Part shown: piece after piece, positions 1 through 64,000 of the stretch
Layout: each line of letters opens with the position of its first letter
Numbering within the stretch: position 1 is the first letter of the stretch
From: Cyanobacteria bacterium CYA
Lineage (GTDB): Bacteria > Planctomycetota > Phycisphaerae > Phycisphaerales > UBA1924
Assembly: GCA_008363215.1 (NCBI GenBank)
Contig: RHKP01000011.1
Span: forward strand, 124,001-188,000
Reading direction: 5' to 3'
Length of the DNA stretch: 64,000 nt
The notes under the pieces: generated by a model
What the model saw: the letters and a program-made list of their open reading frames with translations, nothing else
Databases searched by the model: none
Told to the model about the DNA's origin: nothing
Program-made: the position numbers and the translations under genes

Positions 1-2
1 GC

Positions 3-902
3 GCCAAGATGATCGTCGAGGGCGTGATGAGCGGGCAGCACCGCTCGCCGTACCAGGGAGTGAGTATCGAGTTTGCCCAGCACCGCCCGTACGTGGCCGG
101 CGACGACATCCGGCGTCTGGACTGGAAGGTCTACGGGCGGACGGACAAGTTGCACCTCAAGCAGTATCAGCAGGAGACGAACCTCGACCTGATCGTGCTG
201 GTGGATGCGTCGGGCTCCATGAACTTCGGGTCGCGCTCGTTCGAGGACGCCTCGGGCGTGGGGCGGAAGACTTCGCCGGACGGACGTTCGTACTGGTCGA
301 AGTTCGACCACGCGACGGCGACGGCCGCGGCGCTGGCGTACATCACGCTGCACCAGGGCGACCGTGTGGGCGTGGTGGTGTTTGCCGACGAGATCCGGCA
401 TATGGTGGCGCGGTCGAGCCAGCGCGGCACGTGGCGACAGGTGGTCGAGACACTGGCCCACCAGCCGGTCGATCGCCCGACCGACCTGCCGCGTGTGGTC
501 GACCAGTTGCTGGGCAAGGTTTCCAACCGCTGCCTGATTGCTCTGATCAGCGACCTGTTCGCCGACGCCGACGAGATTGCCGGTGCGTTGGCGAAGATCA
601 AGCACCGCGGGCACGATCTGATCATCTTCCAGATTCTCGACCGGGCCGAGGTGGAGTTTGACTTTGAGACGCTGTCGCGTTTCGAGGGACTGGAGGGTGA
701 GGCGAAACTCCACGTCGATCCGCGGGCGCTGCGGAAGGGGTATCTCGAGGCGCTGGGTGAGCACAACGAGCGCATCGCGCGCCTGGCGCGGTCGTTCGGA
801 TTTGATTACGAGCAGGTGCATACGAGTGACTGGTTGGGGCCGACGCTGGCGGCATTTGTCGCGCATCGCAATGCGCAGATCAAGAAGCGCAAGTACGGGT
901 GA
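3..902 (+). CDS. DUF58 domain protein with vWA-type MIDAS (5' end outside window)
   Basis: The reading frame is open to the first base of the window. The first visible residues (VEGVMSGQHRSPYQG, then the HRPYVAGDDIRRLDWK block) are the conserved core of DUF58 proteins, so the true start lies upstream and the ATG at 9 is internal. A complete MIDAS motif DASGS lies at about residue 66, within a von Willebrand A-like fold. DUF58 proteins typically sit beside a MoxR AAA ATPase, which would be expected just upstream of this window. The next gene starts 12 bases after the stop. The family is tied to envelope or metal-dependent assembly functions; the exact role here is unknown. Identification of the family is firm. 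Confidence 0.9.
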   Translation, partial: AKMIVEGVMSGQHRSPYQGVSIEFAQHRPYVAGDDIRRLDWKVYGRTDKLHLKQYQQETNLDLIVLVDASGSMNFGSRSFEDASGVGRKTSPDGRSYWSKFDHATATAAALAYITLHQGDRVGVVVFADEIRHMVARSSQRGTWRQVVETLAHQPVDRPTDLPRVVDQLLGKVSNRCLIALISDLFADADEIAGALAKIKHRGHDLIIFQILDRAEVEFDFETLSRFEGLEGEAKLHVDPRALRKGYLEALGEHNERIARLARSFGFDYEQVHTSDWLGPTLAAFVAHRNAQIKKRKYG

Positions 903-914
903 ACGGATTCACGC

Positions 915-3104
915 TTGCCATTGCAGATTGCACATCCCGCTCTTCTGGCCGCCGGGCTTGCGTGCGTCGCGATCCCGATTCTGGTGCATCTGCTGACGCG
1001 GCGACGCCGGCGGACGGTGCGATGGGGGGCGATGCGTTTCCTGCTCGAGGCGTATCGCAAGCAGAAGCGACGGCTGCAATTGGAGCAGTTGATTCTGCTG
1101 CTGATGCGGTGCGCGCTGGTGGGGCTGATCGGCCTGGCGGTGGCCGGGCCGATGCTGGGCGGGGGAGACACCGGGAGCAGGGCGCGGACGCTGGTGATCG
1201 TCATCGACGACTCAATCGCATCGGCGCTGGTGGGGGCGGACGGGCGCAGCGCGCTGGAGCGGTCGAAGGCTGCGGCGGTCGAGATGGTCAACGCGCTCGA
1301 CGCGGCCCGCGGCGACATGGCGGCGCTGGTCACGCTGGGCGCACCGGCGCAGATGCGGGTTCTGCCGCCGAGCAGTGACCTGGCGGGCGTGAGCCGGGCG
1401 ATCTCTCAGATCGAGGGGGTGCAGTCGAGCGCCGACTGGGCGGGGCTGAGCAGCGAACTGGACAGTTGGCTGACGCAGGCCGGCGTGAGCGCCGGGGTGC
1501 CCGAGGTCGTGGTTTACTCGCAGATGCTGGAAGGATCGGCCCCGATCGATCGCGCGATCAAGCCGCTTTCCCGACCCGTGCGGATGCGCTTGGCGCGGGT
1601 GGAGGATGCGGGTGCGGACAACGTCGGCATCGTCGAGGTGCGGCCGCCGCGATCGCTGCTGGTGGTGTCGGGGCTCGGTCCGGCCGATCTGGCCAGCCCG
1701 GTGCGTGTGCGGCTGATGCGATCGGGGGCACAACTGGACGACGGCGTGATCACGACGGTGACTGCGTGGCTCGACGGAGTGGGCGCGAGCGGGGTGTTGG
1801 GGGATTCGAGGCCGGTCGGGAAGGCGAGCGTGTCATGGTCGCAGGGTCAGGCCGAGGCCGACGCGTCGATCACGGTGAGTCCATCGGTGCTGGAAGGGGT
1901 GAGTTCGTCGGGCGTGCTGCGGGTGGAGATCGATCGCGATGCGCTGATGGATGACAATGCGGCCCGCGCGCCGATCGAACTGCGGCAGAAGTTGCGAGTG
2001 GGCCTGGTGGCGCCGACCCGGCTTGGGATGGTCGGGCTCGGGCAGTTCGACAGTGCCGACTGGGTGCGATTGGCGCTGATGCCCGGTGAAGAAGAGGCGG
2101 CGGGCATCGATGTGGCGGCGTTGCAGCCTGGTTCGCTCGATCGATCGCGTCTGGCGGGGCTGGACGCTGTGATCGTGCTGCGTCCGGACCTGGTGGTGGC
2201 GGGAGGGTGGGAGGCGTTGTCGCGCCTGGTGCACGAGGGCGGGATGCTGGTTGTTGCGCCGGCGGCGCAGACGGGCTCTCAGACGTGGACCGATGCGATG
2301 GTCGAGGCGCTGGGGTTGACGTGGACGATTTCGCGCGAGGCGGCGGCGCTGGACGCGGGCTCTGTACTGGCCGAGCCTTCGGGCGACGATCTGAGTTCGC
2401 TGCTGAGGGTGCTGGCAGGGGAACTGTCGTTCCTGGTGCGTTCGGTGCATGTGTCGCAGGCGCTGACGATCGAATCGCCTGAGCAGGACGTGCTGCTGCG
2501 GACGAGCGCCGGGCAGGTGTTCCTTGCGATGGGTCGACCCGAAGAGGCGCGCGGCGCGGTGGCGTTGTTTGCCAGCGCGATCGACCCGTCGTGGACTGAT
2601 CTGCCCACCAAGCCGATGATGGTGCCGCTGTTCCAGGAACTGGTGCGTCAGGGCGTGGCGCGCGGGGCACGGGGGTGGTCGGTGGTGGCCGGCGGTGTCC
2701 TGCCGGTGCGAGCGCCGGGCGGCGAGTTGTCGCCGGTCGGTGAAGGCCAGGGCGTACGTCTGCCCGAGCAGGGCATGCCCGGGCTGCGGCGATCGGGCGT
2801 GTGGACGGTGCGCGACGCCGAGGGGGTGTCGCGCGGCCTGCTCGTGGTCAATGCCGATGCCGCCGGCGCACGCACGGGCACACGCACGACTGAGCAGATC
2901 GAGCGTTGGCTGGGCTCGATGTCGCCCGGCGGGCTGGCACTCGCAGGCGGCACGGAGCAGCGCGGCCAAGACGGGCAAGCACACCGCCGACCCGACCTGG
3001 GGGGCTTGGCCTGGTTGGCATTTGCGGGCGCACTGCTGCTCGGGCTGGGCGAGATGTTCATGGCGCGCCTGGCAAGCCACGCTGACGCGGGAGGGGGCGC
3101 ATGA
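915..3104 (+). CDS. BatA-like membrane protein with degenerate vWA domain
   Basis: This is a 729-residue protein. Its N-terminus has the two-helix BatA-type arrangement: a helix at about 8-27 ending in a basic LTRRRRR stretch, then a second helix at about 59-79. A vWA-like domain follows, but the metal site reads DDSIAS (98-103) rather than DxSxS, so metal binding may be lost. The long periplasmic middle is beta-rich, and a final helix lies near residue 700-718. The start is TTG at 915, chosen because it directly precedes the conserved HPALLAAGLA segment. The stop overlaps the next start in an ATGA arrangement, implying translational coupling. It probably works with the flanking DUF58 and vWA proteins in an envelope complex; substrate and partners are not visible. 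Confidence 0.85.
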   Translation: MPLQIAHPALLAAGLACVAIPILVHLLTRRRRRTVRWGAMRFLLEAYRKQKRRLQLEQLILLLMRCALVGLIGLAVAGPMLGGGDTGSRARTLVIVIDDSIASALVGADGRSALERSKAAAVEMVNALDAARGDMAALVTLGAPAQMRVLPPSSDLAGVSRAISQIEGVQSSADWAGLSSELDSWLTQAGVSAGVPEVVVYSQMLEGSAPIDRAIKPLSRPVRMRLARVEDAGADNVGIVEVRPPRSLLVVSGLGPADLASPVRVRLMRSGAQLDDGVITTVTAWLDGVGASGVLGDSRPVGKASVSWSQGQAEADASITVSPSVLEGVSSSGVLRVEIDRDALMDDNAARAPIELRQKLRVGLVAPTRLGMVGLGQFDSADWVRLALMPGEEEAAGIDVAALQPGSLDRSRLAGLDAVIVLRPDLVVAGGWEALSRLVHEGGMLVVAPAAQTGSQTWTDAMVEALGLTWTISREAAALDAGSVLAEPSGDDLSSLLRVLAGELSFLVRSVHVSQALTIESPEQDVLLRTSAGQVFLAMGRPEEARGAVALFASAIDPSWTDLPTKPMMVPLFQELVRQGVARGARGWSVVAGGVLPVRAPGGELSPVGEGQGVRLPEQGMPGLRRSGVWTVRDAEGVSRGLLVVNADAAGARTGTRTTEQIERWLGSMSPGGLALAGGTEQRGQDGQAHRRPDLGGLAWLAFAGALLLGLGEMFMARLASHADAGGGA

Positions 3105-5437
3105 GCGGGCTGCTCGACGCCGTCTTCGGGCTTGAAGGTCTGGGTTTTTCCGATCCCGACGCGGTGCTGACCTTTGCGCGCCCCATTCCTGCGTGGGCCT
3201 GGGCGATCATTCTGGTCGCGATGGGTGTGTTGGTGGCGCTCTCATACGTGCGTCAACTGGCCGGGCGGCGCGCAAGGGTGCTGCTGGCGGGGGCGCGTGT
3301 GGCGCTGGTGGCGCTGCTGATGCTGGCTGCTACGGGTCCGCGCCTGACGCGCCATCACGAGCGCGTCGAGGAGGACTGGGTGGTCGTGATGCTGGATCGC
3401 TCGCGTTCGATGCTGATCCCCGACGCCCCCGGCGAGCAGGGGCGTGTAAGCCGCGACGAGCAGTTGCGGCGTGCCCTTGAGTCTTCGCGTGACCTGTTTG
3501 AGCGGCTGTCGCGTGAGAAGCGCGTGCTGTGGCTGGGTTTCGATTCCGGGTCGTTCGAGATGGGCGGTCCGGGACAGGATGAGACCTGGCTGGGTCAGCC
3601 GCAGGGGCGGCGCACGGTCATCGGGGCGTCGCTGGAGAGCGCCTTGCAGCGTGTCAGCGCCCGTCCGGTGTCGGGGGTTGTGCTGTTCAGTGACGGAAGG
3701 TCGAGCGATCAGTTGGAGCGTACGTTGCTGCGAGCGCTCGAATCGCAGCGCGTACCGGTGTTCGGCGTGCCGCTGGGCAGCACCGAGCCGATCGCCGACG
3801 CGGCCGTGCGGTCGGTGCGGGCGCCCGACGCGGTGTTTGCCGACGATCTGGTGACGGCCTCGGTGGAGTTGGAGCGGACCGGTGCGCCCTCGGACCCGGT
3901 GGAGATCGAACTGGTTGACCTGGACACCGGCGCGGTGCTTGACAGCGGCCGGGCGGAGTTTGACGAATCGGGGCGGGGCACGTCGTCGCTGCGTGTGCGG
4001 CTCGATCAGCCCGGGCGGCATCGGCTGAGCGTGCGACTGGTGAGCGGGAGCGAGGATCTGATCGCAGACAACAATGCGCAGGAGATCGGCGTCGAGGTGG
4101 TCGAGCGTCCGCTTCGGGCGCTGTACATTGACGGATATCCGCGCTGGGAGCAGCGGTACGTCAAGAACCTGCTGATGCGAGAGCGGTCGATCCAGTCGTC
4201 GTCGCTGCTGCTCAGCGCCAACCGGCGCTACCTTCAAGAGGGAAACGTCGACGTGGTGGCGTTGCCGCGCTCGGTGGAGGAGTGGGCGGGTTATGACGTC
4301 GTGATCATCGGCGACCTTCGTCCTGAGTTGCTGGGCGAGGAGACGCTGGCGCAGTTGCGTGAGCACGTGGCCGAACGCGGCGCCGGGCTGGTGTTCATCG
4401 CCGGGCCCGGCGCGCTGCCGCAAGCCTGGCGCAGCAGCCCGCTGGCCGACCTGATCCCGGTAGTGCTCGATTCTGAAGCAGTGATGCCGAGTTTTGACGA
4501 GCCGGTGACGATGACGAGCACGCCGGCGGCCGAGGCGCTGGGGTTGCTCCAACTCGCCGGGCATGCCGGGGGGGAGCCGGGCTGGCCCGTGTTGCTGAGC
4601 GATCCGAACACCGGGTGGTCGCTGCTGCGCTGGGCGCAGAAGATCGACCGTTCGCGCGTCAAGCCGGGTGTGGTGACGCTGGCGACGCTTTCGCCGGGCA
4701 GCGCGGGGATGACTCCTGCCGATTCTGAAACCTGGCCGGGAGTGCTGATGATGCGCTACGGCGCGGGGGCTTCGGTCTACGTCGCGACGGACGAGACATG
4801 GCGCTGGCGGTACGGGCGGGGCGAAGATCTGCCGGAGCGTTTCTGGGTGCCGATGATCCGGCAACTGGCCCGGGCCAGCGTGGCCCGCTCGCAGCGCAGC
4901 GCCCTGCTGAGCGTGACACCGGAAGAAGGGCTGGTGGGCCAGCCGGTGCGGGTCTTGGTGGAGTTGCTCGATCAGTCGCTGATCGACGCGCGTCCGGGCG
5001 TGGTAAGGGCGGCGGTCGTGGCCCCTGACCAGGCGCGAACGGACCTGCAACTGGAACCGCAGCCCGACGGACGCGGGCGCTTTTTCGCGGCCCAGTGGGT
5101 GCCCGAGCGTCCAGGACGCTTCGAGGTGCGGCTGTCCGATCCGCTCATCGGCAGCGTGGAGGGCTCGCGGAGCGTGCGTGTGGGATTGCCTGACGACGAA
5201 TGGCGTCGTCCGGAGACCGACCACGCTCTGCTGGCCGACTTGTCCGAGCGGACCGGAGGCGAGATGTTGGCGCCGGCGGATCTGGAAAGACTGGAAGAGT
5301 TGCTGCCGAATCGGGAGTTGACCGTATCGGGCGAGCCCGAGGTGCAGCCGTTGTGGGACCGCCCGGCGGTTCTGGTTGTGCTGATTGTGTTGTTGACGCT
5401 CGAATGGGTGGGTCGGAGGCTGATCCGTCTGGCATAA
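3101..5437 (+). CDS. Membrane vWA / glutamine amidotransferase-like protein
   Basis: This 778-residue protein has two N-terminal membrane helices (about 31-49 and 59-78). A vWA domain follows with an intact MIDAS motif DRSRS at 99-103. A middle region of about 330-460 (ALYIDGYPRWEQRYVKN and VVIIGDLRPELLG) resembles the class I glutamine amidotransferase-like fold often fused in planctomycete proteins of this type. It ends in a C-terminal helix followed by a basic tail. It overlaps the upstream gene by four bases. No catalytic Cys-His-Glu triad for a true amidotransferase was recognised. It is likely a periplasm-facing component of the DUF58/BatA cluster; the function is inferred from context only. 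Confidence 0.83.
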   Translation: MSGLLDAVFGLEGLGFSDPDAVLTFARPIPAWAWAIILVAMGVLVALSYVRQLAGRRARVLLAGARVALVALLMLAATGPRLTRHHERVEEDWVVVMLDRSRSMLIPDAPGEQGRVSRDEQLRRALESSRDLFERLSREKRVLWLGFDSGSFEMGGPGQDETWLGQPQGRRTVIGASLESALQRVSARPVSGVVLFSDGRSSDQLERTLLRALESQRVPVFGVPLGSTEPIADAAVRSVRAPDAVFADDLVTASVELERTGAPSDPVEIELVDLDTGAVLDSGRAEFDESGRGTSSLRVRLDQPGRHRLSVRLVSGSEDLIADNNAQEIGVEVVERPLRALYIDGYPRWEQRYVKNLLMRERSIQSSSLLLSANRRYLQEGNVDVVALPRSVEEWAGYDVVIIGDLRPELLGEETLAQLREHVAERGAGLVFIAGPGALPQAWRSSPLADLIPVVLDSEAVMPSFDEPVTMTSTPAAEALGLLQLAGHAGGEPGWPVLLSDPNTGWSLLRWAQKIDRSRVKPGVVTLATLSPGSAGMTPADSETWPGVLMMRYGAGASVYVATDETWRWRYGRGEDLPERFWVPMIRQLARASVARSQRSALLSVTPEEGLVGQPVRVLVELLDQSLIDARPGVVRAAVVAPDQARTDLQLEPQPDGRGRFFAAQWVPERPGRFEVRLSDPLIGSVEGSRSVRVGLPDDEWRRPETDHALLADLSERTGGEMLAPADLERLEELLPNRELTVSGEPEVQPLWDRPAVLVVLIVLLTLEWVGRRLIRLA

Positions 5438-5554
5438 CGAGGCTGGGACAGGCCCCATGCGGGTCGCGGTGGGGGCAAGCCGATAGGGTCTGGTTGTGCC
5501 CGCCGCTGCCTGCGCCCTGGGGAACAAGCGGGCGGGCGGGCGCATAGAGAGTTG

Positions 5555-8500
5555 ATGGAGCGGTTCTTGGAGCACGAGCAACGGCAATCCGGGAGCAGCG
5601 TGGCCGAACTGGAAGGCTATCTGCGCGCGCTGCGGGCGCGGGCTCGTGTGTTGCTGGTGATCCGGGCGGGGGCAATGTGGCTGGCGTATGCGGCGTCGGC
5701 GCTGCTGGTGGGCGGCGCCATCGACTACGTGCTGCGTTCGCCCACGCCGATTCGCGTGGCCGGTCTGGCGGGCGCCGTCGCGGTGGGGGCATGGGCGATC
5801 GTGCGGTCGGTGTGGCCGGCGATACGGTTTTGCCCGTCGCTGCCGGAGTTGGCATTGCGTCTGGAGGGTCGCGCGGGCGAGGGCGAACTGCGAGGTTGGC
5901 TGGCGTCGGCGCTGGAACTGGCCGACGAGCGGCGACATCGCGAGGAGTCGCCAGAACTGCGCGTACAGGCGATGGAAGAGGCGCTGTGCCGATGGAAGCG
6001 ATCGGCGAGGCGGGGTGTGCTGCGGGCCGGGCCTGCGGCCCAGTCGGTGCTGGTGATGTCGGTGGCTGCGGCGGCTCTGGCAGTGCTGGTGGTGCTGGAG
6101 CCCTCGCTGGCGCGCATCGGCGCCAAGCGCATGCTGGCGCCGTGGATGGGCGCTGAGTGGCCCAGGCGGCAGTTGATCGTCGACCTGACGCCGATCGAGG
6201 TGCATCCGATTGACGAGGCACTGCCGATGCGTGCGGTGGTGGTGCGATCCAATCGCGTGGTGGGCGACACGCCGGTCCGGGTGGAGTATCGAGCGATCGT
6301 CGGCGGCGAGCCAGGGCCTTGGCGCACGGCGATGCTGACCGGGCAGAAGCGGCGTACGGCGCTGCGCGAACTGGGACTTGAGGCCGGCGGGCAGGGTGAG
6401 TTGTACGAGCGTCTGATCGACCCGGGCGAGGCGATCACGTCGGCGCAGGGCGACGAGGGTCTCATCGAGTATCGCTTCTTCACGGAGGACGATCAGACGC
6501 TCACACAGCGCGTGCAGGTCGTGCGTCCGCCGCGCGTGATTGAGGCTCGCCTGAGCGTGTACCCGCCCGAGTACGCCATGCCTGACGCGGAGCGGGCGGG
6601 CGTGGTCTTCGGTGCGAACATCGACCTGGGGCCGGGCGACGACGCGCGGGCGACGGTCAGCGACGTGCTCGCCGGCTCGCGCGTCGAACTGGTGGTGCAG
6701 TCGAGCAAGCCGATTCCGGAGTCGACTGAGCCGCCCGTCTGGCTTTCCGATCTGGAGGACGGCGCCCGCCGGTTCGCGTGGCAAACGCTGGGCGATCGCG
6801 TGAGGGTGGAAGCGGTGCTCGATCGTTCGGTGCGGGTGCCGGTGGAACTGACGGACAAGTTTGGCTTCCGCAGCCGCGAGGAATCGGTCTACAGCCTCGA
6901 CGTGCGGGCCGATGATCCGCCTGAGTTGACGATCGTGCGGCCGGAGAGCGATGAACAGGTGATTCCTTCGGCGGTGGTGTCGATTGCCGCCGAGGCGCGT
7001 GATGATCTCGGCGTGGTCAGCGCGACGATTGAACATCGGCTGGCGCGGAGGCCTTCGGGCTCCGAAGGCGCTCCGCCCGCCAGCGAGGAGCCGTGGAGCG
7101 TGCTGGCCGAATGGAGCGGGGCGCCTGGCGCGACGGGCTCGATCGAAGGCAGTCTGGAAGTGTCCGGTCTGGGTGCGACGCCGGGCGACGAGGTGTGGGT
7201 CACGGCGACGGCGTCTGACACGTTCGCGGCCGCGGGGCTGGGACGTGAGCCCGTGCGATCGAGCGTGCGGCGGCTGCGGATCATCACCCAGAGCGAACTG
7301 CTGGAGCAGATGCAGGCCGAACTGAGCGGACTGCGCCAGACGGCCATGCGTCTTGATGAGCAGCAGGCCCAACTGGGCGAGCGTTTGCGCGTCGAGGGCG
7401 CGACGCGGGGATTGGCGGTGCAGCAGGCCGATCTGGGCGAACGCGTTGCGACGCAGCAGGGAACGCTCGATCGGCTCATGCAGCGTGCGTCGCGCAACGG
7501 GCTGAACGATCCTGGGCTGACCGGACTGCTCGAAGATGCCTTGCGGGCGCTGCAGCAGGCGAGTGCGGCTTCGGATCGCGCTTCCGAGCAGATCGCCCAG
7601 GGGCAGGCCGAGCACGGCGAGCGCGAGCAGCAGCAGGTGCGTGATGAACTGGCCGGGCTGGTCGACCTGCTCGATCGCGGGGAGGACGGGTGGGTGGCCA
7701 GGCGATCGGTCGAACGCCTGATCGAGGAGCAACGTCGGCTGATGGAGCAGACGCGTCAGGCGGGCGAGCGCATGATCGGTCGGAATGCCGAGCAGTTGAC
7801 CCCGCAGGAGCGCAGCGAACTGGACCTGATCGCCGAGCGCCAGCGTGAGGCGTCGCGCCGGGCGGCCGAAGCGATCGACGAACTGAGCGGGCGGGCGCAG
7901 CAGTTGAGTCGGTCGGATCCGTCGCAGTCCGGGGCGATGGCCGAGGCTGCCAGACAGGGACGTCAGCAGCAGGTGCCCCAGCGACTCGAGCAAGCGGCTT
8001 CGGACGTGGAGCAGAACCGCACGTCGAGCGCGCAATCGGCCCAGCAGTCGGCGCTCGACGCGCTCGAACAGATGCTTGACGAACTCGAGAACGCACAGCG
8101 GCACCGCAACGCGGCCTTGCTGCGTCAGTTGGCCAGCCTGATCGAATCGCTGCGCGGGCTTATCTCGGGGCAGGAGGGGCAGATCGAGGCGCTGACGGCG
8201 GCGCGGGCTTCCGGGCAGGTCTCGGGGCTTGATTCGGGGATGATCCGCCTGCACGACAACACGCTGGCGGTGCTCGCCGATGCGCAGCAGCCGGACCTGG
8301 CGCCCGTGCGCACGCCGATGGAGGAGGCTCGCACCTCGCAGGAGTCGGCGATCACGGCGTTGCGCTCCATCCCGTCCGATCTTGACACGGCCGGTCGGGG
8401 CGAGCAGGCGAGTCTCCTGAAACTGCGTGACGCGTTATCCGAGGCCGAGCGCCTGGAAGAGAAGGCCCGGCGTGAGGAGCAGGAGCGCATCCGGCGCGAA

Positions 8501-9162
8501 CTGCGGCAGGCGTATCGCGAGCAACTCGAGCAGCAGGTGGTGGTACGTGATGAAGCGTCGCAACTGACCGGACGCGCACTGTCGCGGCGCGAGCGGGCGT
8601 CGGCACGCGGACTGGGTCAGCGTCAGCAGACGATTCACGATGCTCTTGACGATCTGCTCAAGAGCACCGAGGGGCTCAGCGAGGCGGCCGTGTTCGACTT
8701 TGCGCATCGTCGCCTGAGCACCCTGACCAGCGCGAGCGCCGAGCAGTTGGGGCTGGGCGAAGTCGACCAGCGGGCCATGAGCCGGATGGAGGAATCGGTC
8801 GCCCTGCTCCGTTCGCTCGTCGACGCGCTGGCACAGTCGCAGGGGCAGAACGAGTTTGACTCCGGTGCGGCCGACGCGGGCGGCGGCGGCGACAGCGGCG
8901 GCTCCGACGCGCAGGGTCAGCAGCAAGGTCTGCTCCCGCCTATCGCCGAACTCAAACTCCTGCGATCGATGCAGGCGCTGGTCGCTCAGCAGACGCGAGC
9001 GCTTGGCGACGCGGGCGCGGCCGCGGGAGAGGCGGGGCGGTTGCAGGAGCAACTGGCCGAGCAGGCGACATCACTCATCGAGCGCATGCAGCGGGGGAGC
9101 GGGTCGCAGACGCCGCCGGGTGAGAACCCGCCGGGCGAACAGTCGCCGGGAGAGTCGACGCC

Positions 9163-9166
<4 letters not shown>
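5555..9166 (+). CDS. Large DUF4175-like membrane protein with long coiled-coil tail
   Basis: This protein of about 1203 residues has two membrane helices within residues 30-85 and a third near 155-175. A beta-rich region with Ig-like repeats extends to about residue 570. From there a very Gln/Glu/Arg/Ala-rich stretch of about 600 residues is predicted by eye to be coiled coil, and the tail is Gly/Ser/Pro-rich. The layout matches DUF4175-type proteins found next to BatA/vWA genes in planctomycetes. TTG at 5552 is directly followed by ATG at 5555, which is preferred. The 114 bases upstream hold no gene. The next gene overlaps by four bases (ATGA). The function is unknown; a scaffold role across the periplasm is inferred. 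Confidence 0.78.
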
Positions 9167-9848
<682 letters not shown>

Positions 9849-9852
<4 letters not shown>

Positions 9853-10979
9853 ACGCGCGGCCACTCGTGGCGATGACGGTTGGTGCGTTGGTTGCCGCCA
9901 ATGGCGCGGCACAGGAATCCAATCCCGACGCCGCACCACCTGCCGCGCCGCCAGCGGCAACGCCACCGGCTGATTCGGCTCGGCCTGACGTGTCCCGCCC
10001 CTCGGCCGAGAACAATGCTCTGGCCGACGAGATCACGCCCGAACTCGACGCGGCTGTGGCGCGTGGGCTTGCCTACCTGGCCACGCAGCAGCAGCCCGAT
10101 GGTTCGTTCAGCGGCGGGCGATTCGGTCGCAACGTGGCGATCACTGCTCTGGCCTGCCTGGCATTCATGGGTGACGGGAACCTGCCCGGCCGCGGCGACT
10201 ACGGCGACGTGGTCGATCGCGGGCTTGAGTTCATCCTCGACAACAGCGCCGAGAACGGGCTCATCGCCGCCGACGCCGCCAACGGGCCCATGTACGGGCA
10301 CGGCTTTGCCGCGCTGTTCCTCGGCGAGGTCTACGGCATGACCAGCGGAGGCGCCGACACCGAGCGTGCCGCCCGTGTTCACGAGGCCCTCGTCAAGGCC
10401 GTCCGTCTCATCGAGCAGACCCAGAACGAAGAGGGCGGGTGGCGCTACAACCCCGTGCCCTACGACGCCGATATCAGCGTCACCATTTGCCAGGTCATGG
10501 CCCTGCGCTCGGCGCGCAACGCCGGCATCGAGGTCAACAAGGACGTTATCGACAAGGCTGTCAAGTATGTCCGCCAGTGCCAGAACCGCGACGGCGGATT
10601 CCGCTATCAGAGCGATATCGGCCCGAGCGCATGGCCTCGCTCGGCGGCCGGCATCGCCAGTTTGTTCTACGCCGGCATCTACGACGACGACGCGATTGAC
10701 TCCGGGCTTGACTACCTCGATGAGAACGCGCTGCCCGGCAAGACCAATCCCGCCCGCGCCCACTACTTCTACGGACATTACTACGCTGTGCAGGCAAACT
10801 ATCTCGCCGGCGGCGAGCACTGGGCGCGCTGGTGGGCAGCCATTCGCACCGAACTGCTGGGCGAACAGTTGGCTGACGGCTCGTGGCTCGATCGCAGCGT
10901 GGGCGATGCATACGGCTCAGCGATGGCTCTGATCATCCTGCAGATGCCCAAACGCTACCTGCCGATCTTCCAGAAGTGA
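9849..10979 (+). CDS. Exported prenyltransferase/squalene-oxidase-repeat (alpha/alpha-toroid) protein
   Basis: The 376-residue product begins at GTG 9849, overlapping the previous stop (GTGA). A signal peptide ends near an NGAAQ site and is followed by a Pro/Ala linker. The body has three or more repeats with QPDGSF, EEGGWRY and RDGGFRY cores spaced by helices, the signature of the squalene cyclase/prenyltransferase alpha/alpha barrel. The DxDD catalytic acid motif of class II terpene cyclases is not present (the closest is YDADIS), so a cyclase reaction is unlikely. Planctomycetes carry many such exported toroid proteins of unknown role next to DUF58/vWA genes. It probably serves as a binding domain in the same envelope system. 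Confidence 0.8.
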
Positions 10980-10986
10980 GGTTGCC

Positions 10987-12186
10987 GTGTCGTTGACCAC
11001 CGTCATGCTGGTATCCGGGCTCGCGGGCGCTGCGCAACCGAACAGCCCCGTATCCACGTGGATCGCCTGGAACGCGCGCCTCGAGCCGGTTTCCGGGCAA
11101 CTGGTCAGCATCAACGCCGATTCGGTGCGCCTGCGGGACGAGCGAGGGCGAACGGTCGACCTGCGCCGCGCCGACCTGGTGGCGCTGATGCTCGAACCGC
11201 ACAGGGGCACGGAGCCGCCCGAGGTCGAACCTCTGTCGCCCGGGCAGAACCGCGCAGGCATCGTCTGGCTGGTCGACGGCCAGCGTTGGCGGGCCGAGGT
11301 GCTCCCCGACTCTCCGCAGGGTGAGGTGGCGCTGCTCGTCGGCGGCGTCGGGCGCGTCGACGTGGCTCTCGACGTGATCGCGAGCATCATCCTTGATGGC
11401 GCCGCGACGGAGGCGACGGGTTCGTCCGACCGCGTGCGGCTTTCCAACGCCGACGTGATCGAGGGCACCGTGCTGGGCATCGGTTCGCAGGTGGAGATCG
11501 AGAGTGACACCGACGTGCGCGCTCCGATCGAAAGTGTCGCCTCCGTGCAACTGGTCAATCCGCCCCTGCCACCCGCTTCCATGCGCCTCTGGATGAGCGA
11601 CGGCTCGGTTTTCGCAGCCCAGGCGCTGATCGGCGACGACCTGTCTGCCCTGCGCTGCGAGGCCGTCGCGCCTGATCCTGACGGGTGGAGGGCCTTCGGA
11701 CAGGTGCGCGCGGTCGATGCGGCCTTTGGGCGCTCGCTTCAGGGCGTCGAATACGCACCGCATCGCCTGGTACCGCTCGGTTCGCTCGAACTGCTGTCCT
11801 CCAGGCCCGAGGGCGAGCGCCGGTGGGCACCTCCGCCCCACATACGGGCACCCGGGCTGCTCGGCCTGTCCGATATCGAACTGTCAGGTCCGATGCTGGT
11901 CGAGTGGCAACTCCCGCGGCGCGGGCAGCGTGTCTCGGGCACGGCCGCGCTTGTGCATCCGGACAGCCCCTGGGCCGACTGCGTGGTGCGCATCGAGCAG
12001 GGCGTGCGTGTGTTGTGGGAACAGCGATTGAACGCGGGCACGCCCTCGGCCTCCTTCGTCGTGGAGATCGAGGCGAGCGCGCCGATCGGCGTGCGCGTGC
12101 TGCCGGGCGAGCGCGGGCCGGTGCATGACGCCGTGCGCATTGAGCGGGGCTGGGTGCTACTTGAACCCCCGGGCGAAAGCGGGTGA
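10987..12186 (+). CDS. Exported beta-rich protein, NPCBM-like C-terminus
   Basis: This 399-residue protein starts at GTG 10987, eight bases after the previous stop. It has a short N-terminal signal ([16 protein letters not shown]). The N-terminal half has two repeats of an SM-like beta pattern ([17 protein letters not shown] and [19 protein letters not shown]). The last ~100 residues ([16 protein letters not shown] through IGVRVLPGE) resemble the NPCBM carbohydrate-binding fold. No catalytic residues were recognised. It is the last exported member of the overlapping envelope cluster; a binding or structural role is inferred from domains and position. Confidence 0.65.
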
Positions 12187-12235
12187 GCGGGTTTCCCAAA
12201 GACTCCCCGGGCTCATGCCCGGAAGGAGTTGGTGG

Positions 12236-12478
12236 ATGCACACGCCGCGTGAACCTGCGATCGGATACCTGCTCTGGCTGTGTTGCCTGCTCGGGCTGTG
12301 CGGGCTGCATCGATTCTACATGGGCAAGTGGATCACCGGCCTGTTGTGGTTCTTCACGCTCGGACTGCTCGGCATCGGGCAGTTGATCGACCTGATCCTC
12401 ATCCCGTCGATGGCCGCCGGCCGCAACTGGAAGCACGCCCGGCAGGGCACGCTGATTGCCCGTCCGGCTCTAGGTTGA
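12236..12478 (+). CDS. TM2 domain membrane protein
   Basis: This 80-residue protein has two hydrophobic helices. The conserved TM2 features are visible: the [10 protein letters not shown] turn after helix one, and [17 protein letters not shown] as helix two with its Gly and Asp. The ATG at 12236 is chosen over upstream in-frame starts because a strong GGAAGGAG ribosome site lies eight bases before it and the family begins just ahead of helix one. TM2 proteins are small inner-membrane proteins of unknown biochemical role. It lies 49 bases after the previous gene and could be the operon's last gene. Confidence 0.88.
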
Positions 12479-12637
12479 CCTTCATCGACTCAGCGCCTCC
12501 TGAGGGCGCGGGTCGCTGCAATAGTTCGCAGAGTTGGCGGGCGTACATCCCGGCTGGCGCGGGCGAGCGAACGGCCTGTGACCGGGGGCTCCTACACTCC
12601 ACCAAGCCGGGAAAGCCGTCTCATCGGAGTCATCCGC

Positions 12638-14288
12638 GTGCGTCACGCCCTGTCGCTTGGTTTCCGAATCCTCGTCGGACTACTGATCCTCTTTGGGGCT
12701 TTCGGCTTCTTCGGGCTGATGGTCTCCACCCGCAAGGCGCCCGAACTCAGGGCCGAGGCGTATCGCCCCATGCTCGTCCGCGGCGTGCGTCTGCGTGCGC
12801 AGATGGCGGCGCCGCAGTGGTGGGGGTATGGCACCGTCCGCCCGCGGGACAGCGCCGACACGCCGGCCGAGTTGTCGGCGCGCGTGCTCAATCGCCCGGA
12901 GAGCACCGAAGTCGGCGTGCATGTGGAAGTCGGGCAGATGCTCTTCGAACTCGACCCGGTGGATTTCGAACTTGCCGCGGCCGGCGCGCGCGAGAGCATC
13001 GCCTCGCTCGACGCTCAGTTGACCGGGCTGGATGTCGAAGAGGAGCGCCTATCGCTCCAACTGGACATGGCTGAAGAGGAAACCCGCGTGGCCCAGCGCG
13101 ACTTGGAGCGGGCTCGCAGCGCCGTGGCTGAGGGCGCCGGCAGCCAGGCCGAACTCGATCAGCGGCTGGCGGCGGTGCGTCGTGCGGAGCGAGTCGCATC
13201 GGGGCTTCGTCAGTTGGTTGACCTGGTACCCAGCCGGCGCACCGAACTCAAGGCCAGGGCCGAGGCTCAGCGCGTCGCACTCCGACAGGCTGAGGAGAAC
13301 CTCCGCCGCACGGTCATCACAGCCGATCAGTGGGGTCATTCAGAGTGTGGCGCTCGACGACGGCGAATGGGCCCAGGCCGGCCAGGTCGTCGCCCGCATC
13401 GTCAATCTCGATCGCGTCGAGATTCCGCTGCGTGTTCCGGTGTCGGCCGGGCGCCACCTGCGCGTGGGAGACCCCGTGCAGATCCGCGCACGGCAGGAAG
13501 ATCGCGAAGGCTGGTCCGGCGCCATCGCGCGCATCGCACCCGAGGCCGATGAACAGACACGCTCTTTGACCGTATTCGTGGAGGTGGTGCAGGAGGCGGG
13601 CGGGGCGAGGCTTCTGCGCCCCGGTCAGTTCGTGTCCGGGCTGGTGTCCTCGTCGACCGCCAGCAAACAGGTGGTGGTGCCGCGCCGCGCCATCGTCGAT
13701 GATCGCATTCTGCTGGCCTCGGAGACGGAAAACCCCGAGGCGGCCATCTGGCCCGTGGCCCGTCGCATCGCCGAGGCTCTCGCGCGCGGCGCGGTGCGCA
13801 GCGCCCATCCCTCCATGTCTGACCCTGGCCTGGCCGAGTCATTGTCGCGCTCCATGACCGAGGCGACCCGCATCGAACTCGGGCAGGCCGCCGAGACGCT
13901 GGCCGGCGCCATCGCCGGTCCCACCGCCGCGTGGATGGGCAACTCAGGCGCCCAGACCATCGAAGACCAGTTTGTGCGTGTGCTCACCACACACCTGACG
14001 CCGCAGGTGGCGACCTGGCTTATGCAGACGCCGCGCTCCGACCTGCCCGCTTCGCTCCAGCAGGAGATCGAGCAGTCACAGCGCCTCTGGGCGGTGCGTG
14101 CCGTCCCGGTGCGATCACTCTTCACGCTTGAAGGCGAGATCTTGGAGATCGACCCCGAGGAACGCCAGTGGGTCGTCGTCGAGACCGTCGACGGTTCGGC
14201 CCTCGATGGACGCATCCTCCTGACCAGCAACCTCGATCAACTGATCGAAGGCGCCCTGGTCGACCTGTCCATCGGGGGTGAGTGGTGA
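12638..14288 (+). pseudogene. RND efflux periplasmic adaptor (HlyD/MFP family), frameshifted
   Basis: Two overlapping frames together encode one membrane-fusion adaptor. Frame one starts at GTG 12638 behind a CGGAG site, with a membrane anchor and a coiled-coil hairpin up to VITA near 13324. Homology then continues in the next frame at 13323 with PISGVIQSV, the second half of the lipoyl-like domain, then the beta-barrel and proximal domains to 14288. Joining them restores the canonical ITAPISG motif, consistent with two missing bases, so either the gene is disrupted or the assembly has an error. No slippery heptamer is seen at the junction. The repaired protein would be about 550 residues and has an unusual helical insert of roughly 110 residues before the C-terminal domain. 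The stop overlaps the RND pump start. Confidence 0.85.
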
Positions 14289-17200
14289 ATCTCCCTCGCT
14301 TCGGCGTTGAAAACCCGGTCATTGCCAACCTGGTGACGTTCTCGCTGATCGTGGCCGGCGTGATCTTCGGTGTCACGTTGCGCCGCGAGTTCCTCCCGCC
14401 CATCGACCCGACGTTTGTCATCGTCAACGCGCCCTATCCGGGCGCGGCGCCGGACGAGGTCGAAGACGCGCTGGTCATCAAGATCGAAGACAGGCTGGTT
14501 GACATCGACGGGGTCAAGGAAGTGACCTCGACCGTGGCCGAGGGCGGCGCCGGCGTGGTGCTCGAGTTCGAAGAGGGCACCGACATCAACCAGGCGGTCG
14601 CCGACGTCAAGCGAGAGATCGACGCCCTGCAGGATCTGCCAGATGAGGCTGATCGCATCACCGTGCTCAAACTCGAACCGCGTCTGCCCGTGATCATCGT
14701 GACGGTGTTCGGCGACGTCGAGGAGCGCACGCTCAAGGAGGTGGTGCGCCAGGTCGACGACGACCTGCGCTCGCTTCCCGGTATCGGTGATACCGTCGTG
14801 GGCGGCACGCGGCGCGACGAAATTGTCGTCGAGGTCATTCCCGAAGCCCTGCTCGAATACGGGTTGAGTCTGCCCGATGTGGCCGACCGCATCCGTTCGT
14901 CCATGCTCGAACTTCCCGGCGGCTCGGTGCGCTCGCCCACGCAGACGGTCGGCGTGCGGGCTGTCGGCGTCGAGGAGCGTGCCGACGCGGTTCGCGCCAT
15001 CGTCGTCAAGGCCGCCGGGGACGGGCGCGTGGTCCGGCTCGACGACGTCGCCGACGTCAGCACTGGGTTTGCCGACGTCGACTACCGCTTCCGCTTCAAT
15101 GGCCGCCCGACCGTTTCAGTCACCGTATTCAAGAAGGGCAAGCAGGACATCGTGAAGATGGCCGAGATCGTCAAGGCCTACGTCAAGGGCCGGCGCGGCG
15201 AGCCACTGAAACTGACCTTCGGCGAGCAGTTGGCCCGGTTCTTCAGCCCGCCGGGTTCCGACCAGCCGCCGAGTGATCGCGTGCGGGCCTATGAACTCGG
15301 GCTCGAGCGCGGACCCGTGCCCGGCCAGATCCAGACCACCACCGACCTGGCCCGCTTCGTCTCCGGTCGTCTCGACCTGCTCATCCGGAACGGCACGTCC
15401 GGCGGCATCTTCGTGTTTCTGACCCTGGTGCTCCTGCTCAACTGGCGCGTGTCCATCTGGGTCACCTCCGGGCTGATCGTTGCCGTGTTCGGCACCCTCG
15501 TGGTGATGCGCGTCTTTGACATCACGCTCAATCTGATGACGATGTTCGGGCTGATTATCGTCGTGGGCATCCTGGTTGACGACGGCATCGTCATCGCCGA
15601 GAACATCACCGCGCTCCACGAAAAAGGCGTGCCGCCCCGGGAAGCCGCGGTCAAAGGGGCGGGTGAAGTGGCCTGGCCGGTCGTCGGCACCGTCCTGACC
15701 ACCATCTTCGCCTTCCTTCCGCTTGCGCTCATTCAGGGCCAGATCGGCGACTTCATGGAAGCCCTGCCCATCGTCGTGACCTGTGCGCTCTCAGTCTCGC
15801 TTCTCGAAGCACTCATCATCCTCCCCTGCCACATGGCCTACAGCCTCCGAGGCAACGACGCGCGCCGGCAGACCGGCGCCACGCACTTCTTCGGCCGCAT
15901 CGAGGACCGCTACGACAAGGTCCGCGACGGGCTCTTCAGCCGCATCATCATCCCGGGCTACGCACGCCTGCTCCGCGTTACGCTGCGCTTCCGCTACATC
16001 AGCCTCTGCCTCTGCCTTGCGGCCATTGTCATCTCGCTGTCCATGCTCGCAGGCGGGCGCCTCGAGTTCATCTTCTTCGAAACCGACGACTCCGAAACCG
16101 TCGATATCCAACTTCGCATGCCCGTGGGAACGCCTGTCGAGGAAACTGACCGCTACATACGCATCCTTGAACAGGCCGCCTCCGCGCAGCCCGAAGTCCT
16201 CACTGTCTTTGCCCAGACCGGCGTGATCGGCGATCTCTCCGGCGAGGGCGGCGGCGCCAACGCAGGCAATGTCGGTCAGTTGGTCCTCGAACTGCTCCCC
16301 GTCGAGGAACGCACAGCCAAAGACCTCCGCAACTCCGACGACGTGATGCTTGCCATCCGCCAGCAGGCCGGCCCGCTCCCCGGCATCAAGAGCCTCCGCA
16401 TGGAAGGCGTCTCCGGCGGGCCCGGCGGCTCGGCCCTCTCCTTCACTCTCACCAGTTCCAACAACGAGCAGATCGACCAGGCGGTCAAAAGCCTCATGCA
16501 TCGTCTCGGGGAGTTTGTGGGCGTCTACGACCTTGCCACCGACGTTGACTCAGGTCAGCGTGAACTCCGGTTTACGCTCCGCGAGAGCGCCCGCGAGCTC
16601 GGCTTTACTCGCGCCAGCCTGGGGCGACAGATCCAGGCTGCCGTCTTCGGCATCGAGGCCTTCACCTTCGCCGGCATCCGCGAGGATGTGGACGTGCGTG
16701 TCATGATGCCCGAGCACGTCCGTCGCAGCCAGGACGCCATCGAGAGCATGTACGTCTTCACCCCCGACGGGCGCCCCGTTCCGATCGGCGAAGTCGCACA
16801 GATTGAAGACGCAGAGGCCTACGTCTCCATCAACCGCCTCGACCGGCAGCGTGCCGTCACTCTCACCGCCGACGTCGACCGCAGCACCGGCGCCAACCCC
16901 GAATCCATTACCGCCTCCATCCAGCCCTTCCTCCGCTCCCTCGAACGTGAAAACCCGGGGTTGAGGATCCTCCAGCGCGGGCGCCAGAAGCAAGTCGCTG
17001 AGTCCATGGCCACGCTCCCGCTCGGCATGCTCGTCGCCTTCGCGCTCATCTACGTCTGCCTCGCGTGGCTGTTCAAGTCCTACACGCAGCCGCTCATCGT
17101 CATGGCCGCCATCCCCTTCTCCATCGTCGGCGTGGTGTGGGGGCACCTGATCCTGGGCTACTCGATGACCTTTCTCTCGCTCATTGGCTTCGTTGCGCTG

Positions 17201-17659
17201 GCCGGCGTGGTTGTCAATGACTCGATTATCTACATGGAGTTCTTCAACACCGAGCGGCGCAGCGGCATGCCCGCCGCCGCTGCGGCCATCGCCGCCGGAC
17301 GCGCCCGCATCCGTGCCATCCTGCTGACCACCATTACCACCGTCCTGGGTCTGCTCCCGCTCATCCTGGAAAAGAGCCTCCAGGCCCGTTTTCTGATCCC
17401 CATGGCCATCACCATCGCCGTCGGCCTGATCTCCGCCACCGCGCTGGTGCTGCTTGTCCTCCCCAGCATGTTGCTCATGCTCGACGACTTCCGCCGCGTG
17501 ACCAAGGCCGCCTGGACCGGACACTGGGAAGAAGCCCACGACCCGCTCACTGTCAAACTCGTGACGATCGAAACGACGTCCGAGCATGATTCGGCAGACG
17601 ATGAGGTCAACGGCCACGTCTGCCAGACGCGAAGACCTGACCCGGCCGAACGGGCTTGA
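14282..17659 (+). CDS. RND efflux transporter permease
   Basis: This 1125-residue inner-membrane proton-driven pump has the AcrB/MexB-type layout. There is one N-terminal helix, a large periplasmic loop with PN/PC domains (from FLPPIDPTFVIVNAPYPGA), then a block of helices. Helix four carries a paired acidic motif (VGILVDDGIVIAEN) that would relay protons. A second periplasmic loop is followed by the final helices with the GVVVNDSIIYMEFFN repeat of that motif. The start is GTG 14282 or 14285, inside the end of the adaptor gene. The substrate cannot be told from sequence. If the adaptor is really broken, this pump may be inactive or use another adaptor. No outer-membrane TolC-like gene lies in the window. 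Confidence 0.93.
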   Translation: MVNLPRFGVENPVIANLVTFSLIVAGVIFGVTLRREFLPPIDPTFVIVNAPYPGAAPDEVEDALVIKIEDRLVDIDGVKEVTSTVAEGGAGVVLEFEEGTDINQAVADVKREIDALQDLPDEADRITVLKLEPRLPVIIVTVFGDVEERTLKEVVRQVDDDLRSLPGIGDTVVGGTRRDEIVVEVIPEALLEYGLSLPDVADRIRSSMLELPGGSVRSPTQTVGVRAVGVEERADAVRAIVVKAAGDGRVVRLDDVADVSTGFADVDYRFRFNGRPTVSVTVFKKGKQDIVKMAEIVKAYVKGRRGEPLKLTFGEQLARFFSPPGSDQPPSDRVRAYELGLERGPVPGQIQTTTDLARFVSGRLDLLIRNGTSGGIFVFLTLVLLLNWRVSIWVTSGLIVAVFGTLVVMRVFDITLNLMTMFGLIIVVGILVDDGIVIAENITALHEKGVPPREAAVKGAGEVAWPVVGTVLTTIFAFLPLALIQGQIGDFMEALPIVVTCALSVSLLEALIILPCHMAYSLRGNDARRQTGATHFFGRIEDRYDKVRDGLFSRIIIPGYARLLRVTLRFRYISLCLCLAAIVISLSMLAGGRLEFIFFETDDSETVDIQLRMPVGTPVEETDRYIRILEQAASAQPEVLTVFAQTGVIGDLSGEGGGANAGNVGQLVLELLPVEERTAKDLRNSDDVMLAIRQQAGPLPGIKSLRMEGVSGGPGGSALSFTLTSSNNEQIDQAVKSLMHRLGEFVGVYDLATDVDSGQRELRFTLRESARELGFTRASLGRQIQAAVFGIEAFTFAGIREDVDVRVMMPEHVRRSQDAIESMYVFTPDGRPVPIGEVAQIEDAEAYVSINRLDRQRAVTLTADVDRSTGANPESITASIQPFLRSLERENPGLRILQRGRQKQVAESMATLPLGMLVAFALIYVCLAWLFKSYTQPLIVMAAIPFSIVGVVWGHLILGYSMTFLSLIGFVALAGVVVNDSIIYMEFFNTERRSGMPAAAAAIAAGRARIRAILLTTITTVLGLLPLILEKSLQARFLIPMAITIAVGLISATALVLLVLPSMLLMLDDFRRVTKAAWTGHWEEAHDPLTVKLVTIETTSEHDSADDEVNGHVCQTRRPDPAERA

Positions 17660-17674
17660 AGCCTCGCCGTAGCG

Positions 17675-17736
17675 AGATGACCAAACCCCGCTTCGAGCCT
17701 GCTCCCTCGCCGGCGCGTCGGGCTCATACATTCCGC
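17675..17736. repeat. Dispersed intergenic repeat, copy 1 (YEPxAPARE type)
   Basis: This block in the convergent gap between the RND pump and korB aligns with 50799-50866. Both contain GATGACC, CCCCGCTTCG, GCTCCCT and CGGGCTC in the same order, with two short length differences. Read on the minus strand it spells YEPDAPARE. From memory, near-identical intergenic sequences recur in many planctomycete genomes, often misannotated as short proteins. Its function is unknown. Confidence 0.6.
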
Positions 17737-17756
17737 TTTGTCTCTTCGTCCCGCTG

Positions 17757-18791
17757 CTAATCGACCACCCACGTCTCATCGCCGTGCAGCAGGTGTTCGA
17801 GCGTGTCGCCCTTGGCGGTCGCCTTGGTCGTAGCCAGTGCGATCTGGTCCATGACCGACTGGTCGTACGTGGCCGCGCCCTTCCTGGCGTGAAGCACGCC
17901 CATCGGTTCGGGCAGCGCGGGGTGGGCCATCTGCGCCAGCAGGAACACGAGGCTCGGGTCGGTCTCATCATGCACCAGCAGGTCGGACTCGTCCACGCCG
18001 TCGCCGAGCGTCACGGCTTCGAGCGTGCCGCTCCTGATGCGGATGCCGCGATTGCGGCCGGGTCCGAACACCATTGGCTTGCCGTGCTCGAGCGTGATCG
18101 TGTTGGCCTCGCGTGTCTCCTTCTGGCTGGCGTAGAAGAAAGTTCCATGGTTGAAGATGTTGCAGTCCTGGTACACCTCGATGATCGACGTGCCCTTGTG
18201 CGCCACGGCACGGACGATCAGCATCTCGAGCATCTTCACGTCCACGTCGAGCGTGCGGGCGATGAACTGGCAACCGGCCGCGGCCGCCACTGCCAGCGGA
18301 TTGATCGGAAAATCCAGTGAGCCCATCGGGGTCGACTTGGTGACCTTGCCCACCTCGCTCGTCGGCGAGTACTGACCCTTGGTCAGCCCGTAGATGCGGT
18401 TGTTGAGCAGGATGATCGTCATGTCGACGTTTCGGCGGATCGTGTGCAACGTGTGATTGCCGCCGATCGACAGCAGGTCGCCGTCGCCGGACACGACGAA
18501 CACGTGCAGGTCGGGGTTGGCCAGTTTCACGCCCGTCGCAACGGCGGGGGCGCGCCCGTGAATGGTGTGCAGCCCGTAGGTGTTCATATAGTACGGAAAC
18601 CGGGCCGCGCACCCGATCCCCGAGATGAATACGAACTTCTCCTTGGAAATGCCCAGCCCCGCCAGCGCCTTGCGGACGCCGGTGAGCACGGCGTAGTCGC
18701 CGCAGCCCGGACACCAGCGCACATCCTGGTCGGACGCGAAGTCCTTGGGCGTGTACGAAGGCAGAGGAATGTCGCTGGTCGCGGTCGTCAT
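17757..18791 (-). CDS. korB: 2-oxoacid:ferredoxin oxidoreductase, beta subunit
   Basis: This 344-residue thiamine-diphosphate subunit oxidatively decarboxylates a 2-oxoacid, probably 2-oxoglutarate, with CoA and ferredoxin. Visible marks are WCPGCGDYAVL near residue 27 (iron-sulfur ligand cysteines), GIGCAARFPYYMNTYG, and the ThDP/Mg motif running from GDGDLLSIGG to NNRIYGLTKGQ. Length and motifs match the KorB/OorB family, which lacks a separate ferredoxin domain here. It follows korA by 11 bases on the same strand and is co-transcribed with it. Substrate choice (2-oxoglutarate rather than pyruvate) is inferred from overall resemblance. The enzyme would serve a reductive or ferredoxin-linked TCA step. 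Confidence 0.92.
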   Translation of the reverse strand: MTTATSDIPLPSYTPKDFASDQDVRWCPGCGDYAVLTGVRKALAGLGISKEKFVFISGIGCAARFPYYMNTYGLHTIHGRAPAVATGVKLANPDLHVFVVSGDGDLLSIGGNHTLHTIRRNVDMTIILLNNRIYGLTKGQYSPTSEVGKVTKSTPMGSLDFPINPLAVAAAAGCQFIARTLDVDVKMLEMLIVRAVAHKGTSIIEVYQDCNIFNHGTFFYASQKETREANTITLEHGKPMVFGPGRNRGIRIRSGTLEAVTLGDGVDESDLLVHDETDPSLVFLLAQMAHPALPEPMGVLHARKGAATYDQSVMDQIALATTKATAKGDTLEHLLHGDETWVVD

Positions 18792-18802
18792 GGCTTCTCC
18801 GT

Positions 18803-20695
18803 TCAGCCCTGCTTGTTCATCATCTCACGCACCTCGTGCACGATGCTGTCCACGCGGAAGGCACGCCCGCGCACGTGGTTGATCCCCTTTGCGTCCGTCA
18901 GGAAGCGAGCGCGGATGATCATGCGCAACTGCCCCAGATTGTTCTCCGGAATGATCACCTGCTTGAACCGGCGCAACACCTGTTCGAGGTTGCCCGGCAT
19001 CGGGTTCAGATACCGCAGGTGCGCCGTACTCACGCGGCGTCCTTCTTCGCGCAGCCGGTCCCCGGCCGTGGTGATTGCACCGTACGTCGAGCCCCACCCC
19101 AGGATCAGCACGTCGCCCGAGTCGTCCCCGCGCACCTGCAGGGGCGGGATGGTTGCGGCCGCCCGGTCGATCTTCTCCTGCCGCAGTTTGACCATCGCCT
19201 CGTGATTTGCGGGGTCATACGACACGTTGCCGGTCAGTTGCTGTTTTTCAAGACTGCCGATGCGGTGTTCAAGCCCAGGCGTGCCGGGCAGCGCCCACGG
19301 GCGCGCCAGCGTGTGCTCGTCGCGCGCGTACGGCTGAAAAACCCCGTTCGTCTTCGCCTCCACACCCGGGTGCGACACCGGAATCTCGGTGATTGCATCG
19401 AGCGATGGGATCTTCCACGGCTCGGTCCCGTTGGCGATGTACGCATCCGACAGGAGGACTACCGGCGTCATGTGCCGGATCGCCAGCCGCGCCGCCTCGA
19501 TCGTCATGTCAAAGCACTCAGCCGGTGTCCCGGGCGCCAGTACGATGCACGGGCACTCGCCCGGACGCCCGAACATCGCCTGGAGCAGATCGGCCTGCTC
19601 GGTCTTGGTCGGCATACCCGTCGACGGCCCGGCCCGCTGCACGTCGATCACGACCAGCGGGAGTTCGTAGATCACCGCCAGTCCCAGGCCCTCGCTCTTG
19701 AGCGCCAGCCCCGGGCCCGACGTGGCCGTCACCCCCAGTTGACCGGCGTAACTGGCGCCGATGGCTGCGCACATCGCGGCGATTTCGTCCTCGGCCTGAA
19801 AGGTGCGCACCCCCAGGTGCTTCAAGCGTGCCAGCCCGTGCAGAATCTCCGACGCCGGCGTGATGGGATAGCCGGCGAAAACCACGTCCTTCCGGGCCTT
19901 GGCCGCCACCGTCGCCAGCGCCAGCACGATCGCGTGATTCCCGCTGATGCGCCGGTAGGTGCCGGGGATCTTGGGTGCCGGCGCAACCTCATAGCGCATC
20001 GGGAACAACTCGGCCGTATCGCCGAAGTAGTACCCCGCCTTGAGCACCATCGTGTTGGCCGCTGCCAATTCCGGTCGCTTCTTCGCGCCCCCGTAATACG
20101 CGTTGAAGCGATTGACCGTCGAGTCGATCGGCCTCTGATAGAGCCAGTAGGCGATGCCCAGCGCAAACATGTTCCGGCAGCGATCCATGTCCTTGGTGCC
20201 GATCTCGACTCCGGCCAGCGCCTCGCGCGTCAGGCGGCTCATGGGTACGCGGAAAATCCGGTACTTTGCGTTGAGCGTCTCGTCGGCCAGCGGGTCGTAG
20301 CCCGGCGGGTATCCGCACTTGCTCAGGTTGGCCGGCGTGAACTCGTCGGAGTCGGCGATGACAATGCCGCCCTCCTCCACCTCGTGCAGGTTTACCTTCA
20401 GCGCCGCGGGGTTCATCGCCATCAGCACGTTGACCACGTCGCCCGGCGTGTGGATGTCGCTGCTGGAGAACTGCAACTGGAAACCGGAGACCCCGAAGGT
20501 CGTGCCGCGCGGAGCGCGGATTTCCGCCGGGAAATCCGGGAACGTCGCGATGTCGTTGCCCACGATCGCCGACGTAGATGCAAACTCACCCCCGGCAAAC
20601 TGCATCCCGTCGCCCGAGTCGCCCGCGAAGCGGATCACCACCGCACCGACCGGCGTGGCCGGCTTCTTGCCCGATCCCGTCATCATCTGACTCAT
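18803..20695 (-). CDS. korA: 2-oxoacid:ferredoxin oxidoreductase, fused gamma-alpha subunit
   Basis: This 630-residue protein has the gamma domain at residues 1-190 (RFAGDSGDGMQFAGGEFA, EIRAPRGTT) fused to the pyrimidine-binding alpha domain (GNHAIVLALA, GYPITPASEILHGLA, TATSGPGLALKSEG). This is the usual KorA layout. The start at 20695 is chosen because an AGGAG site lies just upstream and homology begins right after it; the open frame continues 48 codons further but reads through the intergenic region. It pairs with korB directly downstream. Expected location is cytoplasmic. The substrate is probably 2-oxoglutarate. Confidence 0.92.
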   Translation of the reverse strand: MSQMMTGSGKKPATPVGAVVIRFAGDSGDGMQFAGGEFASTSAIVGNDIATFPDFPAEIRAPRGTTFGVSGFQLQFSSSDIHTPGDVVNVLMAMNPAALKVNLHEVEEGGIVIADSDEFTPANLSKCGYPPGYDPLADETLNAKYRIFRVPMSRLTREALAGVEIGTKDMDRCRNMFALGIAYWLYQRPIDSTVNRFNAYYGGAKKRPELAAANTMVLKAGYYFGDTAELFPMRYEVAPAPKIPGTYRRISGNHAIVLALATVAAKARKDVVFAGYPITPASEILHGLARLKHLGVRTFQAEDEIAAMCAAIGASYAGQLGVTATSGPGLALKSEGLGLAVIYELPLVVIDVQRAGPSTGMPTKTEQADLLQAMFGRPGECPCIVLAPGTPAECFDMTIEAARLAIRHMTPVVLLSDAYIANGTEPWKIPSLDAITEIPVSHPGVEAKTNGVFQPYARDEHTLARPWALPGTPGLEHRIGSLEKQQLTGNVSYDPANHEAMVKLRQEKIDRAAATIPPLQVRGDDSGDVLILGWGSTYGAITTAGDRLREEGRRVSTAHLRYLNPMPGNLEQVLRRFKQVIIPENNLGQLRMIIRARFLTDAKGINHVRGRAFRVDSIVHEVREMMNKQG

Positions 20696-20797
20696 GCTGC
20701 CCGCTCCTGGAAACAGACAAACGCCATGCCGCCGCCCGCGGACCATACTCAGTCTATCGAAGGTGCCCGCCGCGTTCATCTGCCCACAATCTACACG

Positions 20798-20833
20798 TAA
20801 AGAAACAGGCGACGGCCGAAGCCGCCGCCTGTT
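20798..20833 (-). terminator. Rho-independent terminator with UUCG tetraloop
   Basis: On the minus strand the arms AACAGGCGGCGGC and GCCGTCGCCTGTT pair over 13 positions with one G-U pair around a TTCG loop, followed by TCTTTA. It lies 43 bases beyond the stop of the dockerin gene ending at 20876 and before korA, so it should separate the two transcripts. Confidence 0.85.
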
Positions 20834-20875
20834 GCTCATCCGGAATCCCTCACGCCGACCGACCTGCCCGGGCGC

Positions 20876-22480
20876 TTACGGGCATCCGGCGCTGAATGCC
20901 TGAAGGAACGCCTGCACGTCGAAGAAGTCGAACGTCCCCTCGCCGGTAAAGTCGGCCGCCGGATCGTGCGACGAGAACGCCTGGAGGAAGGCCTGCATGT
21001 CGAAGAAGTCCAACGTTCCCTCGCCGGTCAAGTCGGGCGGGCAGGGCGTTTTACCCGCCCCCAGCGTGCCGTCCGCGTTGACGCGCTGGGCGTACACGTC
21101 GTAGTCGCCGCTGCGCTGGTCGGCCCAGGAGGCGATCAGTGCTCCGCCCGGTGCGCCGGCCAACGCAAGGCGCCCCTTGCTGCTGTCGGCCGTCGAAACC
21201 GAAATCGCTCCATCTTCGTCGATATAGGCGCCGTCGCTGTCCACGCGCATCAACGTGAGAATGCCGTGCGTGCTCCCGATGTTGGGCTGCACGTCGCTGA
21301 TCGCAGCCGCGCCGGCATCGATCGATACGGCCCGCGGCGGCCCGTTCCACTGGTTGTTGTAGGGCAGCAGCACCACGCCGTTGCCCAACATGCGAGCGCC
21401 CGTCGTGCCGTCGAAACGCTGTACATTGAGCCCCTGGATGTTCTGCGCCCCGTCGGTGTTGCGGTAGAACATCATGATGTCGCCGCTCGGGTCGAAGGCG
21501 ATCGCAGGATCAAGTTGCTGCCGGGCGGCCTCGTTGGAGGCGAACACCCCATTGGGCGTAAACAACACCGCGCCCGCCGGGCTGATCCGCTGCACGTAGC
21601 AGTCAAAGTCGCCGTCACGCACGTCGTGCCAGGCGATCGCCGCTCCGCCCGCGCTGTCCACGATCAGGCGCGGGCGGTGTGCGATGGGCACCACCGTTGC
21701 GTTGTTGACGAAAACCGGCGCCGCGCCCCATTGCTTGGCGCCGCTCGCGTCGTACTTCTGGGCGTAGACGTGCCGCGGGCTGCTGAAACTGGACGTGTTG
21801 CGCACCCACGAAGCGATGAACTGCCCGTCGGCGGTCGGCTCGATCTCCACGAATGCCGGCTCTTCTGAGCCTGCCGAATAGATTGCCACGCCGCCGGCCG
21901 CCAGTTGCGGCATGCCCGCGGCATTCAGTCGCTGCATGTACAGCCCCGGAAGCACATCAAAGCGAGGCCACACCACGACGTAATCGCCGGTGGTCAACTG
22001 GATGATGCGCGGATCGGCCTCGAACTCGGCGTTGCTCGAGATCGCCACGCCGTCGCCGCCCCACAGCATCGTCCCGTCGGGAGCGATCAGGTACGCGTAT
22101 ACGTCCAGATCGCCGCCCGCGCGGATGTCGGTGAACGCGAGCAGGCAGTTCCCGCTCGCGTCAACCCGCAGATCCCAGTCCACTGTCGACGTGTTCTGAG
22201 GGTGATCGCTGACCAGCAGCCCGCCCGAGCCGAACGTCTGATTCCCGTCTGCGTCGAGTCGCTCCACCCGCACCTGAATCCCGCCGGGCTGAAAGTCGAA
22301 CCAGCCGTGCCACGACGAGCCGTCCGAATGCACCGCCAGTTTGGAAACGTCCTGCGCATTCTCGCTGGTGACCACCGACGTGTTGAGGCCGGCGTCGTCG
22401 GTCCATTGTCCGAACGCCGAAGCCGCCAGCCCGGCGATCATCGCCAACCCGGAGGCACGTAGCATGCCCATCGCGTCCAT
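20876..22480 (-). CDS. Exported beta-propeller-like protein with C-terminal GC-ending dockerin
   Basis: This 534-residue protein has a signal peptide ending near ASAFGQ. The body is made of repeats with the pattern W(K)DVRxGDxDxYxQRI and similar (WADQRSGDYDVYAQRV, TDIRAGGDLDVYAYLI), typical of a beta-propeller built on exported-data repeats. The C-terminus has two dockerin-type calcium loops, DLTGEGTLDFFD and DFTGEGTFDFFD, each followed by a MQAFLQAF/VQAFLQAF helix, and ends AGCP. The start at 22480 has an AAGGAG site. It is probably held at the cell surface; no enzymatic motif was recognised. It precedes its own terminator at 20798-20833 and shares the dockerin with four other genes in the window. 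Confidence 0.8.
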   Translation of the reverse strand: MDAMGMLRASGLAMIAGLAASAFGQWTDDAGLNTSVVTSENAQDVSKLAVHSDGSSWHGWFDFQPGGIQVRVERLDADGNQTFGSGGLLVSDHPQNTSTVDWDLRVDASGNCLLAFTDIRAGGDLDVYAYLIAPDGTMLWGGDGVAISSNAEFEADPRIIQLTTGDYVVVWPRFDVLPGLYMQRLNAAGMPQLAAGGVAIYSAGSEEPAFVEIEPTADGQFIASWVRNTSSFSSPRHVYAQKYDASGAKQWGAAPVFVNNATVVPIAHRPRLIVDSAGGAAIAWHDVRDGDFDCYVQRISPAGAVLFTPNGVFASNEAARQQLDPAIAFDPSGDIMMFYRNTDGAQNIQGLNVQRFDGTTGARMLGNGVVLLPYNNQWNGPPRAVSIDAGAAAISDVQPNIGSTHGILTLMRVDSDGAYIDEDGAISVSTADSSKGRLALAGAPGGALIASWADQRSGDYDVYAQRVNADGTLGAGKTPCPPDLTGEGTLDFFDMQAFLQAFSSHDPAADFTGEGTFDFFDVQAFLQAFSAGCP

Positions 22481-23045
22481 CTTCAATCTCCTTCCCGCGC
22501 CGAGGCGAATTCCCAGCATATCGCACGCCCGAGCCGACCGTTCCTTCCAATTTCCTTTTCCGGGGCGGCGAAGTGTTCACCGGGAACATTGCTCCGATAA
22601 GAAGCCGCCAACAACATCGATCGGATTTCGTTCACCGTGCGTACGGTGATTGGCCTCACAGCACGATGATTGAAGGAATAACACGCGCTTCTGGCCCGGA
22701 CAGTGGCCCGGGCTACTTCTCCAGCGCGCTTCTTCACCTCGGCGGTGCGCGCCGCCGGCTTTCCTATCGCGCGTGAAGTCTGGGAGACTGGACGTGAAAC
22801 TCTCGACCAATACGCCGATGCTCGCGGCCGCGTTGAGCATTGCCGACTCGGCTCACATCGACGGCGTCAAGTCCAACGCCCCCGGCCGGCGGGCTGCCTT
22901 CTTCCGCTCCGGTTGCCCTCTTCCCGTTCAACGAGGACGGCTCGGGCTTCCGGGCATCGCCGGTCCGCTGCTGCTCCGCGGCCGTTGTTGCGCGAGGTCG
23001 AACTCTCGACGCGCGGATCTCGGCCCCGCGCGTTTTGCGTGCGCT
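22481..23045. other. 565-base intergenic stretch without a recognisable gene
   Basis: No frame here has family-like sequence or a good ribosome site. The part near 22480 must hold the leader of the downstream dockerin gene. Near 22990-23035 there are GCGCG-rich inverted segments that could form a hairpin after the nuclease-like gene, but no T-run follows. I see nothing else. Confidence 0.5.
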
Positions 23046-24581
23046 CTACGGGCACCCGCCCGCGAACGCACTCAGAAACGTCTGCACGTCGAAGAAGTCA
23101 AAGTTCCCCTCGCCCGTCAGGTCGGCCCGCGCTTCGTGCCCGGCGAACGCGCCGAGGAACACCTGCACATCGAAGAAGTCGAGCGTACCCAGCGGCGTCG
23201 CAAAATCCGCGTCGTTGCAACCCGCCACCGTGCCCGTCACCCGCACGCTGAACACAGGGTCATCCGGATCGTCCGAGAGCACGCGGATCTCGGCCTCGAA
23301 CGACCCGCCTCCTGCATCGAGCGCAAGATCTGCGACAAACTCGTGCTCGTTCACCGGTCCGTCGGCCGCATCACTGAACGGGCCCGTGTCGATCACGATC
23401 CCCGGGTCGGCCTCGAGCGTGTAGTGCAGCAACGCGATCCCGCCTGCGCCCCACGTGGCCACGTCGCCCGCGTTGCCCACCAGCAGCGAGCCCGACGCCA
23501 GAGCCCCGAAGGGAACCTCACCAAGGTTGATCTCTTCGTCGGCTGCCACCCGCGCGGGCACGAGCATGTCGAGCAGCACCGGCAGGTGTCCCCCGCCCGA
23601 CGCCATCGCGATCAGCGCCTGCGCGATCGTCGGCCCCACCATTGCATTGCCCGCGACGGAGAGCGAGAGGTCAAACGACGTGCCGTCGTTGCCCCACGCG
23701 CGGTAACTGTGGTCCGGGTCGTTCCACGTCGAGGTTGAATACGTCTGCCCGAAGTTCCCGACATATTCAAGCCCCGCGCCGTCGCCCAGGGACGGGTCGA
23801 GCAGGATCTGGTCGTGCCGATCGTCCATGCCGCCGGCGCCCGAAGGATCCTGCGTATGCACGAAGCGGAATGCGAAGTTGTTGTTCCACGAGCCCGGCGT
23901 CCCGATCGGGTCGAGAAAGCGCCCGTTGTTGTTGGTCTGTGAACCGACCAGCTCCTGGTAGGCCGCCTGGCTCGACGACTGCACGTTGAAATCGCCCGCG
24001 ATGATGATGTTGATGTCCGGGTCGAGCGTCTCGGCGTCGTCGCGGATGCGCGTTGCCTCGATCAGGCGGCGCTGCTGGTCGGTGCTGCCCGACCCCGACT
24101 TCATGTGTACGCTGTAGATCGCCAGTTGGGTTGAAGGACTGTCATATCCCACCAGTCCCAGGTCATAGCGTCGAACGTCGCGCGGCGCGCCGCTCGTCCC
24201 CGGGTCGGCCGGGAGCGTGAACACGTTGAGAAACTCGACCTTGCCGGTGCGATAGAAGATCGCACTGTCGCTGTCGGGCCCATCGATGAAAGGACCGGCC
24301 GCCCAGTCGCCCGGACTCGACGGCGCGCTGTTGAGCGCGCCGAGCAGCGCTGGCACTCCGGCCTCCGAGATCATCTCCTGCATCACCAGCACGTCGGGGC
24401 TCATCGAGCGCCCCTCGAACGAGGTGTAGAAGGCAGTCTGGAGTTCCGGTACGCGTCCGCCTGAGTAGTTGGAGATGTTCCACGACACCAGGCGCAGCCC
24501 GTCCCCGCCGAAGGCCGCGCCGGGCAGCGTCAGGATACCCATGGCCGCGGCGCGGCCCATCGTACGCTTGGATGCTCTCAC
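23046..24581 (-). CDS. Exported endonuclease/exonuclease/phosphatase-fold protein with GC-ending dockerin
   Basis: This 511-residue protein starts at GTG 24581 behind a GGGGAG site, with a signal peptide ending near GAAFGG. The EEP (DNase I-like) fold is shown by LVSWNISNY, the metal ligand Glu in VLVMQEM, VHMKSGS with the catalytic His, and AGDFNV with the Asp/Asn pair. The last family motif, normally SDH, reads GGGHLPV, so the Asp that pairs with the final His is absent and activity is uncertain. After residue ~330 comes an abnormal-spindle-like Ig segment with average-density repeats, then two dockerin loops (ATPLGTLDFFD, DLTGEGNFDFFD) and a GGCP end. It lies 37 bases behind the FG-GAP gene and is likely co-transcribed. 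The substrate could be extracellular DNA or a phosphoester. Confidence 0.82.
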   Translation of the reverse strand: MRASKRTMGRAAAMGILTLPGAAFGGDGLRLVSWNISNYSGGRVPELQTAFYTSFEGRSMSPDVLVMQEMISEAGVPALLGALNSAPSSPGDWAAGPFIDGPDSDSAIFYRTGKVEFLNVFTLPADPGTSGAPRDVRRYDLGLVGYDSPSTQLAIYSVHMKSGSGSTDQQRRLIEATRIRDDAETLDPDINIIIAGDFNVQSSSQAAYQELVGSQTNNNGRFLDPIGTPGSWNNNFAFRFVHTQDPSGAGGMDDRHDQILLDPSLGDGAGLEYVGNFGQTYSTSTWNDPDHSYRAWGNDGTSFDLSLSVAGNAMVGPTIAQALIAMASGGGHLPVLLDMLVPARVAADEEINLGEVPFGALASGSLLVGNAGDVATWGAGGIALLHYTLEADPGIVIDTGPFSDAADGPVNEHEFVADLALDAGGGSFEAEIRVLSDDPDDPVFSVRVTGTVAGCNDADFATPLGTLDFFDVQVFLGAFAGHEARADLTGEGNFDFFDVQTFLSAFAGGCP

Positions 24582-24618
24582 TGCCTACTCCCCGTGCCCT
24601 CTGGAACCGATCGCTGGA

Positions 24619-26073
24619 TCACGGACAGCCGTCCGCAAATGCTTGCAGGAACGCCTGCACGTCAAAGAAGTCGTATACGCCGTCGTTGTTGAAATCGCCC
24701 GCCGGCTGCCCGGCCGAGAATGCCTGCAGGAACGCCTGCACGTCGAAGAAGTCGAGGGTTCCATCGCCGGTCAGGTCAGGCGCGCAGTCCGGCGGAATGG
24801 CGAAGAACACGCGGATCGAGATGTCGCCCGAATACCCGATGACCAGATCGTCGTAACGGTCGCCGTTGATGTCGCCGAATGCCAGCGTGTTGCCCACTTC
24901 CGGCGCGTCAAAGGTCCAGTCGGGCGTGGTGGAGATGACGCCGGCGTTGTTGAGGTAGATGTAGCACTTGCCGGTGGAGAAGTGGATCTCGGCCAGGTCC
25001 AGGTCGCCGTCGCTGTCGACGTCATGTGTGCGAATTTCCTGAGCCCCGCTGAGCGGATCGGTGTTGGCCCAGGCTTCGGTGAAGACGCCGTCATCCTGGG
25101 TGTAAGCGCGCGACGGGTCGCCGCCGAAGGCCACGTCGAGCCAGCCGTTGGCGTCGAAGTCACCCACAGCCGCGCCCTTGTCCGCGTCGGTGTGTCCCAC
25201 GGTCCAGCCGGGGAACGAGGCGAGCGTGCCGGCGTTGTTGAAGTAGATGCCGCTCTGGAAGTTGACCCACTTGCCGATGGCCACGTCGGTCCAGCCGTCA
25301 TTGTTGAAGTCGCCGGTGGCGACGCCGTTTTGTACCGCAAGGTCGCCCGACTGCCAGGCCGGGGCAGTGGTGAAGGTGCCGGCGTTGTTGCGGAACATGA
25401 AGTTGGGCTTGTAGGGGTCGGGCGAAACGCCCTGGTTGCTGGTGATCAGGTCGAGGTCGCCGTCGTTGTCGATGTCAGCGAGTCCGCCGGCCGTGCCCCA
25501 CACCGCCGGCCCGGCCGCCGTCCAGCCCGCGCTGGTAGCCGGCCCGCTCGCCGAGCCGTAATACACCCGCGCCGATTGACTCGACACGTTGCCATGCACC
25601 GTGACCACGTCGAGGTGTCCATCGCCGTTGATCTCGCCGATCTGCACGTCACCGGTGTGCACCTGCTCGACCGAGAGCCACGAGGGGGTGGTCTCGATGC
25701 CCGAGCCGGTGTTGTAGAAGATCATGTCGTGCCAGTCGGTGTACGGCGGGTAACTCTGGCTGTTGTAGCAGACCGCGACGACGTCGTTGCGCCCGTCGGC
25801 GTTCATGTCGGCAACCTGCACCCCTCCGATCTGACGACGCAGGTTGACGACCTGGTCCGGCACCGTGCCGAACGGCACGCCCGTGCCGCGATTCCACCCG
25901 GTGTTATCGGTCGCCGTCGGCGCGGCGCTGACACGCCGGCGCCCATCCTCTGACACCTCGACGCGCGCCTGGGCGAGCGCCCCCGACGCCAGCACTGTGA
26001 GCACGGCCAGGCAAACCGCACGACTGTCAACAATCTGGGGCAAATCCACCCCGAACGTCTTCAAACTCCCCAT
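24619..26073 (-). CDS. Exported FG-GAP/VCBS repeat protein with GC-ending dockerin
   Basis: This 484-residue protein has a signal peptide ending near SGALAQ. At least six repeats carry the calcium-binding pattern DxNxDGxxD (DMNADGRNDVV, EINGDGHLDVV, DIDNDGDLDLI, DFNNDGWTDVA, DFDANGWLDVA, DINGDRYDDLV), which builds a seven-bladed integrin-like propeller. The C-terminus has two dockerin loops (DLTGDGTLDFFD, DFNNDGVYDFFD) and ends DGCP. The start at 26073 follows an AAGGAG site. It heads a probable two-gene unit with the EEP protein. A surface adhesion or scaffolding role is inferred. Confidence 0.85.
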   Translation of the reverse strand: MGSLKTFGVDLPQIVDSRAVCLAVLTVLASGALAQARVEVSEDGRRRVSAAPTATDNTGWNRGTGVPFGTVPDQVVNLRRQIGGVQVADMNADGRNDVVAVCYNSQSYPPYTDWHDMIFYNTGSGIETTPSWLSVEQVHTGDVQIGEINGDGHLDVVTVHGNVSSQSARVYYGSASGPATSAGWTAAGPAVWGTAGGLADIDNDGDLDLITSNQGVSPDPYKPNFMFRNNAGTFTTAPAWQSGDLAVQNGVATGDFNNDGWTDVAIGKWVNFQSGIYFNNAGTLASFPGWTVGHTDADKGAAVGDFDANGWLDVAFGGDPSRAYTQDDGVFTEAWANTDPLSGAQEIRTHDVDSDGDLDLAEIHFSTGKCYIYLNNAGVISTTPDWTFDAPEVGNTLAFGDINGDRYDDLVIGYSGDISIRVFFAIPPDCAPDLTGDGTLDFFDVQAFLQAFSAGQPAGDFNNDGVYDFFDVQAFLQAFADGCP

Positions 26074-26180
26074 CACCGGCTCCTTCGGCCCCATGGCTCC
26101 GAGGCTCCCGTCGATGCTATCGAACCGGTCGCGCCGATGCGAGCGCGATCTTCGGTTTCCATCATGGGCCGCCGCCCGGT

Positions 26181-26474
26181 GATGGTGCCGGGTTCAGTCG
26201 CCGCATCGAGTCGCGCCTGAGCGATCCGACCAGGGCGTGGAAGTTCGACGCCTCCGACGTCTCGGAGCGGAAGCGCCGTGACGGCTACACCGAAGCCCAC
26301 AACGACGCCCTTGCCAGGTACTCGACCATGCATGTGCTGTGGTACGTCGTGCCGGCCGACCGCAAGTGGTACCGAAACTGGGCCATCTCCGCCATCACGC
26401 GCTACACGCTCGAGAAGGTGAACCCGCGCACCCCGGCTGCCAAGTTCGAGGCCGGATCGATCAAGGTGGACTGA
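26181..26474 (+). pseudogene. C-terminal remnant of polyphosphate kinase 2
   Basis: A 97-codon open frame with no start codon and no upstream continuation matches the C-terminal end of PPK2 enzymes. The signature segments are RIESRLSDPTRAWKFDASD, the ER...YTEAHNDAL stretch, and WYVVPADRKWYRNWAIS. The Walker A/B kinase core that should precede it is missing; that space holds the leader of the FG-GAP gene. This is therefore a decayed 5'-truncated copy rather than a working kinase. It was found by direct translation of the gap. Confidence 0.75.
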
Positions 26475-26487
26475 CTACCGCTTCCGG

Positions 26488-26536
26488 CCTGGTTTGCACT
26501 TCGTCTCCGCGTTCTCTGCGGCTCTCTGCGCTCACT
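26488..26536. repeat. Possible dispersed CTCTGCG-type repeat
   Basis: The stretch CTCCGCGTTCTCTGCGGC followed by TCTCTGCGCTCACTGCG resembles CTCTGCGTTCTCTGCG sequences that I remember from intergenic regions of many environmental bacteria. It lies between the PPK2 remnant and the EVE gene. Only one clear copy is in the window. Confidence 0.3.
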
Positions 26537-26548
26537 GCGTTCGGGCTT

Positions 26549-26977
26549 TCACAGCCCCGCGAGTTTGCGCAGTTCCTTGTCCAGTTTCGGCGGCACCGGC
26601 ATCACGCCCAGACGACTCTGACGCACCAGGTCAAACTCCGCAAATCGCGGATCGGCTTTGATGATCTTCAGCGTCGCATCGCCGCGCGTCGACGCCTTTA
26701 CCGGCTCGAGGTCGACAAGCACGAACTTCACCTCGCCCGTAGCCGTCAGACCGGGCTGATCGGGATCCGGATACGCCCCGCGCACGACCCGTGCCAGTCC
26801 GACGATGCGCTTCTCGTTGCCGGTGTGATAGAACAGGCACTCATCGCCGGTCTTCATCGAGCGCATGTGCTTCTGCGCAGCCGCATTGCTCACGCCCGTC
26901 CACGCGGTGGACGCGTCGCGCAGCAGATCGGCAAAGGAATAGCAGTCCGGCTCCGTCTTGACCAGGAATGTCGCCAT
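26549..26977 (-). CDS. EVE domain protein
   Basis: The 142-residue protein is a single EVE domain (PUA-like fold). The typical N-terminus FLVKTEPDCYSFADL, the WTGVSNAAAQKHM(R) segment, the GDECLFYHTGNEKRIVG core and the YPDPDQ motif are all present, and the length matches stand-alone members. EVE proteins bind modified bases in nucleic acids. The gene lies 15 bases after the thiamine-binding gene on the same strand, so it is probably the last gene of a three-gene unit. Confidence 0.92.
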   Translation of the reverse strand: MATFLVKTEPDCYSFADLLRDASTAWTGVSNAAAQKHMRSMKTGDECLFYHTGNEKRIVGLARVVRGAYPDPDQPGLTATGEVKFVLVDLEPVKASTRGDATLKIIKADPRFAEFDLVRQSRLGVMPVPPKLDKELRKLAGL

Positions 26978-26992
26978 GGCTTTGGAGTACTT

Positions 26993-27295
26993 TCAGGCCT
27001 GGCGCTGCGCGTGGACGCTCTGCACCTTGTCGGCCATAGTCTGTTTCCTGTCCGTGCGTGTGCCGATCTTGATGATCGTCGAGATGCGCGGTGCGCCCAT
27101 CCGGTGCACCACCTCGTGACAGCGGCGCAGAGCGACGAACACTTCGTCCCATTCGCCCTCCACACCCGTGCCGTTGGCGTGCAGCGTGTGCCTGAGCCCG
27201 GCGTCGGCCAGCACCTGCTCGCACGCGGCCACGTAGGCCGACAGCGAGACACCCACGCCGATGGGAATCACGGTGAAATCAACGATGACTTGCAT
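26993..27295 (-). CDS. MTH1187-family thiamine-binding protein
   Basis: This 100-residue protein shows VDFTVIPIGVGVSLSAYVA, the central HANGTGVEGEWDEVF segment and the C-terminal RISTIIKIGTRTD strand, all typical of the MTH1187/YkoF-like ferredoxin-fold family that binds thiamine or a related pyrimidine. The ATG at 27295 is chosen because the family starts exactly there; the open frame continues upstream into the epimerase gene in another frame. It is flanked by aldose epimerase and EVE genes on the same strand. Cytoplasmic location is expected. Confidence 0.88.
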   Translation of the reverse strand: MQVIVDFTVIPIGVGVSLSAYVAACEQVLADAGLRHTLHANGTGVEGEWDEVFVALRRCHEVVHRMGAPRISTIIKIGTRTDRKQTMADKVQSVHAQRQA

Positions 27296-27327
27296 GCACG
27301 ATCGTAGTGTCCGCCGCCGGAAGACGC

Positions 27328-28257
27328 TTACTCGAACGAGATGGACAGATCCCAGCGCAGCGCCAGCGTTTCCCCGGGGCGGCACATGCGAACGCCCGTG
27401 CCCTGCCAGCCCGCGCCGGCAAGGTTGAACCCGTCGTTGACCATCGTCGTCGGCTCGACGCAGAACCAGGCGCGGGGGGCGCGGCTGCCCGGGCCCGCCC
27501 GGGGTGTGTAAATCACGACGTGCCCCGCAGACTCCGAAGCCCTCATTCGCGCGCGCACGCCGCTCGAAGCCCAGCACAACTCCGCCTCGAACCGGTCCAC
27601 GGTGAACACATCGTCCAGTTCAAGGTCACCCAGGGCCCCGCCCGCGTCCAGACGCTCGCACACCTGCTCGCATCGTGCCGGAGCAGTCGGCAGACAGCCC
27701 GACGCCGGGTACCGCCCGGTCACGGGGAGTTGCAGTTCCACCACGTCCTCGTCCGACCAGAGACGGCGCATGAAGTACGGGTGCAGCCCGCATCCGGCCG
27801 GCATGTCGTGCTCCCCCGTGTTGGTCAACCTCACGTCGACCTCGACGCCTGCCGGCAAGACCTCGTAGCGGGCCGAGCACCGGAAGGGGAATGGGTAGTT
27901 CACGTCCTCGTGCTCGCGCGAGTCGAACTCGAGCGTGCCTGACATCGGTGTGCGGTGCCGGATGTGCCAGGCTCGGTCGCGCACGTCGCCGTGGATCGCA
28001 GTCCCGTCGGCGTGGGAGGGGCGAAGTCGGTGGGTTCGTCCCTGCCAGTCGAATTGGGCGTTGCGGATCCGGTTGGTCCAAGGCGCCATGAGGAAGCAAC
28101 CCATCTGTTCGGCGCCGACAGGGCCGCCGGGGGCGCGGCGGAGCAGCGGGGTTGGGTCTCCCTGTGGCGAGAGGACCGATAAATCACGGATTCCTGCACC
28201 GACGCTGGAGTCAATTTCGAGGAGCAGTCGCCCGCAGGCCAGAGTGAATCTCGGCAT
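27328..28257 (-). CDS. Aldose 1-epimerase family protein
   Basis: This 309-residue protein has the galactose mutarotase fold. Visible motifs are MAPWTNRIRN (substrate-binding Asn-Arg), GTAIHGDVRD (His), CGLHPYF (catalytic His) and the C-terminal CVEPTT motif with the catalytic Glu. It interconverts the alpha and beta anomers of aldohexoses, or a related sugar. Length is normal for the family. The next gene starts 32 bases downstream, giving a small minus-strand unit with the thiamine-binding and EVE genes. Which sugar is used is not visible. Confidence 0.9.
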   Translation of the reverse strand: MPRFTLACGRLLLEIDSSVGAGIRDLSVLSPQGDPTPLLRRAPGGPVGAEQMGCFLMAPWTNRIRNAQFDWQGRTHRLRPSHADGTAIHGDVRDRAWHIRHRTPMSGTLEFDSREHEDVNYPFPFRCSARYEVLPAGVEVDVRLTNTGEHDMPAGCGLHPYFMRRLWSDEDVVELQLPVTGRYPASGCLPTAPARCEQVCERLDAGGALGDLELDDVFTVDRFEAELCWASSGVRARMRASESAGHVVIYTPRAGPGSRAPRAWFCVEPTTMVNDGFNLAGAGWQGTGVRMCRPGETLALRWDLSISFE

Positions 28258-28274
28258 GTGGAAAAGTAGGGGAG

Positions 28275-28309
28275 AAAAAGCACCAGCGCCCGGACGGGCC
28301 GGGCGCTGG
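28275..28309 (-). terminator. Rho-independent terminator
   Basis: An 11-base perfect stem, CCAGCGCCCGG with CCGGGCGCTGG, surrounds a five-base loop at 28283-28309. On the minus strand it is followed by TGCTTTTTC. It lies 23 bases past the stop of the cysteine-rich gene and so ends that transcript before the epimerase gene. Confidence 0.85.
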
Positions 28310-28332
28310 GGTTCAAACAGTCAGAGGATCAA

Positions 28333-28818
28333 TCAGCCGTTGGACCCCTCGCCCTCGGTGGTGGCAACTTCCTCGGCCGGCTTGTCGCACGAGTCCTTGT
28401 CACACCCGCCGCAATTGCTGCCGGACGCAGGGTCGCAGCCTTCGCCGCCACAGACCTTGCCGCACTGGCCGACCTTGGTCGTGGTCGCGGCGACTTCCTG
28501 GACCGCCTCGCCGGTCATCGGGCAGGCCTTCTCCTCGTCGCAAGCCGACTCACCAGAGCAGCCCGACTTCTCACCGGTGCACGCAGCAGCGCCCGCGTGG
28601 GCGACTTCAGCGGCCTTGTCCGAACAGGCGCCCATCGGGCAAGCATCGGCCGACTCGGCGCCCACAGGCTGGACCGCCGCGGTTTCCTTGGTGTCCTTGC
28701 ACGACCCGCAGAGCGAGCCGGAGGTGGCGTAGTTGAAGGCGGCGAACCCGCCGAGCCCGACGGCAACGATGGCGGCAATGAACTTCCCAGCGCTGAAACC
28801 GGCTCCGCAACAAGACAT
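28333..28818 (-). CDS. Small cysteine-rich membrane-anchored protein of unknown function
   Basis: This 161-residue protein begins MSCCGAGFSAGKF, then a hydrophobic segment (IAAIVAVGLGGFAAFNY, about 14-30) that should anchor it. The rest is acidic and holds most of the protein's 16 cysteines, several in CxxC or CxxxC spacing (CGSC, CGGC, CPMGAC, CGKVC). The start at 28818 has an AAGGAG site eight bases upstream; the open frame runs far further upstream only as an artefact. It is transcribed alone: a terminator follows, and the upstream gene is divergent. No family was recognised. Metal binding, redox activity or a structural surface role are all possible. Confidence 0.8.
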   Translation of the reverse strand: MSCCGAGFSAGKFIAAIVAVGLGGFAAFNYATSGSLCGSCKDTKETAAVQPVGAESADACPMGACSDKAAEVAHAGAAACTGEKSGCSGESACDEEKACPMTGEAVQEVAATTTKVGQCGKVCGGEGCDPASGSNCGGCDKDSCDKPAEEVATTEGEGSNG

Positions 28819-29071
28819 GGTCGTCACTCCTTGAGGTTGGATCATCGATCGATGTGCAGGGAAACCCGACCGAGTCATCGGATTGTTCCCTCGCGGGCAC
28901 AGTCTATTTGCTTCGGGCCGCCGACGCCAGGGGAAAGTAAAGAGATTCGCGTTCGTTATCGGACCCGTCGTGTTCGGCGCCTGCTGATCAGGCGGTTCAG
29001 TTGTCCAGCGGCTTGGCCGATACCCGTGTCGGGGAGCAGTGCCCGTGCCGCCACCGGAATGAGTGTCGTTC

Positions 29072-31333
29072 ATGAGTGAGCACAACGACAATTCGCAGCA
29101 CATGCTCCCCACGGGTGAGCCGGGGGCACCGGAGCCGGGCGCCGGTCCCGCCGAGGACGTGCTGAATGTCATTTCGCAGGTCGAAGCCCAACTCGAAGGA
29201 CTGAAAAAGGTCCACATCGAGCGGCGCAAGTCGGAGCGCGACCTGCTGGCTCGCCAGGAGGCTCTGTCACAGCGCGAAGAAGAGTTGCGTGCGCAGTTCG
29301 ATCTGTTGGCAAGAGATCTCTCGGTGGTGGAGGAAGAGCGCAGACGCGTGGAAGAACAGCGTCGCGGCGTGGACGAGGCCGCGGGGCAGATCCAGGCCAG
29401 GCGCAGTGAGATTGAGCAGATTGAACGCGACTTGGAGCGGCGTGGAGATGAGGTCGCCCAGCAGATCAAGGCGCTGGAAGCAGCGCGTGCCGACGCAAGC
29501 GAGCGCTCGGGCAAGTTGGAGTTGCGGGCGCAGCAACTCGAGCAGGCCGAGGCCCGGCTGGCGGCGCAGGCCGAGCAGTTGAGCGAGCGGATCTCGGAGT
29601 TGGAGCGATCGGCGCGCGAGGCGACGGAGCAGTGGGAGGGGGAAGCCCGTCGAGCCGAGCAGGCCGAACGTGCCCGCGCAGAGGCCGACTCGGCGGTGTT
29701 GGAGTTGCGAGCCGAGTTGGAGCGCGTGCAGGGCCAGGCCGGTCGGCTGGGCGAGGGGATGCAGGCGCGTGACGCGGAGGTGAGCGCGCTGGAGGCTCGT
29801 GCAGAGGACCTGGCCCGGCAGACGCAGTCGCTGCGGGAGTTGCTCGAGCAGCGTGAGCGGATGCTGGAGACAGCCGAAGAGCAGCGGGCCGAACTGGAGC
29901 GGCAGGCGGCCGAACGGATCGGCGCGCTGGCGGAGAAGTTGGTGCAGATCGAGGCGGCCGGCGCGCAGGCCGAGGCGGCGGCCGACGCACAGCGCCGGCG
30001 CATCGCCGAGTTGGAGTCGCAGTCGGCAGGTCTCCAATCCAGAATCGAGCAGATGCACAAGGCCGGAGCCGGCGGGGATGACTCGCTGCGCCGGCAGACT
30101 GCGGCGCTGCTTGCCAGGATCGAAGAGCAGGATCGCGAAATCTCCGGGCGCGACCAGGTGATCGCGGATCTGCACGCGAAACTGAAAGCAGCGGCCGAGA
30201 ATTTGCCGGAGGTCACCGGTGTGCTGGGAAGCCGCGAGGTAAACGACCCTCGTGCGGCCGAGGCGTTGCACAAGGCGATCTCACTCAACGACCAGTTGCA
30301 GGCCAAGGTGCATGAGCAGCAGGCGGTGCTGGCGCGCCTGGAGAAGGAGAACCGGGCGCTGCGCGAGCAGACGGGCAAGGCGTCGCGCCGCATTGCCGCG
30401 CCGGACGAGCGCGACGAGTTCATCACGCTTCGCCGAGAGAGACTCTCACGCCTGCGCCTTGCGCTGCGTGAGCAGACGCGCAAGGTGCGCCGCGCCAACG
30501 CGCTGCTTCAGGAGCGGTTTGACCAGTGCGAGCGTCTGCTGAGCCGGCGCGCCGAACTGGCCGCGGCTCATCAGGCCCTCCAGCAGCAGCGCGAGCGAGC
30601 CGGGCGGGCGCAGGCGCGGTCGGCCACAGCCGGAGTGATGCTGGCGTTTGCCGCCACGCTGGCGGTGCTGCTCGGACTCAGTTGGGTACTGGCCGAGAAG
30701 ATCAGCCCCGGCGAATACGCCGCCTCGGCGGCGATGGAGGCGGACATCACCGAGCGTGCGCTCAACGAGCAGGAACTCAGCGAGTGGCAGACCTACCACG
30801 AGCAGTTGCTTGAGGATCCACGCTTCATGGAAACAGCCGCCGATCTGCTCAAGCGAAGGGGAATCACGACGCTGGCGACGCCGGGCGCGCTTGACGCGTA
30901 TCTGGACACTTCGCTGACCATGGAATCGCCCGCCGATGGGAAACTGAACCTGGAACTGCGCGGGCAGGGATCGACGCGAACGGAGCGCGTGCTGGACACC
31001 CTGGTGGTCGCGATGGCCCGCGCCGGCAATCGCACCCGCGGACGCCGCCTGGACGGCGCGACGACCGTCGTGGTCGAGCCGGCGGCCGCGCGGCGAGACC
31101 CGCTCGACCAGACGCGGCTGACCTGCGCCGGTGCGATCTTCGGAGGAGGCTTCCTGCTGACCTCGGGCCTGGGGCTGGTGGTGTGGAAGCGCATGGCGGC
31201 GGCCAAGAGCAAGTTCGAGCACGATCAGCAACTCGAGGCGCTTCTGGCCGAGGCGCGGTGGACCGATCCTCGCATCAACCTTGACGCCCCTGGCGCGGCA
31301 GCGGGCTCTGAAAACGGAGCCGGCGAGCAGTGA
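29072..31333 (+). CDS. Long coiled-coil protein with Wzz-like membrane domain
   Basis: This protein has about 753 residues. Residues ~30-500 are almost continuous coiled coil rich in Glu, Arg, Gln and Ala. A membrane helix lies near 520-545 (VMLAFAATLAVLLGLSWVL). A soluble part of ~140 residues follows (SEWQTYHEQLLEDPRFMET, DTSLTMESPADGKLNLEL), then a second helix near 683-705. The last part looks like the two-helix, polymerase-copolymerase (Wzz) arrangement, but with a huge cytoplasmic coiled coil placed in front. GTG at 29063 in the same frame is an alternative start. It stands alone and converges with the anti-sigma gene. Its function is unknown; a link to envelope polysaccharide length or cell shape is only an inference. 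Confidence 0.7.
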   Translation: MSEHNDNSQHMLPTGEPGAPEPGAGPAEDVLNVISQVEAQLEGLKKVHIERRKSERDLLARQEALSQREEELRAQFDLLARDLSVVEEERRRVEEQRRGVDEAAGQIQARRSEIEQIERDLERRGDEVAQQIKALEAARADASERSGKLELRAQQLEQAEARLAAQAEQLSERISELERSAREATEQWEGEARRAEQAERARAEADSAVLELRAELERVQGQAGRLGEGMQARDAEVSALEARAEDLARQTQSLRELLEQRERMLETAEEQRAELERQAAERIGALAEKLVQIEAAGAQAEAAADAQRRRIAELESQSAGLQSRIEQMHKAGAGGDDSLRRQTAALLARIEEQDREISGRDQVIADLHAKLKAAAENLPEVTGVLGSREVNDPRAAEALHKAISLNDQLQAKVHEQQAVLARLEKENRALREQTGKASRRIAAPDERDEFITLRRERLSRLRLALREQTRKVRRANALLQERFDQCERLLSRRAELAAAHQALQQQRERAGRAQARSATAGVMLAFAATLAVLLGLSWVLAEKISPGEYAASAAMEADITERALNEQELSEWQTYHEQLLEDPRFMETAADLLKRRGITTLATPGALDAYLDTSLTMESPADGKLNLELRGQGSTRTERVLDTLVVAMARAGNRTRGRRLDGATTVVVEPAAARRDPLDQTRLTCAGAIFGGGFLLTSGLGLVVWKRMAAAKSKFEHDQQLEALLAEARWTDPRINLDAPGAAAGSENGAGEQ

Positions 31334-31372
31334 GGCTCGCCGGGTCGTTTGCGACTCGTGTCTGTCTGCGTC

Positions 31373-32182
31373 TTAGCCCAGTTTCTGGGCGATCATGATC
31401 ATCTCGCCCAGGGCGCCGGCGCCGCTGTCGACGAAGATCGCAAGACGTGTGCCCTGCTCGACCGGCGTCTCAAGGTCGAAACTCACGAAGCGCCCGCCGG
31501 ACTCGAAGCGCTGAAGAGAGCGGACCACCTTGTTGTTCTCATCCACCTCGCAGAGTTGGAAATTGCCCGGGCGCCCGCCGACGGTGAGTCCCTGGCAGAT
31601 GAAGCGAGACTTCTTCCAGTCGGGGTCGGAAAGCAGCACGGCCTGCGCGATGGAGCCCGACCCGGGACGTGTGGCAACGGGCTGGAAAATGGTGCGCTGG
31701 GTCGACTCATTGAACAGCGTGTCGGCCAGGTAGCGTGTGCCGACCACGTTGAAGTAGTCAGAGACTATCACCTGGTCGCCCAGTTGCTGGTTCTTCTGCT
31801 GAAGTTGATTGGCGACCACACCGAGGACGACGACGGCGACGGACAGCCCGATGGCGGCCGCACGCCACAGCGGGCTGACGCGACGGATTCTGGAGACCTT
31901 GGGGACGACGCGACCGGGATGATGCACCACAGCGCGTGAGCCACCGAGGACTTCGGCTTCTACGGCGGCCGAAACCGCGGCAACGACGCGATCACGCAGA
32001 TCAGGTGACGGTTCGGCATCGACCTGAAAGAGGTCGGCGATGCGGGCTTGTTCGGCTCGAAGTTGAGCGCGGACGGAGGCGGGCGCCTCGCGGAAGGCGC
32101 GCTCGAACTCGGCCTGATCCTTCGGTTCGAGCATTCCAAGCGCGTCCAGCGCCGCAAGTTCGATCAGGTCACGCGTGCTCAT
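31373..32182 (-). CDS. Anti-sigma factor, RskA-like
   Basis: This 269-residue protein has a cytoplasmic N-terminal domain (DLIELAALDALGMLEPKDQ, the typical short helix region of RskA/anti-sigma K proteins). One membrane helix lies near 107-130 (AAIGLSVAVVVLGVVANQL), followed by an extracytoplasmic RskA domain of ~130 residues ending in VFVDSGAG-like strands (AIFVDSGAGALGEM). The zinc HxxxCxxC motif is absent, as in other RskA types. The ATG at 32182 shares one base with the sigma stop (TAATG), so the pair is translationally coupled. It should hold the ECF sigma factor inactive until a membrane signal arrives. Confidence 0.87.
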   Translation of the reverse strand: MSTRDLIELAALDALGMLEPKDQAEFERAFREAPASVRAQLRAEQARIADLFQVDAEPSPDLRDRVVAAVSAAVEAEVLGGSRAVVHHPGRVVPKVSRIRRVSPLWRAAAIGLSVAVVVLGVVANQLQQKNQQLGDQVIVSDYFNVVGTRYLADTLFNESTQRTIFQPVATRPGSGSIAQAVLLSDPDWKKSRFICQGLTVGGRPGNFQLCEVDENNKVVRSLQRFESGGRFVSFDLETPVEQGTRLAIFVDSGAGALGEMIMIAQKLG

Positions 32183-32853
32183 TACACACATTCCTCACCC
32201 GTCCGTTCGCGGAGCCGCACCAGTGCCCGGGAAAGCGCCGACTTGATCGTGCCCAGGGGCGTGTCCAACTCCTCACCGATCTGACGCAGAGTCTGCCCTC
32301 CAAGGTACGCCCGGGTCACGACGGTTTTCTGCAACTCGGGCAATGCGTCGATCCTCTTCATCAGCGCGTCGAACCGCTCGTCGCGCTCCATTCGTGAAGC
32401 CTCCGGTCCGATCGACGCGGAGCGCCACGGCTGCGCGTCGTCGAGGCTCGAAGCCTTCACCCTTGCCTTGTTCCGCCGGAGTTTGTCGACCAGGTGCCGT
32501 CGGGCGATCAGCATCACCCATGTGACCAGTGCCGCACGCTCCGGATCATAACGACCTGCTGTCTTCCAGAGTCTGACGAAAATCTCCTGAACCGCGTCCT
32601 CCGCCTCGCCCTTGCCCGGAAGTGACTGGTAAGCCATCCGAAAGACAAGGGATCCGAACCGGTCGTACAACTCGCCGACAGCCTGCTCTTCGCCGGCCGC
32701 GACACGGGTCATCAGGTCCAGATCCAACGCCTCCTGCTGGGCATCACAGGTGGCCCGGGTGCGCCGGGACACTTCACCTGCGTTGCCACCGTCCCCGCCG
32801 CTCCCACGCGGCAGATTTCCCGAGCCCTGACCTTCCGGAACCCGTTCCGACAT
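32182..32853 (-). CDS. ECF RNA polymerase sigma factor
   Basis: This 223-residue protein has sigma region 2 at about 60-125 (EAEDAVQEIFVRLWKTAGRYD, WVMLIARRHLVDKLRR) and region 4 at about 165-215 (LPELQKTVVTRAYLGGQTLRQ split here, then IGEELDTPLGTIKSALSRAL). The first ~45 residues are a Gly/Arg-rich extension not found in most members. It binds core RNA polymerase to direct transcription of a small regulon under control of the anti-sigma partner encoded immediately downstream. A GGAACC box (a common ECF -35 element) lies upstream on the minus strand at 32967-32962, but a matching -10 was not found. Confidence 0.95.
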   Translation of the reverse strand: MSERVPEGQGSGNLPRGSGGDGGNAGEVSRRTRATCDAQQEALDLDLMTRVAAGEEQAVGELYDRFGSLVFRMAYQSLPGKGEAEDAVQEIFVRLWKTAGRYDPERAALVTWVMLIARRHLVDKLRRNKARVKASSLDDAQPWRSASIGPEASRMERDERFDALMKRIDALPELQKTVVTRAYLGGQTLRQIGEELDTPLGTIKSALSRALVRLRERTGEECV

Positions 32854-33195
32854 GAACTTGTCACCGGGGCTGACCGCTCCGGCGGATGCTGAAAGAACCG
32901 CTCAGCATCCACCCGCCTATACGCACGACCCCGCAGGTCGGATCCATCCAAAGACCCTTTGGTTCCAGCAATCCCCACGAGGCGATCCACAGTATGACAC
33001 ACGAGGGTGGAAACCGCAATATTCATTGCGCTGTGGAACACCTGTTCAGGCAGGCGCAGGATTGAGCGTCCGATAACGATAGGGCTTTCACCCCCCCCCT
33101 TGAGATGAAGGGGGTTGCCGGACGTGCACGAAGTTGTTAGGCTGAGCAACTGGGACCGTCCCCGCAGGGGCGGTGACCTCAGAGCGGAGTCTCGT
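32854..33195. other. 342-base divergent intergenic region with two hairpins
   Basis: This lies between the sigma factor (minus) and a pseudopilin (plus). It contains a nine-base perfect stem GGATGCTGA/TCAGCATCC at 32885-32911, about 32 bases ahead of the sigma start. It also contains a seven-base stem CCCCCTT/AAGGGGG at 33095-33114, preceded by extra C residues. Neither is followed by a T-run, so they are more likely leader or regulatory structures than terminators. Confidence 0.5.
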
Positions 33196-33921
33196 GTGGG
33201 ACGTCGAGGTCGATATCGGAAGGTCACGCCGGGCCGGGCGTTCACGCTGTTGGACGTTCTGGTGTCCATTGCCGTCATCGCGCTTCTGATCGCGATTCTT
33301 GCGCCCACCCTGACCAAGGTACAGGAGACCTCGCGCCGGGTGGTGTGCGCCTCGAACCTGCGCCAGGCGGGCTTGGCGCTGCAGATGTATGCCGACGACT
33401 GGCGCGGGCTTCTGCCCCCCAGCGCGTTCCTGCGGGGTGGTAGCGGCGATACGGCCGAGATGATGACTTTGCGCCTTCCCCCCGAGGCCCGCCTTGTGGT
33501 GGCGCGGGACGGGTGGGACGGACTCGGGTTGCTGTACCGGGCCGAGTACCTGCCGGCGGCCGGGGTTTTCTATTGCCCGTCGCACCATGGTGATCATCCG
33601 TTTGAGGCATACGAGGCTCAGTGGCGAGGGATGTCGGGCGAAATCGTGGGGAACTACCAGTTCCGGGGCGAGGACGCTGACGGTCGGCGCGCGCTGTACG
33701 TGATTCATCCGGAGACGGCCATCACGGCCGACGGAATGCGCACGCAGGATGACTACAACCACGACACCGGCATCAACGTGCTGCGGGCGGGGTTGCACGT
33801 CGCGTGGCTGGATGACAGCAACCAGGTGCTTCGCGGCATGCTGGCATCGAGCGACGACGACCAGTTCGACGACCAGTCGGTCGACGATGCGTGGGATTTC
33901 CTCGACGACGCGAGGCGGTGA
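33196..33921 (+). CDS. Degenerate type II pseudopilin-like protein
   Basis: This 241-residue protein carries a pseudopilin leader: basic residues, then FTLLDVLVSIAVIALL. The usual Gly before Phe is Ala (GRA|FTLLD), and the invariant Glu at position 5 of the mature protein is Asp. The body resembles the planctomycete DUF1559-type prepilin family (CASNLRQAGLALQMYADDW), and a blurred version of the C-terminal VGFVDGH region appears as LHVAWLDD. GTG 33196 is chosen because a CGGAG site lies six bases upstream; an earlier in-frame start at 33115 lacks one. It may be poorly processed by prepilin peptidase. Confidence 0.75.
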   Translation: MGRRGRYRKVTPGRAFTLLDVLVSIAVIALLIAILAPTLTKVQETSRRVVCASNLRQAGLALQMYADDWRGLLPPSAFLRGGSGDTAEMMTLRLPPEARLVVARDGWDGLGLLYRAEYLPAAGVFYCPSHHGDHPFEAYEAQWRGMSGEIVGNYQFRGEDADGRRALYVIHPETAITADGMRTQDDYNHDTGINVLRAGLHVAWLDDSNQVLRGMLASSDDDQFDDQSVDDAWDFLDDARR

Positions 33922-33940
33922 TCCGTCCGGCGCGAGGCGC

Positions 33941-33946
33941 TAAAGT
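33941..33946 (+). promoter_or_regulatory. Candidate -10 element, possibly leaderless transcript
   Basis: TAAAGT ends five bases before the ATG at 33952, and no ribosome binding site precedes that ATG. If this is the -10 box, transcription would start at or next to the start codon. No clear -35 box is visible. Confidence 0.3.
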
Positions 33947-33951
33947 CGCGC

Positions 33952-35049
33952 ATGAATATCCACAAGAGGGTTGCAGCCTGCCTGGTCGCGTGGTGTCTTG
34001 TCGCGTGCGCCGCGCCCGCACAGATGAGCGCGGAGCGGCTGTACAACGGGTTCGGACGCGGGGTGCCGGCCATCGTGAACCTGCCTGAGGGCGCCGTGGG
34101 CGAACCGGTCGTGCACCTTTATGGGCAGACTGAGTCGGGAGCGTGGGTGTCCGAGTACACGGCGCCGGCGGTCGTGGGCAAGGTTGATCTGGCGACCATG
34201 TTCCCCGTTCTGTGGACAGCCGAGCGCCCGCGGATCCGGTACGCGCAACTTTTCGTGGGTGAGACACCCGTCGGTGCGCCGGTGGTACTTCAGCCGATGC
34301 TCTCGCCCGAGCGGGCCGAACTGATTGTGCCGCGGCCGGTGACCGACCCAACGACCGGACAGACCGTGTCGGTGCCGCAACTGACCAACGACCCGACGCA
34401 GGGGCGGGTGATGTTCGAGAGTGAGCAGATCGCGATGCTGCGTGCGGCCGGGCGGGCGGTGCCCGATCGCAGCGTGACCTTCAGCGGCATCAGGGCGTAC
34501 GTTGAACAGCACGTGGTGCTGGATACGACGCTGGGGGAGATCGAACTGAAGATGCGCCCGGACGCGGCCCCGAACACGGTGTTCAACTTCATGCACCTGG
34601 TCGAGGGCGAGTTTTACACCGACATCATCTTTCACCGCATCGTGCCGCGGGCGCGCGACGGGTCGCCTTTTGTGATCCAGGTCGGCGATCCGACCGGCGG
34701 GGGCGAGGGCGGACCGGGATATGCGGTCGATCTCGAGAGATCGACGCTTCCGCACGGATTCGGCGTGATCTCGATGGCGCGATCGGGCGACCCGGACTCG
34801 AACGGCTCGCAGGTGTTCATCTGTCTGAGCCGAGCGGGGACGGCCCGGCTTGACGGGTTGTACACGGCCTTCGGGCAGTCGGTGCGGGGTGGAGACGTGA
34901 TTCAGGCGATTGCGGCCACGCCGGTGAACGAACAGGGCCGGGCCGTCGACCCGCCGGTGCTGCGCTCGGCGCGGTTGGTGCCTGCGCCGCCGATCGGAAA
35001 GGGGCCTGAACCTCTGGGCGAGCCGACGAGCGCGCCGACGGAGCGATGA
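33952..35049 (+). CDS. Exported peptidyl-prolyl cis-trans isomerase, cyclophilin type
   Basis: This 365-residue protein has a signal peptide (hydrophobic VAACLVAWCLVACAAP, cleavage near PAQ). An N-terminal region of about 165 residues matches nothing I recognise. The cyclophilin domain follows at about 185-335: LDTTLGEIELKM, NTVFNFMHLVEGEFY, FHRIVP, IQVGDPTGGGEGGPGY, GVISMARSGDPDSNGSQVFI and YTAFGQSV. The catalytic Arg (FHRI) is present. It would catalyse proline isomerisation of exported proteins in the periplasm. The stop overlaps the next start (ATGA). Confidence 0.93.
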   Translation: MNIHKRVAACLVAWCLVACAAPAQMSAERLYNGFGRGVPAIVNLPEGAVGEPVVHLYGQTESGAWVSEYTAPAVVGKVDLATMFPVLWTAERPRIRYAQLFVGETPVGAPVVLQPMLSPERAELIVPRPVTDPTTGQTVSVPQLTNDPTQGRVMFESEQIAMLRAAGRAVPDRSVTFSGIRAYVEQHVVLDTTLGEIELKMRPDAAPNTVFNFMHLVEGEFYTDIIFHRIVPRARDGSPFVIQVGDPTGGGEGGPGYAVDLERSTLPHGFGVISMARSGDPDSNGSQVFICLSRAGTARLDGLYTAFGQSVRGGDVIQAIAATPVNEQGRAVDPPVLRSARLVPAPPIGKGPEPLGEPTSAPTER

Positions 35050-35663
35050 GGATGCTCGAAGCACTTGCTGCGCTGCCGCTGGGTGAGTTGCTCGCGCGCC
35101 TGGCGTCGAAGAAGCCTGTGCCGGGGGGAGGAGCAGTTGCGCCGGTGGTCGCCGCGTTCTCGGCCGGATTGGCTGAGATGGTGGTGGCGTACTCGATCGG
35201 TAAGAGGGCGCTGGCTGAGCACGAGGACGAGTTGCGTGAAGCGAGCGCTCGGCTGGAGCGGGCGCGGGTGGCGCTGCTGGATCTGGCTGATGCGGACGCG
35301 GGGGCGTATGCGGCGCTGAATGCGGCGTTCAAACTCGACAAGGCCGACGAACAGCGCACTGAGAAGATCGCCGCCGGGGCGCGGGCGGCGGTGATCCCGC
35401 CGCAGGCGACGATGGCGATGGGGATTGATCTGCTGCGGCTGTATGAGCGGCTTGCGGAGATTTCGAACAGGCAGTTGGCAAGCGACCTGCGGATCGCGGC
35501 GATCCTGGGCGAGGCGGCCGTGCGGGCGTCAGTGGAGAACATCCTCGTGAACCTGCCGCTGCTGGGGGATGCAAAGCGCGCGGGGGAACTGCGCGGAGAG
35601 TGCGAGCGGTCGATGGAGGAGGCCGGTCAACGGTGCGAGGGGGTCGTGCGCGCCACGGGATGA
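35046..35663 (+). CDS. Cyclodeaminase/cyclohydrolase family protein (FTCD_C)
   Basis: This 205-residue all-helical protein matches the family of formiminotetrahydrofolate cyclodeaminase and methenyl-THF cyclohydrolase FchA: KKPVPGGGAVAPVVAAFSAGLAEMV near the N-terminus, DADAGAYAALNAAFKL, and the C-terminal ASVENILVNLPLLGD. It would act on one-carbon tetrahydrofolate intermediates in the cytoplasm. It overlaps the isomerase gene by four bases, which suggests coupling although the functions are unrelated. Whether it deaminates formimino-THF or hydrolyses methenyl-THF is unclear; no formiminotransferase gene is nearby. Confidence 0.85.
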   Translation: MRMLEALAALPLGELLARLASKKPVPGGGAVAPVVAAFSAGLAEMVVAYSIGKRALAEHEDELREASARLERARVALLDLADADAGAYAALNAAFKLDKADEQRTEKIAAGARAAVIPPQATMAMGIDLLRLYERLAEISNRQLASDLRIAAILGEAAVRASVENILVNLPLLGDAKRAGELRGECERSMEEAGQRCEGVVRATG

Positions 35664-35731
35664 TGTCCGCTTTGTGCGAAGCACCGACCTGAAGACAGAT
35701 CGGCGGCACACGGTTGTGCGACGCAGCCGAC

Positions 35732-36466
35732 TCAAGCCCGTTTGGTCACGAACAGCACTTCGCTGAACGGGCTGACGCTGCGCCCGCGACAGACGGCGCT
35801 CAGGTCGATGAAGGCCTGATAAGTCTCCCAGCGGTTGCGCAGTTCGGCGTCGGCGGCGATGAACTCAAACTCGCGCAAGGCCCAGGGATCGATAAAGGTG
35901 CCGATTTCGCACTCGATTTCCAGCCCGGCTTCCCGTGCGAAGCGGCGCTGCGTGTCCAGCGTGCGCACGCAGGAGTCTGGTCCGAACCACTCCTTGCGGC
36001 CGGCGTTGTAGTAAAAGTCGGCGTTGAGGACTGAGTAGATGAGCAGCCCTCCCGGGGCCAGTGTGCCGGCGATGTGGCGCAGGAAGTCGATGGTGTGTTC
36101 ATCTTCGAGGATGTGCACGACGACGCCGTTGGCCGCACACAGCGCGTTGCTCGGGAAGTAGTGGGCCAGGTCTGAGGCAAAGCCGAGGTGGGCTTCGTCC
36201 ATCACGCGGCGGGCCTCGTCAATCACGTCCGGATTCGGGTCGATGCCGACGACGCGCCGGAATCCGAGGGAGCGCCAGTTGTCGGCCCAGGAGCCGTACG
36301 CGCACCCGACGTCGACGATCTGCCGGCGCGGGGGGTCGTAGCGATCGATGGCCATCATCCACGCGTCGAGGCGGCAGGCGTTGATGAAGCGCCCGTAGAT
36401 GCCCGAGTCGCGGTAGGTCTTGCTGACCTTTCCGAGGTTTCGCAGGAACGAGGGCTGGTCGGGCAT
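35732..36466 (-). CDS. Class I SAM-dependent methyltransferase
   Basis: This 244-residue protein has the Rossmann methyltransferase fold. Motif I is VDVGCAYGSWADNW, the acidic end of strand two is VVGIDPNPD, post-I motifs include GVVVHILEDEHTIDFLRHI, and LAPGGLLIYSVLN forms the usual motif III. The start at 36466 is chosen since the family-like part begins soon after; the longer frame runs through the divergent gene. The substrate is unknown, but resemblance to proteins near glycan genes suggests a sugar or small-molecule substrate. It is divergent from the cysteine-cluster gene with very little space between. Confidence 0.88.
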   Translation of the reverse strand: MPDQPSFLRNLGKVSKTYRDSGIYGRFINACRLDAWMMAIDRYDPPRRQIVDVGCAYGSWADNWRSLGFRRVVGIDPNPDVIDEARRVMDEAHLGFASDLAHYFPSNALCAANGVVVHILEDEHTIDFLRHIAGTLAPGGLLIYSVLNADFYYNAGRKEWFGPDSCVRTLDTQRRFAREAGLEIECEIGTFIDPWALREFEFIAADAELRNRWETYQAFIDLSAVCRGRSVSPFSEVLFVTKRA

Positions 36467-36497
36467 GGCGGATCCTCTGGTGTCTACGCTCCGTGTG

Positions 36498-36977
36498 ATG
36501 CACCGGGTGCCCGCATGGTACGAACGAGGTGATCCGACGGGCGGAGCGGCCGAGCGGGGATTGCGGTTTTCGTGCACCTCGTGCGGGAACTGCTGCTCAG
36601 GCGGGCCGGGGTACGTGCGGTTTTCCCCGGAAGAGGCCCGCGCGATGGCCGCTCTCCTCGGGATCTCTGACGACGAGTTCACGGCCAGGTACACGCGGGA
36701 GGCGGGCGCTGGGATCTCGCTGACCGAGCGTCAGGGCCCGCGGGGGTATGACTGCGTGTTCCTCGATCGACAGAGCGTTCCGGGCAAGGCGTTGTGCAAG
36801 GTGTACGAGGCAAGGCCGATGCAGTGTCGCACGTGGCCGTTCTGGCCTGAGAATCTGCGAAGCCGCGAGCACTGGGAGCGGGCGGCGCGTTCGTGCCCGG
36901 GGATGAACTCCGGCGTGCGACATGAGCCGGAGGTCATCCGTGTCACGGTCGAGCGGATGTTGGAATGGGAAGGCTGA
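36498..36977 (+). CDS. YkgJ family cysteine cluster protein
   Basis: This 159-residue protein has the conserved cysteine cluster FSCTSCGNCC near the N-terminus, the PGYV segment, a later CKVYEARPMQCRTWPFWP motif and a C-terminal SCPG cysteine, all typical of the zinc/iron-chelating YkgJ family. The biochemical function of the family is unknown. An in-frame ATG at 36465 would overlap the start codon of the divergent methyltransferase, so 36498 is preferred. It precedes the nucleotide-sugar genes but has a separate leader with a candidate promoter after it. Confidence 0.82.
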   Translation: MHRVPAWYERGDPTGGAAERGLRFSCTSCGNCCSGGPGYVRFSPEEARAMAALLGISDDEFTARYTREAGAGISLTERQGPRGYDCVFLDRQSVPGKALCKVYEARPMQCRTWPFWPENLRSREHWERAARSCPGMNSGVRHEPEVIRVTVERMLEWEG

Positions 36978-36999
36978 TCCCGGGGCGGGGCCGCCGGTG

Positions 37000-37005
37000 T
37001 ACAAT
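37000..37005 (+). promoter_or_regulatory. Candidate -10 box (GTGTACAAT) ahead of the sugar genes
   Basis: GTGTACAATCCC lies 62 bases upstream of the Gfo/Idh gene in the short gap after the cysteine-cluster gene. TACAAT matches the sigma-70 -10 consensus at five of six positions. No -35 match is visible. A similar GGTACAATACC stands upstream of the WbpA-like gene on the minus strand. Confidence 0.4.
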
Positions 37006-37067
37006 CCCGACCATTCGAGCGAAGCACCGGCCAATCCCCCAACAAGGGGTGTCGTGGAGAGAAGGGC

Positions 37068-38126
37068 ATGCAGGCGAACCCGAGAGTCGCGGTGTTGGGT
37101 TGCGGAGGCTGGGGCCGGAACATCGTGCGGACGCTGGGCAAGATCGGCGCGGTTTGCGCAGTGGTGGACCCGTCTGAGAGCGGGCGGGCGACGGCCAGGC
37201 AACTGGTGCCGTCTGTCAAGGTGTACGACGATCCGCAGCAGGTGTGGAGGGACGATTCAATCGACGCGGTGATGATCGCCACGCCAGCCGAGACGCACTA
37301 CGAGCAGGCGTGCCGGGCGATTGAGGCGGGCAAGGACGTGTTCGTCGAGAAGCCGTTGACGATCGACGTGGGGCAGGCGCGTGACCTGGTGCGCCGTGCG
37401 ACGGCGGGCGGGCGGATTCTCATGGTCGGGCACCTGCTCGAGTATCACCCGGCGATTCTGAAGTTGAAGGAACTGGTCGACGCAGGCGCGCTGGGCAAGA
37501 TCCGCTACGTGATCTCGAATCGGTTGAACCTGGGCAAGATCCGCACGGAGGAGAACGCGTTGTGGTCGTTCGCTCCGCATGACATCGCGGTGATCCTGCG
37601 TCTGGTCGGGTCGAGCCCGATCGAGGTGGTCGCTACGGGCGGGAGTTACGTGAGCCCGAATATCGCCGACGTGACGGTGACGCAGTTGCTGTTTGCCGAC
37701 GGCGTGCGGAGCCACGTGTTCGTGTCGTGGCTGCATCCGTTCAAGGAGCAGAAACTGGTGGTGGTGGGGTCGAAGAAGATGGCCAGTTTCGACGACGTAG
37801 CCAAGAAACTGGTGTTGTACGACCAGCGGGTCGACTGGCAGGAGGGGCAGCCGGTGCCGGTCAAGGGCGAGGGGGTCGAGGTGGATTTCGGCACTGCCGA
37901 GCCGTTGATGGCCGAATGCGAGCACTTCCTTGCCTGCGTGCGGACGCGGTCAACTCCGCGGACCGACGGGCTGAACGGGGTGCGGGTTTTGCAGATTCTG
38001 CACGGTGCGCAGCAGTCGCTGATGCGCAACGGGCAGCCAACGTTGATCCGCCTGGACGAGCCGGGCCTGGGCGAGCCGTACATGATGGAAGTCAAGCATC
38101 AAGCAGGAGTAGCCCATGCCCGTTGA
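37068..38126 (+). CDS. Gfo/Idh/MocA oxidoreductase, WbpB-like
   Basis: This 352-residue protein has an N-terminal NAD-binding fold (VAVLGCGGWGRNIVR), the conserved VEKPLT motif with the catalytic Lys near residue 100, and the HDIAVILRLVG region. These are typical of the subgroup that oxidises UDP-N-acetyl-glucuronate at C3 (WbpB/WlbA). It overlaps the acetyltransferase gene by 11 bases, and an aminotransferase gene follows. This order, dehydrogenase, acetyltransferase, aminotransferase, matches the pathway to UDP-2,3-diacetamido-2,3-dideoxy-glucuronate. The assignment to this exact step is inferred from context. Confidence 0.85.
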   Translation: MQANPRVAVLGCGGWGRNIVRTLGKIGAVCAVVDPSESGRATARQLVPSVKVYDDPQQVWRDDSIDAVMIATPAETHYEQACRAIEAGKDVFVEKPLTIDVGQARDLVRRATAGGRILMVGHLLEYHPAILKLKELVDAGALGKIRYVISNRLNLGKIRTEENALWSFAPHDIAVILRLVGSSPIEVVATGGSYVSPNIADVTVTQLLFADGVRSHVFVSWLHPFKEQKLVVVGSKKMASFDDVAKKLVLYDQRVDWQEGQPVPVKGEGVEVDFGTAEPLMAECEHFLACVRTRSTPRTDGLNGVRVLQILHGAQQSLMRNGQPTLIRLDEPGLGEPYMMEVKHQAGVAHAR

Positions 38127-38739
38127 GCATGCGATCGGGAACGACGTATTCGTGCACGAGTCGGCGTACGTGGACGAGCCGTGCGAGATCGGTGAAGGCA
38201 CGAAGATCTGGCACTTCACGCACGTGATGAAGAATTGTCGAATCGGGCGCAAGTGCAACATCGGGCAAAACGTGGTGGTCTCGCCCGACGTGACGATCGG
38301 CGACGGGTGCAAGATCCAGAACAACGTGTCGTTGTACACCGGGGTGGTGCTCGAGGACTTCGTGTTCTGCGGGCCTTCGATGGTGTTCACCAACGTGGTC
38401 AATCCGCGCAGCGAGATCAACCGGCGCAACGAGTATCGGCAGACGCGCGTCGGGCGCGGCACCACCTTCGGCGCCAACTGCACGGTGGTGTGCGGGCACG
38501 ACATCGGCAAGTACGCCTTTGTGGCCGCCGGCGCCGTGGTGACGAAGAACGTGCCGGACTATGCCCTGATGCTGGGCGTGCCGGCGCGGCGCGTGGGGTG
38601 GGCGTGCCGGTGCGGGGATCGGCTGCCGGCCGCGGGCGCCGGGGGCAGAACCTTCTGCTCGTCGTGCGGGAACGAATACCACGAGCAGGGCGAGAATCTC
38701 AGCCCGGTGCGCGAGGTGCAGGACCGGGTGAATCCGTGA
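38116..38739 (+). CDS. WbpD-like hexapeptide N-acetyltransferase
   Basis: The 207-residue protein has left-handed beta-helix hexapeptide repeats (EIGEGTKIWHFTHV, CRIGRKCNIGQNVVV, VTIGDGCKIQNNVSLY) and the acceptor motif GANCTVVCGHDIG, as in WbpD/WlbB enzymes that acetylate the 3-amino group of the nucleotide sugar. The C-terminal ~35 residues carry a zinc-ribbon-like CRC...CSSC cluster common in this group. It probably acts as a trimer in the cytoplasm. Start and overlap with the previous gene fit translational coupling. Confidence 0.88.
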   Translation: MPVEHAIGNDVFVHESAYVDEPCEIGEGTKIWHFTHVMKNCRIGRKCNIGQNVVVSPDVTIGDGCKIQNNVSLYTGVVLEDFVFCGPSMVFTNVVNPRSEINRRNEYRQTRVGRGTTFGANCTVVCGHDIGKYAFVAAGAVVTKNVPDYALMLGVPARRVGWACRCGDRLPAAGAGGRTFCSSCGNEYHEQGENLSPVREVQDRVNP

Positions 38740-38860
38740 TGATCGACGGGGCGGCGCAAGGGCCGGCCCCGGGTGTTTGAGTTGCCCGCCGCGACAGGCG
38801 GGCTTTGAGCCGGGTGCGAGACCCTGCGGTCTGCGGCGCCGGCAGAACCGGAGAAGGACG

Positions 38861-40057
38861 ATGAGTCAGAATGTCAACGTGCCGCTGCTCGACCTCAAGG
38901 CCCAGTACGCGACGATTCGCGGCCAGGTCGAGCCGGTCATGCGCAAGGTGGTCGAGGACCAGTGGTTCATCATGGGCCCAGAGGTCTCGAACCTTGAGAA
39001 GGAAATTGCCGAGTACATCGGGGTCAAGCACGCCATCGGGTGCGCGTCGGGTTCCGACGCGATCCTGCTGGCGGCCATGGCGCTGGACATCAGACCGGGC
39101 GACGAGGTGATCTGTCCGTCGTACACGTTTTTTGCGACCGGCGGCTCGCTGGCGCGCCTGGGTATCGTGCCGGTCTACGCCGACATTGACCCGGTGACGT
39201 ACAACATGGATCCGCAGCACGTGCATGAGGTGGCCAGGGGCTGCAAGCGACTCAAGGCGATCATGCCGGTGCACCTGTTCGGACAGTCGGTGGATATGGA
39301 CGCGTTCCTGACCATCGGCGACGCGCTGGGCGTGCCGGTGATCGAGGACGCGGCTCAGGCCATCGGCACCAGGGACCGCCACGGCGTCATGGTCGGCAGC
39401 CGCGGCGCTATCGGGTGCTTCTCGTTCTTCCCATCGAAGAATCTCGGCGGGTTCGGTGATGGGGGCATCATCACGACCAATGACGATGCGCTGGCCGCGA
39501 AGATGAGCATCCTCCGTGTGCACGGCGGGCAGCCTAAGTACTATCACTCGGTCATCGGGCTCAACTCGCGCCTGGACGCGCTGCAGGCGGCCGTACTGCG
39601 CGTCAAGTTGCGCCACCTCGAAGCCTGGCACAAGGGTCGCCATGACAACGCGACGTACTACGACCAGCAGTTCGCCAGGGCGGGCGCGAAAACGTCGGCT
39701 GTTCCGCTCCGCGAGGGCGGGCTGCCGCTGCGCACGCCCGCGCCGGTAAAGGCGCCTGAGCGCCACGTCTACAACCAGTATGTGGTCCGCGTCCCGGCCG
39801 AAATCCGCGATGAGACGCGCGAACACCTGCGGGTGAAGGGCATCGGCACGGAGATCTACTACCCCGTGCCGCTGCACATGCAGGAGTGTTTCGCGTACCT
39901 GAAGCAGAACAAGCCGGGTTCGCTGCCCGAGTCGGAGAGTGCGGCCGCCGAGACCATCGCGCTGCCGATCTATCCCGAACTGACCGGAGAGCAGAAAGAA
40001 CACGTGGTCAACACGCTGGTCGCGTTCGTGCGCGAGCGGTCGACGGTGCCGGCGTAA
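38861..40057 (+). CDS. DegT/DnrJ/EryC1/StrS aminotransferase, WbpE-like
   Basis: This 398-residue pyridoxal-phosphate enzyme has the family motifs GCASGSDAILLA, SYTFFATGGS, IEDAAQAIG and the cofactor lysine in FSFFPSKNLGGFGDGG near residue 190. It would transfer an amino group from glutamate to the 3-keto sugar made by the WbpB-like enzyme. ATG 38861 follows a GAGAAGGA site at the right distance. The frame extends upstream without a site. The 121-base gap from the previous gene has no feature beyond this. The product sugar would enter surface polysaccharide. Confidence 0.93.
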   Translation: MSQNVNVPLLDLKAQYATIRGQVEPVMRKVVEDQWFIMGPEVSNLEKEIAEYIGVKHAIGCASGSDAILLAAMALDIRPGDEVICPSYTFFATGGSLARLGIVPVYADIDPVTYNMDPQHVHEVARGCKRLKAIMPVHLFGQSVDMDAFLTIGDALGVPVIEDAAQAIGTRDRHGVMVGSRGAIGCFSFFPSKNLGGFGDGGIITTNDDALAAKMSILRVHGGQPKYYHSVIGLNSRLDALQAAVLRVKLRHLEAWHKGRHDNATYYDQQFARAGAKTSAVPLREGGLPLRTPAPVKAPERHVYNQYVVRVPAEIRDETREHLRVKGIGTEIYYPVPLHMQECFAYLKQNKPGSLPESESAAAETIALPIYPELTGEQKEHVVNTLVAFVRERSTVPA

Positions 40058-40243
40058 GGAGCGGGCGGCCGAGTGTGCAGATCCTGCTCGACGCGCAGTT
40101 TCGGAAGCGGGTGGGTGCGGGCTGGCGGTCAGCCGCACGGCGGCGGTGCTGCGCGGGGTCGAACTGTGCTTCGCCCCCGCGTTGCGGGTGCATGGCGGGG
40201 GTCTGGGCGCGGGCGTGAACGGCGTCGGCGCCGGAGATGAGCG

Positions 40244-41512
40244 ATGCGCGTGCTGATCGTCAGCCCTCTCTACCCGCCGCGCCTGAGGGTGGGAGCGCTG
40301 CGCACGTTCTCGTTCGCACGCGGCTTTGCCGACGCGGGGCATGACGTGAGCGTGCTCACCACCGCCAAGCGCCCCGACCAGGGCGGCTTGCACGTGCATG
40401 ACCCGCGCGTGCGCGTGGTTGAGTTGCCCTGGCGCTGCGGCCCGCTGATTGATCGGCTGCGCGCCTCGTGCGAAGTCAGCCCCGAGATCCACGTCCCGGG
40501 GCGCGGCAAGGGCTTCCTCGGGCGCCTCAAGGAGCGCACGGGCGTCTTCAGTTCGACGCGCATGCCTGACCTGACCGACGGCTGGGTCGAGCCGGCACAG
40601 GCGTGGGGGCACGCCAACGCTCCGTTTGACGTGGTCGTCAGTTCATCCGGGCCGTACACGGCCCACCTGGTCGGGCTCGGGCTGCGCCAATGCGCCCGAT
40701 GCTGGATCGCCGACTTCCGCGATCTGTGGACAGACAATCCCACTTTTCCGGGGCTTTATCCGTTCACGATGCGCGAACGCGCGCTGGAGCGGCGCGTGCT
40801 GGCGCAGGCCGACGTTGTCACCACCGTCAGCCGGCCGCTGGCTGAACAACTTGGTCGCCTCGGAGCCGGGCGGGTCGAGGTGATCTACAACGGCCACTTC
40901 GAGCAAGAGATCGAACCCGTCCCCGGCGAGCGTGTGTTCGCCGGCGATGGGCTCCGGCGAATCGTGTACACCGGTTCGATCTATCCGCGACAGCAGGACT
41001 GCCGACAGATCTTCGCCGCGCTGGCGTTGCTGGGCGAGCAGGCCCGGCGCTTCCGGCTCGTCGCGGCCGGTCCTGCGTTGCCTTACTGGCAGGCGCTGGC
41101 CGAGGAACACGGGCTCGGGCATCTGCTGGAGCATCGCGGCGCGGTGCCGCGCCCCATGGCGCTGGCGATGCAGCGCGACGCCGACGCTCTGCTGGCGGTG
41201 GAGTTTGCCGGCGCGTCGGACGGCGTATTGAGCGGCAAGATATTCGAGTATCTGGCGTCGCAGGCCCCCATCATCGTGACAGGCCCACGCGGGTGCGTCG
41301 GCGATCTGGTCGAACAGACCGGTCGCGGTGTCGCGGCCGAGTCGCCCGAACAGGTGCGCCAGATCCTGGCGGCGCTGCTCGAATCACGCCCCGTTGTTCA
41401 CGCCCGGCGTCGCGATGACTTGATTGCCTCGTTTACGCGCGAGGCGCAGGCGGCCCGCCTGTGCCAACTTGCCGAGTCGTGTCTGGATGTACCTGCTGTT
41501 CAGGCTTTGTAG
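40244..41512 (+). CDS. Glycosyltransferase, GT4-like
   Basis: This 422-residue protein has a GT-B layout. The N-terminal half starts LIVSPLYPPRLRVGALR and contains IADFRDLWTDNP; the C-terminal half has RIVYTGSIYPRQQD, the sugar-nucleotide region and LSGKIFEYLASQAPIIV (the E-x7-E-type region of GT4 enzymes). It would add a sugar to a lipid-linked or surface glycan at the inner membrane. The end overlaps the convergent WbpA-like gene by 13 bases. The 186 bases before it hold no recognisable feature. Donor and acceptor cannot be deduced. Confidence 0.85.
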   Translation: MRVLIVSPLYPPRLRVGALRTFSFARGFADAGHDVSVLTTAKRPDQGGLHVHDPRVRVVELPWRCGPLIDRLRASCEVSPEIHVPGRGKGFLGRLKERTGVFSSTRMPDLTDGWVEPAQAWGHANAPFDVVVSSSGPYTAHLVGLGLRQCARCWIADFRDLWTDNPTFPGLYPFTMRERALERRVLAQADVVTTVSRPLAEQLGRLGAGRVEVIYNGHFEQEIEPVPGERVFAGDGLRRIVYTGSIYPRQQDCRQIFAALALLGEQARRFRLVAAGPALPYWQALAEEHGLGHLLEHRGAVPRPMALAMQRDADALLAVEFAGASDGVLSGKIFEYLASQAPIIVTGPRGCVGDLVEQTGRGVAAESPEQVRQILAALLESRPVVHARRRDDLIASFTREAQAARLCQLAESCLDVPAVQAL

Positions 41513-42873
41513 ATCACGGCTCTGGGTTCGTGCACGTTGGCCATCGCGTTGCGCGTGTCGACAACCAGCCGCGCCTCGCGTCCCACCAGGTCGTAGTCGA
41601 CGCGGTCGTGGTCGGTGATGATGAGCACACAGTCGGCCTGGCGGAGTTCGTCAGGCGTCAGCGCCACGCTGCGCAGGTCGATCTGGTGGCGGCGCATCTC
41701 CGGGAATGCCGGCACATGCGGATCGTGGTAGCGGATGTGCGCGCCGTGGTGTACCAGTTGCTCGATGATCTCGGCCGCAGGCGACTCGCGCACATCGTCC
41801 ACGTTCGGCTTGTACGCGATGCCCAGCACCAGCACGCGCGCCCCCCGCACCGGCTTGGGCACCCGGTTGAGCGCCTCGGCCACGCGAGACACGACATACG
41901 ACGGCATCTGCGAGTTGATCTCGCCGGCCAGTTCGATGAACTTGGTCGCGTACCCGGTCTCCTTGGCCTTCCACGTCAGGTAGAACGGGTCGATCGGAAT
42001 GCAGTGTCCGCCCAGCCCGGGTCCGGGGTAGAAGGCCTGGAAACCGAACGGTTTGGTCGCAGCCGCCGCGATCACCTTCCACACATCGATGCCCAGGCGG
42101 TCGAAGATGATCTTCAGTTCATTGACCAGGGCGATGTTGACCGCGCGGTAGATGTTTTCGAGCAGTTTGGCGGCCTCGGCGATTTCAGCCGAGTCGACCC
42201 GATGCACGTGCTGGATGACGCGCGTGTAGAAGGCCATCGCCAGTTCGGTGCTCCTTTCGTCCACACCGCCGACCAGTTTGGGAATCTGGCTGGTGGACAC
42301 GCCGATGCGCCCGGGGTCTTCGCGTTCGGGGCTGTACGCGAGGAAGAAGTCCACGCCGCAGCGCAGCCCCGTCCTTTCGAGGATCGGCTGCATTTCGTCG
42401 CGCGTCGTGCCGGGATAGGTGGTGCTCTCAAGCACGACCAGTTGTCCGCGGCGCAGCGCCCGGGCCGCCAGTTCTGTGCTCCGCAGCACGAAACTCAGGT
42501 CCGGCTCACGATGACGCCCCAGCGGCGTGGGCACGCACAGGATGATGACATCGGCCTGCTTGAGGTCGGCTTCATCGGCGGTCGGTTGGAAGCGAGGTGA
42601 GCCGCAGATGGCGCTGGTCAGTTCGTCACCCAGGTGCTTGAGATAACTCTCGCCGCGCTTGAGTTTCTCCACCTTCGTCGCGTCCACGTCGAAGCCGATC
42701 ACGGGGTATCCCGCGTCGTGAATCGCTTTGACGAGGGGAAGACCGACGTAGCCCAGTCCGACCACGCCGATCACGGCCGTGCGAGACTCCAACTTGGATA
42801 GGAGCATCGTGAAAGTGTCCAAAGAGGCCTTGGATTCGATCTCCGACCCGGTGCCGGTGGTGGTTTGAATCAT
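41500..42873 (-). CDS. Nucleotide-sugar dehydrogenase, WbpA-like
   Basis: This 457-residue protein of the UDP-glucose/GDP-mannose dehydrogenase family has the NAD-binding GVVGLGYVGLPLVKA near residue 36 and the central GPGLGGHCIPIDPFYLTW with the catalytic Cys. The C-terminal UDP-binding part contains VLGIAYKPNVDDVRESP. It would oxidise UDP-GlcNAc at C6 to the uronic acid, the first step of the pathway whose later steps are encoded on the plus strand at 37068-40057. ATG 42873 is preferred although its ribosome site is weak. The two strands converge at the glycosyltransferase end. Confidence 0.93.
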   Translation of the reverse strand: MIQTTTGTGSEIESKASLDTFTMLLSKLESRTAVIGVVGLGYVGLPLVKAIHDAGYPVIGFDVDATKVEKLKRGESYLKHLGDELTSAICGSPRFQPTADEADLKQADVIILCVPTPLGRHREPDLSFVLRSTELAARALRRGQLVVLESTTYPGTTRDEMQPILERTGLRCGVDFFLAYSPEREDPGRIGVSTSQIPKLVGGVDERSTELAMAFYTRVIQHVHRVDSAEIAEAAKLLENIYRAVNIALVNELKIIFDRLGIDVWKVIAAAATKPFGFQAFYPGPGLGGHCIPIDPFYLTWKAKETGYATKFIELAGEINSQMPSYVVSRVAEALNRVPKPVRGARVLVLGIAYKPNVDDVRESPAAEIIEQLVHHGAHIRYHDPHVPAFPEMRRHQIDLRSVALTPDELRQADCVLIITDHDRVDYDLVGREARLVVDTRNAMANVHEPRAVIYKA

Positions 42874-42907
42874 GCTTTGTTCCCGTGCGTTCGTGAGAGA
42901 GGTTGGT

Positions 42908-42913
42908 ATTGTA
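42908..42913 (-). promoter_or_regulatory. Candidate -10 box for the WbpA-like gene
   Basis: On the minus strand GGTACAATACC lies 34 bases upstream of the ATG at 42873. TACAAT matches the -10 consensus at five of six positions. No -35 is visible. The same GTACAAT string lies ahead of the partner genes at 37000, hinting at a shared promoter class. Confidence 0.4.
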
Positions 42914-43012
42914 CCGGGCTGCCGGGCCGAGGCCGCACGCATGCACGGGTCAGCCGGAGCGTAGGATCGAGACCGGGCTGCAGACCCCTGAGCCCAGACG
43001 AGACCTGCCTGC

Positions 43013-44836
43013 ATGGACGATTTCTGGATTTTGGCGCGACGGGTGCTGCGATACCGGGGGCTGCTGGCCGCTGCCGTGCTCGCGGCGATCGTGTCGGCCG
43101 GAGGACTGGGCGTCGGCATCGTCGGCGTGGGGCCCATCCTCGAAATCGTGCTTGAAGAGGGGAGATCGCTGCCCGAGATTGCCGCTCAGTTCAACCAGCA
43201 CGCGCTGGTGGGCGGGCGCATCCCGCAGGCGTGGATAGACGCGCTGCCCGCAGGAAAGTTCACCGCCGTGCTGTGGATCGTGCTGGCGCTGGGCGTTCTG
43301 ACGCTGGTCGGGGCTGCAGCCAACTTCTTCCATGCCTATTTCTCCCTGACGATTGTGGAACGGACCATTGCGCGCCTGCGCCGCGAACTGTTCGCCGGGG
43401 TCGTGCACCAGCCGCTGTGGACGCTGGCCAGAGGCGGCTCTTCGGATGCGATCAGCCGGATCGTCAACGACCCGCAAGCCCTGGGCATGGGCCTGACCGC
43501 ACTTCTGTCCAAGGCGACGGCCCAGTTGACCAAGGGGTTTGCGGCGCTGGTGGCTGCATTTGTCATCGACTGGCGGCTGACGCTGGTTTCGCTCATCGTG
43601 GCGCCGTTGCTGTACACGGTGATCCACAAACTGGGCAAGCGCATTCGGCGCGCCGCACGCGCGGCGCTGGTCAGTCAGGCGGAGTTGTACGGGTCGGCGG
43701 CCGAGGCGATCCAGGGTCTGCGCGTGGTCAAGGTGCACACCAACGAGCGCTATGAGTGCGGACGCTTTCATCGCATCAACAAGCGCGTGCTGGCCGAGTT
43801 GCTCCGCGTGCGCTACGCCCGTTCGCTGGCCAGCCCGCTGGTGGAGGTGCTGGCCATCTTCTCGCTGGGCGTGCTGAGTTTGGTGGCCATCAAGGCGATC
43901 GAGGACGGAGAACTCGACCCGTCAGACTTCATCCTGTCGCTCGGGGCGCTCGGGGTGGCCGGGGCCTCGCTCAAACCGCTGACGGGCCTGATGACCGACA
44001 TTCAACAGTCCGCCGGTGCGGCCGCCCGCATCCGGCAGATGCTGGGAGTCCAGTCCGAACAGCCCGACGCCAAGTCGCGTCCGCGCCTGCCACGGCATCA
44101 GCGATCGATCCGTTTCGAGAACGTGCGGATGCGGTACCCCAACACCGATCACCCGGCCATCGACGGCGTGAGCATCGAGATTCCGCACGGACAGACTGTC
44201 GCGTTCGTCGGACCCAACGGATGCGGGAAGACCAGCCTGTTGTCGCTGGTGCCGCGGCTGTTCGATCCTTGCGAAGGACGCGTGCTGGTGGACGACGTCG
44301 ACGTGAGCACGGTGAATCTTCGCTCGCTGCGCCAGCAGATCGGCGTGGTGACGCAGGAGACGGTGCTGTTCCGCCAGAGCGTGCGTGACAACATCGCGTA
44401 CGGAGCCGGCGGGATGAGCCAGGAGAGGATCATCGATGCGGCGAGGCGGGCGCACGCCCACGCGTTCATCGCCGCGCTGCCGCAGGGTTATGACACGGTG
44501 CTGGGCGATCAGGGATCGACGCTGTCGGGCGGGCAGCGGCAGCGCATCGCCATCGCGCGGGCCATCTTGCGCGACCCGGCGATCCTGATTCTCGACGAAG
44601 CGACGAGCATGATCGACGCCGAGAGTGAGTCGGCCATTTCGCAGGCCCTCGCGGGCTTCTCGTGCGGGCGGACGTGCCTGATCGTGGCGCACCGGCTGAG
44701 CACGGTGGTCAGCGCCGCCCGCATTGTGGTGATGGACGCCGGGCGCATAGTCGACCAGGGCACACACGCCGAGTTGATGAGTCGCTGCGGGTTGTATCAG
44801 CAACTCGTGCAGCACCAGACGCCGGGGCTTGGGTGA
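43013..44836 (+). CDS. MsbA-like ABC transporter, fused permease-ATPase
   Basis: This 607-residue half-transporter has an N-terminal membrane domain with about six helices over residues 1-335. The ATPase domain has Walker A FVGPNGCGKTS near 399, Q-loop VVTQETVLF, signature LSGGQRQR near 503, Walker B ILILDEATS near 525 and the H-loop VAHRLS. It is a type IV exporter of the lipid A/lipid-linked oligosaccharide group. The location beside nucleotide-sugar genes suggests export of a lipid-linked glycan, which is an inference. The gene is divergent from the WbpA-like gene across 139 bases. Confidence 0.92.
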   Translation: MDDFWILARRVLRYRGLLAAAVLAAIVSAGGLGVGIVGVGPILEIVLEEGRSLPEIAAQFNQHALVGGRIPQAWIDALPAGKFTAVLWIVLALGVLTLVGAAANFFHAYFSLTIVERTIARLRRELFAGVVHQPLWTLARGGSSDAISRIVNDPQALGMGLTALLSKATAQLTKGFAALVAAFVIDWRLTLVSLIVAPLLYTVIHKLGKRIRRAARAALVSQAELYGSAAEAIQGLRVVKVHTNERYECGRFHRINKRVLAELLRVRYARSLASPLVEVLAIFSLGVLSLVAIKAIEDGELDPSDFILSLGALGVAGASLKPLTGLMTDIQQSAGAAARIRQMLGVQSEQPDAKSRPRLPRHQRSIRFENVRMRYPNTDHPAIDGVSIEIPHGQTVAFVGPNGCGKTSLLSLVPRLFDPCEGRVLVDDVDVSTVNLRSLRQQIGVVTQETVLFRQSVRDNIAYGAGGMSQERIIDAARRAHAHAFIAALPQGYDTVLGDQGSTLSGGQRQRIAIARAILRDPAILILDEATSMIDAESESAISQALAGFSCGRTCLIVAHRLSTVVSAARIVVMDAGRIVDQGTHAELMSRCGLYQQLVQHQTPGLG

Positions 44837-44845
44837 GCGGGTGTC

Positions 44846-44995
44846 TTGAACCACAGAACGCTCGAAGTTTTGCAGAGTTGTGCGGAGTGGGGGGAATCGA
44901 CTTTGAGTTTCGCCCAGTGCCCGGTGCCCCCGTTGCACTCCATTCGTTCAAGACCCGTGTATGACTCGGTGCTCTCTGAGCGTTCTGTGGTTCAA
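44846..44995. repeat. 150-base element with 18-base perfect inverted ends
   Basis: TTGAACCACAGAACGCTC at 44846-44863 is perfectly inverted at 44978-44995. The 114 bases between contain no gene. Flanks GTGTC and AGGTC do not give a clear target duplication. It lies between convergent genes, and its right arm includes the stop of the Nudix gene. It may be a MITE-like element or a long-range bidirectional terminator. Confidence 0.7.
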
Positions 44996-45696
44996 AGGTC
45001 TTCCAATGATCCGAGCAGCGCGCAGGACGGCTCGATGAGGTCGATGGTCGTGAGCGCGTGCGACAGATCGCGCACGGGCAGCCAGCGGAAGCCGTCGTAT
45101 TCCCAGTTGAGTGCCGTCGGGTTGACCTTGCCTGAGATGTGAATCCGGAAGACGACGTCGACGCTGGGCGCCGCCGGGTCATGGCACAGCGCCAGGGCGC
45201 TTGCGTCAAGCCAGGGAATCGTCAATCCGAGTTCCTCTTCCACCTCTCGACGCAAGTGCTCGCGCAGGTCGTCGAGCGTGAGTTGGCAGACCCCAACGGG
45301 CGGCGCGTCAACCCCGCCCGACGGCGCCAGTTCCCAGCGGCCGGAATACAGCCGCGTGTCGCGCCCGCGCCGCGCCAGCAGCACGCAGCGCTCCGCACCC
45401 TGACCACAGGTCAGAAGTCCCGTCACGCCCAGTTGCGTTACGCCCGTGCGGACCTGCGGCTGCACGGCCAGGAACCGATACGGGTTCACGCACGCGGTGA
45501 TGACGGCCGTGCGTTCGTCAAAGCAGTGAAACGAGAGCGTGCGACCATCGAAGAGTCGGGGGTTGCCGGTCAGCATCTGCGTCCAGCGTTCCTGCACCGC
45601 TGCTTCGAGCCCGGGTGCCAGCGCAGGCGACTCGATGATCTCCACACGCAATCGCCCGGCATTGGCACCCAGTGGAAGCACCTGGCAGGCGATCAC
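44992..45696 (-). CDS. Nudix hydrolase
   Basis: This 234-residue protein has a Nudix domain in its second half. The Nudix box is present with an insertion: GGV... then LREHLRREVEEELGL, keeping the catalytic REVEEELG core. The first ~85 residues form an N-terminal part of unknown role. The family cleaves nucleoside diphosphates linked to another group; the substrate is not predictable. The start is GTG 45696, where homology to the long N-terminal form begins. It overlaps the frame of the upstream peptidase by 179 bases, probably because that frame is wrong near its end. The stop lies in an inverted repeat. Confidence 0.85.
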   Translation of the reverse strand: MIACQVLPLGANAGRLRVEIIESPALAPGLEAAVQERWTQMLTGNPRLFDGRTLSFHCFDERTAVITACVNPYRFLAVQPQVRTGVTQLGVTGLLTCGQGAERCVLLARRGRDTRLYSGRWELAPSGGVDAPPVGVCQLTLDDLREHLRREVEEELGLTIPWLDASALALCHDPAAPSVDVVFRIHISGKVNPTALNWEYDGFRWLPVRDLSHALTTIDLIEPSCALLGSLEDL

Positions 45697-47623
45697 TCGT
45701 TGTCCTCAACTCGATGGACACAGTGTCGCCGGGCTTGTGTTCCAGCAGCAGCGGCATCCAGTCCTCCGGGCCGGTGACCGGTTTGCCGTTCCACGAGGTG
45801 ATGCGATCACCCGGTTGCAGCCCCGCCGCGGCGGCCGGCGAGCCGTCGATCACGCGGCTGACCAGCATACCCCGGTCCGATGCACCGGCGCTGGGCACGA
45901 TGCCCGAACGCACCTTCTGGTTCTTGTCGGCCTCATCCTTGGGCCGCCCGCGCGTCTTCCCGGTCCACGCGGGTCGCTCCAGCGAGATGGCCGCGTCAAA
46001 GGCGATGCGCGCAACCAGTTGCGCGATCTCCGCGCCGCCGTGTTCGTCCAGCAGGTCGGGGGTGTCGTAGGGCGTGTGATACTCCTCGTGCAGCCCGGTG
46101 AAGAAGAACACCGACGGCACGCCCTTGTCGAGAAAGGACGCGTGGTCGGAGCGGTCCATGCCGATCGAGTCGAGCGGGCGGGCATCGAGTCCCGATTCCG
46201 CCACGCGGGGCTCGATCAGGTCGGGCAGTTGCTTGCCCGACTCCATGCCGCCGATCTCCAGCCCGGAAGTGGCGCAACGCCCGATCATGTCCATGTTGAG
46301 CATCAGCACGTGCTGCTCGATCGGCGCGATCGGGTGCTCGACGTAGTGCAGCGAGCCCTTCATACCCATTTCCTCGGCCGTGAAGGCGAGAAAGAGTATC
46401 GATCGCGCCGCCTGACCCTCGGGCAGTTCGTCGTAGCGCCTGGAAAGCTGTTCGGCGCACAGGAGCAGCCCGGCGACGCCCGAGGCGTTGTCATCGGCCC
46501 CGGGGTGAACCTCACCCGTCCGGCTTTCGCCGGGTGTGCCCGGCCCCGGTAGGCCGGGTTCACGCCGCCCGAGATGGTCGTAGTGCGCACCGATGACGAT
46601 GAACTCGCCCGCCAGCGCCCCACGCCCGGTCAACACCGCGCCCACGTTGTCCGAAGTCAGCGTTCGCGCCTGCACCGACGTCTGCACCACGCTCGTCACG
46701 CCTTCGAGGTTCACCACCACGCCCTGCCTGTTGGCCAACCGGTAGAACTCCAAGAGCCCCCGATTCTGCGGGTCACCGGCGTGCAGCACCTCGTCGGCGA
46801 TCGCGCCCGGCAGGTACACCACGGGCACGTCGAACGGCTCCATCTGTTCGCGCACCGGGTCAGGCGTCGGGCGGTCCAACTCATCGAGGTCCGGCGGTGT
46901 GACGACCAGCACGGCCTTGGCGCCCCGACGCGTCACCGCGTTGATCTTCCGGTGCAACGGGGCCGCAAAACTCCAACCCTCGTCAGACCACAAACTTCGC
47001 CCCAGTTCGTCCATCGGCTCGTGGCTGAGCATGAGCACGACGCGGTCCGTAAAGTCCTCCGCCCCCGCAAAGCCAAGATAATTCCCGCCACCCGTCACGA
47101 TGGCATATCCCGCAAAGGTGCACGCCCCGCTGAAGCCCGCACTGCCGCTGTAGGGCGATACCACCGCGTCGGGCACCACCAGTACCCGCCCCTGCGGGAG
47201 CGCGAAGGAGACATGGGACTGGAGCGTGTCCACCTGCTCGCCCACCACGAGAGGCTGGCGGTACGGCGTCAGGGCAACCAGCCCCTCTGCGGGCGCCGCC
47301 TGCTCGAAGGCCGGTTCCAATCCCAGGCCCAGCAACGCATCCTCGATGTAGTCGGCCGCCTCGTCGGCGCCGGCGGTGCCGGGCGCCCGGCCCTCCCGTT
47401 GCGGGTCGGCCAGCCAGTTGGCGTGGCGTGCAAACGTCTGCGGCAGTTCGGCGATCTCCATCGCCTGCCGCTCGGCCCGTTCCTGCTCGCGGATGCGTCG
47501 TTCGGTGCGCGCTCGGCGGACGTCGGCATTCCGGGGCTGCTCCTGACGGGCAAATGCGCCGGGAACAGGCATCACCCCGCCCAGCAATGCCGCCGCGAAG
47601 ATCCACAGGCATTTGCGTGTCAT
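45518..47623 (-). CDS. Exported M28 peptidase with PA and PDZ domains
   Basis: This 701-residue protein has a signal peptide ([20 protein letters not shown]). A PA-like insert lies at about 110-290. The M28 zinc site is complete: [29 protein letters not shown] (catalytic Glu), MDMIGR and [10 protein letters not shown]-terminal PDZ domain follows near 595-665 ([21 protein letters not shown]). It would act as a periplasmic or secreted aminopeptidase. After GDTVSIEL the frame runs on for ~60 residues of low-complexity nonsense through the Nudix gene; an indel near 45700-45715 is likely, and another frame there stops in a GTGA overlap with the Nudix start. So the true C-terminus is uncertain. Confidence 0.87.
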
Positions 47624-47670
47624 GCGTGCAGTGTACAGGAGAACTGGTGGGGTTCGGCGCGGCGCTCTCC

Positions 47671-47676
47671 TACAGT
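47671..47676 (+). promoter_or_regulatory. Candidate -10 box for gcvP
   Basis: CTCCTACAGTTCC lies 42 bases upstream of the ATG at 47718 in the divergent gap with the peptidase. TACAGT matches the -10 consensus at four of six positions. The -35 region is not convincing. Confidence 0.3.
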
Positions 47677-47717
47677 TCCCTTCCGGATCAAACTCCGGAG
47701 TACAGGACCAGCCACGC

Positions 47718-50618
<2,901 letters not shown>

Positions 50619-50798
50619 ACCGCCTTCGTCCGCGTCTGACTGACCCGCGCTCGGGTCCGTGCTCGTGCGGCAACTCTGTCATCCGGGTTGCCGCTCTTGT
50701 CTGGTTCGGGGGTCCGACGTCAGCAGCGTTCAAAGCCGGACATTGCGGGCACGATTCGGCTGTCAGAGCAGCATACCGCTCGCTCGCGCCAAGCCCTC

Positions 50799-50866
50799 TG
50801 ATGACCCCCGCTTCGTGCCTTCGTGTCCGCTCCCTTGCTGGCGCTTCGGGCTCGTAAACTCCGCTC
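50799..50866. repeat. Dispersed intergenic repeat, copy 2 (YEPxAPARE type)
   Basis: This is the second copy of the block at 17675-17736, with the same order of GATGACC, CCCCGCTTCG, GCTCCCT and CGGGCTC elements. Read on the minus strand it spells YEPEAPARE. Like copy 1 it lies in a convergent gap, here between gcvP and the glucanase gene. The rest of the 267-base gap holds no gene. Confidence 0.6.
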
Positions 50867-50885
50867 CGTCTTGCCGTCTCTTCCC

Positions 50886-52337
50886 TCACGGGCATCCCGC
50901 CGCGAAGGCTGCCAGGAACTCCTGCACGTCAAAAAAGTTGAACTCGCCCTCGCCGGTCAGATCCGCCCCCGATGCCTGGGCGGCGAACGCCGCGAGGAAT
51001 GCCTGCACGTCAAAGAAGTCCAGCGTTCCGAACGGCCCCGCGAAGTCGGCTTGATTGCAGTTCCGCCCCGTCAACTCGAAGTAGTTGATGTTGAACGCCT
51101 GGCTCGAACCGGACCTGTTGGCCAGACGCATCACGTGCTCGCCCGCCGGCAGGTCGGCCCAACCGCTGATCGTCGTCCAGTTCTGCCATCCGCCTGTAAC
51201 GGGAACCGTCAGTGTCCCGCTCACCGGCAAGCCGTCGATCTCGAACCCGATGGTCCCGCCGGTGGTGTTGGACGCGACTCGCACCGACAGGTCATGGGTT
51301 CCGGCGTGCGCCACCTCAACGGCGTACTCCAGCCACTCGCCCTGGCACAGCCAACCGACGTTGTACCCGCCTTCACTGCACGGCTGAATGTCCACATCCA
51401 CGTCGCTGCGGTACGACGATCCGTTGTTGCCCGCGTCGCAGTCCTGATACGCCTCGCCGGGATACCCGACGTCGAAGTCTTCGGCCTCGATGCGCCCGGG
51501 GACCGGCGCGGGTTGCCCGCCAAAGGCCTGCTGTTCCACCCGATACACGCGCACCCAGTCCACCTGCAGGTCGGCCGGGAATGCCGTCGAGCCGTTGGGA
51601 TCCCCAGGCCAGTTGCCGCCCACCGCCAGGTTGAGCAGCAGATGAAACGGCGTATCGAACGGAGCCCGCGGATTCGTCGGGGCGGCGGTGGAATACCACG
51701 TCGAACTGCTCACCGAGTAATACTCCTGCCCGTCGACGAACCACCGGATCCAGTCGGGCGTCCACTCCGTCGCGTAGACGTGAAAGTCCTGCGAGAAATC
51801 GGTGCCCGACAGCGACCCGCTGTGCTGCACGTTGTTCGGCCAGTTGCCCCCGTGGTGAATCGTCCCGTGCGCACTGGTCGCCTGGTTGACCGTCTCGATG
51901 ATGTCGATCTCTCCGCTGGCCGCCCACTCGCCATAGGGCGAGTTCGTCGGCAGCATCCAGAACGCCGCCCACAGCCCTTGCCCCTTGGGAACCTTGATGC
52001 GTGCTTCCACGCGCCCGTAGCGGAACTCAAAGGCCCCCTGCGTGCGCAGGCGCGCCGACGAATAGGCGTACCCCTCGATAGGCAGGTCACGCGCCACGAT
52101 GTGCAGCAGCCCGTTCTGCACGTACGAGTTGTACGTGTAGGGCGTGTAGTACTGAAGTTCGTTGTTGCCCCAGCCGGCCGGCAGCCCGTAACCGGTGCCG
52201 TCGCCGATCTGGTGCTCCCACACCAGCGTGTCAATGACCGCGCCCTCGAACTCGTCCTCAAAGACCAGCGAATACTGGGCGAATGCCGGGGCGGCTCCGG
52301 CGAGCACTACAGCGATGGACATACGCATCGACTTCAT
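50886..52337 (-). CDS. Exported GH16 beta-glucanase with CBM6 and GC-ending dockerin
   Basis: This 483-residue protein has a signal peptide ending near APAFAQ. A GH16 domain spans about 22-270; the catalytic motif GEIDIIE is at 142-148 (nucleophile and acid/base Glu), with W-rich SPYGEWAA nearby, as in laminarinases (endo-1,3-beta-glucanases). A CBM6 follows at about 283-410 (RIEAEDFDVGYPGEAY). Two dockerin loops at about 428-483 (FGTLDFFD, DLTGEGEFNFFD) end AGCP. It lies 16 bases after the GH-A lipoprotein gene and is co-transcribed with it. It would cut beta-1,3-glucan such as laminarin outside the cell; the exact glucan is inferred. Confidence 0.93.
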   Translation of the reverse strand: MKSMRMSIAVVLAGAAPAFAQYSLVFEDEFEGAVIDTLVWEHQIGDGTGYGLPAGWGNNELQYYTPYTYNSYVQNGLLHIVARDLPIEGYAYSSARLRTQGAFEFRYGRVEARIKVPKGQGLWAAFWMLPTNSPYGEWAASGEIDIIETVNQATSAHGTIHHGGNWPNNVQHSGSLSGTDFSQDFHVYATEWTPDWIRWFVDGQEYYSVSSSTWYSTAAPTNPRAPFDTPFHLLLNLAVGGNWPGDPNGSTAFPADLQVDWVRVYRVEQQAFGGQPAPVPGRIEAEDFDVGYPGEAYQDCDAGNNGSSYRSDVDVDIQPCSEGGYNVGWLCQGEWLEYAVEVAHAGTHDLSVRVASNTTGGTIGFEIDGLPVSGTLTVPVTGGWQNWTTISGWADLPAGEHVMRLANRSGSSQAFNINYFELTGRNCNQADFAGPFGTLDFFDVQAFLAAFAAQASGADLTGEGEFNFFDVQEFLAAFAAGCP

Positions 52338-52353
52338 GTGGTCCCCTCGACTC

Positions 52354-53628
52354 TCACTCTACTTGTTCGGCTTGCACAAGGAAAGGGATGTTGGCGGTTC
52401 CCGCACCTCCGTGGTCATCAAACACTGTGACATACAGCCGGTACGCGCCCGGCTCACCCGGGGCCCGCACAACCGCACCCTCGGGCCCCGATTCCATGAT
52501 CGCTCCGGGAATATCGGGCGTGCCCTGCTCTGCGTCCCCGCCGCTCTTCGGATCCGTCGACTCCGGGCGAACCACCCAGACCATTCGCAATGCCTTGCCC
52601 TCAGGATCGCTCGACTGGCAGGTTGCCCGGAACGTCTGCCTGGGCGCGAACACCGGGCCCGCGTCGAGCGACAGATGGTGAACCGCGGGCGCCACATCCG
52701 CCGGGGGCCTGCCGGTCCAGAGTTCCTGCATCACGTCCACCGCCGCCGTCCGTTCGCCGCTCTCCAGGAACATCCCGAACCACGTCGGCGTGGTCTCCTG
52801 CTTGTGTCCCCACATGAACGCGTACGACCCCAGACACCGCCCCGGCATCTCGGCCATCACGCCCTGAGTCTGCGCACGCAGGTACATCGAGGCCTTGTCG
52901 GCGCTCGACGGCTCGTAGGGCGCGCCCCAAGGCGTGTGCCCTCCCTCCCAGTGCCCGATGGGACCGAACTCCGTGAGCACGTAGGGCCCCGTCCAGCCCT
53001 GCGCGCTGAGGCGCTTCGGCAGCGACGGCGCACCGCCATACGAGTTGATTCCGAGCACGTCGATGCTCGGACAGCCCTCTCGCAATCGCCTGGCCTTGTC
53101 CTGCCCGATCTCTGCGATCACCGCCATCCGCGGGTGGTGGGGGTCGAGTTGCCGGGTGAGCGCCGCTGCCTCTTCGATCGCACGCAGCGCCTTGTCCATG
53201 TCTCCTGCCAGTTCGATCTCGTTGCCCAGTGCCCACATCAGCACCGCCGGGTGGTCGCGGTACTTGAGCACGCAGGTACGGACCTTTTCGAGTTGCGTGC
53301 GTCGCACTTGCGGGTCGTCGTAGTCAAACCCGTGCCGCTCGTGTTCGAGCCAGATTCCCACGGTGACCGACAGACCGTGCCGGTGGGCTTCGTCGAGCAG
53401 GTCGTCGATGTCCATCGCGTCCCAGGTGCGGATGGAGTTGCCGCCGATGCTTGCCAGGGTCTCCAACCGGTCCCGACCGGCCGCTCCGCGGATCACGTAG
53501 GGCAAGCCGTCGCGGACGAGTTCCCAGCGCCCGGGCCGACCGGCCAGTCGCACGCTCGAACTCGACCCGTCGGCGCAAGCCCCCAGAAGGAGGAATGTGA
53601 TCAGCAGGATCAGGCCCAGTTCGCCCAA
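52354..53628 (-). CDS. Lipoprotein glycoside hydrolase, clan GH-A TIM barrel
   Basis: The 424-residue protein from TTG 53628 has a lipoprotein signal with lipobox LLGAC (Cys 18). The TIM barrel carries the clan GH-A acid/base motif WALGNEIE (Glu 137) and the nucleophile motif VLTEFGPIG (Glu 220), 83 residues apart as expected. A C-terminal Ig/fibronectin-like domain starts near 335. It does not match a family I can name with certainty; GH2-type TIM barrels are the closest by eye. The start is uncertain: an ATG at 53778 is possible, but it would place the lipobox 70 residues in. It is followed closely by the GH16 glucanase, so it probably trims glucan oligomers. Confidence 0.82.
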   Translation of the reverse strand: MGELGLILLITFLLLGACADGSSSSVRLAGRPGRWELVRDGLPYVIRGAAGRDRLETLASIGGNSIRTWDAMDIDDLLDEAHRHGLSVTVGIWLEHERHGFDYDDPQVRRTQLEKVRTCVLKYRDHPAVLMWALGNEIELAGDMDKALRAIEEAAALTRQLDPHHPRMAVIAEIGQDKARRLREGCPSIDVLGINSYGGAPSLPKRLSAQGWTGPYVLTEFGPIGHWEGGHTPWGAPYEPSSADKASMYLRAQTQGVMAEMPGRCLGSYAFMWGHKQETTPTWFGMFLESGERTAAVDVMQELWTGRPPADVAPAVHHLSLDAGPVFAPRQTFRATCQSSDPEGKALRMVWVVRPESTDPKSGGDAEQGTPDIPGAIMESGPEGAVVRAPGEPGAYRLYVTVFDDHGGAGTANIPFLVQAEQVE

Positions 53629-53659
53629 GAACGCCCGATAACTCGTGAGATATCTTTTC

Positions 53660-53672
53660 TGAAACAGTTTCT
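53660..53672. promoter_or_regulatory. Candidate LacI-family operator 2
   Basis: TGAAACAGTTTCT contains the perfect inverted pair GAAAC/GTTTC around one base, close to the TGAAAC...GTTTCA operators of LacI-family regulators. It lies about 32 bases ahead of the TTG start of the GH-A lipoprotein on the minus strand. The LacI-type gene is at 54904. Confidence 0.4.
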
Positions 53673-53795
53673 GAGCCCGTCTCAGGCAGGCGCATGGGCG
53701 GGTCGGAGGTTCTTTCCAGCCCTTCCGTCGCGGGGAATCCGAAGCAAGACAGGCATTTGGGCGGATGAACGTGCGCATGACCGACTCTGTGGGGG

Positions 53796-53824
53796 TTGCA
53801 ATCCAGACCCCGATCGCAGAGAAT
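53796..53824 (+). promoter_or_regulatory. Candidate sigma-70 promoter for the sugar transport arm
   Basis: TTGCAA at 53796-53801 is spaced exactly 17 bases from GAGAAT at 53819-53824. The predicted start falls within the candidate operator at 53833-53844, 53 bases before the pseudopilin start. Confidence 0.45.
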
Positions 53825-53832
53825 ACCGTAAC

Positions 53833-53844
53833 TGTACCGGTAAA
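53833..53844. promoter_or_regulatory. Candidate LacI-family operator 1
   Basis: TGTACCGGTAAA contains the perfect palindrome TACCGGTA with the central CCGG step typical of LacI/GalR operators. It lies just downstream of a candidate -10 box, where a bound repressor would block transcription. It sits between the two arms of the glucan locus, so it could control both. Confidence 0.45.
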
Positions 53845-53876
53845 CCAAGTCGCTTGCTTCACGGCGGAGTCAGCAC

Positions 53877-54866
53877 ATGGAAACCAGGCCGAGCGCCCGC
53901 ACTGCATCCCGCCTTCGAGGATTCACACTCATCGAGTTGCTGGTGGTCATCGCCATCATCGCTCTGCTGATCGGGATCCTCCTCCCCGCCCTGAGTCGCG
54001 CCCGCGACGCCGGACGCGACATGGTGTGCAAGTCGAACATCAAGCAGTTGTCCCTCGCGGCCGTGGTCTACGCCAACGACTTTCAGGGCGCGTTTCCCAC
54101 CATCCTGGCCGGCTCGATCGTGATCGACCCGGAGAACGGAAAGCGCAACCTGCTGTGGTACGACGTCAACCGCATCGGGCGCTACCTGCCTCAGGAAGAC
54201 TTCTCCAACCTCGCCTGGAACAACCAGGAGAACCAGACGGTCGGCGGCGGTGTGGTTTCCTGTCCCAATCATCCGCAGGCCGGTCGCTCGTACACCATGA
54301 ACTACTGGGCGGCCTCCGCGGCTGAGTACGAGCCCAACTGGTCCACCGGCACGCTCCGCTTCTTCAAGCCCGGGCAGTACGCAGCCAACACGACGACCTA
54401 TCGCAAGGGCCGCGCGTTCAACAACGCAGTTGACGAGTCGTTCAAGATGATGCTCTTTGCCGAGGCTTGGGGACTGTGGCGCAGCCAGGTGGCAACCCTC
54501 AGCGGCGACACGAACTACTTCACCAACGGAAGCATCGGCTCGACCGATCTGCCCGGGCAGCGCTTCGGCGGGGGCACCGGTGTGCCGTCGTCCCGCTTCA
54601 ACATCGGCAACTGGCAGGCCGGCACACGCCCGCCGGAGTTTGAAAACACCGGCTCGCCGACCTCGTACCTGCCGTACTACCGGCATCCGAAGCGCCAGGC
54701 GGATACTTATGACATCATCGGCGGAGCCAACATCGGCTTCGTCGACGGACACGTGGCCCAGTTCTCTCCCGATCAACTCATCAAGGACACGACGACCGGG
54801 CAGAGCAGTTATGAGGTATTGTGGTCCCCGATGGATCGCGCGTTGGAGGACGACCTCGACCCGTGA
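53877..54866 (+). CDS. Type II pseudopilin-like protein (DUF1559-like)
   Basis: This 329-residue protein has a textbook prepilin leader, [20 protein letters not shown], with cleavage after Gly 15 and Glu 5 of the mature part intact. The body has [28 protein letters not shown] and the C-terminal [12 protein letters not shown] motif; the His usually ten residues before this DG is Ile. Such proteins are abundant in planctomycetes, and their role is not established. The ATG at 53877 follows a GGCGGAG site. It is first in a plus-strand unit with the LacI regulator and sugar transporter, so a role at the surface during glycan use is possible. Confidence 0.9.
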
Positions 54867-54903
54867 TGCTCCCGGGACGCTCGGCGGAAAGGACGCAAGG
54901 CTC

Positions 54904-55953
54904 ATGTCGTCGGTGCGGAAGATCGCCAGTTCGCTGGGAGTTTCAGTCGCGACGGTGTCGCGCGCGCTCAACAACCACCCCGACGTCAGCGCCGAGACCC
55001 GCCAGCGCGTGCTCGAGGCCGCCCAGACCGCCGGTTACCTCCCACAGGTCGGCAAGCGCCAACTCACCACCATCGGACTGGCCTATCCCACCAGCCCCGT
55101 GCGCCCCGACTACGGCACCTTCGAGTCGATGCTGCTGGCCGGCATCGTCCGCGGGGCCAACGAACGCCGCTTCGACGTCACCATCATCAACCTCGAACAG
55201 GACCGCGACCCGCTGGAGAGTTACACCCAGTTTTTCCACCGCAAGGGCGTCCGCGGCGTGGTGATTCGCTCCCTCGAAGCCACGCCGCGCCTCGCGGCCG
55301 ACATCGCCGAAGAGCGATTCCCCTGCATCCTCGTCGCTGACCGCAGCGATGATCCCCGCGTCAACTTCATCGACAGTGACTCCAGGGGCGCCAGCCGCCA
55401 GGCCGTGGACCACCTCATCCAACTCGGACATACGCGCATCGGACTGGCCATCCACAACGTGCTTGACTCGGACCACCAGGATCGCGAATCCGGCTATGAA
55501 GAGGCACTCTGCGACGCCGGCATCCGGCGCGACCCGCACATGACCGTCCGCGCCCCGGCCAGCCCCGAGGGCGGAGCCATGATGCTCAACCGCCTGCTCG
55601 AGCACGAGAACCCGCCGACCGCCATCTACTTCACCAACCCCCTTTCCACGGTGGGCGCCCTGCACCGATGCCTGCAACTGGGCATCCGCGTGCCCAAGGA
55701 TCTGTCCATCGTCGGTTTCGACGACGGCGATGTGCGCCTGCGCACCTTCCCCAACTTCACGGCCGTCTGTCAGGACGCCCACGCCCTTGGCATGGAGGCC
55801 GCCCGCTGGCTGACGCGTTCGCTGGCCTCCGATCCGCCGACTGTCTTCCGTGAACTGCGCCAGACGCGTTTTGCCGTGCACGAGAGCACGGGCCTGCGTC
55901 CGGTCACGGCTGTGCGCCTCGTCGGCCCGTACGAAGTCAAGCGCGAGATATGA
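54904..55953 (+). CDS. LacI family transcriptional regulator
   Basis: This 349-residue protein has an N-terminal helix-turn-helix (RKIASSLGVSVATVSRALNN) with the hinge helix, then a periplasmic-binding-like sugar sensor (IGLAYPTSPV, FIDSDSRGASRQAVDHLI, LGHTRIG, LSIVGFDDGD). It would repress the glucan genes until a sugar ligand binds. Candidate operators lie at 53833-53844 and 53660-53672. It is 37 bases behind the pseudopilin and 57 bases ahead of the binding-protein gene. The ligand is inferred to be a glucan-derived sugar. Confidence 0.95.
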   Translation: MSSVRKIASSLGVSVATVSRALNNHPDVSAETRQRVLEAAQTAGYLPQVGKRQLTTIGLAYPTSPVRPDYGTFESMLLAGIVRGANERRFDVTIINLEQDRDPLESYTQFFHRKGVRGVVIRSLEATPRLAADIAEERFPCILVADRSDDPRVNFIDSDSRGASRQAVDHLIQLGHTRIGLAIHNVLDSDHQDRESGYEEALCDAGIRRDPHMTVRAPASPEGGAMMLNRLLEHENPPTAIYFTNPLSTVGALHRCLQLGIRVPKDLSIVGFDDGDVRLRTFPNFTAVCQDAHALGMEAARWLTRSLASDPPTVFRELRQTRFAVHESTGLRPVTAVRLVGPYEVKREI

Positions 55954-56010
55954 TGCCGGCAACGGCGCGTTGGCGCCGGATTGGCCGCCGACGCGGCCGG
56001 TGGAGCAGGC

Positions 56011-57390
56011 GTGCTCGATCTGCAATGGACTCGCAACTTCTCGCTCGGCACGATTGTCATCGCGCTGCTCGCCGCGCTCTCCAGCCTCACCGTGCTCCTG
56101 TGGAAACCCTCACAGCGCGACGGGCTCGATATGTGGCTCTTTTCCCTCGAACACGAAGCCCTGTATCGCACAGTCGTCGCCGATCGTGACACCGCCGGGC
56201 AGACCCACGTTCGCCTGCGTGTCCTCTCCATGCCGGCGCTCGAACGACGCATGCTCTCCGGCTTCTTCGGCGGGCTGCCCACCGCCGACCTGCTCGAAGT
56301 CGAGCGGCAGATCGCCGGACGCGCCTTCACCGGGCCCATTGAAAACGTCGGCTTCGTCGACCTGACCGATCGACTCCGCACCACCGGGCTCATCGATCAG
56401 ATCAACCCCCCGTCCTTCAGCCCCTGGACCAATCGAGGGCGCATCTTCGGGCTGCCCCACGACGTGCATCCCGTCATGCTCGGCTACCGTGCCGACATCG
56501 TCGAGGCCGCCGGCCTTGATGTCTCGCAGATCGAAACCTGGGACGACTTCGCCCGCGTGCTGCGCCCGCTCATGACCGATGACGACGCCGATGGGCACCC
56601 CGATCGCTATCTCATGGGCCTGTGGGAATCCGACGCCGACCGGCTCGACACCCTTCTGCTCCAGGCCGGCGGGCGCTACTTCGACGACGCCGGCGCCTGC
56701 GTCATGGATGACGAAGTCAACGTCCGCGCACTGGCAACCATGGTCTCGTGGTTCACCGGGCCGGCCCCCTTCGCCACCGACGTGCCCGACTTCTCCGCGG
56801 GCGGCAACAAGTTGAAGGAAGACGGGTACGCCATCGCCTTCCTCGTGCCCGACTGGATGTGCAACATCTGGCGCATGCAGATGCCCGGGCTGGCGGGCAA
56901 GGTCAAACTCATGCCCCTTCCGGCCTTTGAGCCCGGCGGACGGCGCACCAGCGTCTGGGGCGGCACCATGCTGGGCATCCCGAAGACAGCCCGCTCGTTC
57001 GAGGAATCGTGGGACGTGGCCGTCGACTTCTACTTCTCGGAGAAACTCGCGAAGGAGTTGTACTCGCGCAACGACATCATCACGCCGGTGCGCTCGCACT
57101 GGGATGATCCGATCTTCGACGCGCCGGACCCGTTCTTCTCCGGGCAGGCCAAGGGGCGCATGTATATCGAACTGGCGCCGCAGGTGCCGCTGCGCACCTC
57201 GTCGCCGTACTACAAACTGGCGCGCGACAGTTTCCGCGACGCTGCCGCCGCCGTGGCCGAGTGGGCCCGCGCCACCGGCGCCGCCGGGCCCGATGGCCTG
57301 CTGGACAGGTGTCGTCAGGAACTCGCCCGCGCTCGCGCCGTCGTCAATCGACAGATGGGCCGCAACGTCTTCCTTGAGGTAAACCAGTGA
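56011..57390 (+). CDS. Sugar ABC transporter substrate-binding protein
   Basis: This protein of about 459 residues belongs to the MalE-type extracellular binding family (LGYRADIVEAAGLDVSQIETWDDF, YAIAFLVPDWMCNIW, VWGGTMLGIPKTAR). Instead of a cleavable lipobox it has a hydrophobic N-terminal anchor (about 12-31), which is unusual. GTG 56011 is chosen because a GGAG site sits five bases before it; TTG 55981 lacks one. The stop overlaps the next permease start (GTGA). It would deliver glucan-derived oligosaccharides to the permeases. Confidence 0.9.
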   Translation: MLDLQWTRNFSLGTIVIALLAALSSLTVLLWKPSQRDGLDMWLFSLEHEALYRTVVADRDTAGQTHVRLRVLSMPALERRMLSGFFGGLPTADLLEVERQIAGRAFTGPIENVGFVDLTDRLRTTGLIDQINPPSFSPWTNRGRIFGLPHDVHPVMLGYRADIVEAAGLDVSQIETWDDFARVLRPLMTDDDADGHPDRYLMGLWESDADRLDTLLLQAGGRYFDDAGACVMDDEVNVRALATMVSWFTGPAPFATDVPDFSAGGNKLKEDGYAIAFLVPDWMCNIWRMQMPGLAGKVKLMPLPAFEPGGRRTSVWGGTMLGIPKTARSFEESWDVAVDFYFSEKLAKELYSRNDIITPVRSHWDDPIFDAPDPFFSGQAKGRMYIELAPQVPLRTSSPYYKLARDSFRDAAAAVAEWARATGAAGPDGLLDRCRQELARARAVVNRQMGRNVFLEVNQ

Positions 57391-58268
57391 GCGTCACCTG
57401 CGCCAGCCGCATGCGCCGGGCCGGGTACACCCTGCTCGCGCCGTTCCTCGGCGCGTTTGTCATCTTCCTCGTCCTCCCGCTGGCCCAGGCCGGGCGCCTG
57501 GCCCTTGAGCAGACCTATGGCCCGCAGGCCTCCAGGTTCGTCCTCTTCGACAACTTCGTCAACCTCGCCGCCGATCCGCTCTTCTGGAAGGCTGTGGGAA
57601 ACACGCTGGTCTACACCGCAGGCACCATCCTCATCCAGTTGCCGCTCGCGCTCAGCCTGGCACTGCTGCTCAACCACCCTCGCCTGCGCGGTCGGGCGAT
57701 CTATCGCCTCATCTTCTTCAGCCCCCAACTCATGGGCATGGTCTTTGTCGCCATGCTCGCCGGGCTCATGTTCGAGAAACGCTCCGGCTTGATCAACCGC
57801 GCCCTGCACGCGCTGGTCGGCTTCGACCTCGACTTCGCCTGGCTCCAAGTCTACATCATGCCGGCCATGGTCATCACGACCCTGTGGATGTATGTCGGCT
57901 TCAACATGATCTACTTCCTCGCGGCCCTCCAGAACGTTGAACGTTCGCTCGTCGAGGCTGCCTCGGTCGACGGCGCCGGCCCGTGGGCGCGCTTCCGGCA
58001 CGTCACCATTCAGGCCATCCGCCCCGTCGGCTCCTTCGTCGTCCTGCTCAGCATCATCGGGAGTCTGCAACTCTTTGAACTGCCCTACGTCATGCTCAGC
58101 GCCACCGCCGGCCCGCAGAATCGCGGGCTGACTATCGTCATGTACCTCTACCAGAACGGCTTTGAAGTCGGCGACCTCGGCTACGCCAGCGCCATCGGCT
58201 GGGTGCTCGGGTTCATCCTCGTCGCCGTCGCCGCCGTCCAGGTGCGCGTCGCGCAGGAGCGCGCATGA
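57387..58268 (+). CDS. Sugar ABC transporter permease, MalF-like
   Basis: This 293-residue inner-membrane protein has six predicted helices. The EAA loop VEAASVDGAGPWARFRHVTI marks the contact with the ATPase. It starts at GTG 57387, overlapping the binding-protein stop, and its own stop overlaps the next permease (ATGA). No ATP-binding gene is in the window; a shared MsmK/UgpC-type ATPase elsewhere is expected. Confidence 0.92.
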   Translation: MSVTCASRMRRAGYTLLAPFLGAFVIFLVLPLAQAGRLALEQTYGPQASRFVLFDNFVNLAADPLFWKAVGNTLVYTAGTILIQLPLALSLALLLNHPRLRGRAIYRLIFFSPQLMGMVFVAMLAGLMFEKRSGLINRALHALVGFDLDFAWLQVYIMPAMVITTLWMYVGFNMIYFLAALQNVERSLVEAASVDGAGPWARFRHVTIQAIRPVGSFVVLLSIIGSLQLFELPYVMLSATAGPQNRGLTIVMYLYQNGFEVGDLGYASAIGWVLGFILVAVAAVQVRVAQERA

Positions 58269-59125
58269 GTCGTCGCTCCGCACAGATGATGTGGGGGTGG
58301 GCGGCACATCTGGCCCTTCTTCCGCTGGCGACGCTCACACTGATTCCCTTTCTCTGGCTCGTCACCGCCTCACTCAAGAGCCGCGAAGACTTCTTTACCT
58401 CCACGTTCCTGCCGATGCGCGATGGCCCCTTCAACATCGCGTGGGACCGGCTCACGCTCGAAAACTACCGACGCCTGTTCTCCGATCTGGGCATCGGACG
58501 CGCGCTGCTCAACTCGGTCTTCCTCGCCTCGACCACGGCCATCCTCGCCACGCTCTGCTGCGCCGCCGGCGGCTACGCCCTTGCCAGACTCAAGTTCCGA
58601 GGCAGCACGCTGATGACCATCCTCGTCCTTGCGGCCTTGCTCGTCCCGCCGCCGCTCCTGCTTGCGCCGACCTACCAGGTTCTCTATGAGTTCCGGCTGC
58701 TCGACACCTTCGCCGGACTCATCCTCCCCGCGATCGCGCCGGCCTTCGGTGTATTCCTCTTTCGACAGGCCGTGCTCCAGTCCGTCCCACACGACCTGCT
58801 CGAGGCTTCTCGCATTGACGGGTGCTCGGAAATCGGCATCTTCTTCACCATGGTTCTTCCGCTCGTCCGTCCGATGATCGGCGCGTTCATCCTCATCACC
58901 TTCCTGGCCACTTGGAACAACTTCATCGCTCCGCAGGTCGTCCTCCAGACGGCCGAGAAATTCCCCCTCTCCGTTGCCGTTGCCCAACTCCGCGGCGTCT
59001 ACGCACAGGACTACGGGCTGCTCATGGCCGGCACCATGGTCTCCGTCCTTCCGCCTGCCATTCTCTTCCTGATGCTTCAGAAGGAGTTCGTCACCGGACT
59101 GATCACCGGCGCCGTCAAGTGTTGA
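58265..59125 (+). CDS. Sugar ABC transporter permease, MalG-like
   Basis: This 286-residue partner permease has six helices and the EAA loop LEASRIDGCSEIGIFFTMVL. The N-terminus LTLIPFLWLVTASLKSREDFF and C-terminus are typical of the family. It begins at ATG 58265 in a four-base overlap with the MalF-like gene, and is the last gene of the unit. The 267 bases after it carry a candidate promoter for the next gene. Confidence 0.92.
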   Translation: MSRRSAQMMWGWAAHLALLPLATLTLIPFLWLVTASLKSREDFFTSTFLPMRDGPFNIAWDRLTLENYRRLFSDLGIGRALLNSVFLASTTAILATLCCAAGGYALARLKFRGSTLMTILVLAALLVPPPLLLAPTYQVLYEFRLLDTFAGLILPAIAPAFGVFLFRQAVLQSVPHDLLEASRIDGCSEIGIFFTMVLPLVRPMIGAFILITFLATWNNFIAPQVVLQTAEKFPLSVAVAQLRGVYAQDYGLLMAGTMVSVLPPAILFLMLQKEFVTGLITGAVKC

Positions 59126-59252
59126 ACGAACCGGCTTTGCTGCCGCTGCCCCGGGCGGTGCAACGGTGGCATTCCGCTCGCAGGGCCGATCTGTTCGCAG
59201 GCTGCTCGGACCGAGAACACCAGCCGCTCGCACCTGGTGTCAAAGCCGAGCG

Positions 59253-59281
59253 TTGCGGGGGCCTGCGGTTCGTGCTACGCT
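59253..59281 (+). promoter_or_regulatory. Weak candidate promoter ahead of the dockerin protease
   Basis: TTGCGG at 59253-59258 and TACGCT at 59276-59281 are spaced by 17 bases. Both boxes match the consensus only in part. The protease start is at 59393. Confidence 0.25.
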
Positions 59282-59392
59282 ACCTCAGGATAGAGAGGAT
59301 TTGAAGATCCGCTATTGATCGCCCGACGTTCGCTCGGCGTCGTTCGCGTAGTTCACCGCGGCGATCGTCTTTTTCGCGTGAGGGGATCCGTC

Positions 59393-61732
59393 ATGAAGAT
59401 GTCGCATCATTGTCTGTCGCTGTCAATAGTGGCCGGCCTGGCGCTGTCGGCCTTTGCCCAGGATCTGCCCGCCCCGGCCGATGAGCGCTTCGCCATCGAA
59501 GCGCGGGCCATGCTCGAAGCCTTCCGCGCTCCGGCTGTCACCCCCCAGGTGATCGCCCAACTCGAAGAACGCGACCGCGAACAGGGCCTGGCCCCGCGAT
59601 ATGCCATCCCAAACCTCGTCGACATCTCCCCCTTCACACACGGGGACTGGGCGCAGGTCTCCGAGAGCATGATGGTCTGGCGTCTGCGCGTCACCAGCGA
59701 AAACGCCGTCTCGCTCAACTTCGGGTTTGACCGCTACAACCTGCCCGCCGGCGCTCAGTTGTACATCTACGACACCACCGGCGATCTGAGCATCCGCCCG
59801 TTCACCAGCGCCGACAACGCCGCCCACGGCGAACTGTGGACGCCCCCGACCGTCAGCAATGACGTTATCCTCGAACTGAGCGTCCCCGTCAAGGCCGTCG
59901 AGCAGGTCGATCTACATCTGGCCTCGATCAACGCGGGGTACCGCACCTTCTCCGAGGTCTTCGGCGATCGCTCCGGTTCGTGCAACGTCGACGTCGTCTG
60001 TCCCGAAGGTGACGGCTGGCGCGCCGAGATTGCTTCGGTCGCGGCCATCTCCGCCGGCGGCTCGCTCTTCTGCTCCGGCTTCATGGTCAACAACACCGCC
60101 GAGGATGAGACGCCCTACTTCATGACCGCCAATCACTGCGGTATCTCCTCCGGCAATGCCGCCTCCCTCGTGTGCTTCTGGAACTACCAGGCAACCACCT
60201 GCGGCGGCCCGCGCGACGGTTCGCTCTCGCAGTTCCAGAGCGGCTCGTTCTTCCGCGCTTCCAAGTCCTCCAGCGACTTCACCCTCGTCGAACTCGATGA
60301 ACTGCCCGACCCCGCCTGGATGGTTGCCTACGCCGGCTGGGACGCCGGAGGCGCTGACGCACAGTGGGCCTGCGGCATCCATCATCCCAGCGTCGACGAG
60401 AAGGCCATCAGTTTCGAGTGGCAGCCCACCACCACGACCTCTTACCTGGGCACCTCCGTCCCCGGCGACGGCTCGCACGTCCGCATCACCGACTGGGACG
60501 TCGGCACCACCGAGCCCGGCTCCTCCGGATCCCCCGTCTTCAATCAGGACCACCGCGTCATCGGTCAGTTGCACGGCGGATACGCCGCCTGCGGAAATAA
60601 CGACTCCGACTGGTACGGCAAGTTCTCTGTCTCCTGGACCGGAACGGCCTCTACAAACCGCCTCCGCGACTGGCTCGACGAAGCCAACACCGGCGCCACA
60701 TCCGTCGACACCCTCTGGCCAGGCGCGTCCGGCATCGCGGTCACTCCGGGCGGCACCTACACAGCCCAAGGCCCCTCCGGCGGTCCCTTTACGCCGGCCT
60801 CGCAAATCTACACCGTCCGCAACATGAGCGATGTTCCCCTCAACTACTCGGTCACCAGTCTGGCCAGTTGGCTGACGATCACCAACGGCTCGGGCTCCAT
60901 CGCCGCCGGTAACTCCGCCAACGTCACCGTCGCCATCAACTCCGGCGCCAACTCCTTCGGCAACGGCCGCTACGACGCCACTCTCGACTTCGTGAACACC
61001 ACCGACCACGACGGCGACACCACGCGACCCGTCACCCTCTTCGTCGGCGTTCCCGAGCAGGTCTACTCCTGGGACATGAACACCAACCCCGGATGGACCA
61101 CCCAGGGACAGTGGGCTTGGGGAACCCCCACCGGTGGCGGCGGGCAGTACGGCAACAACGACCCCACCAGCGGCGCCACCGGCACCAAGGTCTATGGCTA
61201 CAACCTCGCCGGTGACTATGCCAACTCCATCCCCGAGTACCATCTGACCACCACCGCCATCGACTGCTCGAACCTCTCTCGCACCACCCTCAAGTTCAGG
61301 CGATTCCTCAATGTCGAGCAGCCCGCCTACGACCACGCCTACGTCCGCGTCTCCAACAACGGCACCAACTGGACACAAGTGTGGACCAACGGCAGCGAGA
61401 TCACCGACGCCTCCTGGCAGTCGGTTGAGTACGACATCTCCGATGTTGCCGACGGACACAGCACCGTCTACGTCCGCTGGACCATGGGCGCCACCGACAG
61501 TTCCTGGCAGTACTCCGGCTGGAACGTCGACGACGTCTCCATCTGGGGCGTCGTGCCCAGCGCCGACTGCGTCCCCGACTTCAACGACGACGGCACGCTC
61601 GACTTCTTCGACGTGCAGGCTTTCCTGGCGGCCTTCTCCGCTCACGATCCCAGCGCCGACCTGACCAATGACGGCACCTTCGACTTCTTCGACGTCCTCA
61701 CATACCTCAATGTCTTCTCCGCCGGCTGCTGA
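59393..61732 (+). CDS. Exported lysyl-endopeptidase-like serine protease with GC-ending dockerin
   Basis: This 779-residue protein has a signal peptide ending near SAFAQ (22). A chymotrypsin-fold protease of the lysyl endopeptidase type carries His in TANHCG (~247), Asp in SSSDFTLVEL (~296) and Ser in EPGSSGSPVF (~379). A BACON-like Ig segment follows at about 450-555 (VRNMSDVPLNYSVTSLASW). A MAM/jelly-roll-like domain lies at about 560-720 (SWDMNTNPGWTTQG ... YSGWNVDDVSI). Two dockerin loops (DFNDDGTLDFFD, DLTNDGTFDFFD) end at Gly-Cys. ATG 59393 follows a GAGGGG site. It would digest extracellular protein at the cell surface. Confidence 0.9.
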   Translation: MKMSHHCLSLSIVAGLALSAFAQDLPAPADERFAIEARAMLEAFRAPAVTPQVIAQLEERDREQGLAPRYAIPNLVDISPFTHGDWAQVSESMMVWRLRVTSENAVSLNFGFDRYNLPAGAQLYIYDTTGDLSIRPFTSADNAAHGELWTPPTVSNDVILELSVPVKAVEQVDLHLASINAGYRTFSEVFGDRSGSCNVDVVCPEGDGWRAEIASVAAISAGGSLFCSGFMVNNTAEDETPYFMTANHCGISSGNAASLVCFWNYQATTCGGPRDGSLSQFQSGSFFRASKSSSDFTLVELDELPDPAWMVAYAGWDAGGADAQWACGIHHPSVDEKAISFEWQPTTTTSYLGTSVPGDGSHVRITDWDVGTTEPGSSGSPVFNQDHRVIGQLHGGYAACGNNDSDWYGKFSVSWTGTASTNRLRDWLDEANTGATSVDTLWPGASGIAVTPGGTYTAQGPSGGPFTPASQIYTVRNMSDVPLNYSVTSLASWLTITNGSGSIAAGNSANVTVAINSGANSFGNGRYDATLDFVNTTDHDGDTTRPVTLFVGVPEQVYSWDMNTNPGWTTQGQWAWGTPTGGGGQYGNNDPTSGATGTKVYGYNLAGDYANSIPEYHLTTTAIDCSNLSRTTLKFRRFLNVEQPAYDHAYVRVSNNGTNWTQVWTNGSEITDASWQSVEYDISDVADGHSTVYVRWTMGATDSSWQYSGWNVDDVSIWGVVPSADCVPDFNDDGTLDFFDVQAFLAAFSAHDPSADLTNDGTFDFFDVLTYLNVFSAGC

Positions 61733-61760
61733 CCGGCTGGCGCCCGGATGATGCCTCACG

Positions 61761-61796
61761 CCGGACGGGGCCTTCTCCCCGTCCGGTTGTTTTTTT
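61761..61796 (+). terminator. Strong Rho-independent terminator
   Basis: CCGGACGGGG pairs perfectly over ten bases with CCCCGTCCGG around CCTTCT, followed by TTGTTTTTTT. It begins 28 bases past the protease stop and separates it from the lipoprotein gene. Confidence 0.92.
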
Positions 61797-61939
61797 GGTG
61801 CCTGGGTGGAGCCCGCTTCCGCTCGTGCCACAATGAACCAGTCGAATACGGCTCGGGTTTATCCTCACGCCAGATCCGCAGCGGTTTTTGGCCGAATGGA
61901 CGTACATCGAACCCGGTTCGAAAGGGAAGGGGGTCCAGA

Positions 61940-64000
61940 ATGGCGTCTCGTGGCATTTTGTTCGGTATCACTCTCGCCGCACTCGTCGGTGGCTGCACGA
62001 CTTCTCGGACGCACTCCGAGATGTCCACCATTCCGCCGCCTCCCATGGCGCGCCCGGCCCAACCGACTGATCCAATCACCCCGCCTCCCGGCGGCGTCCG
62101 CAACGTCACCGACCTGACCAATCAGTCGGTCGTCCAGGCTGTCTGCGTGCCCGACATCATCGACACGCGCGACTTCCCTCAGCAGATCGTCCGCCGCTCC
62201 ATGACCGGGCCGGCCCGGCGAGTCAAGGAAATGCTGCCCGAGCACACCGGCATGCGCCAGCGCTTCAATGGGCCGGACAACGGGCTCCCCGTCGGCGGGC
62301 ACTCGCTCCAGCCGCGCGTCCAGCCTGGCGTCGCGTTCCCAGGCATCAGCCAGACCGGCTGGGTGCCGCCTGATCCGACCCTGGCCGTCGGCCCCAATCA
62401 CATCGTCACCACCGTCAACCAGGACATCGCGTTCCTCACCAAGGACGGCACCCTCTTCTTCCAGCAGGCCCTGGGCAGCCCCGGCAACCCCGGCTTCTTC
62501 GAGCCGGTCGGCGGCGGCAACTTCACCTTCGACCCCAAGGTCTTCTATGACCACGTCGCCCAGCGCTTCGTCGTCGTCGCGCCCGAGGTCTACGGCTCCA
62601 CCCAGGCCTGGATCTCCATCGCCGTCTCCGACGACAGCAATCCCGTGGGCACCTGGTACAAGTACCGCACTGACGCGGTCATCCAGGTCGGCCCGACGAC
62701 CTACTGGTGGGACTATCCCGGCTTTGGTTTCGATGAAGACGCCTACTACGTCAACTCCAACCTCTTCGGGCTCAACCAGGGAGGCTGGGGCGGCGTCGGC
62801 TTCCGCGTCTTCCGCAAGTCCGACATGCTCGCCGGCGACCCTGTCACCTACTGGACCCTCCGCGACGGAAACGCCGCTTCCGTTCAGGCCGCTCAGCACT
62901 TCGGCAACAACATCGCTCCCTTCTTCGTTTCAGTCAACAGCGGCACCAGCCTCAAGATTCACGCCATCACCAACCCCATCACCTCCCCCGCGCTGGTCTC
63001 CACCAACGTCACCGTCCCAGGCTTCTCCGGGCCCACCAGCGCGCCCTCCGTCGGCGCCTCGGCCGTCGAACTGATCGACAACCGCATCTTCAATGCTCAC
63101 TGGCGCGACGGCAACCTCTACGCCGCCCACGGCATCTCCGCCGGTGGCGAGAACGCCGCCCGCTGGTACCACCTCAACACCAACAACTGGCCCACCTCCG
63201 GCTCGGTCTCACTCGTCCAGTCCGGCAACGTCGACGGCGGCACGGGACTCCACACCTTCTTCCCGGCTATCTACTCCAACCACCTCGGCGAAGTCGCCAT
63301 GGTCGTCGGCTCCAGTTCCTCCTCCCAGCGCATTGCCGTCAACGCCACCGGCCGTATCCCCTCGGATCCGCCCGGAACCATGGCTCCCCTCACCCAACTC
63401 AAACTCTCCGACGTCAACGGCGGCGGGCGCTGGGGCGACTACTACGACATCTGCGTCGATCCCCTCGACGACCGCACCTTCTGGGTCATCGGCGAATACG
63501 TCTACTCCGGCGGATGGAACAACTGGATCAGCAGTTTTACCGTCTCGGACATCAACGGACCCATCGCCCAGCCCGACAACGTTGCCTTCATCATCGGCGG
63601 ACAGAGCACCCTCATCGACGTGCTCGCCAACGACTCTCACACCAACAACGAGCCCATCGACATCGACTCCTTCGACGCACTCTCCACTCATGGCGGCTCG
63701 ATCGCCCTCTCGGTCGGCACCGGCCCCGGCGGACGCGATCAGTTGCTCTACACCGCGCCTCTCGGCTTCACCGGCACCGACACCTTCGAGTACGTCATCG
63801 CTGACAACTCCAACAACACTGCCGACGGCGCCGTCTCCGTAGCCGTGTGGGATCCTGCCGACGTCCTCTCGCCTGCGACCCCGCCTCTGCCCGGCGCCGG
63901 GCTCAATGTCTCCTACTACGAAGTCAGTTCGCCTTCAGTCCTCCCCGACTTTGACGCCCTGACCCCCTACGCCTCCGACGTGGCCAGCCAGGTCAACTAC
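61940..64000 (+). CDS. Large lipoprotein with Ig-like and PA14-like domains (3' end outside window)
   Basis: This gene has no stop before the window ends; 687 codons are visible. The ATG at 61940 follows a strong GGAAGGGGG site. A lipoprotein signal has lipobox VGGC (Cys 19). A large region from about 115 to 530 begins PPDPTLAVGPNHIVTTVN and includes AWISIAVSDD and GRWGDYYDICVDP; similar exported bacterial proteins exist but have no known function. A cadherin-like or Big-type Ig domain follows near 540-630 (DVLANDSHTNN, GFTGTDTFEYVI). The final visible residues (GLNVSYYEVSS...LPDFDALTP) look like the start of a PA14 sugar-binding domain. It is probably surface-exposed and glycan-binding. Confidence 0.85.
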   Translation, partial: MASRGILFGITLAALVGGCTTSRTHSEMSTIPPPPMARPAQPTDPITPPPGGVRNVTDLTNQSVVQAVCVPDIIDTRDFPQQIVRRSMTGPARRVKEMLPEHTGMRQRFNGPDNGLPVGGHSLQPRVQPGVAFPGISQTGWVPPDPTLAVGPNHIVTTVNQDIAFLTKDGTLFFQQALGSPGNPGFFEPVGGGNFTFDPKVFYDHVAQRFVVVAPEVYGSTQAWISIAVSDDSNPVGTWYKYRTDAVIQVGPTTYWWDYPGFGFDEDAYYVNSNLFGLNQGGWGGVGFRVFRKSDMLAGDPVTYWTLRDGNAASVQAAQHFGNNIAPFFVSVNSGTSLKIHAITNPITSPALVSTNVTVPGFSGPTSAPSVGASAVELIDNRIFNAHWRDGNLYAAHGISAGGENAARWYHLNTNNWPTSGSVSLVQSGNVDGGTGLHTFFPAIYSNHLGEVAMVVGSSSSSQRIAVNATGRIPSDPPGTMAPLTQLKLSDVNGGGRWGDYYDICVDPLDDRTFWVIGEYVYSGGWNNWISSFTVSDINGPIAQPDNVAFIIGGQSTLIDVLANDSHTNNEPIDIDSFDALSTHGGSIALSVGTGPGGRDQLLYTAPLGFTGTDTFEYVIADNSNNTADGAVSVAVWDPADVLSPATPPLPGAGLNVSYYEVSSPSVLPDFDALTPYASDVASQVNY

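Follow-up and report, generated by a model that had tools for sequence, protein, structure and literature searches.

A small intergenic inverted-repeat element and its probable kinship with array-bounded GxxExxY nuclease elements

Bacterial MITEs are short, non-coding, intergenic sequences with terminal inverted repeats, and they have longer gene-bearing relatives with ends of the same style. In the REP/BIME systems, palindromic repeats are dispersed between genes and the gene of the enzyme, a RAYT (HUH) transposase, is located elsewhere. The ends of insertion sequences normally consist of one conserved repeat, not of tandem arrays specific to each element. Homing endonucleases of the PD-(D/E)XK type and Rpn-type recombination-promoting nucleases, which belong to the same superfamily as the GxxExxY proteins, also serve DNA mobility, but none of them is known to have inverted tandem arrays of its own, or derivatives lacking the gene, of the type described here.

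The family considered in this work shares all of the MITE features listed above. It differs from them in that its ends are tandem arrays which vary from element to element, no target duplication was seen, and the partner gene encodes a PD-(D/E)XK nuclease, which as far as tested is not a known transposase. It also differs from the REP/BIME-RAYT systems, since it has no short palindromic REP unit and its enzyme has a different fold. The protein of the full-length members is represented by the TIGR04256/PF13366 (PDDEXK_3) model, which covers the protein only. GxxExxY is a very common family. Our search of the open-licence literature found no description of array-GxxExxY elements or of their gene-less derivatives, so this kind of element is apparently undescribed, although absence from print is unproven. 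A term search of a review of prokaryotic MITEs (PMC10969869) had no match. In other papers, the array turns up by chance in a B. fragilis primer (PMC3090145), a GxxExxY domain call adjoins a CRISPR reverse transcriptase (PMC8934634), and TAACTGA and other heptamer repeats are treated (PMC4679880).

The window, i.e. the whole 64-kb stretch of DNA that was analysed, contains a 150-bp element (44846-44995), which is real and MITE-like and probably a relic. We consider it likely that this sequence belongs, as a small and decayed non-autonomous member, to a family of GxxExxY-nuclease elements with inward tandem arrays, and it is this family that makes it important. Its 18-nt arms (44846-44863 and 44978-44995) are 100% complementary (18/18) and are separated by a gap of 114 nt. 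The perfect 18-base terminal inverted repeats described in the initial annotation are thus real; they form the only perfect 18-nt inverted repeat of the window (gap up to 400), and none of 20 simulated windows (first-order Markov) contained one. Both strands of 44846-44995 fold far more strongly than their shuffles (z -3.5 and -4.2). A search of 4227 Rfam families returned no match at 44700-45150 up to E 10.

The left terminal repeat (44846-44863, plus strand, TTGAACCACAGAACGCTC), identified by arm complementarity, 18-mer search and simulations, is a box A end. It is followed by an inner array of box B type with a period of ~10 (CGAAGTTTTGCAGAGTTGTGCGGAGTGGGG, 44863-44892, plus strand), which in local alignments resembles the terminal array of the GxxExxY element on contig C37 of the same genome and the inner array of locus L081 (scores 25 and 28, reached by 0 of 300 shuffles). 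The right array (TTGAACCACAGAACGCTCAGAGAGCACCGAG, 44965-44995, minus strand) is of box A type and in local alignments resembles L080 and L081 from the window's own genome (scores 33 and 29, equalled by 0 of 300 shuffles). Comparison of the arms shows that its outer part, the right terminal repeat (44978-44995, minus strand), is the perfect inverted copy of the left one. The element is a mixture with inward-facing tandem arrays, in which both outermost 18 bp are of box A and continue as a box B array on the left and as a box A array on the right. Both arms carry the unusual AACGCTC, and both ends contain TTGA. The interior (44893-44964) is non-coding, a six-frame profile search found no match to a GxxExxY remnant in the element at E 1, and the element was classed as a non-autonomous relative because it comprises 150 bp without such a remnant. 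Quasi-repeats such as ATTTGAGATTTGTGATTTGAGATTTGA and GCACCGGGCACTGGGC occupy window positions 44905-44945 and the interiors of L078, L081 and L085. Elsewhere in the window, one decayed array in this style (GAACGCAGTGAGCGCAGAGAGCCGCAGAGAACGCGGAG, 26506-26546, reverse strand) apparently lies in another intergenic gap, and CACGAAGGCACGAAG (50811-50827, reverse strand), past a gene ending at 50618, is possibly another array relic.

By gene context, the element is flanked by two convergent genes, encoding an ABC transporter (43013-44836, plus strand) and a Nudix protein (44992-45696, minus strand). The initial annotation proposed that the Nudix gene takes its last codons from the right end and that insertion may have replaced the original gene end. 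The first statement is wrong, as only the stop codon (44992-44994, minus strand, TGA inside TTGAACC) is within the element, in the right terminal repeat. The Nudix orthologues of both congeners stop at a similar place, and the second statement is not supported. No Nudix relatives were found among the genome contigs. The orthologous ABC/Nudix junction consists of 398 bp of other sequence in congener G033 and of ~96 bp in congener G352, and the element is absent from both. A small non-autonomous element, as suggested earlier, is still the best reading. The block as a whole is single-copy, with only its ends recurring elsewhere in diverged form.

A 190-bp query including the element had one match in its own genome. 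The search for further copies of the terminal 18-mer recommended at the outset returned the two arms as the only exact matches, the nearest others having three mismatches; with up to three mismatches, three other places were recovered in addition to the arms, and one of these (C23:44836) is a real relative. Both the 190-bp block and the 18-mer were abandoned as copy probes, since besides the arms they detected diverged relatives only, and it was shorter patterns that revealed the family. The pattern GAACCACAGA had 11 matches compared to 2 for the reversed pattern, and the copies on contigs C23 and C8 read AACCACAGAGNNCACAGAGNN..., which is box A with a period of 9, and after it comes box B with a period of 10, as TTCACCACGGAGTTTCACGGAGTTGCGCGGAG or a sequence close to it. 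With up to two mismatches, TGAACCACAGAGNNCACAGAG was present in 12 of 61 family genomes, including five matches in the window's own genome and nine in G033 of the same genus, against one match overall for the reversed control. When 294 genomes of the phylum were scanned, 51 contained a three-unit array pattern, whose control had one match. The inward-facing tandem arrays TTGAACCACAGAGNNCACAGAGNN..., which constitute the end family of the window element, are dispersed beyond the phylum: an exact scan of named species genomes revealed at least 118 stretches, which come from many other phyla. The 80 matches listed include Proteobacteria, Acidobacteria, Chloroflexi, Verrucomicrobia, Planctomycetota, Bacteroidota and others. 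Many of these stretches come from metagenome bins, where stray contigs are possible, but the matches listed also include the isolates Chitiniphilus shinanonensis, Andreprevotia chitinilytica and Paraglaciecola algarum. Other copies in this and related genomes, the absence of which would have spoken against a mobile element, are thus lacking in the same genome as the exact 18-mer and present at the family level in that genome, in congeners and in many phyla.

The arrays have a 7-bp core (CACAGAG or a relative, e.g. CACGGAG, CGCAGAG or CGCGAAG) repeated every 8-10 bp. In the 118 stretches from the named-species scan, neighbouring arrays less than 500 bp apart were mostly oriented inward (88 inward, 7 outward, 3 tandem), as were those of 60 family loci (26, 2 and 3, respectively). 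The distinct inward pairs collected numbered 108, with a span of 68-487 bp (median 115). TTGA is found at exactly one end in 79 of these 108 elements (Fisher p 6e-7) and at both ends, as in the window element, in 8; therefore, the two ends are not equivalent, and such distinguishable ends would be expected for a directional reaction. In a test for pairing-driven covariation of the variable NN positions, the arms agreed better than shuffled ones at NN1 and at a number of outer positions, to which host composition may contribute as the shuffles pooled genomes; position -2 was anti-correlated. Unlike classical MITEs, short copies have mostly unrelated interiors even inside one genome (exceptions, L210/L234/L258 and L218/L226); copies with common interiors were found in Mariprofundus, Thiosymbion and two Rhodospirillales bins. 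In Chitiniphilus shinanonensis (L164, L190, L207, L208) the inverted repeat extends outward by ~12-19 nt, and both arms of this outer stem change together between copies (CCCAAATCTTGA or CCCACACCTTGA). Four Andreprevotia chitinilytica loci (L189, L217, L236, L180) have a REP-like palindrome, GTAGGAGCGAGCTTGCTCGCGAT...ATCGCGAGCAAGCTCGCTCCTAC, nested inside the array pair.

The gene context of 82 pairs could be classified: the flanking genes are in tandem for 59, convergent for 15 and divergent for 8 (14 others were unclear, 9 were far from a gene, and the remainder was unscored). For comparison, the gaps between genes in the genome-contig loci that measured 60 bp or more comprised 176 tandem, 31 convergent and 49 divergent cases. 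These counts are only approximate, because the gene caller overlooked the Nudix gene of the window. They bear on the possibility that the element is a bidirectional transcription terminator, a long hairpin shared by two convergent genes that stops transcription in both directions. The convergent neighbours, the strong hairpin on both strands and the A- and T-rich tracts flanking the arms of some low-GC copies elsewhere are compatible with this explanation, which we nevertheless regard as unlikely: only 15 of the 82 pairs are convergent, one relative is located inside the sucC-sucD gene pair, no terminator-like site (a short GC-rich hairpin with a T-run) was found at 44400-45400, and the 114-nt loop is, as already pointed out in the initial annotation, too long for an ordinary terminator. 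It would also leave the link to GxxExxY unexplained. A rule placing the boxes at 3' ends, in the manner of terminators, was dropped because boxes occur at both edges of intergenic regions, and also antisense before start codons.

Elements L162 and L167 (446 and 487 bp) each contain one complete small gene, whose products match TIGR04256 (GxxExxY) with 149.1 and 144.4 bits (cut-off 35) and PF13366 with 144 and 141.6 bits (cut-off 22). When all 108 elements were searched in six frames with the profile, GxxExxY was intact in all seven elements of at least 420 bp and in none of the 101 shorter ones, and one decayed copy was detected (L256). The full-length members are ~430-550 bp long, and the single protein that they encode is GxxExxY. 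The same array-GxxExxY-array architecture was found in Bernardetia and in Bacteroides finegoldii, where the element is situated between radA and the gene of an FAD-dependent protein. A further GxxExxY gene, located between fabD and fabG of Sphingomonas parapaucimobilis (L338, 2513-2941), has short inverted ends of the sequence CACGCGAAG. GxxExxY relatives are present in several phyla; phages contained no GxxExxY match to L167, and viral contigs contained none.

Proteins matching PF13366 occur in 60 of the 61 family genomes, with 60 strong matches (at least 100 bits) in 31 genomes and weaker ones besides. We analyzed 48 of the 60 strong loci, comprising the best match of each of 30 genomes and 18 further loci picked with their flanks unread; the own-genome copy L392 was run alongside the latter. 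The upstream flank of each gene was compared with the reverse complement of its downstream flank, using mixed pairs as the control. The median score of the 30 loci was 41.5 versus 19 for mixed pairs (p 1.4e-12), with 20 of the 30 above the mixed 95th percentile, and the second sample had 16 of 18 above it. One locus (L291) scored low in the first test, where the match boundary fell inside the array, and profile boundaries gave 60. Altogether, matching inverted arrays were found at 36 of the 48 strong loci, each with its own variant. By comparison, 20 weaker, divergent PF13366 loci had a median of 17 versus 16 (p 0.26), 2 of 20 exceeded their own 95th percentile, and real arrays were present at one only, C37:14414 in the window's own genome. 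Among other genes of 300-700 bp from six genomes, 1 of 63 scored above 35, with unrelated sequence.

The array cores of these elements vary (CACAGAG, CACGGAG, CGCAGAG, CGCGAAG, CACAAAG or CACAGATG, with a spacing of ~8-11), and the two ends agree. Across genomes, array similarity tracks GxxExxY protein similarity (Mantel r 0.37, 0 of 2000 permutations; 42 of 55 elements, those with an arm score of at least 36), and arrays of coding elements are not more alike within a genome (0.23) than between genomes (0.27). In the 61 genomes, a strong GxxExxY copy was present in 8 of 12 box-A-positive and 23 of 49 box-A-negative genomes, a link which is loose partly because other array types were uncounted; genome G043 has 11 box matches and no strong copy.

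These data also bear on the proposal that the element is a MITE of an ordinary insertion sequence with a DDE or HUH transposase and that GxxExxY is a passenger. Terminal inverted repeats, small size and intergenic sites would fit this proposal. It is improbable, however, given that GxxExxY is the sole gene seen inside family elements (7 of 7 long members), that the array variants track its protein, and that the ends are element-specific tandem arrays unlike the usual ends of insertion sequences. The partner, for which the initial annotation suggested a transposase with matching ends, appears as far as tested to be the GxxExxY nuclease gene, which has array ends of the same style.

Seven GxxExxY sequences share invariant E32 (of GxxExxY), D72, E82-x-K84, Q96-xxx-Y100, N113-F114 and R125, and in 37 proteins E32, D72, E82, K84, Q96, N113, F114 and R125 are 100% conserved. 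D...ExK...QxxxY is the motif set of RecB/Cas4/AddB-type nucleases, and GxxExxY of the full-length members has an intact RecB/Cas4-like PD-(D/E)XK motif set. The predicted structure has a mean pLDDT of 90.8. Foldseek returned nothing for this model at E 0.001, the best matches being SSO0001 (E 5e-3), a Cas4 family protein, and lambda exonuclease (E 9e-3), with I-Bth0305I also listed at E 0.6. Alignment of SSO0001 with the model gave a VIA Z of 9.2 and an rmsd of 5.3 over 101 residues. No solved structure matched by sequence below E 0.2. The comparison of the predicted structure supports a nuclease fold, and nothing more specific.

Several gene-less copies share their arrays with a coding copy. 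A 28-base array found in 4 of 414 loci, all from genome G010, is present in coding L295 and in non-coding L097, L101 and L102, and a CACCGAG-type array is confined to genome G019, where it occurs in one coding (L037/L303) and one non-coding element (L025/L137), each represented by two overlapping stretches. In the window's own genome, a GxxExxY ORF of 169 aa with matching arrays is located on C37 between sucC and sucD (gene names read from the sequence). Its arrays match the inner arrays of non-coding L079, L081, L085 and L086 from this genome and G033 with 83-94% identity. The ends of the C37 element are of box B, matching the left inner array of the window element and not its outermost 18 bp (box A), and no box-A-ended coding copy was found in the genus. 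The C37 copy is probably decaying and may be dead, because its protein lacks the Q and Y of QxxxY as well as the F of NF (APLLTH for AQ..TY, NS for NF). The sucC-sucD gap is 549 bp with the GxxExxY gene in this genome. In G033 it is 270 bp and contains remnants of the arrays and of the GxxExxY N-terminus, which is decayed (E 1.2e-7), and in G352 it is 55 bp with neither. The same site is therefore seen gene-bearing, deleted and empty, as would be expected if an insertion later underwent internal deletion, although the flanks are too diverged to place the insertion point.

Array, GxxExxY gene and array form a unit with matching ends, and gene-less forms with the same ends exist. We infer that these elements move. 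Inspection of the flanks of array copies by eye recognised no target-site duplication, and no base-exact empty site was found. In the proposed mechanism, GxxExxY, alone or with host repair, would recognise both arrays, possibly upon folding of the long inverted repeat in single-stranded DNA, and would spread the array-bounded unit into gaps between genes. Short members would arise through internal deletion and were possibly moved in trans, and the identity of the two arms might be maintained through fold-back copying or through co-selection with the nuclease. That the element is instead a conserved, non-mobile site for regulation or RNA binding, acquired independently at the ends of genes, is very improbable: box cores are kept between two species in like neighbourhoods with differing interiors (L081/L086, L080/L085) and the 9-nt array resembles the target of a repeat protein, but occurrence is patchy among genomes, with presence and absence among congeners, arms plus interior are common to copies in some genomes, and matched arms surround a single nuclease gene.

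A broader proposal is that bacteria harbour a new class of mobile elements with GxxExxY as their only enzyme: this Cas4/RecB-like PD-(D/E)XK nuclease would recognise element-specific arrays, copy the unit into intergenic gaps and leave gene-less hairpins, among them the one in the window. In our opinion this is about as probable as its opposite. If correct, it would assign a role to the GxxExxY family, with the end arrays of its elements as a substrate open to testing, and would add a new type of enzyme to the short list of those serving DNA mobility. A class of pan-bacterial intergenic repeats would also be explained, as GxxExxY elements would account for the arrays of CACAGAG, CGCGAAG and CACAGATG type across many phyla. 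Genome G010 also contains another dispersed repeat, a palindrome of ~105 bp (L092, ~1197-1303), which has numerous matches there on either strand.
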